From: Pseudomonadales bacterium | GTDB lineage: Bacteria > Pseudomonadota > Gammaproteobacteria > Pseudomonadales > Pseudohongiellaceae | Direction of reading: 5' to 3' | Length of the DNA: 33,132 bases | Assembly (NCBI GenBank): GCA_028279115.1 | Contig: JANQSV010000109.1 | Location: 1-33,132, forward strand | In this document: in pieces, positions 1-33,132 of the stretch | Position numbering within the stretch: position 1 is the stretch's first letter | Layout of the letters: every line of letters starts with the position of its first letter | Notes under the pieces: generated by a model | What the model was told of the DNA's origin: nothing | The model's input: only the letters and a program-made list of their open reading frames with translations | Database searches by the model: none | Position numbers and translations under genes: made by a program

Positions 1-1107
1 GCCGCATTGCTTTCATGGTTTGCAGTTCAAACCGATATGGATTCTATTCATGAAGAAGATTCGGAACACCTATCGTTACCTTCAACAATCACGGAAGAAG
101 ATTCAGAGTATCCATCGTTTCCTTCTCCAATCGCGGGAGAAGATGCGTTTCCAAATGAACCTTTTGAAGCTCAGCGAGACACTAACGGGAACAGGTCAAC
201 ATCCCTTCCGATGGAAAGTAATCAGGTTCAAGAAACAGCTTATGTCAGAATAAATAGAATGATTGGTTATCAACCAGACCCGTTTGTTAATGCGCGAGAA
301 AAGTACGAAGAAGAATGGAGCCAAATTGTCGCAGAAATGGAATTGTCAGATAATGACAGACTTCGCTTCGAACAACTATGGATTGACCATGAGGCTTACA
401 ATCTGGATTTGATTCATCAGATGCAAATGGGGACCATTAGTGCAGAAGATTGGACGAAAGGAACCAGATCTGAATCCGAATTGGAAGAAAATCTAAGGCA
501 ATTTCTTTCTGCTGAACAGATGGAAATTTATCGAAATCACTCACAAAATTTAGTGGATATTCATATGTCGGAAAGGGCTGCCATGCAAGAAGAACTAATT
601 GCGAACCAGTATACCGATATTATCTGGGCTAGTAATATAAACGACCTTCCCACAGTGCTTGCCTATATCGCGTCTGGAGCCGATCCAAACGCCATGCCTC
701 TCGATGGTAGTACGACACCACTGCATAATGCTTCGCGGAACGGTAACCTTGAAATGATTCAGGCACTTATTCAGGCCGGAGCAGATGTTAACTCAACTAC
801 CAGTGGTCCCGACCTTCTCAACTTTGCCCCACTGCACGAAGCGGCATACGTCGGCAACGTTGAAGCAATTCGGGCACTTGTGGCGGCTGGAGCCGACATA
901 AACTATTATCCGTCGGATTCCTTGCATGCCACCGCACTAAGACGAGCAGCCTTTGCGGGACATAAGGACGCGGTAGCGGAATTACTTGCTTTGGGAGCGG
1001 ACGCGACCGGCGACTATGGAAAGTATGCGCTTATGTATGCAAGACTAATAGCCCAAGATTTCGAAATAGAACAAATGCTGATAAACGCAGGAGCAAGAGA
1101 CGATTAA
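1..1107 (+). CDS. Ankyrin-repeat protein, 5' end outside the window
   Basis: The frame is open to the left edge, so the true start is probably outside; a TTG at 7 and an ATG at 37 are the first possible internal starts. The visible N-terminal part is acidic and low-complexity (repeated E-E-D-S-E and PS blocks), followed by a charged, probably helical middle (about residues 90-200) that I do not recognise. The C-terminal third has about four ankyrin-type units, seen as TPLHNASRNGN, APLHEAAYVGN and TALRRAAFAGH followed by A-L-I-x-A-G-A-D-V-N type endings. Ankyrin repeats bind proteins; the partner is unknown. No catalytic motif is visible. The DNA is clearly more AT-rich than the genes from 1.8 kb on, which fits an accessory gene. 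The ankyrin call is solid; function is open. Confidence 0.8.
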   Translation, partial: AALLSWFAVQTDMDSIHEEDSEHLSLPSTITEEDSEYPSFPSPIAGEDAFPNEPFEAQRDTNGNRSTSLPMESNQVQETAYVRINRMIGYQPDPFVNAREKYEEEWSQIVAEMELSDNDRLRFEQLWIDHEAYNLDLIHQMQMGTISAEDWTKGTRSESELEENLRQFLSAEQMEIYRNHSQNLVDIHMSERAAMQEELIANQYTDIIWASNINDLPTVLAYIASGADPNAMPLDGSTTPLHNASRNGNLEMIQALIQAGADVNSTTSGPDLLNFAPLHEAAYVGNVEAIRALVAAGADINYYPSDSLHATALRRAAFAGHKDAVAELLALGADATGDYGKYALMYARLIAQDFEIEQMLINAGARDD

Positions 1108-1521
1108 TGAAGCGCTTCGCTTGACTTGTCTTGTCTATAAGTGCATCCATGCACTTGTAACACGATACATCCCTGGTCCTGGTAATCGTCCGCGAATAAC
1201 CGTCACCTTGAACGTGAAAGACCACAGCCGCGAGACAGCGATGCAATGGGACTACTGAACTAAGATTGTAATCAGACAAGGACGGAGCAATAGCCATGTC
1301 AACAGAACCGGACAGCCGAAACGAGAGGCCTAGGCCCGGGGAGGTCGGCGAGCAGAGAGGCGCCAAGTGCTCGGTATCCTGCCCCTGCATGCCTGCTGTG
1401 ATTATCCCAGCCTGACGGCGACTAACAATTTTGCCAATCTGAAAGAGCTATTCTCTTCGAGACTTCTTTTCCCGGTTCAAATCGGCTTTAGAAAAGATAC
1501 CGTTGATTTTGCACGGCGTGA
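1108..1521. other. Non-coding stretch with palindromes and an unexplained short ORF
   Basis: No convincing gene. The stretch starts with a small inverted repeat around 1110-1123 and a perfect 8-bp-stem palindrome at 1139-1156 (AAGTGCAT, CC loop, ATGCACTT), of the same style as other hairpins in this genome. A 39-codon ORF at 1296-1415 begins MSTEPDSRNERPRPGEVGEQ and then loses any protein-like character. The sequence before it, about 1195-1290, is purine-rich and looks structured. It vaguely recalls the 5' part of a group II intron leading into its encoded protein, but I cannot verify that and no reverse transcriptase follows. Confidence 0.4.
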
Positions 1522-1722
1522 GTCGTTGCTGGGCCAGGGGGTGTTCAGCGGGCGTGTGAGGCATGGATGCCGAACGCGAAGCCTACAGGGGTGAAGGCAA
1601 GCGTTTATGAAGCGTAGCTTCATGCGCAGCCGGAACGACGCCAAGCTATGCTTGGCGGCTGGACCGTATTCACGGCGTCCGCTGAACACCCCCTGGCCCG
1701 GCGGCGACGGATCGAAACCACA
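1522..1722 (+). repeat. MITE-like element with terminal inverted repeats, copy A
   Basis: Positions 1522-1554 and 1676-1708 are inverted repeats of about 33 bp with roughly five mismatches; the core GGGCCAGGGGGTGTTCAGCG is identical in both. Between them lie three hairpins: 1560-1571 (GGCAT/ATGCC), 1607-1623 (ATGAAGC/GCTTCAT) and 1640-1656 (GCCAAGC/GCTTGGC). Positions 1573-1722 closely match, in inverted orientation, 32981-33127 at the other end of the window. The element codes for nothing convincing. Size, inverted ends and copy number fit a MITE or a REP/BIME-like repeat mobilised in trans. Confidence 0.75.
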
Positions 1723-1784
1723 AACGCAGATAGACATGCCGAGGGATGTGCCAGTATGCTTGTGGCTCGGAAATTGGGGGGCTC

Positions 1785-3263
1785 ATGAAGGAATCCGATA
1801 ATCCGGGCGCAAGCGAACGTCACGAAACGACACCTTCGATTCTACAGGCGCTGCTTCCCGTATTTGCGCTGATCGCGCTGTTGTCATTCTCGGTCTATCT
1901 GTATGGCGAAGACGCCAGTTCCGGTTCGAACCAGATCGCCCTGCTGATCGGCGCCGCCGTTGCCGCGACCGTCGGCTGGCGCAACGGCATCGGCTGGCAG
2001 CAGATCGAGAACGCGATCGTTTCCGGCATTTCCATCTCGCTCAAGCCGATCCTGATCCTGCTTTGCGTGGGACTGCTAATCGGAAGCTGGATCATGGCGG
2101 GCACTGTCCCGACCATGATCTATTACAGCCTGCTGATTCTGGATCCTTCGATTTTCTATTTCGCCTCCTGCCTGATCTGCGCCCTGATCGCCCTGAGCAT
2201 CGGCAGTTCCTGGACCGTCGCCGGCACAGTCGGCATCGCGCTGATCGGCGCCGCGGCCGGCCTGGGCCTGTCGCCGGCGATTACCGCCGGCGCCATCATC
2301 TCCGGCTCCTATTTCGGCGACAAGATGTCGCCCTTGTCGGAAACGACCAATCTGGCGCCGGCTGTGGCGGGGACCGATCTCTTCAGCCATATCGGCCATA
2401 TGACCTGGACCGCGGTGCCGAGCATACTCATCGCCCTGCTGATCTATGCCCTCATCGGCCTCAATATCGACAGCGGCGCGAGCGCGGACGATCTCGCGAT
2501 CACCATGAACCTGCTCACCGAGAACTTCATGATTTCGCCGGTGACGCTGTTGCCCGTTCTCGTCTTGCTGGTGATGGCCAACCGAAAATTGCCGCCGATT
2601 CCCACCATTCTCGCCGGCGGCGCCCTCGGCGTCGTGCTGGCCCTGCTGTTCCAGCGCCCGGCGATCCTCGCTCTGCCCGGCGACGCGCCGAACCTGTTCC
2701 TCGCCCTGGTCAAGGGCGTGTGGACGACTTTCTTCGACGGCTTCGTGCTGCAAAGCGGCAATGCCACGCTCGACGATCTCATGTCCCGGGGCGGCATGAT
2801 TTCCATGTTGAACACGATCTGGCTCATTCTCTGCGCAATGATTTTCGGCGCTTCGATGGAACGCGTGGGCCTCTTGCAGCGGCTGGTGGACTACGCGCTA
2901 TCTTTCGTGCATAGCACCGGCAGCCTGATTGCCACGACGATCGTTACCTGCATCGGCGCCAACATCATCACTTCGGACCAGTACATCGCCATCGTGCTGC
3001 CGGGGCGCATGTACAAGCTCGAATACCAGAGCCGCGATCTCGACGTGAAAAATCTCTCCCGCACGCTGGAGGATTCGGGCACGATCACTTCGCCGCTGGT
3101 GCCCTGGAATACCTGCGGCGCCTACATGAGCGGCACCCTGGGCGTCGCCACGCTCGCCTACTTCCCTTTCTGTTTTTTCAACATGGCCTGTCCGGTGATC
3201 GCCGTCATCTACGGTTTCCTGAATTTCAAGATCGCTCCCGCGCTGGAACAGCAGGCCGCCTGA
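1785..3263 (+). CDS. nhaC: NhaC-family Na+/H+ antiporter
   Basis: Predicted 492-residue inner-membrane protein with about eleven to twelve hydrophobic segments, matching the NhaC family of cation/proton antiporters. Seen motifs are the long conserved stretch SGSYFGDKMSPLSETTNLAP around residues 180-200 and the C-terminal segment GTITSPLVPWNTCGAYMSGT, both typical of NhaC. It would exchange Na+ (or another cation, or a malate/lactate pair as in MleN relatives) for protons; substrate cannot be read from sequence. I chose ATG 1785 over an in-frame ATG at 1746 because a G-rich ribosome site (1776-1781) sits just upstream and the shorter protein has the usual N-terminus. It converges with the next gene, leaving two bases between stop codons. 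Confidence 0.88.
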   Translation: MKESDNPGASERHETTPSILQALLPVFALIALLSFSVYLYGEDASSGSNQIALLIGAAVAATVGWRNGIGWQQIENAIVSGISISLKPILILLCVGLLIGSWIMAGTVPTMIYYSLLILDPSIFYFASCLICALIALSIGSSWTVAGTVGIALIGAAAGLGLSPAITAGAIISGSYFGDKMSPLSETTNLAPAVAGTDLFSHIGHMTWTAVPSILIALLIYALIGLNIDSGASADDLAITMNLLTENFMISPVTLLPVLVLLVMANRKLPPIPTILAGGALGVVLALLFQRPAILALPGDAPNLFLALVKGVWTTFFDGFVLQSGNATLDDLMSRGGMISMLNTIWLILCAMIFGASMERVGLLQRLVDYALSFVHSTGSLIATTIVTCIGANIITSDQYIAIVLPGRMYKLEYQSRDLDVKNLSRTLEDSGTITSPLVPWNTCGAYMSGTLGVATLAYFPFCFFNMACPVIAVIYGFLNFKIAPALEQQAA

Positions 3264-3265
3264 AG

Positions 3266-4246
3266 TCACAACTGGTTGCGCAGGATCAATTCCGCCGGAT
3301 AGGGTTTCATGTACCAGGATTCCGCGATGTAGGGATGGGGGTGTTTGCGGAAGAAGTGATTGAGCAAGGTGATCGGAACGATCAGCGGCACCAGGCCCAG
3401 GCGATAATCCTCGATCGTCCGCACGAGTTCCCGCCTGTCGTCCGCGGCCAGACTTTTCTTCAGGTAGCCCATGATGTGTTGCAATACGTTGACGTGCTTG
3501 CCGCGGGTCGCGGAAATTTTCAACACCGCCATGAGCCCCCGCAGATATTCGCCGGCGACCTGCTCGAGATCGGACTTGCCGGCGTCCGCGAGCAGTCGGC
3601 CGAGCGCGAGATATTGCGCCTGGTCGTGGCTCATGACGATCAGTTTGTGGCGGGCGTGGAATCGCGTCAGCGAAGCCGCGCTCAAACCGGCTTCAAACAG
3701 GGCGAACCAGCGCCGCAGAACGAACACGCGCTGGATGAAGTTCTCGCGCAATACGGAATCGCCCAGGCGGCCTTCCTCTTCGACCGGCAGCCAAGGAAAC
3801 TCCCGCATCAGGGCGTCGGCGAAAATGCCGCTGCCATCGCGCGCGGGCGTCTCGCCGCGCCATACCCGGACGCGCTCCATGCCGCAACTGGGCGAATCCT
3901 TTTTCAGAATGTAACCGCATAGTCCCGCCGCCCAATCCCGCCTGCGGGCGAGTGATTCCCGCAATGCCCGCGTGTGATCGACAGCCGGGTCGTCAATTTG
4001 CACACAGCGGATTTCGCCGCGTTCCGCGCACACTAGCCGGACGGGTTTGCGCGGGATGCCGAGGCCGATTTCCACTTCCGGGCAAAATGGCCGGAATTCA
4101 AAGTACTTGCCGAGCGTGCCGGTGATATACGAATGCCGCTTGTGACCGCCGTCATAGCGAACCTGATCGCCGAGCAGGCAACTACTCACGCCGACCGGAA
4201 TCTTCGCCCCGGACGCGTCTTCCGCCTCGTTTACATCGGGCTCCAT
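3266..4246 (-). CDS. DUF523 (TudS-like) and DUF1722 (YbgA-like) two-domain protein
   Basis: 326 residues, soluble. The N-terminal half is DUF523, the fold of the thiouracil desulfurase TudS, with the three conserved cysteines visible at C23 (SSCLLG), C55 (FCPEVEIGLGIPR) and C121 (KKDSPSCG) that hold a [4Fe-4S] cluster in characterised members. The C-terminal half (about 165-320) is DUF1722/YbgA, starting near HKLIVMSHDQAQYLALGRL and ending with the family-like PHPYIAESWYMKPYP. This fusion is common in gammaproteobacteria. A sulfur-removal role for the first domain is inference from TudS; the role of DUF1722 is unknown. The start overlaps the end of the upstream MBL gene by 16 bp, so the two are probably co-transcribed. 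Confidence 0.88.
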   Translation of the reverse strand: MEPDVNEAEDASGAKIPVGVSSCLLGDQVRYDGGHKRHSYITGTLGKYFEFRPFCPEVEIGLGIPRKPVRLVCAERGEIRCVQIDDPAVDHTRALRESLARRRDWAAGLCGYILKKDSPSCGMERVRVWRGETPARDGSGIFADALMREFPWLPVEEEGRLGDSVLRENFIQRVFVLRRWFALFEAGLSAASLTRFHARHKLIVMSHDQAQYLALGRLLADAGKSDLEQVAGEYLRGLMAVLKISATRGKHVNVLQHIMGYLKKSLAADDRRELVRTIEDYRLGLVPLIVPITLLNHFFRKHPHPYIAESWYMKPYPAELILRNQL

Positions 4247-5088
4247 TGTTCTGCTTTCTCTCCCGTGCGGTGGCGGCGCGCGCGCCCTTCCCGCTCGAGT
4301 TTCTCCAGATGCGCCAGCATGGTCCTCTCTGCCCAGCGATGCATGGACTTGTCGACATCGTCGTAGACGACCACCACCAGATCTTCCAGCGTACAGGTTC
4401 CGATGCCCGCCAGACTGCGCGCGATCTTGCTTTCCCGGCGCATCCGATGCTCGATCAGCTTGCCGATTTCCGCATGCGGATCATGGATCAGATTGCCGTG
4501 GCCGGGCGCGAGATAACGCAGCGGCAATTGCTGTAATTCTTCCAGGCTGTCGAGATAGTCGCTCATGTTGCCGTCCGGCGGCAGGATCACCGATGTCGTG
4601 CCCTGCAACACATGATCGCCCGTGAACAGCAACTGCTCTTCGCAAAGCAGAAAGCAGAAATGATTCGAAACATGCCCCGGCGTATGCAACATGCGGATCG
4701 TATATTCGCCGCAATCGAGTACATCACCGTGACGCCATTCGCGCCCAGGCGTAAAACTCAGGTCGTTGTAACCGTGTTCAGGCGCCGGCAGCCCCACCAA
4801 TTCCGCGCCGGTAGCGCACTGCAACTCGACCGCGCCGGGCGAATGATCGCCATGAGTATGAGTGGCCAATATGTACTCCAGCCTGCGGTCGCCAATAGCC
4901 TCCAGAAAACTCCGCAACTGGTCGCTATCCCGGGGACCAGGATCGATCAGACTAAGCCTCGATTCACCAATCAGATAACTATTCGTGCCCGGCCCCGTCA
5001 TCGGCCCCGGATTACGCCCCAGAATCCGAAACACAGGCACCTCGCACTCTGAAATACGCTCTGGAACTCCGGCAACGACTGTTCGCAT
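4231..5088 (-). CDS. MBL-fold metallohydrolase (LACTB2-like)
   Basis: 285 residues, no signal peptide, so cytoplasmic. The metallo-beta-lactamase zinc motif T-H-T-H-G-D-H is at residues 76-82, further ligands appear in HTPGHVSNHFCF and FTGDHVLQGT, and APGHG follows. The opening NPGPMTGPGTNSYLIG is characteristic of the LACTB2 / endoribonuclease-like MBL group, and the tail has the small winged helix-like region of that family. Known relatives act on RNA or thioesters; substrate here is not determinable. ATG at 5088 gives a family-length protein. It precedes the DUF523/DUF1722 gene in a two-gene unit. The 135 bp upstream (5089-5223) separates it from the sugar kinase and marks the left border of the chitin locus. 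Confidence 0.87.
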   Translation of the reverse strand: MRTVVAGVPERISECEVPVFRILGRNPGPMTGPGTNSYLIGESRLSLIDPGPRDSDQLRSFLEAIGDRRLEYILATHTHGDHSPGAVELQCATGAELVGLPAPEHGYNDLSFTPGREWRHGDVLDCGEYTIRMLHTPGHVSNHFCFLLCEEQLLFTGDHVLQGTTSVILPPDGNMSDYLDSLEELQQLPLRYLAPGHGNLIHDPHAEIGKLIEHRMRRESKIARSLAGIGTCTLEDLVVVVYDDVDKSMHRWAERTMLAHLEKLEREGRARRHRTGEKAEQWSPM

Positions 5089-5223
5089 GACAAAATCCTG
5101 TTTCCTTCAATGGTAAATAGGGCCAATAGCGCATTATGACAAACTCGCAACGGCTGCCCCATTTGAAACTGTGGGAGTTGCCGCCCTCGGCGCATGAGGC
5201 GGCCAACCGCGACCACTGTCGAG

Positions 5224-6276
5224 CTATGATGTCGCGACCGCCGCTTTCCGTTGCCAATCGCTCGCAGCGCCGAGCACGGCCAATTGCCCGTGTTCAACCA
5301 GACAAATGGGCACATTCATCAAGAACGGATTAACGGTCCCCTTGTTCAGAAACCTTGTCATGAAGGATTCATTGCGCCGGATAAGGTCCGATAGTTGTGA
5401 TAAGACTCCGCCAGCCAAATAAACACCTCCATGCGTTCCCGAAGCGAGCGCGAGGTCGGCCGTCATGCTCCCCAGCGCTCCACAAAAAACATCGATCGCA
5501 CGCGCGGCGATCGGATCACTTCGCGCGCGCGCGGCATCTGCGATGTCCGCCGGGTCGCCTAGCAAGGCCGCTCGCCCGGAAATCCCGCAAAGCGTCTGGT
5601 AAAGGGTCAAGAGACCAGGTCCGGATAAAATCCGCTCCATCGGCACATGACCGTCATCAGGCATCAGCACTTTCAGGATTTCCAGCTCAAGCCGTGACGA
5701 TGGCGCGAAACTCATCTGTCCAGCTTCACAGTCAAGCACGACCGGATCACCATTTCCGCATGGTACACGGATTGCCGCGCCAAACCCGGTTCCGGCGCCA
5801 ATTATGAGTATTGGTTGGCTGGCATTGCAGAACAGCAAACCATTTAAAGGTTCAACAACATTGGCGTCAATATGATCAATCCCATGCGCCAGCGCATAGA
5901 AATCGTTGATAATATTAACCGCGCTAAAACCTAACCGCTTTTTGATTTCGTCCACTCGAATACCCCATTTGAGATTGGAATTAACGACATTCCCACCGGA
6001 TAGGTATCCCGCCACAGCAATCGATATCCCACCAATGTTTGGCGTGTTGTGTTCAGTCAAGAAAAGCTCGATCAACTCCTCAAGACGCGCAAAATCAGCA
6101 CAAAAATATTTTTGGTAGCTTATTATCTCAGCTTGCGAATCCGACCCACCGGGAACATCCACAACAGCAAGTCTGGCATGCGTGCCGCCAACATCCGCGG
6201 AAAGCACAAATTGCCTTTGCTCCCGATGCCGCTCTCCAATGCGCCGGAAAAGACCATAATCGTTGGTAACAGTCAT
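5224..6276 (-). CDS. glk: Glucokinase-family sugar kinase, probable GlcNAc kinase
   Basis: 350 residues of the Glk family (hexokinase/actin ATPase fold). The phosphate-binding motif DVGGTHARLAVVDV is near residue 28, the catalytic segment INDFYALAHG near 120, the adenosine-side motif GAGTGFGAA near 157, and GGVYLAGGV near 290. The family phosphorylates glucose with ATP; in this operon, downstream of a sugar symporter and a SIS-domain deaminase, N-acetylglucosamine is the more likely substrate (inference; Glk-type kinases replace NagK in some GlcNAc pathways). It starts 9 bp after the symporter stop, so it is the last gene of a minus-strand operon. No typical ROK zinc motif is present, which separates it from NagK of E. 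coli. Confidence 0.82.
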   Translation of the reverse strand: MTVTNDYGLFRRIGERHREQRQFVLSADVGGTHARLAVVDVPGGSDSQAEIISYQKYFCADFARLEELIELFLTEHNTPNIGGISIAVAGYLSGGNVVNSNLKWGIRVDEIKKRLGFSAVNIINDFYALAHGIDHIDANVVEPLNGLLFCNASQPILIIGAGTGFGAAIRVPCGNGDPVVLDCEAGQMSFAPSSRLELEILKVLMPDDGHVPMERILSGPGLLTLYQTLCGISGRAALLGDPADIADAARARSDPIAARAIDVFCGALGSMTADLALASGTHGGVYLAGGVLSQLSDLIRRNESFMTRFLNKGTVNPFLMNVPICLVEHGQLAVLGAASDWQRKAAVATS

Positions 6277-6285
6277 TCCCCTCTC

Positions 6286-8022
6286 CTAATGCTGTTTTAT
6301 CGCCGCCAGAGATTCGGCAGGCGCCGGGCCGCGAATACGGACAATGACATAAGCGCCTGTCGCCGCCGCCACACCGAGATTGATTATTGCCCAGAAGACA
6401 TCGCCATAAAGCAGGAATCCAATACCAAAGAGAGTGCCGTAGGTGCCCGCGATCGCCGCGGCGGAGAGGCCCAATCCTTCGAAGAGTTCGCGCCGCGGGG
6501 CGCCTGTCGGCCATGCAATCCGCTTGAAACGGTTTTGCGTCTCACCGGACTCCGGAGACGTCAGCAAAGTAACGGCAACCCAGCCAATCGTGGTCACACC
6601 GACACCCAGCACATATTGCATCCAGTCAGCCATGTCCGGCCCCAGAAATTCGAGCCAGATATTAATCGCAAAAGAAATAATCATAGCCGAGATCTCACTC
6701 CAGGCATTAATGCGAGACCAAAACCAGCGCAGGAAGAACAACAACCCGGTCCCGGCGCCGATTGCGAGGAGAAGTTGGAATGCCTGCAAAGCATCTTCGA
6801 GGATGAGCGCGAAGGCGCCCGCGGCGACCATGAGAAGGATGGTTAAAAGGCGCCCGGCTCTCACTTGCTGTTTTTCGGATGCTTCGGGCGCGATAAACCG
6901 GACATGGATGTCCTTGACCAAATAGGAGGCCCCCCAGTTCAGGCTGGTTGAAATCGTCGACACATAGGCAGCCACCAGAGATGCCGCGACAATACCAAGA
7001 ACCCCCGGCGGCAGCAGGGACAACATGGCGGGATAAGCAAGGTCATTCTGAATGAGACCGCGATCAACATGCGGCAGAGCTGCCGCCAGACTGTCGAGAT
7101 CAGGGAAAACGATCAGAGACGCCAACGCCACCAGCAGCCATGGCCAGGGGCGCAGCGCTATATAGGCGAAATTGAAGAAAGCGGTTGCCGCCATGGCGTG
7201 GCGCTCGTCGCGGGCGGACAACATGCGCTGCGCCACATAACCGCCGCCACCGGGCTCGGCCCCCGGATACCAGGCACTCCACCATTGCACCGCCAAGGGC
7301 ACCAGCAATAAAGGCACAAAACTGTTCGGATCGGAAAAGTCGGGCAGGAAACTCTTTTTATCGACCACGTTCGGGTGCTCAATGAGCTGGCTCAAACCGC
7401 CCACATCAATATGGTTGAGAGCGAAATATGCGGCAAGACACGCGCCGACAAGCGCAACAACGAACAGAATCATATCCGTAATCAGAACTCCGAGCAGACC
7501 GCCAATCGCCGAGAAAGTGACGGTCACAAACCCGGCGACAAGCACAAGCTGGAGCGGTGAAACGCCAAAGAGAACAGCGCCGAATTTGATCGCCGCCAAG
7601 GTCACATTCGCCATGATCATGACATTGAAGAACAGGCCCAGATAGGCCGCCCGAAACCCTCTCAGAAAGGCTGCGGGTTTGCCGCTGTAGCGCTGTTCAT
7701 AGAATTCGATATCCGTGCTGACGCCAAGTCGCCGCCACAGTCGCGCATAGACAAAAGCCGTGATCATTCCGGTGATGAGAAAACACCACCAAGCCCAGTT
7801 TGCGGCCACGCCGTTGGATCGTACAAGGCTGGCAACAAGATTGGGCGTATCGGCTGCGAATGTGGTGGCAACCATGGACGCTCCCAAAAGCCACCAAGGC
7901 ATATTCCGCTCACCCAGAAAATAGGATGAACTGTTCCTCGATGCATATCGGCCAACCAGCAGGCCAATGACAACAATGGTTACCATAAGCCCCGCCACAA
8001 TTACCCAATCAACCGCCGCCAT
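6286..8022 (-). CDS. Sodium:solute symporter (SSS family), probable GlcNAc/amino sugar uptake
   Basis: 578 residues with about 13-14 hydrophobic segments, matching the SSS family. Visible family features: SSSYFLGERNMPWWLLGASMVAT near residues 31-53, the aromatic loop WWSAWYPGAEPGGGGYVAQRM in the middle, and a conserved VAAYVSTISTSLNWGASYLVKD segment near 350 with serines in the region that forms the second sodium site. The protein sits in the inner membrane and couples uptake to Na+. Its place between a NagB-II-type enzyme and a sugar kinase points to GlcNAc or glucosamine as substrate; this is inference, since known GlcNAc permeases (NagP, PTS) are of other families. ATG at 8022 follows a GGAGGAAAC-like ribosome site. 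Confidence 0.85.
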   Translation of the reverse strand: MAAVDWVIVAGLMVTIVVIGLLVGRYASRNSSSYFLGERNMPWWLLGASMVATTFAADTPNLVASLVRSNGVAANWAWWCFLITGMITAFVYARLWRRLGVSTDIEFYEQRYSGKPAAFLRGFRAAYLGLFFNVMIMANVTLAAIKFGAVLFGVSPLQLVLVAGFVTVTFSAIGGLLGVLITDMILFVVALVGACLAAYFALNHIDVGGLSQLIEHPNVVDKKSFLPDFSDPNSFVPLLLVPLAVQWWSAWYPGAEPGGGGYVAQRMLSARDERHAMAATAFFNFAYIALRPWPWLLVALASLIVFPDLDSLAAALPHVDRGLIQNDLAYPAMLSLLPPGVLGIVAASLVAAYVSTISTSLNWGASYLVKDIHVRFIAPEASEKQQVRAGRLLTILLMVAAGAFALILEDALQAFQLLLAIGAGTGLLFFLRWFWSRINAWSEISAMIISFAINIWLEFLGPDMADWMQYVLGVGVTTIGWVAVTLLTSPESGETQNRFKRIAWPTGAPRRELFEGLGLSAAAIAGTYGTLFGIGFLLYGDVFWAIINLGVAAATGAYVIVRIRGPAPAESLAAIKQH

Positions 8023-8039
8023 GTTTCCTCCGTGCAGTC

Positions 8040-8279
8040 TTCCTGATCATTCTTGAAATTCTAAATACGCCCGCATCGCGCATGATATCCAGTGCATTGG
8101 TGACAAGGGTGATTGGAAAACCAATCATATCCAAAATGACGGCGCGCGACCGCCATGGTTCGGATCGTATCCACGATTGGCCTTCCATCAGCAAAAACGC
8201 CGATGGCGGCCCCGCTTGCAGCCCAACGCGCGGCTTTGCCGTCGCCCGGCAAGATTCGTGCGCCACGCAACACATGCAT
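8040..8279 (-). pseudogene. nagA: Remnant of nagA (GlcNAc-6-phosphate deacetylase)
   Basis: On the minus strand the SIS gene stop and this ATG share bases as TAATG, the mark of a translationally coupled next gene. The product begins MHVLRGARILPGDG, like NagA N-termini, and continues with DTIRTMAVARRHFG, resembling the NagA helix before its GTTG-x-LPTL strand. About residue 55 the frame breaks; the missing piece continues in another frame as TLVTNALDIMRDAG, resembling the NagA segment L-P-T-L-I-T-D. Only some 240 bp remain of a gene that is normally about 1.15 kb, the metal-binding H-x-N/D motifs are absent, and the piece between residues 14 and the helix looks shortened. Operon position (deaminase, here, transporter, kinase) is where nagA would stand. 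Family assignment is from memory of the motifs, hence moderate confidence. Confidence 0.6.
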
Positions 8280-9316
8280 TAACGGGTCACCGTCACTTTA
8301 TTCAGGAAAGGTGGGTTGTCGGGATTCAGCCCCCGCTCGTGCGACAATGCATTAACCATGCGGTAAAAGGTCTGGATTTGCAGAACCGGGGTCAGCACTG
8401 GCACATTTGAGATCGAGAGCGCGGGCAGGTGGACGGCGCCCGGCAGCGCAGCACCAACGGAAAAGCACTTCGCGCCTCGTTCCGAAAAACTCTCCGCCAG
8501 TTCCCCATAGCTGTTTGCAGCTTCGTCCGACGGCACAAAAAACAGAACAGGAAAACCATCCCGCACAATTGTCATAGGTCCATGTTTAACTTCCGCGGCG
8601 CTAAAAGCTTCCGCGTGAAGCGCGCAAGTTTCCTTGAACTTCAACGCTGCTTCTTCGGCGACAGCAAGCCCAGCACCACGTCCGACAACGAACAGGCTTG
8701 AAGCCTCGGAAAAAGACGGCAGACATACCGACCAGTCGAGTTGCCAGGCGGATTCCAATTGCCCGGGAAGCAATCTCACGGCTTCAACGCCCGCGGCATT
8801 TCCCGTCAGGCAAAACACAAGATTGGCTAGCGCGGTCAATGAGCAGATGTAGGACTTGGTCGCCGCAACACTCTGCTCAGACCCCGCGGAGATCGGCAAG
8901 ATAAAATCTGCGATCTCTGCAAGTGGGCTCGAAAGGTCATTGGTAATCGCAATGACTCGCGCACCATTTCTGGCGGCGAATTCGGCTGATATGACCAAGT
9001 CATCACTCTGCCCGGACTGGGAAATACAAATAAAAAATGCATCACCCAACCGCATCGAAGATTGATAAATGGATGCGACAGAAGGCGCAAAGGAAACGAC
9101 GGGGACGCCAAGTTGGGTTTCAAATAGATATTTGCCGTAAAGCCCTGCATGGTCGGAACTCCCCCGCGCGCACATTAGCACAAAAGATGGTGGCCGAATG
9201 TTGAATTCCAACGCGATCGCCGCCAGCCCATTTTCCATATCCGTAAATTGGCTTTGCACCGATGAACTCGAACTACTTGCTTCTTTAAACATCAATGATG
9301 TTTCCGCGACTGACAT
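8279..9316 (-). CDS. nagB-II: SIS-domain aminosugar-phosphate deaminase/isomerase (NagB-II type)
   Basis: 345 residues with two SIS sugar-isomerase domains (about 30-170 and 195-330) and no glutaminase domain, so not GlmS. Motifs seen: ARGSSDHAGLYGKYLFE near residue 50, SQSGQSDD near 100, a Thr/Ser-rich SEQSVAATKSY near 145, and HAEAFSAAEVKHGPM near 235, which is the conserved E-x-x-H-G-P segment of the GlmS/AgaS/NagB-II group. In GlcNAc pathways of this type the enzyme turns glucosamine-6-phosphate into fructose-6-phosphate and ammonia in the cytoplasm. ATG 9316 has a good ribosome site (AAGGGG, 9323-9329 region). It is the first gene of the minus-strand operon nagB-II, nagA remnant, symporter, kinase. 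Confidence 0.85.
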   Translation of the reverse strand: MSVAETSLMFKEASSSSSSVQSQFTDMENGLAAIALEFNIRPPSFVLMCARGSSDHAGLYGKYLFETQLGVPVVSFAPSVASIYQSSMRLGDAFFICISQSGQSDDLVISAEFAARNGARVIAITNDLSSPLAEIADFILPISAGSEQSVAATKSYICSLTALANLVFCLTGNAAGVEAVRLLPGQLESAWQLDWSVCLPSFSEASSLFVVGRGAGLAVAEEAALKFKETCALHAEAFSAAEVKHGPMTIVRDGFPVLFFVPSDEAANSYGELAESFSERGAKCFSVGAALPGAVHLPALSISNVPVLTPVLQIQTFYRMVNALSHERGLNPDNPPFLNKVTVTR

Positions 9317-9431
9317 AGTATCACCCCTTGACCCTTACTGATCCGGCGCGTTATCAAAAAATGACAACGATATTTTTTGTAAAGAAAACTTTTTGCCTCG
9401 CAATTCCCCACTCGCTTCACGCGTCTCTTTA

Positions 9432-9690
9432 TCATCGCGCCATCCGACCATTATCAACCTTAAGGACCGCCCCACTTGCCGTCCGCCCCGCGTCACTTGC
9501 GAGATACGTCACCGCCCCAGTCACGTCACTCACCCGACCGACATGATCCGGAAACAACGGTCATATCCATGATCACAAGCTCCGTGCGCCCGCAACTCGC
9601 CGCAATCCCACCCCGCAACGCTTCCAACACACCACGAGCGCAGCGCGGAAATCACCGCAGATCCGAAGCCCGCTTTTGCACCTTCCGAAT
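9432..9690 (-). pseudogene. Remnant of a short-chain dehydrogenase (SDR) gene
   Basis: Positions 9551 down to 9447 read without a stop as PDHVGRVSDVTGAVTYLASD then AGRTASGAVLKVDNG, ending RMAR and TGA at 9432-9434. This is the C-terminal signature of classical SDRs (V-A-G-A-V-x-Y-L-A-S-D ... x-T-G-A-V-L-x-V-D-G-G). Upstream the frame shifts; fragments such as GFGSAVISALR and TELVIMDMT recall the SDR N-terminal half but the Tyr-x-x-x-Lys active site is missing. About 260 of the normal 750 bp remain. It fills much of the 420-bp divergent region between the deaminase and the chitinase, so that gap is not simply a long promoter. Confidence 0.55.
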
Positions 9691-9720
9691 AGTCGCTCTA
9701 AAATATGATCACGTAGTCAT
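9676..9720 (+). promoter_or_regulatory. Chitinase promoter with palindromic operator (copy 1)
   Basis: A sigma-70-like pair is visible: TTGCAC at 9676-9681, exactly 17 bp, then TAAAAT at 9699-9704. Directly after the -10, at 9705-9720, lies ATGATCACGTAGTCAT, two changes from the perfect palindrome at 16870. A factor bound here would cover the transcription start and repress. The ribosome site AGGA (9726-9729) and ATG 9737 follow. Confidence 0.65.
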
Positions 9721-9736
9721 TTTATAGGAAAAACCG

Positions 9737-11008
9737 ATGCAATCAAGGATTCTTCCCCGGCGACCAAGCCGCCTTGCCGGAAGCAGGCGCAAGGATAAAA
9801 AGGGTACGAAACTGAAAATGTGGCGCCTCGCGCTGATTGGAATGCCGCTGATGACCGGAAGCGCTCTACAGGCAAGCACACAAAACGAAAAGCCGATTAT
9901 CGCTTCTTACTATTCCAGCACAGGGTCATCTGAGAAAGTGGCCGAAATTCCAGCCGCCAAGCTTTCTCATGTTCTCTACGCTTTCCTTACGCTTTGCGGC
10001 GACCATCGAACGGCTGGTCCGGCTGCCTCGGCGCGTGTGGCGGCCGCCTGCGCGAATCAGCCGGACTTCACGGCAACCCGCATTGGCGGCCCTGCCGAGA
10101 CGGAAGAACTCGCGGCCTTCGAAACGCTCAAAGCGGAACATCCACACTTGAAAGTCCTCGCTTCGTTTGGCGGATGGAACCTGTCCGCTCCTTTCCGGCA
10201 AATGGCGAAATCAGATGCCGGCCGGCGGCGCTTTGTCCGCACAGCCATCGAAATCATCAAGGATCATCCGGCTTTTGACGGCATTGATATCGACTGGGAG
10301 TATCCCGGGGGTGGCGACAATTCCTCTCTCCCGCTTGGCTCGGACGAAACCGCAACGGAACGTTACGCCTTCCGGGCAATGATGCGGGAGCTGCGCATTG
10401 GCCTGGACCGTCTCAGCGTGAAAACCGGGCGATCCTATTCCCTCAGTGCGGCTGTCAGCGGCGCGGCCCGGCAGACCGCGTCGATCGACTGGGCGGGAAC
10501 AGCGCCTCACCTGGATATGGTCTTTGCGATGACCTATGACTTCGCGGTCGGCGATGGCGCCGCGACCCATCACGCCAATCTTTATCCTGTCCCAGGCAAG
10601 ACCGCACTCAGCGGGGTCGAGATGATTGAGAATCTTCATATTGCGGGCATTCCCGAGGACAAACTGGTCCTGGGCGCCGCTTTTTATGCAAGAGGCTGGG
10701 AAGGCGCTCGATATCGGAATGGCGCGGTGGTCACACAGGACGCGTCCCAATCCATCGGATCATTTCGTTTCCGGGATTTGCGGGCCAACCCGCCGGACGG
10801 GTATGAATATGCCTATGATACCGATGTGGAGGCGGCGTTTCTGATCAACCGGGAAACTGACGGTTTTATAAGTTTTGATGATCCGCGATCAATTGCCGCA
10901 AAAACGGATTTTGTCAAAAAAAGAGGTCTTGCGGGAATTTTTTCCTGGCAGATAGAGCAGGATGATGGCGCGCTTCTCGACGCCATACATCAAGGCCTCG
11001 CGGAATGA
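9737..11008 (+). CDS. Secreted GH18 family chitinase
   Basis: 423 residues. A GH18 TIM barrel fills most of the protein: IIASYYSSTGS is the first strand, KVLASFGGWN carries the S-x-G-G motif near residue 140, and the catalytic DGIDIDWEYP motif places the acid Glu at about residue 188. FAMTYDFAVGD and GIFSWQIEQDDG near the end are the conserved M-x-Y-D and final Trp segments. It hydrolyses beta-1,4 links in chitin. The start is uncertain: ATG 9737 fits the promoter and ribosome site but gives a basic 27-residue leader; ATG 9818 would begin a neat signal sequence MWRLALIGMPLMTGSALQA. Either way export is likely. It converges on the GH20 gene and has its own operator. Confidence 0.9.
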   Translation: MQSRILPRRPSRLAGSRRKDKKGTKLKMWRLALIGMPLMTGSALQASTQNEKPIIASYYSSTGSSEKVAEIPAAKLSHVLYAFLTLCGDHRTAGPAASARVAAACANQPDFTATRIGGPAETEELAAFETLKAEHPHLKVLASFGGWNLSAPFRQMAKSDAGRRRFVRTAIEIIKDHPAFDGIDIDWEYPGGGDNSSLPLGSDETATERYAFRAMMRELRIGLDRLSVKTGRSYSLSAAVSGAARQTASIDWAGTAPHLDMVFAMTYDFAVGDGAATHHANLYPVPGKTALSGVEMIENLHIAGIPEDKLVLGAAFYARGWEGARYRNGAVVTQDASQSIGSFRFRDLRANPPDGYEYAYDTDVEAAFLINRETDGFISFDDPRSIAAKTDFVKKRGLAGIFSWQIEQDDGALLDAIHQGLAE

Positions 11009-11147
11009 TGACGGCATCGCGGTGAAATGGGGCGTTCCCGAGGGTAGCCAACGATGTCAAAATTAACTGGACAGGATACTACAGGACACTTGTTAACATT
11101 TTGTCGCCCGGGAAAGCATTGGGACCGGAAAAGTCATCCCGCTTGAT

Positions 11148-13571
11148 CTATGAACGGGTCTCGCCGCCGCGCAGGGGCTGCACCCAGTCAATCACCCAGA
11201 ATGGATCGATTTCAGCGCTGGCAAATTGGAAGCAAAGGTCGTGTTCACCGGCACGCGGCTCAATATCGCCTTCGATCGTCTCCAGACCAAGCCCATCAAG
11301 TCCCGCCAGGGGCAGCCGGGCGATAATGTCGCCCTCGCATGTATCCTGTCGAATCAGCAATTCACCTTCAGCCGTTTCCGGTTCGGGATGGGTAATGCTG
11401 TTGACGGCGTCGCCAACTTGAAAATTGAATGGAATCTGACCGATGCTCAGGCGCATGCCAGTTACATCATCAAGCCGCGCATCTTCATAAATCCAGCATG
11501 GATTGAAAATATCGACATTATAGACAGCACGCTCACCGCGAACCGGCCCGTCATCCTCCAGCCGAAGCACCAGTCCCTCACTACACATTTTCAGATCATC
11601 GTCTTCCCGGCGCTCAATGGTTTCAACTGTGAAAGTCCGTTCAACCGTATCGGCCAGCACACGACCATCATGAAAGGCATTTGCCCGGATGGTGACTGGC
11701 AGCGATTGTTCGAACGGCGCATCGAAGCGCGGCGAAGACGAGGTTGGCTCGGACCCGTCCAGCGTATAGCGGATTTCACCAAACCCTGTCTGGTTTTCCA
11801 GCCGCATCCGGATCAGATCGTTGCCCGCTGTGCGATCAATTCCGACATCGACCTGAAAAGCGCTGTCGGCGTAAGCCAGGCCAAGCGCCTCATATCGCCG
11901 GAACTGAACTGTAAGCCGTTTCAGGAACTCATTGAAATCCTTCGTTTCGCCATCCGTCCAGGCGATTTCGGCCACGGCTGACGCACGCGGAAAGGACATA
12001 TGCGTGACGCGCTCCCGCAGCCGCATATGCTCGGTCCAGATATTCGCCTGGATTCCCAGTATGTGTTTGGCTTCCTCATCGGTAAGCTCATCCGGCCGCG
12101 GATCGTAGACATAGATGTCTTCGAGTGTCTGAACATTGGGTTCGGGGCGCCCGGCCGGTTCATCCCGCAGGCTGCTTTGCGCAAAATCGAAATACAGCAG
12201 CGGCCCCGGGGTCATGACAACATCATTCCCCCGCTTGGCCGCTTCAATGCCGCCAATTTCGCCCCGCCAGGACATAACCGTCGCATGCGGAGACAGACCG
12301 CCTTCCAGGATCTCATCCCAGCCAACCAGTTTACGGTCGTTCTCATGCAGAAACGCCTCGATACGGCGGACAAAATAGCTTTGCAGTTCCTCTTCGGTGT
12401 TGACACCAAATTCACGCATGCGCTCCTGAACCCGCGCCGATGCCTTCCATCGATCCTTTACGGCTTCATCTCCGCCGATATGAATATATGCGCCGGGGAA
12501 AAGCGCCATGACTTCATCCAGGACATCCTCAATGAAGGCGAATGTCTCTTCCTCAACATTGTAGAGATGAGGATAGATTCCCCAATCCGCGCGGAGTTCG
12601 ATCTCTTCACCGGTCACGCCATATTCCGGATAGGCAACCAGCAGGGCCTGCGCATGTCCCGGCATTTCAATTTCGGGAACAACCGTGATGTATCGCTCGG
12701 CGGCGTAGGCCACAATATCGCGCACCTCTTCCTGGCTGTAAAAACCGCCATAGAGACGTGGTTTGCCAGTCACCGGGTCAATATCCGCCCGAGCCGCCTC
12801 GCCCGGCTGAACCCGATACGCTCCAACACTTGTCAATCGTGGATACTTTTTGATTTCCAGACGCCAGGCCTGATCATCAATCAGGTGCCAGTGAAACACG
12901 TTGAACTTATGCAAAGCCATCCAGTCAATGAACTGCTTTATATAGTCAGTGGACTGATAGTGACGCGCGCTATCGAGCATCAATCCACGCCAGACGTAAC
13001 GAGGCGTGTCCATAATCGTGAGCGCCGGAAGTTCAATCGCGGCTCTTTCGCTTTCAACGGATGTCAACATCTGCCAGAGTGTTGTTGCCGCATTGAACAG
13101 GCCGGCGCCTTCACCCGCGCCAAGGCTCACGCCATCATCGGCAACAACAAGCTCATACGCGTCGGAAGCCGTCGCTCCAGGCGCGGTCGCCGTCGTCCGG
13201 AAGACAATGCCGCCCCGCCCATTCCCGCCGGACTCCTGAACCGTCAACTCGAAATCAAACCGCGTGGTCCGCGCCATAAGATCAATAAAGTATTCAGCGA
13301 TGCGGATCGCCTCCGTATCCTGACCGGACACTTCGACCTGGATTGCATTGCTCACGAGGAAGGCGCCCCGCCCCGGCTTTATCACAGCCGGGGCCGGAAT
13401 AATGGATAAGGTATCGGCGGACACTGCAACAGGTGTCAGACCCCGGGAACCTGCCGGATCAGGCCGGGTCGCAGCCGACTGCTCGCCGGCGCACCCTGAA
13501 ACCGCAAGATTGGCGGCAACCATTGCGGCGCCCGCCATTGCCGTCCTCATCCCCGTTAACATTGTCTTCAC
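11148..13571 (-). CDS. GH20 beta-N-acetylhexosaminidase, lipoprotein
   Basis: 807 residues. The N-terminus has a lipoprotein signal: hydrophobic stretch then LAVSGC, with the Cys near residue 28 as lipid site, so it is probably anchored in the outer membrane or periplasm. A GH20b-type N-domain (about 60-175) precedes the GH20 barrel starting at YVWRGLMLDSARHY; the catalytic pair is in HIGGDEAV (Asp368-Glu369), and WHLIDDQAWRLEIKKYP and GWDEILEGG are further family motifs. After the barrel comes a chitobiase-type C-terminal domain (EIRYTLDGSEPTS) and a further about 150-residue beta-rich tail I do not recognise. It removes terminal GlcNAc from chitooligosaccharides. It follows the receptor gene by 107 bp on the same strand and is probably co-transcribed with it. 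Confidence 0.92.
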   Translation of the reverse strand: MKTMLTGMRTAMAGAAMVAANLAVSGCAGEQSAATRPDPAGSRGLTPVAVSADTLSIIPAPAVIKPGRGAFLVSNAIQVEVSGQDTEAIRIAEYFIDLMARTTRFDFELTVQESGGNGRGGIVFRTTATAPGATASDAYELVVADDGVSLGAGEGAGLFNAATTLWQMLTSVESERAAIELPALTIMDTPRYVWRGLMLDSARHYQSTDYIKQFIDWMALHKFNVFHWHLIDDQAWRLEIKKYPRLTSVGAYRVQPGEAARADIDPVTGKPRLYGGFYSQEEVRDIVAYAAERYITVVPEIEMPGHAQALLVAYPEYGVTGEEIELRADWGIYPHLYNVEEETFAFIEDVLDEVMALFPGAYIHIGGDEAVKDRWKASARVQERMREFGVNTEEELQSYFVRRIEAFLHENDRKLVGWDEILEGGLSPHATVMSWRGEIGGIEAAKRGNDVVMTPGPLLYFDFAQSSLRDEPAGRPEPNVQTLEDIYVYDPRPDELTDEEAKHILGIQANIWTEHMRLRERVTHMSFPRASAVAEIAWTDGETKDFNEFLKRLTVQFRRYEALGLAYADSAFQVDVGIDRTAGNDLIRMRLENQTGFGEIRYTLDGSEPTSSSPRFDAPFEQSLPVTIRANAFHDGRVLADTVERTFTVETIERREDDDLKMCSEGLVLRLEDDGPVRGERAVYNVDIFNPCWIYEDARLDDVTGMRLSIGQIPFNFQVGDAVNSITHPEPETAEGELLIRQDTCEGDIIARLPLAGLDGLGLETIEGDIEPRAGEHDLCFQFASAEIDPFWVIDWVQPLRGGETRS

Positions 13572-13678
13572 CTGATCGCTCCCGAAACACTTTTTCCGTG
13601 ATGGCCGAACTTACCAGCCCTGGTCAAGCGAGCCCGCCACAAAACCGGACGAACCGTCCCTCTTCTTGAAAGAAAAGA

Positions 13679-16534
13679 CTACAGCTTGAACCGCGCACCG
13701 AAGAAGAAACGGCGCCCAAATCGACCCTGACCACCAATCCGCTGCGGCACGGCAAAATAGTTTTCGACGGTGTCCTCGTCAGTGAGATTCAGGCCCTCAA
13801 TAAAGAGGGTCACAAATCCCCGGGTGTAGCTGGCATTGAAATCGACCTGCTGAATGCCTTCCGCGAACCGGTTCTGCCCGTTGGACACACCGAGGAAGTA
13901 ATCACTGCGATAGTTGTAAGAGATTCGGGTCGAGATCGAGCCTTTTTCATAGAAAATGCTCGAATTGACCGTATTCCGTGATTGACCGGGAAGACCCGCA
14001 AAGGCGGAGTCGGATACGGAGTTTTCAGAGAAGGTATAGTTTGCACTGACACCAAAGCCATCGAAAGGCTCAGGCAGATTATCAAGATAATGCAGCGCAG
14101 CCAACTCGAAGCCGTAGATTTTACCTCCACCACCGTTCACAGGCCGGGTCACGAGAACGTTCACGAGATTATTCGTGTCACCGCCGAGTGGCACGAACTC
14201 ATTTTCCTGACCACTGACCGTGAAGGAGAGAATATCCTTGTAGAAAGCAGCCGCGGAGACCGCATTCCCTTCGCCATAATAGTATTCGGCTGAAAGATCG
14301 TATCCGTTTGCCACAAAATTATCGAGATCCGGGTTTCCGCTATTAGCCTGCAAGGTCTCTTCAATCACTACAATCGTTGGCGACAATTCGCTGAAGGTCG
14401 GACGCGCAAGCGTTCTGGCCGAGCCAAAACGAACGATGAGATTTTCGGTCAGATCAGCCGCCAGGTTGAAACTTGGAAGAATGTCTGTCTGACTGTCATT
14501 CCGCATGAACGGCTCAGGCACGCCATTGGTAATCAGATTTGCTTCAGACTGCCTCTCAAGATGCGTAATCCGTGTACCTAGATTACCCCGAAGGCTCAGT
14601 CCGCCAATATCACTGGAGAAGTTCACCTGCGCATAACCCGCATAGATGTCTTCCGCGATATCAAAGAACTCGTCAATGCTTGTCACTTCAGCACCCGCAA
14701 AGACGGAGTCATTGCCGTTGCCTTTCCCGAAAAGCTCATCAATCGCCTCGGGATCAGGGATCAGGAAAGCGCTGATCGCATCCTCGAAGCCGCTGCTCAG
14801 GAAGTCATCCGGAGTTTGTGACGGATTGAGCTGACCGAGGTTCAGACCAAAAATGCTGATACCGTTTGCATCAAGGAAGTTCTGAGCGACATCGCCGAAG
14901 GAGGCGACCGTCTGATTGCGATCCTGCGAAACACGGCGGGATTTGAAGCCGGCCTGGACACTTTCGAAGAAACCACTATCGAAATTATAGGTCACATCAA
15001 ACTGGGTATGGAACTCGTCCTGCACCTGATCAAGATTGATGAAGTTGACGAAGCTGAAGAATTGACCCGTAGGATCAAGCAGATCGACGCCGACAGACTG
15101 CTGACCGTTTTCCTGTACGCTGAGATCGAAAGTTTGATCACCAAACCCAACTGTCTCAAAGAAGCGATTGTCGGATTTCACATTGGCGCGTGTATATCCG
15201 ACACTCGTGAAGACTTCGAAATTCCGACCGACCGGCGCCCAGGTTGTCCCAAGATCAACCGCAAATGTGTCAACCATGGAATCGCGATCAAAGGAATCAA
15301 GCGCTGTGGTGAAAACGTTTCCACGAAGACCGGTAAAGTTGACCCCTTCCGTGATCCGCTGCGGAATTGTTCCTGAAATGATCGTCTGGTTTTCAATTAC
15401 GGCATTATTGACGGGTTCAACGATATTGCCCGCGCCACCTGTCCGCAAAGGCAACAAGAGGAAGTTATTGTTTACACCCGTTTCCCGCAACTGCGAGTAA
15501 AGGCCGGTCAGGTGGAAGTTCAGGTTTTCAGTCGGCTGCCATTCGATGGCGCTCGATCCGCCGGCGCGCTCCCGTACAGTCGGAAAGTACGTGTTCGCCA
15601 GAAGATCCGGGAGGAACAGACCATCCGGCGATTGGATCCCCTGAATAACAGGGTTCCCATTCTCATCAATCGTTTCGATACCCTGAATCGTCGGAGCATT
15701 TTCCGGAAGCACGCCAAAACCGCGGGTTGGATCCAGCGTTCCCGCCGGAACCACACCAAAGTCCAGAACACCATCGGAGTCGAGATCGACCGGACGCTGC
15801 GAGAAGCTCAGCGGGCCGGCAGCGTCGCCACGGATGCTCCGTTCGGTGTATGCGCCAGACAAAATGACACCAAACTTATCGTCTGGCGACCGCCACCCGG
15901 CGCTGAGAGAGAAGCGCGGGTCGACTTCGTCGGCCAACGGCGCATAACCACCTTCAATTGATCCGGCCAGCAAATATCTGTCCGCCAAATCGAGAGGGCG
16001 GCGCGTCTTGAGAATAACCGTTCCGCCAACTCCGCCCTCATCAAGCCGCGCTTCCGGCGTCTTATATACCTCGGCAGACGAAATAACTTCCGAAGCGATC
16101 AGAGCAAAGTTGAAGCTGCGACTGGGCTGTTCGTCCTCAAACTGGTTGGATGACGCAATGAACTGCCCATTCAGCAAAGTCAGGTTTTGTTCGGGCCCCA
16201 GGCCGCGAATGGAAATCCGCTCGCCCTCACCCCGACTGCGATCAATCGCAATCCCCGGAATACGCTGAAGCGCCTCGGCAATGTTTTCATCCGGAAAGAC
16301 ACCGATGTCTTCCGCCGAGATGGCATCAACAATCGCATTCGAGTTTCTCTTGACGTCCTGAGCGCGGAGCAAACTTCCGCGAACGCCGATCACCTCCACT
16401 TCATAAATGACAGCTCTTTCATCTTCACGGATCTCATCTTGCTCAGCAACAGGCTGCGCGTCTTGCGCGTACATCGTGCCGGCCAGCATTGCGAAGACGA
16501 GAACGCTTGCGGATGATTTAAGGATATTCACCAT
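13679..16534 (-). CDS. TonB-dependent outer-membrane receptor, probable chitooligosaccharide uptake
   Basis: 951 residues. A signal peptide ends near MYAQDA. The plug domain follows with VIGVRGSLLRAQDVKRNSNA, IAEALQRIPGIAIDRS and RISIRGLGPEQNLTLLNGQ, classic of the large receptors used for sugar uptake in Xanthomonas, Caulobacter and Alteromonas relatives. The rest is a 22-strand barrel ending in GRRFFFGARFKL with terminal aromatic/Leu residues as expected for outer-membrane insertion. Neighbourhood (GH20 gene directly downstream, GH18 nearby, shared operator) makes chitin oligosaccharides or GlcNAc dimers the likely ligand; the ligand is inference. GGAGG about 7 bp before ATG 16534 supports the start. 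A weak hairpin followed by TTTT after the stop may partly terminate before the GH20 gene. Confidence 0.93.
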   Translation of the reverse strand: MVNILKSSASVLVFAMLAGTMYAQDAQPVAEQDEIREDERAVIYEVEVIGVRGSLLRAQDVKRNSNAIVDAISAEDIGVFPDENIAEALQRIPGIAIDRSRGEGERISIRGLGPEQNLTLLNGQFIASSNQFEDEQPSRSFNFALIASEVISSAEVYKTPEARLDEGGVGGTVILKTRRPLDLADRYLLAGSIEGGYAPLADEVDPRFSLSAGWRSPDDKFGVILSGAYTERSIRGDAAGPLSFSQRPVDLDSDGVLDFGVVPAGTLDPTRGFGVLPENAPTIQGIETIDENGNPVIQGIQSPDGLFLPDLLANTYFPTVRERAGGSSAIEWQPTENLNFHLTGLYSQLRETGVNNNFLLLPLRTGGAGNIVEPVNNAVIENQTIISGTIPQRITEGVNFTGLRGNVFTTALDSFDRDSMVDTFAVDLGTTWAPVGRNFEVFTSVGYTRANVKSDNRFFETVGFGDQTFDLSVQENGQQSVGVDLLDPTGQFFSFVNFINLDQVQDEFHTQFDVTYNFDSGFFESVQAGFKSRRVSQDRNQTVASFGDVAQNFLDANGISIFGLNLGQLNPSQTPDDFLSSGFEDAISAFLIPDPEAIDELFGKGNGNDSVFAGAEVTSIDEFFDIAEDIYAGYAQVNFSSDIGGLSLRGNLGTRITHLERQSEANLITNGVPEPFMRNDSQTDILPSFNLAADLTENLIVRFGSARTLARPTFSELSPTIVVIEETLQANSGNPDLDNFVANGYDLSAEYYYGEGNAVSAAAFYKDILSFTVSGQENEFVPLGGDTNNLVNVLVTRPVNGGGGKIYGFELAALHYLDNLPEPFDGFGVSANYTFSENSVSDSAFAGLPGQSRNTVNSSIFYEKGSISTRISYNYRSDYFLGVSNGQNRFAEGIQQVDFNASYTRGFVTLFIEGLNLTDEDTVENYFAVPQRIGGQGRFGRRFFFGARFKL

Positions 16535-16633
16535 TTAAGGCCTCCCAGTGCGCGAAAACCACCTTGACAGACTGTCCAACCAGATCGGCCACCTCAATTC
16601 GCGACCGCCGCGGACAGGCTCAATAGAGTGAGG

Positions 16634-16662
16634 AGGCTACAACAAAATGATTACGTGGTCAA
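16634..16662 (-). promoter_or_regulatory. Receptor-gene operator (copy 2) over a probable promoter
   Basis: ATGATTACGTGGTCAA at 16647-16662 matches the 16870 palindrome with three changes. On the minus strand TTGACC (16662-16657) inside it could be a -35; a weak TAGCCT (16639-16634) lies 17 bp on. The leader to the ATG at 16534 would be about 95 nt. Confidence 0.55.
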
Positions 16663-16712
16663 TAGCAAAGCCACATATTTCAGGATCATCTCAAAATTTC
16701 CGTCGAATGCTT

Positions 16713-16751
16713 GAGGCGCTGCCGGGAATTCCCGGATCCAGCCTCTTTTTC
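16713..16751 (+). terminator. Terminator-like hairpin in the receptor/PP2C divergent region
   Basis: The outer stem GAGGC/GCCTC (16713-16717 with 16741-16745) encloses a perfect 14-bp palindrome CCGGGAATTCCCGG (16722-16735) and is followed by TTTTT on the plus strand. It has the form of a rho-independent terminator for rightward transcripts, yet no rightward gene precedes it. The rest of 16535-16977 holds the two operators and no gene I can support. Confidence 0.5.
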
Positions 16752-16863
16752 TAGATATTTATTACCAAGATGCCATCCGGGAGCAAGGTGGCGTGACACA
16801 CGGTCGCTCCCGCCCCGGCAGCCGGCGAGTGGCGAAGCATAGAGAAATAAGGGTGAAAACTTC

Positions 16864-16892
16864 TTGCAAATGATTACGTAATCATTTAATGT
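16864..16892 (+). promoter_or_regulatory. PP2C-gene promoter with perfect palindromic operator (copy 3)
   Basis: ATGATTACGTAATCAT at 16870-16885 is its own reverse complement over all 16 bp, with the central CG typical of LacI-family operators. It lies within the spacer of a possible promoter, TTGCAA (16864-16869), 17 bp, TAATGT (16887-16892). A bound factor would block RNA polymerase. The next rightward gene is the PP2C phosphatase. Confidence 0.6.
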
Positions 16893-16977
16893 CCATCCGA
16901 ATCTTCGTGTGGAGGTGTCAGCGTGCCGGCCTCACCCCGCCGCAACGTTTGACGACAAAAGATGCGAGTATGATCGA

Positions 16978-17832
16978 ATGGGTATCACTCTTTCCTATCA
17001 TCGCTCTGACAAGGGCGATGGGCAATTTAACGAAGACACCTACGGAGCAACGAAAAGCATGGCTTGGCTATTGGATGGCGCGACGGGTCTCGACAGCTTA
17101 CTCATCGAAAACAGATCCGCTGCGAATTGGTTCGTCAATACCTTTTCCGATGTATTGAAAATACTGAGCAACGAACTGACAGATATCTCAAGCATGGATT
17201 TGCTAAGGCAAGTCTCTGACAAGGTGCGAGATCTTTATCAACAACAAATCAAAAATTGTCCCGCCGATACTTTGCCTCCTTCGAGCACCTTGGTTATGGT
17301 GAGAGAATTTGATGAAAAGATTGAGATTTGCGCACTCGGAGACTCTCGCGCAATCTTTGATCTCAAGGAAAGCGGGATCACAACATTCGGCTCCTCTCCA
17401 ATAGAGGATTTCGATAATGAAGTATTGCAAAAGCTGGAATCTCTACGACTCGAAGATCCAAACATTAGTCTACCCCTGGCTACTGAGCATCTGCATTCGG
17501 ACCTGATGACTATCCGGCAACGCAAGAACACTGCAAATGGTTATTGGGTTTTATGTCCAGTAGACAACCCATTTGATCATATGCAAGTCATTCAGCTAGA
17601 AAAAGATGAGATTGTTGGAGGTGAAATTCTTGTCGCAACTGATGGCTTTCTGAGATTGTCGGAAGTGTTCGGGCACTGCGACAATGGGCATCTTTTGCGC
17701 ATGAACGATAGTCAACTCGGCGCAACATTTGAAAAGTTGCGTCAATTGGAAAAAGGAGATCAATCCGCTATCCACTATCCACGTCTGAAGTGCTCTGACG
17801 ATGCGACATGCTTGAGAGTAGATATTCTCTAG
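16978..17832 (+). CDS. PP2C-family protein phosphatase
   Basis: 284 residues from ATG 16978; a GTG at 16909 would add 23 residues without family likeness or a ribosome site. PP2C motifs appear in order with their metal-binding acids: FNEDTYG near residue 15, WLLDGATG near 28, STLVMV and CALGDSRAIFD near 105-125, VATDGFLRL near 222, and SDDATCLRV at the end. It should remove phosphate from Ser/Thr of a protein in the cytoplasm; no membrane segment, kinase or sensor domain is attached. The DNA is AT-richer than the chitin genes to its left, like the LacI gene to its right. A perfect copy of the locus palindrome lies about 95 bp upstream, tying it to the chitinase and receptor. Its target is unknown and no partner kinase is in the window. 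Confidence 0.82.
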   Translation: MGITLSYHRSDKGDGQFNEDTYGATKSMAWLLDGATGLDSLLIENRSAANWFVNTFSDVLKILSNELTDISSMDLLRQVSDKVRDLYQQQIKNCPADTLPPSSTLVMVREFDEKIEICALGDSRAIFDLKESGITTFGSSPIEDFDNEVLQKLESLRLEDPNISLPLATEHLHSDLMTIRQRKNTANGYWVLCPVDNPFDHMQVIQLEKDEIVGGEILVATDGFLRLSEVFGHCDNGHLLRMNDSQLGATFEKLRQLEKGDQSAIHYPRLKCSDDATCLRVDIL

Positions 17833-17851
17833 TACGAATATTGTGTGAGCG

Positions 17852-18120
17852 CTATGGAAGCGCCGGCCAGAGGTTCGGCGGCGTCCACCGCCGTTCCCGG
17901 TGCGGAGCCGGCCGCAGTCCGTCGTGTTCGTCCAGGTCTTCGCATCCCGGCGTCAGTGCGCACACCCGCTGTCGGACCATCGCCCGGAGCGGATGTTGGC
18001 AACTGGCCTTGCGGCGCGAATCGGTCAGCGCCCGCACGACCCGGACGGTCAATCCGGCATCCGACCGACCTGACGCAAAAGCGACATGCCGCCGTCGGCG
18101 CTGACCGCGCTACCAGAAAA
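17852..18120 (-). pseudogene. IS1380-family transposase N-terminal fragment
   Basis: The minus strand reads FSGSAVSADGGMSLLRQVGR (from about 18119) and then, after a frameshift, ALTDSRRKASCQHPLRAMVR followed by QRVCALTPGCEDLDEHDGLR. This matches the start of IS1380-type DDE transposases (S-x-D-G-G-x-x-L-L-R-E-V ... H-S-x-x-x-L-x-R-Q-R-V-x-x-I-A-x-G-Y-E-D-x-N-D-x-D-x-L-R). Only about 85 of some 450 residues remain and no inverted ends are evident. It is much more GC-rich than the PP2C and LacI genes it separates, and it fills most of the 486-bp gap 17833-18318; the rest of that gap shows nothing. Confidence 0.65.
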
Positions 18121-18318
18121 ACCGATCTCCATAACGCGGCTCGACTTGGAAAACGAACGAACTCCGGGATACAATCCGCCATGAGCGGAGTGTCCTTGGA
18201 TATCAGCCCAAGCAACTTGAATTATATCGAAATACGGGTGCTCCGCCTGCCCCGTTCATGCGACATTCGGGTTAACTTGACGATGTTTGCCCAAGCAGAT
18301 TTTGGAGAAAGATGACTG

Positions 18319-19368
18319 ATGCGCCCAACAATTCGAGACGTTGCCAAGCTCGCCGGTGTGTCTGCAAAAACAGTCTCTAGAACCATCAATGATGAATCGA
18401 CTGTTCGCCCACAGACCAAAGAGAAGGTCAGAGCGGCAATCCAAGAGCTAAAGTTTCATCCAGATCTCTCGGCTCGCGATCTGCGCGGCAACACATCTTA
18501 TTCAATTGGTCTTGTTTATGCCAACCCAAATGCCAACTATGTCATAAGCTTACAGAAAGGTACACTAAAACGTTGCCGAGAAGTTGGCTACGGACTTCAG
18601 ATTTTCCCATTTGATACATCCGATATGGATGTTGAAATGCTTACCAATCTTCTGTCCAAGTCACGCTTGGCAGGTTTGGTTTTAGCCCCTCCGATGTCCG
18701 AAAACCGTGAATTGCGCGAAGCGCTAAACAAGCTGGATATTCCATTTGTTGGAATCATTTCAAGTACGACTGAAGAGGCCTTATCAGAAAATACTGTCGA
18801 AAAAGTCGTTGATATCGTACTTGAAGATGAAAAGGCGGCATTTGAGATTACAGAGCACTTGATCTCAATCGGTCATAGAAGGATCGCATTCCTGCCAGGA
18901 GATACATTGCATGGTTCAACTCGAGCTCGATTAAGAGGATACAGATCTTGTCTACAGAGTTTCGGCTTTGACGTACGATCTGAACTTATTCCCGACGGCG
19001 ACTACAGCTTTTCATCAGGTTTTAAGAGAGCTGGAACGCTGCTCGCAATATCTAACCCGCCGACAGCAATAATTGGCTGCAATGATGAGATCGCATGTGG
19101 AGCGCAAATGGCAGTCATCAGCCAAGGAGTAAGAGTTCCCAGCGACGTATCGATTGCGGGTTTCGAAGACAGCCCGTTCTCCAAACACACCTATCCGCAC
19201 ATAACGACGGCGCGCCAGCCAACAGAAGGGCTCGGTCACATGGCCGCTTCGGAACTCCTCAAACTGGTTCGGCCGACGAATGACCATAAAGCATCGCCCA
19301 AACGAGCCATCCGTCTCAAACCGGAGCTGATTATCAGAGGATCGACAAGTGTCAGATCAAAGCAGTAA
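18319..19368 (+). CDS. LacI-family transcriptional regulator of the chitin/GlcNAc locus
   Basis: 349 residues. The N-terminal helix-turn-helix reads TIRDVAKLAGVSAKTVSRTI with the hinge VRAAIQELKFHPDLSARDLRG, then a periplasmic-binding-protein-like sugar sensor with YSIGLVYANPNANYVISLQK, LISIGHRRIAFLPGD, AIIGCNDEIACGAQ and VPSDVSIAGFEDSPFSKHTYP, all canonical LacI/GalR segments. Ribosome site GGAG is at 18304-18307. It most likely binds the three 16-bp palindromes with central CG found at the chitinase, receptor and PP2C promoters, releasing them with a GlcNAc or chitobiose derivative (inference). No copy of the palindrome lies directly before this gene; it could be read from the PP2C promoter, although an IS remnant lies between. 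Confidence 0.9.
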   Translation: MRPTIRDVAKLAGVSAKTVSRTINDESTVRPQTKEKVRAAIQELKFHPDLSARDLRGNTSYSIGLVYANPNANYVISLQKGTLKRCREVGYGLQIFPFDTSDMDVEMLTNLLSKSRLAGLVLAPPMSENRELREALNKLDIPFVGIISSTTEEALSENTVEKVVDIVLEDEKAAFEITEHLISIGHRRIAFLPGDTLHGSTRARLRGYRSCLQSFGFDVRSELIPDGDYSFSSGFKRAGTLLAISNPPTAIIGCNDEIACGAQMAVISQGVRVPSDVSIAGFEDSPFSKHTYPHITTARQPTEGLGHMAASELLKLVRPTNDHKASPKRAIRLKPELIIRGSTSVRSKQ

Positions 19369-19574
19369 TATTCTCTTTTCACCGTCATATCGCTCCGCGG
19401 CGCGAAGCCATATCGACCCTCGCGCGGGAAGGCGGGGATTTCCTCTCTGATCCGAATAGCGCGCCTTGCGCGGGGAAGCGGTGTCGAACTGGCGTTTCGG
19501 GGCAATCCGCGACATAATCTCGCACCGCTTACCGGTCCATTTTCAGGCTAAGTTTACACTGGCAAATATCCTCA
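19369..19574. other. Right border of the chitin locus and serA leader
   Basis: About 200 bp without a gene. It is where GC content and gene style change from the LacI regulator to the serA operon. I see no tRNA, direct repeat or integrase that would define an attachment site, and no clear terminator. Confidence 0.4.
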
Positions 19575-20756
19575 ATGTACAAGATTCAGACTTTCAACTC
19601 GATCGCGGACAAGGGACTGAAGATATTTCCTGCCGACATCTACGAAGTTGGTGATTCTACTCCGAATCCTGACGCGATCCTGTTGCGCAGCCACAAGCTC
19701 GACCCAAAGGCCGTCAACGATGGGCTGCGCGCCGTGGCGCGCGCCGGCGCCGGCACCAACAACGTCCCCGTGTCCGCTTGCACCGAAGCGGGAGTCGTGG
19801 TCTTCAACACGCCGGGAGCCAACGCCAATGCCGTCAAGGAACTCGTGCTTTGCGGATTGCTGCTCGCATCCCGCGATATTCTGCAAGGCATCCGCTTTGT
19901 TGAGGAAAACAACAATCTCCGCGATCACGCCGAATACTCCAGCCTGATCGAACGGAACAAAAAGCAGTTCAAGGGCGCCGAAATAGCCGGCAAGACCTTG
20001 GGCGTGATCGGACTGGGCGCCATCGGTTCGCAGGTTGCCGAGATGGGAATCAGGTTGAACATGAAAGTGCTGGGCTACGATCCCGCGCTTTCGGTCGACG
20101 CTGTCCGGCGGCTCCCGAGGCAGATGGCGCGAATGGAAAGCCTTCAGGCTCTGGCGGCCAATTCGGATTTCGTCTCTCTGCACCTGCCGGTGCTCGACGC
20201 CACCCGGGGACTTATGAACGGAGAATTGTTCTCGGTAATGAAACCCGGCGCCTGCCTGCTCAATTTCGCCCGCGAGGAAATCGTCGACGCGGTCGCCTTG
20301 CGGCAGGCTCTCGATGCGGGCCGACTGGCAAAATACGTCAGCGACTTCCCCCGCCCCGACATGCTTGGCGGAAAGAACATGATCTTCATGCCGCACATCG
20401 GCGCCAGCACCAGGGAGGCGGAAGAGAATTGCGCGGTGATGGCGGTGAACCAGTTACGCGACTTTCTGGAAAACGGCAACATCCGGAATTCGGTGAATTT
20501 TCCCGATCTGTATCTCGATCCGGCGCCGAATGCATCGCCCGGCGCGAGATTGGCGGTTGCCAATCTGAACGTTCCGCGTATGCTCGGGCAGATCACGTCG
20601 ATTCTCGCCGACCAGAACATCAACGTGATTGACATGCTCAACAAGAGCCGGGACGATGTCGCCTACAACCTGATCGATCTCGAACACCCGGCTTCGAATT
20701 CGGCGCTGAACGCCATGCGCAACATCGAACACGTGATCAAGGTTACCGCCATCTAG
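19575..20756 (+). CDS. serA: D-3-phosphoglycerate dehydrogenase
   Basis: 393 residues, the short SerA form. It oxidises 3-phosphoglycerate to 3-phosphohydroxypyruvate, the first step of serine synthesis, in the cytoplasm with NAD. Substrate domain: RAGAGTNNVPV near residues 56-66 with the typical NTPGANANAVKELVL; Rossmann core GVIGLGAIGSQVAEMG near 140; catalytic Arg/Glu/His segments at LLNFAREEIVD and MPHIGASTREAEENCAVMA. A C-terminal ACT domain (about 318-393, starting LAVANLNVPRMLGQITSIL) is present, so serine feedback is possible. serC begins 11 bp downstream, forming an operon. ATG 19575 gives the family N-terminus although its ribosome site is poor. Confidence 0.95.
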   Translation: MYKIQTFNSIADKGLKIFPADIYEVGDSTPNPDAILLRSHKLDPKAVNDGLRAVARAGAGTNNVPVSACTEAGVVVFNTPGANANAVKELVLCGLLLASRDILQGIRFVEENNNLRDHAEYSSLIERNKKQFKGAEIAGKTLGVIGLGAIGSQVAEMGIRLNMKVLGYDPALSVDAVRRLPRQMARMESLQALAANSDFVSLHLPVLDATRGLMNGELFSVMKPGACLLNFAREEIVDAVALRQALDAGRLAKYVSDFPRPDMLGGKNMIFMPHIGASTREAEENCAVMAVNQLRDFLENGNIRNSVNFPDLYLDPAPNASPGARLAVANLNVPRMLGQITSILADQNINVIDMLNKSRDDVAYNLIDLEHPASNSALNAMRNIEHVIKVTAI

Positions 20757-20767
20757 GAATGCTGTTT

Positions 20768-21874
20768 ATGAACCCGGGCGCAATGACAAACCGCGTTTAC
20801 AATTTCGGCGCCGGGCCAGCAATGTTGCCCAGAGCCGTCATGCGGCGGGCGCGGGAGGAGTTTCTCGATCATCGCGGCATCGGCGCCTCGGTGATTGAAA
20901 TCAGTCATCGCTCGCGTGAATTCATGGATATCATCGAGGCCGCCGACACCCTTTTGCGCGAGCTGGGGGGAATTCCGGAAAACTATCGCAATCTGTTCGT
21001 GCATGGCGGCGCGCAGATGCAGTTTTCGGCCGTCCCGATGAATCTGATCGCCCGCAGGCCGCAACGGAAAGCCGCTTATGTGGTTTCGGGCAACTTCGCC
21101 AACATGGCGGCGAACGAAGCGGCGCGTTACGGCGAGATCGATACTTCCTGCAATAGCGCGGAGAGCAATTTCGACCGCGTTCCCGAGTTCGACGCGCATG
21201 CCGTAGACGCGGAATCCTCTTACATTCATATCACCAGCAACAATACGCTATACGGTACCCGCTGGAACGCGTTTCCCGATACCGGCGATATCCCTCTGGT
21301 CGCCGACATGACATCGGAATTGCTGTCGCGGGAAATGGATATTGATCGTTTCGGCTTGATTTTCGCTTCGCTGCAAAAAAACCTCGGACCTTCGGGTCTC
21401 GCCTTGGTGATCATCCGCGAAGACCTGCTTGATCACGCCATGCCGGAGACTCCGGGCCTGCTCAACTACCGGATCTGCGCCGACAAGTATTCGCTGGCCA
21501 ACACCATCAACACTTTTGCCGTCTACATGATGAAACTCGTGCTGGAATGGCTGCGGGACGAAGGCGGCGTCGAGGCAATGGAGCGGCGCAACGCGGACAA
21601 GGCCGAGATCCTTTACGAAGTGATCGACGGCAGCGATTTCTATGCCGGCAACGCATACGCGCCCCATCGTTCACATATGAACGTCACCTTCAATCTGGCG
21701 GAAAACGATCTGCTCGATACCTTCCTGCGCGAAGCGGAATCCAACGGACTTTACGCATTGAAGGGACATCGCAAGGTCGGCGGCGCCCGAGCGTCGATCT
21801 ATAACGCCATGCCGGTCGAAGGCTGCCGGGCGCTCGCCGATTTCATGCGGCATTTCGAGCGCCAGCGCGCCTGA
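20768..21874 (+). CDS. serC: Phosphoserine aminotransferase
   Basis: Second step of serine synthesis: transfers an amino group from glutamate to 3-phosphohydroxypyruvate (also used in the pyridoxal phosphate pathway). Family N-terminus RVYNFGAGPAMLP, then GASVIEISHRSREF, FVHGGAQMQFSAVPMNL, ADMTSELLSR and the PLP-binding lysine in ASLQKNLGPSG at about residue 204; C-terminal GHRKVGGARASIYNA. Starts at 20759, 20768 and 20783 are possible; AGGA overlapping the serA stop is best spaced for 20768. Protein length (368) is normal. The gene is followed 16 bp later by dinB in the same direction; serB is not in the window. Confidence 0.94.
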   Translation: MNPGAMTNRVYNFGAGPAMLPRAVMRRAREEFLDHRGIGASVIEISHRSREFMDIIEAADTLLRELGGIPENYRNLFVHGGAQMQFSAVPMNLIARRPQRKAAYVVSGNFANMAANEAARYGEIDTSCNSAESNFDRVPEFDAHAVDAESSYIHITSNNTLYGTRWNAFPDTGDIPLVADMTSELLSREMDIDRFGLIFASLQKNLGPSGLALVIIREDLLDHAMPETPGLLNYRICADKYSLANTINTFAVYMMKLVLEWLRDEGGVEAMERRNADKAEILYEVIDGSDFYAGNAYAPHRSHMNVTFNLAENDLLDTFLREAESNGLYALKGHRKVGGARASIYNAMPVEGCRALADFMRHFERQRA

Positions 21875-21890
21875 CCATTGCCGAGCGCCG

Positions 21891-22931
21891 ATGGCCATGT
21901 CCAAGGCGTGCCGCATCATTCATTGCGACTGCGACAGCTTTTACGCTTCGATCGAGGAGCGCGACAATCCCGCACTGACGGGCAAGCCTGTCGCGGTGGG
22001 AGGACTGCCCGAGCAACGCGGCGTGGTCGCCACCTGCAATTATGTGGCGCGCAAATTCGGCATCCATTCGGCCATGCCGTCCGCCACCGCGAGACGGCGT
22101 TGCGCCCAGCTCATCATCATCCGTCCGGACATGGAAAAATACCGCCAGGTCTCGCGTCAGGTACACGTGATTTTCCGGCGCCACACCGAAATCATCGAAC
22201 CTCTTTCGCTGGACGAGGCCTATCTCGATGTGGCCGACCGCGCGGAATTCGACGGCGACGCCGTCCGCATCGCCGAAGCCATACGGACGGCCGTGCGCAA
22301 GGAAATCGGCATCACCATCTCCGCCGGCATCGCACCGAACAAGTTGCTCGCCAAGATCGCCAGCGAATGCAACAAGCCCGACGGTCAATTCGTCGTCGAA
22401 GCGGATCAGGTGGCGAACTTCATCGCGCAACTGCCGGTTTCCCGGCTCCATGGCGTCGGCAAGGTCACCGCCGCGAAGCTGAGTCGCCTGGGCATCGAGA
22501 CCTGCGGCGAATTGCAAAGGCTTTCTCGTGAAGATCTGCGCGAACGCTTCGGTCGTTTCGGCCAGAGGCTGCACGAACAATGCCGCGGCATCGACAAGCG
22601 GCGGGTGGAAGTGGACCGGATTCGCAAATCGGTTAGCGTGGAAACGACGTATCCCAGGGATCTGCCCGATCTGACAGCGTGCCTCGAGGAATTGCCGGGA
22701 CTTGTCGAGCAATTGCGGCGGCGCGTGGAGCACATGCCGAAAACGCCGCAAATCAGCAAGCAGGTCGTCAAGATCAAGTTCCATGACTTCAGCCAGACTA
22801 CGGTGGAAATGCCATCGGACTCGCTGAACATGGAAAATTATCGCAACTTGTGCGAGACCGGCTTCCAGCGTGGAGACAAGCCAGTACGGCTGCTTGGCGT
22901 AGGCATCCGCCTGCCTGAACCGCAGCAGTAA
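21891..22931 (+). CDS. dinB: DNA polymerase IV (Y-family)
   Basis: 346 residues, family length. The palm motif IIHCDCDSFYASIE gives the first metal ligand at Asp13, and SLDEAYLDV gives Asp108-Glu109. GVVATCNYVARKFGIHSAMP is the conserved finger segment; a helix-hairpin-helix motif LHGVGKVTAAKL and the little-finger domain follow. The C-terminus is short, ending LLGVGIRLPEPQQ without a clear beta-clamp binding pentapeptide, so clamp binding may be weak or internal. Pol IV performs error-prone lesion bypass. Its place 16 bp behind serC suggests co-transcription with serine synthesis rather than a separate SOS promoter; I see no LexA box (CTG-N10-CAG) in the 16-bp gap. Confidence 0.94.
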   Translation: MAMSKACRIIHCDCDSFYASIEERDNPALTGKPVAVGGLPEQRGVVATCNYVARKFGIHSAMPSATARRRCAQLIIIRPDMEKYRQVSRQVHVIFRRHTEIIEPLSLDEAYLDVADRAEFDGDAVRIAEAIRTAVRKEIGITISAGIAPNKLLAKIASECNKPDGQFVVEADQVANFIAQLPVSRLHGVGKVTAAKLSRLGIETCGELQRLSREDLRERFGRFGQRLHEQCRGIDKRRVEVDRIRKSVSVETTYPRDLPDLTACLEELPGLVEQLRRRVEHMPKTPQISKQVVKIKFHDFSQTTVEMPSDSLNMENYRNLCETGFQRGDKPVRLLGVGIRLPEPQQ

Positions 22932-22956
22932 TGTGTGAATTCCGCCAAGTTGCGCA

Positions 22957-23150
22957 TGCCATCCCTAGCGCGAAATTATTGATTTCGTCAACGCCCGGTC
23001 TCGACATCCATGTCGAGCCGTTCGTCCAACCACCGAGCACAGCTCGGTGTCGCTCGGCCTGCGCATGAAGCTGCGCTTCATAAACGCTTGGCCTCGCCCC
23101 TCAAAAAGCTTTGCTTTTTGTCGGCTGCGCCGACCGGACCTCACCCCGCT
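22957..23150. repeat. Hairpin-chain repeat, copy 1
   Basis: A row of short palindromes: 23000-23017 (CTCGACAT/ATGTCGAG), 23033-23047 (CCGAGC/GCTCGG), 23065-23081 (ATGAAGC/GCTTCAT), 23102-23120 (CAAAAAGC/GCTTTTTG) and 23120-23134 (GTCGGC/GCCGAC). The same frame of sequence recurs at 24091-24235, and the ATGAAGC hairpin recurs in the elements at both window ends. It overlaps the 3' end of the DUF1244 gene. Confidence 0.8.
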
Positions 23151-23433
23151 GATGCTCCTCGAAAGCCTTCATCTGTTCGAGCGTGGCTTCGGTCTGATAT
23201 AGCTCTTTCCATTGCCGATAAGGCATGCCGTAGACCATTTCGCGGGCGGCTTCGTATTCTATGTCGAAACCCCGGGACTCGGCTTCCGCCTTGTACCATT
23301 TGGAAAGGCAATTGCGGCAGAAGCCGGCCAAGGTCATCAGTTCGATGTTCTGCAGATCCTTCCTGCCGCGCAAATGTATCACCAGACGCCTGAAAGTGGC
23401 GGCCTCGATTTCGAGTTGCTGTTGATCGTTCAT
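23101..23433 (-). CDS. DUF1244 family protein
   Basis: 110 residues starting at MNDQQQLEIE. DUF1244 features: FRRLVIHLRGRKDLQNIELM, the Cys-containing GFCRNCLSKWY and MVYGMPYRQWKELYQTEAT. Small cytoplasmic protein of unknown function. ATG 23433 overlaps the hpf stop as ATGA, so translation is coupled to hpf. The family-like part ends near EEHQRGE; the last 14 or so residues (VRSAQPTKSKAF) are read from the hairpin repeat, so the original stop was probably lost when the repeat inserted. An in-frame ATG at 23661 lies inside hpf and is not the start. Confidence 0.85.
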   Translation of the reverse strand: MNDQQQLEIEAATFRRLVIHLRGRKDLQNIELMTLAGFCRNCLSKWYKAEAESRGFDIEYEAAREMVYGMPYRQWKELYQTEATLEQMKAFEEHQRGEVRSAQPTKSKAF

Positions 23434-23756
23434 GCGCGATGGCTCTTGTCCACGGATTTCAATTGCCGTTCCGCGGCGTTGAATGCGTCCCTGATCGCGA
23501 CATAGAGATCTTCGTGGGCGTGATTGTCGTGTTGCTCCTGGTTCACCCTCACTTCCTTCTGCGGCGTATGAATTTCCAGACCCACCGAATACACCTTGCC
23601 CTTGTGCCTGTGATTGTGCGGCGAATCGAGCACTACCCGACCGCTGATAATTCGCTCGCAAAAGCGCTCAAGCTTGGTAATCCGCTTGCGGACGGCTTCC
23701 TGCAAGGCTTCGGTTTGATCGATATTGTGGAAATAAATCTGGAATTCATTGTTCAT
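23430..23756 (-). CDS. hpf: Ribosome hibernation-promoting factor (short form)
   Basis: 108 residues, the short HPF/YfiA (sigma-54 modulation) fold: FQIYFHNIDQTEALQEAVRK, then KLERFCERIISGRVVLD and VGLEIHTPQKEVRVNQEQ, ending in DLYVAIRDAFNAAERQLKS. It binds the 30S subunit in stationary phase and helps form inactive ribosomes. ATG 23756 starts the family domain; the frame is open up to 23924 but those 56 residues are not HPF-like. In many gammaproteobacteria hpf follows rpoN; no rpoN is seen here. It is paired with the DUF1244 gene through an ATGA overlap. Confidence 0.88.
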   Translation of the reverse strand: MNNEFQIYFHNIDQTEALQEAVRKRITKLERFCERIISGRVVLDSPHNHRHKGKVYSVGLEIHTPQKEVRVNQEQHDNHAHEDLYVAIRDAFNAAERQLKSVDKSHRA

Positions 23757-23952
23757 GAATCGCGCTCCCTGGTTGCTTGGGCGAAGGCGACCGGCGGCCG
23801 AAGCCATGCGGCGACCGTCGCGGGGTAAGAAATGTGTGGTTGCGGGATTGCCGTTTCCGGCGGAAAGGGCCAGCTTATCGAGCCCCGCGCCTGATCTTGC
23901 GGTGGGAAGAAAACTCAAACGCATCCCGGTTCCCTTGTGACTACGCTTTCAG

Positions 23953-23980
23953 CATATACCCTCAAGTTCACGCTGTGCAA
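23953..23980 (-). promoter_or_regulatory. Possible hpf promoter
   Basis: On the minus strand TTGCAC (23980-23975) and TATATG (23958-23953) are 16 bp apart, some 200 bp before the hpf ATG. It is a sigma-70-like match only; I saw no sigma-54 type GG-N10-GC element. Confidence 0.3.
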
Positions 23981-24024
23981 GTGAATTTAGACTCTGTGGC
24001 TTCGATCCGTCGCCGACCTTCCTT

Positions 24025-24066
24025 GCGTCATTCTGCGCGGAGCGCAGCGAAGTCGCAGAATGACGC
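24025..24066. repeat. Perfect 13-bp-stem hairpin
   Basis: GCGTCATTCTGCG at 24025-24037 pairs with CGCAGAATGACGC at 24054-24066. The ATTCTGCG core recurs near 26046 and 29171. Just before it, 23996-24013 carries the GTGGCTTCGATCCGTCGC piece also found at the outer side of both MITE-like elements. Confidence 0.75.
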
Positions 24067-24090
24067 TGGGGTTGTTGGCTTCGATCTAAT

Positions 24091-24235
24091 TTGCACATGC
24101 CATCCTTAGCGCGACTTCAGTTGCTTCGACTACGTCCAGTCTCGCCACCCATGGCGAGCCGTTCGGCCCTCAAGAAGCTGCGCTTCTTGTCGGCTGCGCC
24201 GACCAGGCCTCACCCTCGCACGCCCGCTGCACGCT
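24091..24235. repeat. Hairpin-chain repeat, copy 2
   Basis: Same arrangement as 22957-23150: CATGCCATCC start, then palindromes at 24141-24158 (CTCGCCA/TGGCGAG), 24171-24189 (CAAGAAGC/GCTTCTTG) and 24189-24203 (GTCGGC/GCCGAC). Two hairpins of copy 1 are missing. Stem bases differ from copy 1 mostly in complementary pairs. With 24025-24066 it accounts for most of the 563-bp gene-free stretch 23757-24319. Confidence 0.8.
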
Positions 24236-24319
24236 CCCATCGCGACAGCGGCTCACGCAGTGCGCGCCGAAAGGGTCGTCAGTTTGTGTCAGAATGCGCT
24301 TTTTCGATAGGAGAACGAG

Positions 24320-25501
24320 ATGTCGAGACTTGTTTTTTTGTTGCTGATTCTTGTCTGGATTCCGGCTCAGGCGGCTGAGTCTGACGACAGTGAGGTGTTG
24401 GCGAGGCTGGCCGAATCCGGGGAACAAACCAGCCTGCTTTTCTGGTCCCAGGAGGATCGCAGAATCGGTTTCCGCAATATGCCGAGTCTCAATCCCGCCC
24501 GGCTGATCGAGAACGGCGATTCGCCTTTTCCGCTGGCCAGCGCGCCGGTAGATCTTGCCGGCGTGAGTTATGAGTTGGAAGGCAACCGCTTTCGATTGAG
24601 CGACTATCTTGCAAACCCCGCCCATATGGGACTGATCGTCGTCCGGGGCGACGAAATCCTGTTCGAAGACTATTCCGGCGGAAACAGCGGGGAAAGCGTC
24701 TGGATATCCTTTTCGGTAACGAAATCGGTTACTTCGATGCTAGTCGGCGCGGCCATCCGGGATGGTTTCATCGAAAGCGTCGATGAGCCTGTCGTCAACT
24801 ATCTGCCAAGATTGCGCGGTTCGGGTTACGAACAGGCGAGTATCCGCGATGTCCTCAACATGGCCTCGGGAGTACGCTGGAACGAGGATTACGCGGATCC
24901 GGCCTCCGACGTGGCCAACGCCGGCGCCGCCAACGGCGTTGCGCTGGCCGGTTACCTTTCCACTTTGCCGGTCGGGGCCGATCCGGGCGAGGTCTTCAAT
25001 TACAACACCGGAGAGACCAATCTTGTCGGCGAGATTCTGCGGGCGGCCATCGGCAACAATGCCGCGACATACCTGACTCACAAGATCTGGCGCCCCTTCG
25101 GCATGGAATACGACGCCTGGTGGGCGCTCGGCGGAGCCGGCGGCGGCGAACTCGGCGGCTGCTGCATCAGCGCCACCTTGCGCGACTACGCGCGCCTCGG
25201 TCTGTTCGCCATGAGCGGCGGCCACCTGCGCGACGGAACTCCGGTGTTGCCGGAAAACTGGATGGCGGATTCGACCCGGCCCTCGAAAGGCTATGACGGT
25301 TATGGCTATCTCTGGTGGCTATTCGACGACCGGAGCTACGCCGCAAGGGGTATTTTCGGTCAGTTGATCCGCATTTATCCCGACGATGATCTGGTCATCG
25401 CCGCCCATGGCAACGCCGAAGCCCCGGTGGACACGGAGTTTCACGCGCACCAGCAAGCCGCGGTGCAAGCGATTCGGGATTACCTGGTTTCTTCCCGATA
25501 A
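24320..25501 (+). CDS. Serine hydrolase of the beta-lactamase class C / NylB-EstB group
   Basis: 393 residues with a signal peptide (MSRLVFLLLILVWIPAQA), so exported. The nucleophile motif S-V-T-K is at residues 132-135 within WISFSVTKSVTSMLVG, and the Tyr motif YNTGETN is at about 228. GMEYDAWWALGGAGGGELGG and the end GIFGQLIRIYPDDDLVIAAHG resemble 6-aminohexanoate-dimer hydrolases and EstB-type esterases more than true AmpC. Substrate could be an ester, amide or peptidoglycan-like bond; unknown. AGGAG about 6 bp before ATG 24320 supports the start. Its last 22 bp overlap the end of the convergent VanY-like gene. Confidence 0.88.
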   Translation: MSRLVFLLLILVWIPAQAAESDDSEVLARLAESGEQTSLLFWSQEDRRIGFRNMPSLNPARLIENGDSPFPLASAPVDLAGVSYELEGNRFRLSDYLANPAHMGLIVVRGDEILFEDYSGGNSGESVWISFSVTKSVTSMLVGAAIRDGFIESVDEPVVNYLPRLRGSGYEQASIRDVLNMASGVRWNEDYADPASDVANAGAANGVALAGYLSTLPVGADPGEVFNYNTGETNLVGEILRAAIGNNAATYLTHKIWRPFGMEYDAWWALGGAGGGELGGCCISATLRDYARLGLFAMSGGHLRDGTPVLPENWMADSTRPSKGYDGYGYLWWLFDDRSYAARGIFGQLIRIYPDDDLVIAAHGNAEAPVDTEFHAHQQAAVQAIRDYLVSSR

Positions 25502-26013
25502 CACCAGTGCCAGGGTTCATAAGCTATGCCGCGGTTGTCGCCGCGGGGGTAGCTCATGTGGAAGCCGAACTTCCCCGCGTGTCCGCTTAGCCATTGGAAG
25601 GCGCTGGTGGTTTCGAATTCTTCGGTGAGGATCTCGCAGCCGGGAGCGCCGATATCGATGGCCCGTCCGGTATGGTGTTCGCTATAGCCGGGCGCCGCGT
25701 TGACCGCGAGAATCCGTTTGATCGAATGTCCGCGGGCGAGTTTGCGGGCGATCAGGTCATGCTGATATTGCGGGCTGCGCCAAGCCGAGACCAGGAAGAT
25801 TTCCACTCCCGCATCGGCGGCGGCGTTTTTCATTCCGGTCCAGGCGGTAAAGGCGGCTTCGGTAAGCTGCTGGGGGCGGCCGAAGCAATCCGGTTCAGTC
25901 GGCACGAGCTTTTCGGGAACCCGCTGCAGGGGCAAAAGAGACCGCGCCCGGTAATCCGGCGCGATCCCGAGAGCCCGGTGGAGCGTTTGTATTGTCGTTT
26001 CGTAATCAGCCAC
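25480..26013 (-). CDS. VanY-family D-alanyl-D-alanine carboxypeptidase
   Basis: About 177 residues from GTG 26013. Zinc peptidase motifs: SAWRSPQYQHDLIARK, then YSEHHTGRAIDIG with the His and Asp ligands and EPWHWCY with the last His. Such enzymes trim the terminal D-Ala of peptidoglycan stems. The frame is open up to an ATG at 26076, but the added residues (MSFCAKSQNLF) come from a hairpin repeat, so the GTG, or another internal start, is more likely. No signal peptide is visible with either start, which is odd for a cell-wall enzyme and leaves the N-terminus uncertain. The two genes ending here are convergent and overlap. Confidence 0.75.
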   Translation of the reverse strand: MADYETTIQTLHRALGIAPDYRARSLLPLQRVPEKLVPTEPDCFGRPQQLTEAAFTAWTGMKNAAADAGVEIFLVSAWRSPQYQHDLIARKLARGHSIKRILAVNAAPGYSEHHTGRAIDIGAPGCEILTEEFETTSAFQWLSGHAGKFGFHMSYPRGDNRGIAYEPWHWCYREETR

Positions 26014-26045
26014 GGGGGCTAGTTGAAGCGCCGCTCTGCCTGGAA

Positions 26046-26112
26046 AAAGATTCTGCGACTTCGCACAGAACGACATGCCTCCTCTATCATTCCGCGTGTA
26101 GCGCAGCTGCGG
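26046..26112. repeat. Hairpin repeat between the VanY-like and MBL genes
   Basis: An ATTCTGCG-type arm pair (TTCTG ... CAGAA) at about 26047-26066 is followed by ATTCCGC ... GCGGAAT at about 26089-26115. Same style as the repeats at 24025 and 29170. Confidence 0.55.
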
Positions 26113-26158
26113 AATCTCTTCGGGGATTCCGGGAAGCCGCTGAAACCCCCGCGCGATT

Positions 26159-27022
26159 TCAACGCGGATAACTCTGGACTACCGTCTCGATCCAGCGTTG
26201 TTCGTTGATGAAGCCCTGGCCCCAGGATTCATATTCCGGCCCGAGCCCCTCGGCGACGATCTCCTCGGTGCTCATCCGCAGGGAGCGCGAGACCCGGATC
26301 GCGGTCGATGTGTCCTTGATCATGTTGTAGAAACCTAGCAGATCGGCCTTGTTGGCCAGCGGGCCATGACCGGGGATGACCCGGGTGTCGTCGTCGATCC
26401 ATGACAGGACTTTCTCCAAGTTCGACAGATAGCCTTGCACGCTGCCGCCGCTGGCGATGTCGACGAAGGGAAAGCCGCCATTGAAGAAATGATCGCCCAT
26501 GTGAATGACATTGGCGTCTTCAAACAGCACCACGCTGTCGGTATCGGTATGACCGGTCGGCATGTGAATCAGCGTAATGTCCTCGCCGTTGAAGTGAATC
26601 GTGACGTTGTCGTTGAAAGTGACGACAGGCAAGGCTACCGGCGGCGATTCTCCGTCGATCATGCGCAGGCGCACGTTCTCGTGCGCCACGATCACCCCGC
26701 CGGCGCCGAATTCAACGTTGCCGCCGACGTGGTCGCCGTGGAAATGCGTATTGAGCACGAATTTCGGCGTATCCGAGCCGAGCGTTTCGAGCGCCGCGCG
26801 GATGCGATCGGCGAGCGGAGCGAACTGATCGTCGATGATGAGAATGCCGTCTTCGCCGGCCGACACGCCGATATTGCCTCCCTGTCCTATCAGCATGGAA
26901 ATGTTGCCGGCCACCGGAACGGTCTGGATCGTGACATTGGCGAACGGATCGTCCTGGGCCAATGCGCCGGTTGAGAGAATAACCGCTGCGATGAATGCGA
27001 GCATACGGGTCAGGTATTTCAT
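26159..27022 (-). CDS. Secreted MBL-fold metallohydrolase
   Basis: 287 residues with a clear signal peptide cut after ALA22 (TGALA-QDD), so periplasmic. The zinc motif NTHFHGDHVGG gives H93, H95, D97 and H98; further ligands are in HMPTGHTDTDSVV and the final VIPGHGPLA. This layout is that of a widespread group of periplasmic MBL hydrolases near the quinoprotein-associated and subclass B lactamase-like proteins; substrate is unknown and beta-lactamase activity should not be assumed. ATG 27022 has GGAGG upstream. It lies 71 bp after the fumarase gene on the same strand but has its own spacing and probably its own promoter. Confidence 0.87.
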   Translation of the reverse strand: MKYLTRMLAFIAAVILSTGALAQDDPFANVTIQTVPVAGNISMLIGQGGNIGVSAGEDGILIIDDQFAPLADRIRAALETLGSDTPKFVLNTHFHGDHVGGNVEFGAGGVIVAHENVRLRMIDGESPPVALPVVTFNDNVTIHFNGEDITLIHMPTGHTDTDSVVLFEDANVIHMGDHFFNGGFPFVDIASGGSVQGYLSNLEKVLSWIDDDTRVIPGHGPLANKADLLGFYNMIKDTSTAIRVSRSLRMSTEEIVAEGLGPEYESWGQGFINEQRWIETVVQSYPR

Positions 27023-27093
27023 GGTGCCTCCTCGATGACCTGGCGGCGGAAAAGATGCATTATGCCACGCCGAAGCGGGCGGGCAACGTTCGA

Positions 27094-28620
27094 CTACTTT
27101 ACTTCGACCGCGTGTTCCTCGGCGATTTTGCGGCGCCAGTGCGCAGGCCCCGATTCGTGCACCGAGCCGCCGTGACAGTCAACCGCGACGGTTACCGGCA
27201 TGTCTTCCACCTCGAATTCGTGGATCGCCTCCATGCCGAGATCCTCGAAAGCGACGACCCGGGCCTTGCGAATGGCCCTTGAAACCAGATAGGCCGCTCC
27301 GCCGACCGCGATCAGATAGACCGCCTTGTGCCTGCGTATGGCGTCCACTCCCACGGGGCCGCGTTCGGCCTTGCCGATCATGCCGAGAATGCCGGTACGG
27401 GCAAGCAGGCCGTCGGTGAACTTGTCCATGCGCGTGGCCGTGGTCGGACCGGCGGGCCCGATCACTTCGCCGCGCACCGGATCGACCGGGCCAACATAGT
27501 AAATGAAACGGTTTTCAAAATTTACGCCCGCGGGCAACGGCTCGCCGGCGTCGAGCATGTTCAACAATCGCCGGTGCGCCGCGTCGCGGCCGGTCAGCAA
27601 TGTGCCGGAAAGCAGCAAAGTATCGCCAGGCTGCCAGCTTGCGATCTCCTCCCTTGAAACGGTATCGAGATCGACCTTGCGCGAGCCGGCGGTTGCATCC
27701 CAGTCAAGCACCGGCCACTGGTCGAGCGATGGCGGCCGCAATTCCGCCACGCCGCTGCCGTCGAGAGTGAAATGCGCGTGCCGGGTCGCCGCGCAATTGG
27801 GAATCATGGCCACCGGCAGCGATGCGGCATGGGTCGGATAGTCGAGGATTTTCGCATCGAGCACGGTAGTCAGTCCGCCGAGCCCCTGGGCGCCGATGCC
27901 AAGCCGATTGGCCCGGTCGACGATCTCCAGGCGCAATTCTTCCTTGCGATTCCGCGGTCCGCGTTCGCGCACCTCGTGGATGTCGATCGAATCCATCAAG
28001 GCTTCCTTGGCGAGCAGCACTGCCTGCTCGGCGGTGCCGCCGACGCCGATGCCGAGCATTCCCGGCGGACACCAGCCGGCTCCCATTCCGGGCAGGGTTT
28101 CCTCTACCCAGTCCGCCAGGCTGTCGCTCGGATTGAGCATGGCCATGCGCGCCTTGTTCTCGGAACCGCCGCCTTTGGCCGCCAGCCGCACGTGGATGGT
28201 GGAACCGGGAACCAGGCGCGTGTGTATGACCGCCGGCGTATTGTCTCCGGTGTTTCTGCGTTTGCCGATCGGGTCGGCCAGGATCGAAGCGCGCAGCACG
28301 TTGTCGGGCAGCAGGTAGGCCCGGCGCACGCCCTCGTTGACCATGTCCGCAACCGGCATGTCGCCTTCCCAGCGCACGTCCATACCGATATCGAGGAACA
28401 CGGTCACGATGCCCGTGTCCTGACAGATCGGGCGCCTGCCTTCCGCGCATAGCCGCGAGTTCACCAGGATCTGGGCGAGAGCGTCCCGAGCCGCGGGAGA
28501 TTGCTCCCGCTTCCAGGCCTCGTGCATGGCGGCGATGAAATCAGGCGGATGGTAATAGGAAATGTATTGCAGCGCGTCCGCCACGCTCTGGATCAGATCC
28601 TCGTTACGAATCAGCGTCAT
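27094..28620 (-). CDS. fumA: Class I fumarate hydratase (iron-sulfur)
   Basis: 508 residues, full length for single-chain class I fumarases. It interconverts fumarate and malate in the TCA cycle using a [4Fe-4S] cluster. The N-terminal alpha domain shows RRPICQDTGIVTVF (cluster Cys66), SENKARMAMLNPSDS, GMGAGWCPPGMLGIGVGGT with the second Cys, and MIPNCAATRHAHF with the third. The C-terminal beta domain has GPVDPVRGEVIGPAGPTTATRMDKFTD and AVYLIAVGGAAYLVSRAI. Naming within the class (FumA versus FumB) is arbitrary. Its start lies within the last bases of the upstream membrane-protein frame, which ends at 28604. Confidence 0.95.
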   Translation of the reverse strand: MTLIRNEDLIQSVADALQYISYYHPPDFIAAMHEAWKREQSPAARDALAQILVNSRLCAEGRRPICQDTGIVTVFLDIGMDVRWEGDMPVADMVNEGVRRAYLLPDNVLRASILADPIGKRRNTGDNTPAVIHTRLVPGSTIHVRLAAKGGGSENKARMAMLNPSDSLADWVEETLPGMGAGWCPPGMLGIGVGGTAEQAVLLAKEALMDSIDIHEVRERGPRNRKEELRLEIVDRANRLGIGAQGLGGLTTVLDAKILDYPTHAASLPVAMIPNCAATRHAHFTLDGSGVAELRPPSLDQWPVLDWDATAGSRKVDLDTVSREEIASWQPGDTLLLSGTLLTGRDAAHRRLLNMLDAGEPLPAGVNFENRFIYYVGPVDPVRGEVIGPAGPTTATRMDKFTDGLLARTGILGMIGKAERGPVGVDAIRRHKAVYLIAVGGAAYLVSRAIRKARVVAFEDLGMEAIHEFEVEDMPVTVAVDCHGGSVHESGPAHWRRKIAEEHAVEVK

Positions 28621-29113
28621 GGTTCAAGCTTTCCTGAATTTGTCTGTTCATTCTGTGTCTTTCCGCGCAAAGCGACTCAAGGCATCCATGCTCTTCGCCC
28701 CTGTGGGACGGCGCTTCGCGCCGTCCAAAATGGCGATTCCGCCATTTTGCCGCAGAATCTCGGCGGAGCCCTCTGGAATTTCCGCGTCTGACAAAGGTCA
28801 AGCCCAGAAACAGAATCAAGGCGGCAAATACGGCCACAATCATGCCCGCAGCCAGCGCGGCAAGCCCTCGCGCCGCCGCCTCGGGGCCGGATGCGATTGT
28901 ATCGAGAGCGACCGCCATCAAGGCGGGCACCGCCGTTTCTTCCTCGCTGCGGGGAAAGACTGGCGTAAGAATCAGCGCCGCCATGAAGGTGCGCAATATC
29001 CAGGCGGGCAAGCGTCCGAGGAGAGCGGTGAATTTCCAGAATGTCAGGAAGAAAACAGCGCCGGACGCCAGGTAAATGAACCAGATCAGAACGTAACTCG
29101 TGTCACCGGCCAT
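28604..29113 (-). CDS. Small predicted membrane protein, C-terminus extended by a repeat
   Basis: About 169 residues from ATG 29113 (MAGDTSYVLIWFIYLASGAV); the frame opens earlier, at 29158, but that part is not convincing. Three hydrophobic segments are visible, about residues 8-30, 35-50 and 85-112, with RSEEETAVPALMAVALD between. It may belong to a conserved gammaproteobacterial family; I do not recognise it. After RRGNSRG (about residue 117) the frame runs through the paired hairpins at 28706-28748, giving an Arg/His-rich tail unlike a membrane protein, so the ancestral gene was probably shorter. The stop overlaps the fumarase start by 17 bp. It is downstream of rnd on the same strand, 117 bp away. 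Confidence 0.55.
   Translation of the reverse strand: MAGDTSYVLIWFIYLASGAVFFLTFWKFTALLGRLPAWILRTFMAALILTPVFPRSEEETAVPALMAVALDTIASGPEAAARGLAALAAGMIVAVFAALILFLGLTFVRRGNSRGLRRDSAAKWRNRHFGRREAPSHRGEEHGCLESLCAERHRMNRQIQESLNHDADS
28706..28748. repeat. Tandem hairpins at the 3' end of the small membrane gene
   Basis: GGACGGCGC / GCGCCGTCC with a TTC loop (28706-28726) is followed at once by AAAATGGCG / CGCCATTTT with a 4-nt loop (28727-28748). Both stems are 9 bp and perfect. They lie inside the frame of the membrane protein. Confidence 0.75.
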
Positions 29114-29169
29114 ACCGGCGTCTTCGCTTCGCTGGCGACCCCTCGCCGATGAGGTCAATCATATCATGC

Positions 29170-29252
29170 CAGATCACAGATTCTGCGACTCCGCTTCGCT
29201 CCGCGCAAAATGGCGGAGTTGGGAGTTGTCATCCCGCGCGCAATCGCGGGAT
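29170..29252. repeat. Hairpin repeat between rnd and the small membrane gene
   Basis: ATTCTGCG-type start, then ACTCCGC ... GCGGAGT (about 29179-29210) and ATCCCGCG ... CGCGGGAT with a 6-nt loop (29231-29252). Same style as 24025 and 26046. Confidence 0.65.
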
Positions 29253-29274
29253 ATTCTCATCGGTAAACTCGGAT

Positions 29275-30438
29275 TCACGGATTCGCAACCGGCATCAAGC
29301 GGTTAAGCACGGGCGCCAGCACGTCCTGCCGCCAGCCCCGCATTTCCGGAGGCCAATCGATGCTTCCCGTCAATGAATGGGAATGTACAATTTGCTGCAA
29401 TTGCTTCTTTCTGCATAGCAATTCGGGACTGACCTCGATGCGTTTCGCCTCCTTGCCAACCGCCTCGCGGCATTTCTTCAGCATGCCGCGCTGGGTGTGA
29501 TCGAGCGGCGCGAACCTTGCGTTCCGGCGCGGCGCAGGGGAATCCGATGGTTGCTGCGTCAGGAATTCGGCGAGACTGGACGCGAACCTTTTGATGAATT
29601 TGGGATTGACCCAGGGCGCCTTGCGAATCCTGTCCGAAGATATGGACGCAAACTTCCCCAAATACCGGGCAAGCTCCGAGAGATCCTTGTCCTCGACCAG
29701 CCAGTTGCGAGGCAGGTCCCTGGATCTGATCTCCCTTTCGCGCCAATGGCATAATTGCTGCAGCAGGTACAGGCTGCGGTCGTCCAGCGAATTGTGATCC
29801 TTGATCTGCAAGTAACTGGACAGCCAGCTTCGCGGGTTCTCGTCCTGTTCCGCCCCGTCGCGCAAGCGGCGGCAATCCTCGGCGAACCAGTCTTGCGCGT
29901 TCTTGCGGCGCAGGTCCGCATCGAGCTTGTTCCGGAGTTCCAGCAGAAACCGGACGTCATCCGCCGCGTATTGCAATTGCGATGAGCTCAACGGCCGTTG
30001 CAACCAGTTCGAACGCGTCTCCGACTTGCGCAGTTCCGCATCGCAGAATCTGCTTACCAGATCCCGATAACTGAGACTGAATCCGGCTCCGAGGAAAGCT
30101 GCCGCGAGTTGTGTGTCGAACAGGTTCGCCGGCGCGCTGCCCAGCAATCGATGCAGCAACCCGATATCTTCGCCGGCGGCGTGGATGATGACCTGGGTTT
30201 CCGACTGCAAGCGCCGGAAGGGCGCCCAGTCGGAAATGCTCAGCGGATCGACGAGAAAGCAGCCCGATTCGGCCGCGAGCTGCAACAAGCCCACCTTGGC
30301 GTAAAAAGTCCTTGTACGGATGAACTCGGTATCCAGACCGATTGCGGGCAATTCGCTCCAGGCCTCGCACAATTCGGCGAAGCGGGCCTGGTCGCTGACG
30401 TATTCGTATTTTGCGTCCCTGGCGCTTTGACGATGCAT
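29275..30438 (-). CDS. rnd: Ribonuclease D
   Basis: 387 residues. 3'-5' exoribonuclease that trims tRNA precursors and other structured RNAs. DEDDy catalytic residues are visible: GLDTEF (Asp36, Glu38), IIHAAGEDIGLLHRLLG for the second Asp, and LQYAADDVRFLLELR with the Tyr and last Asp. One HRDC domain follows (about 205-290, around REIRSRDLPRNWLVEDKDL) and a second, weaker C-terminal unit. It begins 4 bp after the recR stop and is the last gene of the dnaX-ybaB-recR-rnd unit. Confidence 0.94.
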   Translation of the reverse strand: MHRQSARDAKYEYVSDQARFAELCEAWSELPAIGLDTEFIRTRTFYAKVGLLQLAAESGCFLVDPLSISDWAPFRRLQSETQVIIHAAGEDIGLLHRLLGSAPANLFDTQLAAAFLGAGFSLSYRDLVSRFCDAELRKSETRSNWLQRPLSSSQLQYAADDVRFLLELRNKLDADLRRKNAQDWFAEDCRRLRDGAEQDENPRSWLSSYLQIKDHNSLDDRSLYLLQQLCHWREREIRSRDLPRNWLVEDKDLSELARYLGKFASISSDRIRKAPWVNPKFIKRFASSLAEFLTQQPSDSPAPRRNARFAPLDHTQRGMLKKCREAVGKEAKRIEVSPELLCRKKQLQQIVHSHSLTGSIDWPPEMRGWRQDVLAPVLNRLMPVANP

Positions 30439-30442
30439 CGAA

Positions 30443-31048
30443 TCAGGCGCTCTTCATGTTCGTGCGCCCTGAGAAGGCATGCGCCAGCGTACCGCCATCG
30501 GTAAACTCGAGTTCGCCGCCGACGGGAACGCCGTGAGCAATTCTCGAAACCGCAACCTCGGCATCGCGCAATTGCTCGGCGATGTACCATGCCGTTGCGT
30601 CGCCTTCCACGGTGGCGTTGCAGGCCAGGATCACTTCCTCGAAACCACCTTCAGCGATACGCTCCAGCAGCAGGCCGATGCCGAGTTGTTCCGGACCGAT
30701 GCCGTCGATAGGAGACAGATGGCCCATCAACACGAAATACAGGCCGCGATAGGTGCCCGCCTGTTCGATCGCCAGCACATCCGCCGGCGATTCGACCACA
30801 CAGCAGAACTTTCGCTCCCGCGCGGGATTGGCGCAGATTCCGCAGACAGGCTCTTCGGTAAGATTGCGGCATTGGCGGCAATTGCCGATTTTCTCCAGCG
30901 CTCCGGCCAGCACTTCGCTGAGGCGCCGGCCGCCCTGCCGGTTCCGCTCGAGCAGGTGCAAACTCATGCGCTGGGCCGATTTCCGCCCCACTCCCGGCAG
31001 GCAGCGGAAGGCTTCGATCAATTCCTCGATCAATGGACTCGAACTCAT
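30443..31048 (-). CDS. recR: Recombination mediator RecR
   Basis: 201 residues, normal length. RecR forms a ring with RecO that loads RecA at gaps. Helix-hairpin-helix [20 protein letters not shown] near residues 14-33, C4 zinc finger CRQCRNL ... [18 protein letters not shown] near 57-85, then the Toprim domain with [19 protein letters not shown] and [15 protein letters not shown], and the Walker B-like tail [16 protein letters not shown]. It lies 7 bp downstream of ybaB, as in most gammaproteobacteria. Confidence 0.96.
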
Positions 31049-31055
31049 GGCGGAC

Positions 31056-31376
31056 CTAGAACGGAAACTTGAATCCTTCCGGCAGGCCGGCGAATCCCGC
31101 CATGCCGCGCATGGCCTGCCGACTTTCCTGTTCGATCTTGCGCACGGCGTCGTTGATCGCCGCGCAGATCAGGTCTTCCAGAATCTCCTTGTCTTCGTTT
31201 TGCAGGGCTTCGTCGATTTCAACCCCGATGGCATCGAAGCTGCCGTTCATGCGAACTTTTACCGCGCCGGCGCCGGATTGACCGACGACGACGGTGGCGG
31301 CCAGTTCCTGTTTCGCCTGCTCCATCTTGTTCTTGACCTGTTTGGCCTGTCTCATCAGTTCGTTGAAATCGGTCAT
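31056..31376 (-). CDS. ybaB: YbaB/EbfC nucleoid-associated protein
   Basis: 106 residues. Small dimeric DNA-binding protein of the YbaB/EbfC family: N-terminal helix with [20 protein letters not shown], then [20 protein letters not shown] and a last helix ending [13 protein letters not shown], the usual family tail. Its ATG overlaps the dnaX stop as ATGA, so translation is coupled to dnaX. Confidence 0.95.
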
Positions 31377-32809
31377 TGCTCACCTCGGCGTTGAGAGGGG
31401 GTTACGCTTTCCCTGATCACCTTGCCGGAAAAATTTCTTACCAGTTCCTGCACGTTCGGGAGATTCTCGAATTCGGCGACCAGGCCGGCGGCCGTGTCGG
31501 GCGGTTCTTCCACGGCGGCTCCGCCGTTGCCCATGTTTATCGGCGCCGATTCCAATATTTCAGCCTCTGTTTGAAGATTTTCAGGTTCATCGTCGGCAAA
31601 TTCAGCCGCGGCTTCCCTGACCTCGGGCTCGGGCTCTTCGGCATCGCGGTCTCCCTCCCGCAAACCCGTTTCCTCCTCGCCGCCGCCGGAAGAACCGGAA
31701 TCGCCTTGCGCCACGGGAACGACGGGATCGGGCGCAAACACCAGCATGCGCAAAAGCAGCATTTCGAACGCCGAGCGCATGTCTCCGGGCAGGTAGAGTT
31801 CTTCCCTGCCCTTGTTGCCGATCTGATAAAAGAGTTGCAGATCCTCGGCGCTGAATCCGGCGGCGAGTTCGATCACTTCCCTGCGGTCGCCCTGGCTGTT
31901 GTCGATAGCTTCGGGATAAGCCTGCGCGATCGCCAGGCGATGCAAGGTGGAAAGCAGGCTGTCCAGGGTCTGGGCATAGTCCGGAATCTGGCCCGCCAGT
32001 TCGCCGGTGATCGCCAGCACCGCGCGCAAGTCTCCCGAGGCCATCGCCTTGAGCAATTCAAAAACCTGCTGCCGGGGCGGAATCCCCAGCATTTCCACGA
32101 CCGACCCGGCGCTGATCGGGCCCTGGCAATAGGAAATCGCCTGGTCAAGCAGGGTCAGGGCGTCGCGCATGCTGCCGCCCGCCGCGGTGGCGATCTGCCA
32201 GAGCGCGTCCTGCTCGCATTCGATTTTTTCCTGTTCGAGAACCGGCCCGAGATATTTCACGATCGTGTTCGGGCCCAGGTTCTTCAGATGGAATTGCAGA
32301 CAGCGCGAAAGAATCGTTACCGGCAGTTTTTGCGGATCGGTCGTGGCGAACAGGAATTTGACGTGATCCGGCGGTTCTTCCAGCGTTTTCAGCAGGGCAT
32401 TGAAACTGTGGGTGGAAAGCATATGCACTTCGTCGATCAGGTAGACCTTGAAGCGCGCCTGGGCCGGAGCGTATTGCACGTTTTCCAGCAATTCCCGGGT
32501 ATCCTCGACCTTGGTGCGCGAGGCGGCGTCGATTTCGTACAGATCGAGAAAACCGCCTTCGCCGATCTCGCGGCAGGCGCCGCAGGCGTTGCAGGGATTC
32601 GAACTTACGCCCTGCTCACAGTTGAAACACTTGGCGAGGATGCGGGCCAGCGTGGTCTTGCCGGTTCCCCGGGTGCCGGTAAACAGGTAGGCATGATGCA
32701 GGCGCCCGTTATCGAGCGCGTTGATCAGCGTCCTGAGGACATGCTCCTGTCCGGCGACCTGGCTGAAATCGCCGGGCCGCCACTTCCTGGCGAGTACCTG
32801 GTAGCTCAT
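31373..32809 (-). CDS. dnaX: DNA polymerase III subunit gamma/tau, shortened tau region
   Basis: 478 residues. The clamp-loader ATPase part is complete: Walker A GTRGTGKT (45-52), zinc cysteines 64, 73, 76 and 79, Walker B LIDEVHMLS near 125, the SRC motif LSRCLQFHLK with its arginine finger, and domain III to about residue 365. The rest is only about 110 residues: an acidic, Gly/Glu-rich linker and then NLPNVQELVRNFSGKVIRES, which resembles the very end of E. coli tau. The alpha-binding and DnaB-binding domains that make tau about 640 residues are not visible. No A6G slippery site is seen at the expected place. First gene of the unit dnaX-ybaB-recR-rnd; ffs lies upstream on the same strand. 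Confidence 0.94.
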   Translation of the reverse strand: MSYQVLARKWRPGDFSQVAGQEHVLRTLINALDNGRLHHAYLFTGTRGTGKTTLARILAKCFNCEQGVSSNPCNACGACREIGEGGFLDLYEIDAASRTKVEDTRELLENVQYAPAQARFKVYLIDEVHMLSTHSFNALLKTLEEPPDHVKFLFATTDPQKLPVTILSRCLQFHLKNLGPNTIVKYLGPVLEQEKIECEQDALWQIATAAGGSMRDALTLLDQAISYCQGPISAGSVVEMLGIPPRQQVFELLKAMASGDLRAVLAITGELAGQIPDYAQTLDSLLSTLHRLAIAQAYPEAIDNSQGDRREVIELAAGFSAEDLQLFYQIGNKGREELYLPGDMRSAFEMLLLRMLVFAPDPVVPVAQGDSGSSGGGEEETGLREGDRDAEEPEPEVREAAAEFADDEPENLQTEAEILESAPINMGNGGAAVEEPPDTAAGLVAEFENLPNVQELVRNFSGKVIRESVTPSQRRGEQ

Positions 32810-32839
32810 GCCTGCCCGTCATCGCATGTCCGCGTTCGA

Positions 32840-32955
32840 GTGGTAGCCCTTGCCAGCCACACCGCGGCACATGCGTCAGTTACTACCGTTGCTCCCTTCC
32901 GGGCCTGGCGGGGTTCATAACCTGTCATTGCGCGGGGACCGGCAAGAGTTACCAC
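32840..32955 (-). ncRNA. ffs: Signal recognition particle 4.5S RNA
   Basis: About 116 nt. On the minus strand the conserved SRP apical loop region reads AGGCCCGGAAGGGAGCAAC, followed by the downstream side GACGCATGTGCCG and GTGTGGCTGGCAAGGG as in E. coli 4.5S RNA. The two ends pair: GTGGTAACTCTTGCC at the 5' end with GGCAAGGGCTACCAC at the 3' end, allowing G-U pairs, which sets the boundaries. It binds Ffh and targets membrane proteins. It lies 30 bp upstream of dnaX, a usual position. Confidence 0.93.
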
Positions 32956-32980
32956 GGGAAATACTATCACGCCCAGATTT

Positions 32981-33132
32981 TTGTGGCTTCGATCCGTCGC
33001 CGTCGGGTGGCGCGGGGTTTAGCGGACGCTGTAAATACGGCCCAGCCGCCAAGCACAGCTTGGCGTCGTTCCGGCTGCGCATGAAGCTGCGCTTCATAAA
33101 CGCTTGCCTCCACCCCTGTACGCTTCGGCCCC
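32981..33132 (-). repeat. MITE-like element, copy B (cut by the window edge)
   Basis: The reverse complement of 32981-33127 matches 1573-1722 closely, including the hairpins at 33048-33064 (GCCAAGC/GCTTGGC) and 33081-33097 (ATGAAGC/GCTTCAT) and the outer GTGGCTTCGATCCGTCGCCG. The segment corresponding to the right terminal inverted repeat of copy A is more diverged here (33005-33030). The other end is outside the window. The frame on the minus strand that starts MKRSFMRSRNDAKLCLAAG is repeat sequence, not a gene. Confidence 0.75.

Follow-up and report, generated by a model that had tools for sequence, protein, structure and literature searches.

Gene content of the window

The window, a stretch of 33,132 nucleotides, is the entire contig C187 in the draft genome of an uncultured bacterium (3.35 Mb in 424 contigs, 92% complete, 3.5% estimated contamination). 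It carries a gene set recognizable as serving chitin and GlcNAc: a nagB-II gene, a symporter and a kinase, together with GH18 and GH20 proteins, a TonB receptor and a LacI regulator. On the minus strand, the order is nagB-II (9316–8279), a gap, an SSS symporter (8022–6286) and a glucokinase-family kinase (6276–5224). The protein-coding features are as follows.

8279–9316, minus strand: nagB-II, SIS-domain glucosamine-6-phosphate deaminase, intact (best family NF046059 at 310.7 bits, below the cut-off of 430)
6286–8022, minus strand: sodium:solute symporter, SSS family, intact (PF00474, 7e-32; TIGR00813)
5224–6276, minus strand: glucokinase-family sugar kinase, candidate amino-sugar kinase, intact (PF02685, 4e-84; PRK12408 above cut-off)
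9737–11008, plus strand: GH18 chitinase-family protein, divergent from the operon (PF00704)
11148–13571, minus strand: GH20 beta-N-acetylhexosaminidase (PF00728, 4e-116)
13679–16534, minus strand: TonB-dependent receptor (PF07715)
18319–19368, plus strand: LacI-family regulator, candidate NagR/NagI (PF00356, PF13377)

Its best family match, NF046059, and its retained conserved columns mark the deaminase as a predicted NagB-II, and its homologs include SIS deaminases and isomerases of solved structure. The symporter likely brings GlcNAc or a similar sugar across the inner membrane. A scan of positions 4200–9800 returned no more promoters than shuffled sequences did, and a weak excess of terminators over shuffles.

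The nagA remnant

No intact gene occupies positions 8040–8279, in agreement with the sequence-only reading of this DNA; the minus strand holds two overlapping short frames, of 72 aa (8061–8279) and 88 aa (8009–8275). The junction with the deaminase gene is the TAATG described in that reading, with the nagB-II TAA (8281–8279) overlapping an ATG (8279–8277). Taken alone, neither frame matched a Pfam or NCBIfam family, and PDB searches with each gave matches that were absent or at chance level. Such single-frame searches are uninformative here, because a frameshift splits the homology. We distinguished two parts between nagB-II and the symporter.

8072–8276, minus strand: nagA remnant covering NagA profile positions ~47–110, with one +1 frameshift near 8129 and eroded conserved motifs (frameshift-aware profile alignment)
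8023–8071, minus strand: short residual stretch separating the remnant from the symporter start; a ribosome-binding-like GGAGG stands just before the ATG at 8022

The alignment used a position-specific NagA profile built from 91 proteins, comprising those of 89 related loci and the two further copies from this genome described below. With frameshifts allowed, the DNA from 8276 to 8072 aligned to NagA positions 47–110 through the single +1 shift, scoring 41.4 bits. The remnant translation reads 'HVLRGARILPGDG..ASGAA.GVFADGRPIVDTIRTMAVARRHFG/MIGFPITLVTNALDIMRDA', to be set against 'HDLQGGWLLPGFID..VNGGG.GVLFNDDPTVEGIRRIGEAHRRFGTTGFLPTLISDDLDVMRRA' in the NagA consensus. The best score was 26.9 bits among 2000 dinucleotide shuffles and 25.3 bits among 1618 other windows of the contig; this contig and two sibling contigs also supplied 1500 random windows, none of which reached 41.4 bits, the highest being one at 37.3 bits. 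The suggested alignment of the two frames to NagA proteins thus gave one continuous, frameshifted match. The same alignment recognized no NagA sequence in 8023–8071. By eye, the second half had seemed to match the NagA motif 'LVTDAMPVVG', a reading that was dropped when the profile alignment placed this half at 'GFLPTLISDDLDVM'.

The position of the remnant is that of nagA in related loci: among 80 public loci with a related nagB-II, 79 have nagA immediately after it, and the remaining locus is cut off by the end of its contig. The stretch between nagB-II and the symporter is a real, unreadable remnant of nagA. The first residues had been read as NagA-like; the best-scoring alignment puts them around NagA position 47 instead of at the N-terminus proper. 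Only when gaps are made very cheap do they fall at the N-terminal end (NagA positions 3–14).

Approximately 315 of 380 NagA codons are missing from the remnant. The conserved metal and active-site residues H129, E131, H143, H195, H216, D248, H251, and D274, located past position 110 without exception, are absent, and the frameshift near 8129 interrupts the reading frame, so that the remnant lacks both the residues and the uninterrupted frame of a functional NagA. We then scored the 27 covered positions at which conservation across NagA proteins is at least 90%. Of these, 9 are retained in the remnant, as against 26 in the C74 NagA and 27 in the C360 NagA (the two further copies). The adjoining nagB-II has 91 columns with conservation of 95% or more and keeps 85. 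Unselected sequence loses conserved residues at scattered sites, while a missing base or a misjoin leaves the residues intact. The erosion of the remnant (9/27) beside a conserved nagB-II (85/91) points to relaxed selection on the remnant, and not to a sequencing slip. The proposal that nagA decayed by a frameshift and deletions, with the other genes of its operon left intact, is borne out by the alignment and by these counts.

Intact nagA genes and the probable cause of the loss

A search of the same genome revealed two intact, full-length nagA genes, on contigs C360 and C74 (one at 7.5e-98 and the other at 7.6e-90, both above the NCBIfam nagA cut-off and without internal stops). The C360 gene adjoins a second nagB-II, a nagK of the NF046058 NagK type and another SSS symporter. 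Elsewhere in the genus, nine genomes have the C360 type of nagB-II and ten its nagA; where measured, the C360 nagA is 67–78% identical to the nagB-II-adjacent nagA genes of other genus members, and it nests among these in a tree. The C74 gene is solitary. We considered it as the relocated original partner of the window operon; in the tree, its long branch groups with further long branches, and this join was flagged as unsafe. By reading, its contig (L016, 223–3528) also carries genes for an enolase-superfamily dehydratase-like protein, an aldo/keto-reductase-like protein and an IclR-type regulator, which suggests a separate sugar-acid cluster.

All three contigs carry genus-typical genes. The window recR is 84–86% identical to its counterparts in same-genus genomes and the COQ7 on C74 is 93% identical to that of a same-genus genome, each being single-copy here. 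These markers fit an origin of the window, C360 and C74 in one organism, an assignment based on marker similarity, not on linkage, in a 424-contig draft.

GlcNAc-6-P is a soluble cytosolic intermediate and the substrate of NagA, so a deacetylase encoded anywhere in the genome suffices. With the C360 and C74 copies above cut-off, the GlcNAc pathway is probably still complete in this genome. The first alternative offered by the sequence-only reading, a second nagA elsewhere, was found to be correct; its statement that GlcNAc-6-P could not reach NagB-II for want of a deacetylase does not stand beside two intact nagA genes, and a dying pathway is an unneeded reading given these copies. The case shows why a missing step in one operon is no ground for calling a pathway broken until the rest of the genome has been searched.

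We consider it very probable that nagA became a pseudogene through redundancy, in a second chitin/GlcNAc gene set, with the loss covered by the two intact copies. The window would represent a second set, of a type otherwise unseen in the genus, whose own nagA turned into a pseudogene: through a frameshift of one base and large deletions at either end the missing codons would have been lost, and the remainder would have drifted. The loss would be tolerated because intact NagA is encoded elsewhere, by the genus-typical nagB-II/nagA/nagK/symporter cluster on C360 and by the solitary C74 gene, both copies presumably being expressed and active. GlcNAc-6-P from the uptake and kinase steps of the window would be deacetylated in the cytosol by the C360 or C74 NagA, and the resulting GlcN-6-P could be used by either NagB-II. 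Redundancy may thus have permitted the loss. Read in this manner, the locus offers a clear natural case in which one of two sugar gene sets lost a redundant step; no general view is changed by it.

A different account, also raised from the sequence alone, is that the operon shifted to glucosamine or a chitosan-derived sugar, for which no deacetylase is needed, and that nagA was lost along with its substrate flow. It would be in keeping with the glucokinase-family kinase, the intact deaminase and a symporter that resembles genus symporters in non-nag neighborhoods. However, GH18 and GH20 enzymes, both encoded nearby, release acetylated sugar, and a substrate switch is unneeded with two intact nagA genes; we keep this account as an unlikely rival. 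A fuller form, in which the operon was re-specialized for glucosamine from chitosan by recruiting the symporter and the kinase, dropped nagA and left GlcNAc to the C360 cluster, appears distinctly unlikely. An assembly or sequencing error, in which the draft collapsed a full-length nagA that the organism has at this position, could be suspected in a draft, metagenome-type assembly with dispersed repeats near contig ends; it is very unlikely, since 18 of 27 conserved residues are lost at scattered sites, a pattern that no indel or misjoin can yield, while the adjacent nagB-II is conserved. That the leftover frame now yields a small working protein, or serves as a leader for translational coupling to the symporter, is most improbable: the 88-aa frame overlaps the symporter start and the TAATG junction is retained, but neither frame matches a family, the symporter has its own GGAGG site and no relative is known to have the same leftover.

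Origin of the gene set and comparison with known systems

Returning to nagA loss through redundancy, we considered where the window set came from. Its nagB-II is 46% identical to that of C360, and no copy closer than 48% was found in any other of 84 genomes of the genus. By these identities, the set looks like an additional one, separately acquired and not a recent duplicate. Since this nagB-II type is absent from the other genus genomes, no relative shows the decay, which is undatable. A search for the empty insertion site in same-genus genomes led to no site, because they do not share the gene order upstream of the fumarase. Four further genomes of the genus encode symporters 52–59% identical to that of the window; two of these, in L132 (5047–6837) and L133 (6047–7837), lie beside a glutathione-reductase-like gene, away from nag genes, and the 80 nagB-II loci contain no counterpart of the window symporter.

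The C360 cluster encodes the same enzymatic steps as the window (nagB-II, nagA, a kinase and an SSS symporter). It differs in belonging to a distinct lineage, as judged from the nagB-II identity, in its intact nagA, and in its NagK-type kinase where the window has one of the glucokinase family.

The nagB-II–nagA operons of Xanthomonas, Lysobacter and Stenotrophomonas (nagPIBAF) have a LacI regulator in common with the window (PMC13055268), whose LacI protein is 42–51% identical to those encoded near nagB-II in Xanthomonadales in our neighborhood table. A GH20 protein, a TonB receptor and a glucokinase-family kinase often lie near these operons, as they do here. In contrast, nagA directly follows nagB-II in them where the window has the remnant, an MFS permease is reported where the window has an SSS symporter, and their nagB-II is only ~50% identical to that of the window.

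In S. maltophilia, growth on GlcNAc partly persists after deletion of nagA, by means of nagA2 elsewhere in the genome, and only the nagA/nagA2 double mutant loses it (PMC13055268). By analogy, the situation in the window would match this redundancy, in that a nagA outside the operon covers the loss of the operon copy. The S. maltophilia case is a laboratory deletion with nagA2 as the backup, whereas the window holds a natural pseudogene and its genome two candidate spare copies.

Copies of a dispersed repeat were observed in the window at 1577–1724, 23026–23101 and 32980–33127, one of them at the contig end. They include a 148-nt inverted pair, 89% complementary, and further copies of 76–78 nt at 83–84%; the repeat is probably a mobile or REP-like noncoding element that broke the assembly. 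A second, direct repeat of 53 nt (23094–23146 and 24163–24215, 87% identical) lies next to neighboring genes. On another metagenome contig (L063, 1076–2172), a nagA beside nagB-II matches in two pieces in different frames, and may be a further frameshifted nagA or reflect a low-coverage error.

Follow-up and report, generated by a model that had tools for sequence, protein, structure and literature searches.

Three palindromic sites, at positions 16870, 16647 and 9705 of a window of 33,132 nucleotides from a Pseudomonadales bacterium (the whole stretch of DNA analysed here), are probably operators of the LacI-family regulator encoded at 18319. This protein appears to be a relative of NagR with drifted DNA specificity, and it would repress a TonB-dependent receptor (TBDR), a chitinase and a PP2C-type phosphatase until a GlcNAc-derived inducer is present. 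From the sequence we infer that, without inducer, a dimer of the regulator would occupy 16870, 16647 and 9705, and more weakly a site at 9358, to repress the genes for PP2C (from 16870), chitinase and receptor, and perhaps those for NagB, symporter and kinase. Once chitin or GlcNAc products are taken up, the repressor would let go of the DNA in response to a GlcNAc-derived metabolite, and the PP2C protein may then act on a phosphoprotein during amino-sugar use.

The window encodes GH18 and GH20 enzymes, a TBDR, a NagB-II-like SIS protein, a sodium:solute symporter (SSF) and a kinase, the gene neighbourhood of a NagR regulon (Table 1). Third-codon GC is 0.44-0.64 in the block from 5224 to about 19365 (0.46 in the PP2C gene and 0.44 in nagR), versus 0.67-0.82 in the flanking genes, and no LacI relative above 38% identity was found among 36 sampled genomes of the same genus. 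The block thus looks acquired. The gap between the nagB-type and chitinase genes contains, at 9434-9536 on the minus strand, a short stretch with a weak match (E 0.0014) to the C-terminal end of a short-chain dehydrogenase.

Table 1. Genes and candidate operators of the chitin/GlcNAc block, in window coordinates
Feature	Coordinates	Strand	Basis or position
Glucokinase-family kinase, probable GlcNAc kinase	5224..6276	-	sequence comparison
Sodium:solute symporter, probably for uptake of GlcNAc or chitobiose	6286..8022	-	sequence comparison
SIS-domain glucosamine-6-phosphate deaminase, NagB-II-like	8279..9316	-	below NCBIfam equivalog cut-off
Weak fourth candidate site AAAATGACAACGATATTTTTTG	9358..9379	.	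~42 bp upstream of nagB-type SIS gene
Third candidate operator ATGATCACGTAGTCAT	9705..9720	.	16 bp before GH18 ATG
GH18 chitinase	9737..11008	+	
GH20 beta-N-acetylhexosaminidase	11148..13571	-	
TonB-dependent receptor, TonB-Xanth-Caul type	13679..16534	-	TIGR01782
Second candidate operator ATGATTACGTGGTCAA	16647..16662	.	112 bp before TonB-dependent receptor start codon
Candidate operator AAATGATTACGTAATCATTT, perfect 20-bp palindrome	16868..16887	.	core ends 92 bp before PP2C ATG
PP2C-type phosphatase	16978..17832	+	Pfam PF13672
Broken DDE (group 1, PF13701) transposase remnant, two frames	17902..18144	-	between PP2C and nagR
LacI-family regulator, NagR clade, recognition helix VS-A-K-TVSRT	18319..19368	+	Pfam; tree; helix comparison

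The three sites had been proposed in a first-pass annotation, and we found their sequences exactly at these positions. The 16-bp core at 16870 sits in a larger, 20-bp perfect palindrome (AAATGATTACGTAATCATTT, 16868-16887); none of the other sites is perfect. The site at 9358 is the next-best match in the window for a matrix built from the three sites; on its left it carries one classical NagR half-site, AATGACAAC. The first-pass annotation had also placed each site at a plausible promoter. All three are intergenic, and those at 16870 (92 bp from the start codon) and 16647 (112 bp) fall within the range of 30-140 bp before the start codon that holds more than 75% of LacI-family sites (PMC4052901). 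The placement of 9705 has to be corrected: because it ends 16 bp before the chitinase ATG, this site would lie at the transcription start or in the leader, directly 3' of a promoter-like TTTGCA-18-TAAAAT at 9675-9704 (0.4 such sequences are expected by chance). No sigma-70-like promoter near 16870 passed the scan at spacings of 16-18, and inspection by eye shows only TTGCAA and TTTAAT on either side of the palindrome at a spacing of 15 bp, a weak resemblance.

Phylogenetic analysis of the regulator supports its assignment to the NagR clade (42 rows, support 99/96), in which the rows are named NagR from gene neighbourhood and operator, not from experiment. Its nearest neighbours in the tree are a Luteimonas protein and a paralogue from its own genome on contig C299, on a long branch whose exact place is uncertain. 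The closest relatives, from the same order, Alteromonadales and Luteimonas, are 42-50% identical, and identity to the relatives as a whole is only 40-50%, which together with the long branch counts against the proposed regulon. Many relatives have a kinase, nagB, GH20 or SSF gene as a neighbour. NagR of the LacI type is an established regulator (PMC5343134), and deletion of nagR in Shewanella derepresses nag genes (PMC5424254). The window resembles the LacI-type NagR regulons of Shewanella, Alteromonadales and Xanthomonadales (RegPrecise; Yang et al. 2006; PMC5343134; PMC2996990) in its LacI-family regulator, in the even palindrome with a central CG, and in a cluster containing a TBDR, chitin-degrading enzymes, NagB-II, a kinase and a permease. 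It differs from them in the core of the operator (TGA[TC][TC]ACG versus TGACARCG), in the first residues of the recognition helix (Ala-Lys versus Ile/Phe/Leu-Lys), and in the PP2C gene that stands between receptor and regulator.

The equivalent intergenic regions of related loci hold TGACARCGYTGTCA sites, with the consensus AATGACARCGYTGTCATT (TGACA-RCGY-TGTCA), and these operators share the frame and outer bases of the window motif. In the three strong sites of the window, bases three and four, counted from the centre, depart from this consensus. Of the 96 half-sites in 28 related loci, 94 have A as the third base and 89 have C as the fourth; in the six half-sites of the window the third base is never A but always T or C, and the fourth is T (four) or C (two). 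The first-pass annotation regarded the motif as unlike any familiar GlcNAc regulator motif. On sequence comparison it is instead a diverged LacI-type NagR box and not a new kind of site, since the NagR frame and outer bases are kept and only the third and fourth bases have changed.

The protein side of this interface is altered as well. The first residue of the recognition helix is Ala in the window regulator, Phe, Ile or Leu in its NagR-clade relatives, and Lys in more distant Pseudoalteromonas proteins. This residue tracks the core of the operator: Phe occurs with TGACAACG, Ile with TGACAGCG or TGACAACG, Lys with TGACACCG and Ala with TGA[TC][TC]ACG. Those passages of Camas et al. (PMC2978694) that set out the LacI recognition code couple this helix residue to bases 5, 4 and 2 from the centre, and they discuss no coupling to the third base. 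Since the regulator belongs to the NagR clade and the NagR frame is retained, with site and helix altered in step, a shared regulon of chitinase and receptor is likely. The window offers a clear natural example in which a LacI-family repressor and its candidate operator have changed in concert, the one at a helix residue and the other at core bases. Loci L070-L102, mostly from Pseudoalteromonas, encode LacI proteins with a Lys-Lys recognition helix beside TGACACCGGTGTCA palindromes, with a glucokinase-type gene where checked.

The PP2C protein matches PF13672 at 30.5 bits (cut-off 24), and its NED, DG, GDSR, TDG and DDAT motifs are intact; an alignment of five sequences shows no variation at D33, D122, D222, D274 and D275. 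The metal-binding and catalytic motifs of PP2C (PPM) phosphatases are therefore present. A search by sequence found no relative of solved structure, and a single-sequence structure model (pLDDT 34.5) was too poor to use. A role in defence was rejected as there was no PADLOC match, and a phage origin was rejected after 50,697 phage records yielded a single match, at 23%. The gene is absent from the sampled genomes of the same genus and the same family, so its candidate operator cannot be checked by conservation. Six further genomes of the order carry distant homologues, some lying beside creC/creD and a siderophore receptor.

The nearest homologues of the PP2C protein are only about 30% identical. 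Homologues at this level of identity are found on sphingomonad plasmids among nagA, nagB, anmK, murQ, TBDR and symporter genes. In other Proteobacteria the PP2C gene directly follows nagA, in the arrangement murQ, BadF-type kinase, GntR, nagB, nagA and PP2C, with a gap of 12-15 bases between nagA and PP2C in several such loci. We found murQ, kinase, nagB or nagA genes within 6 kb of the PP2C homologue in 13 of 41 sampled tree loci. These 13 fall into a pair of well-supported groups and a lone row, indicating that the association is clustered by descent and is not one event on the tree; the other 27 loci have other neighbours, so the association is not universal. The window protein is nearest by path to the sphingomonad set, a weak grouping (64/83). 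PP2C genes thus placed, within or next to amino-sugar operons, belong to several bacterial families (loci L196, L215-L218, L242, L245, L250 and L165-L168). A published link of PP2C with nag or MurNAc genes was not found in the literature searched, and the presence of PP2C in amino-sugar operons is apparently a recurring arrangement that this literature does not describe.

The alphaproteobacterial operons of the GntR (NagQ-like) type, with murQ, BadF-type kinase, nagB, nagA and PP2C, share with the window a PP2C of the same broad homology group. They differ in having a GntR in place of the LacI regulator, in the PP2C itself (~30% identity), and in serving MurNAc/GlcNAc catabolism where the window has a chitinase cluster. 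We suggest, tentatively, that in Proteobacteria one branch of PP2C phosphatases is devoted to amino-sugar use, recruited under GntR control in Alphaproteobacteria and LacI/NagR control in the window, that it dephosphorylates a regulatory or metabolic protein during GlcNAc or MurNAc use, and that the operator of the present NagR copy has changed, perhaps keeping it apart from its NagR-clade paralogue in the same cell. PP2C in amino-sugar operons would then provide a testable route from the use of chitin and cell-wall sugars to protein phosphorylation. The PP2C of Mycoplasma pneumoniae, which removes phosphate from HPr(Ser-P) (Halbedel et al. 2006, as cited in PMC2937029), is likewise tied to carbon-source control; it serves as a precedent for a possible role only, and HPr(Ser-P) as a target of the window protein is only a suggestion.

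The first-pass annotation had one regulator controlling all three genes and a phosphatase switched on with chitin use. That claim is supported in part. Its chitinase and receptor part is likely for the reasons given above; the phosphatase link is strengthened by the homologues in amino-sugar operons, and 16870 may serve PP2C in place of, or along with, the divergent TBDR gene. Three points argue for an action of 16870 on PP2C: it lies 92 bp before the ATG, it is the best site, and operons containing PP2C occur elsewhere.

In the main rival reading, 16870 and 16647 would be the paired operators of an ancestral divergent promoter between the TBDR gene and nagR, with PP2C a later bystander and 16870 only helping to repress the receptor. 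In most Alteromonadales loci the TBDR gene and nagR stand side by side and are transcribed away from each other, with several operators in the gap, so 16870 may be inherited from such a promoter. In the window PP2C occupies the expected place of nagR, and the transposase remnant between the two genes indicates that the region has been rearranged. A matrix scan of the window found no operator before the gene of the regulator itself, which also counts against the regulon proposed here. We nevertheless consider the bystander account less likely, because 16870 is the sole perfect palindrome of the set and stands at a typical distance from the PP2C start, because PP2C homologues occur in nag operons elsewhere, and because PP2C and nagR are both low in third-codon GC and so may have arrived together.

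Control by the regulator at 18319 has also to be weighed against another protein of the same cell. The genome encodes six LacI-family proteins, of which the one on C299 also belongs to the NagR clade, and the sites could be those of one of the other five or of a regulator from a different family. We regard this as improbable, since the paralogues include at least two that have their own candidate operators, of different sequence: the C412 regulator adjoins CTGACAGCGCTGTCAA, and the C299 paralogue has AACGGACAACGTTGTCCGTT, a perfect palindrome between the regulator and a divergent cluster. In addition, the three sites adjoin the 18319 regulator, whose recognition helix is the unusual one. It is plausible that the altered operator keeps this regulator apart from related repressors in the same cell, and the NagR-clade paralogue, with its different candidate operator, adds a contrast within one genome. 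The C299 cluster (L257, 4286-12605; operator at 5587-5606) encodes a TBDR, a glucokinase-like kinase, a GFO/IDH oxidoreductase and a symporter, neighbours that make it probably a cluster for another sugar. Contig C360 (L255, 1429-6936) contains a separate MurNAc/GlcNAc cluster with murQ, a nagB-like SIS gene, nagA, a BadF-type kinase and a symporter, in which there was no PP2C match. No good site was found at the nagA loci elsewhere in the genome (C360 and C74), which speaks against the proposed regulon.

A pattern search for the 16-mer within three mismatches returned only nine places in the whole 3.35-Mb genome, versus one for a control pattern. Three of the nine are the window sites, all intergenic and clustered within 1% of the assembly; the remaining six all lie inside open reading frames. 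In shuffled windows 0.06 matches are expected at up to three mismatches, versus three in the window, one of which is the query itself. A set of just three sites is small for a motif, and this too counts against the regulon. That their resemblance is due to chance, as might be feared of only three sites picked by eye, was already disfavoured and is very improbable in light of the shuffles, of the confinement of all other genome matches to reading frames, and of a motif frame equal to that of the NagR operator, which was recovered separately from the relatives. A relaxed core, TGAYNACGTNRTCA, composed post hoc after the sites were seen, has four exact places in the genome, namely the three window sites and one on C239. 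This extra match lies inside an Hsp70-like reading frame, beside AAA-ATPase and LPD38 proteins, and was rejected as a regulon member.
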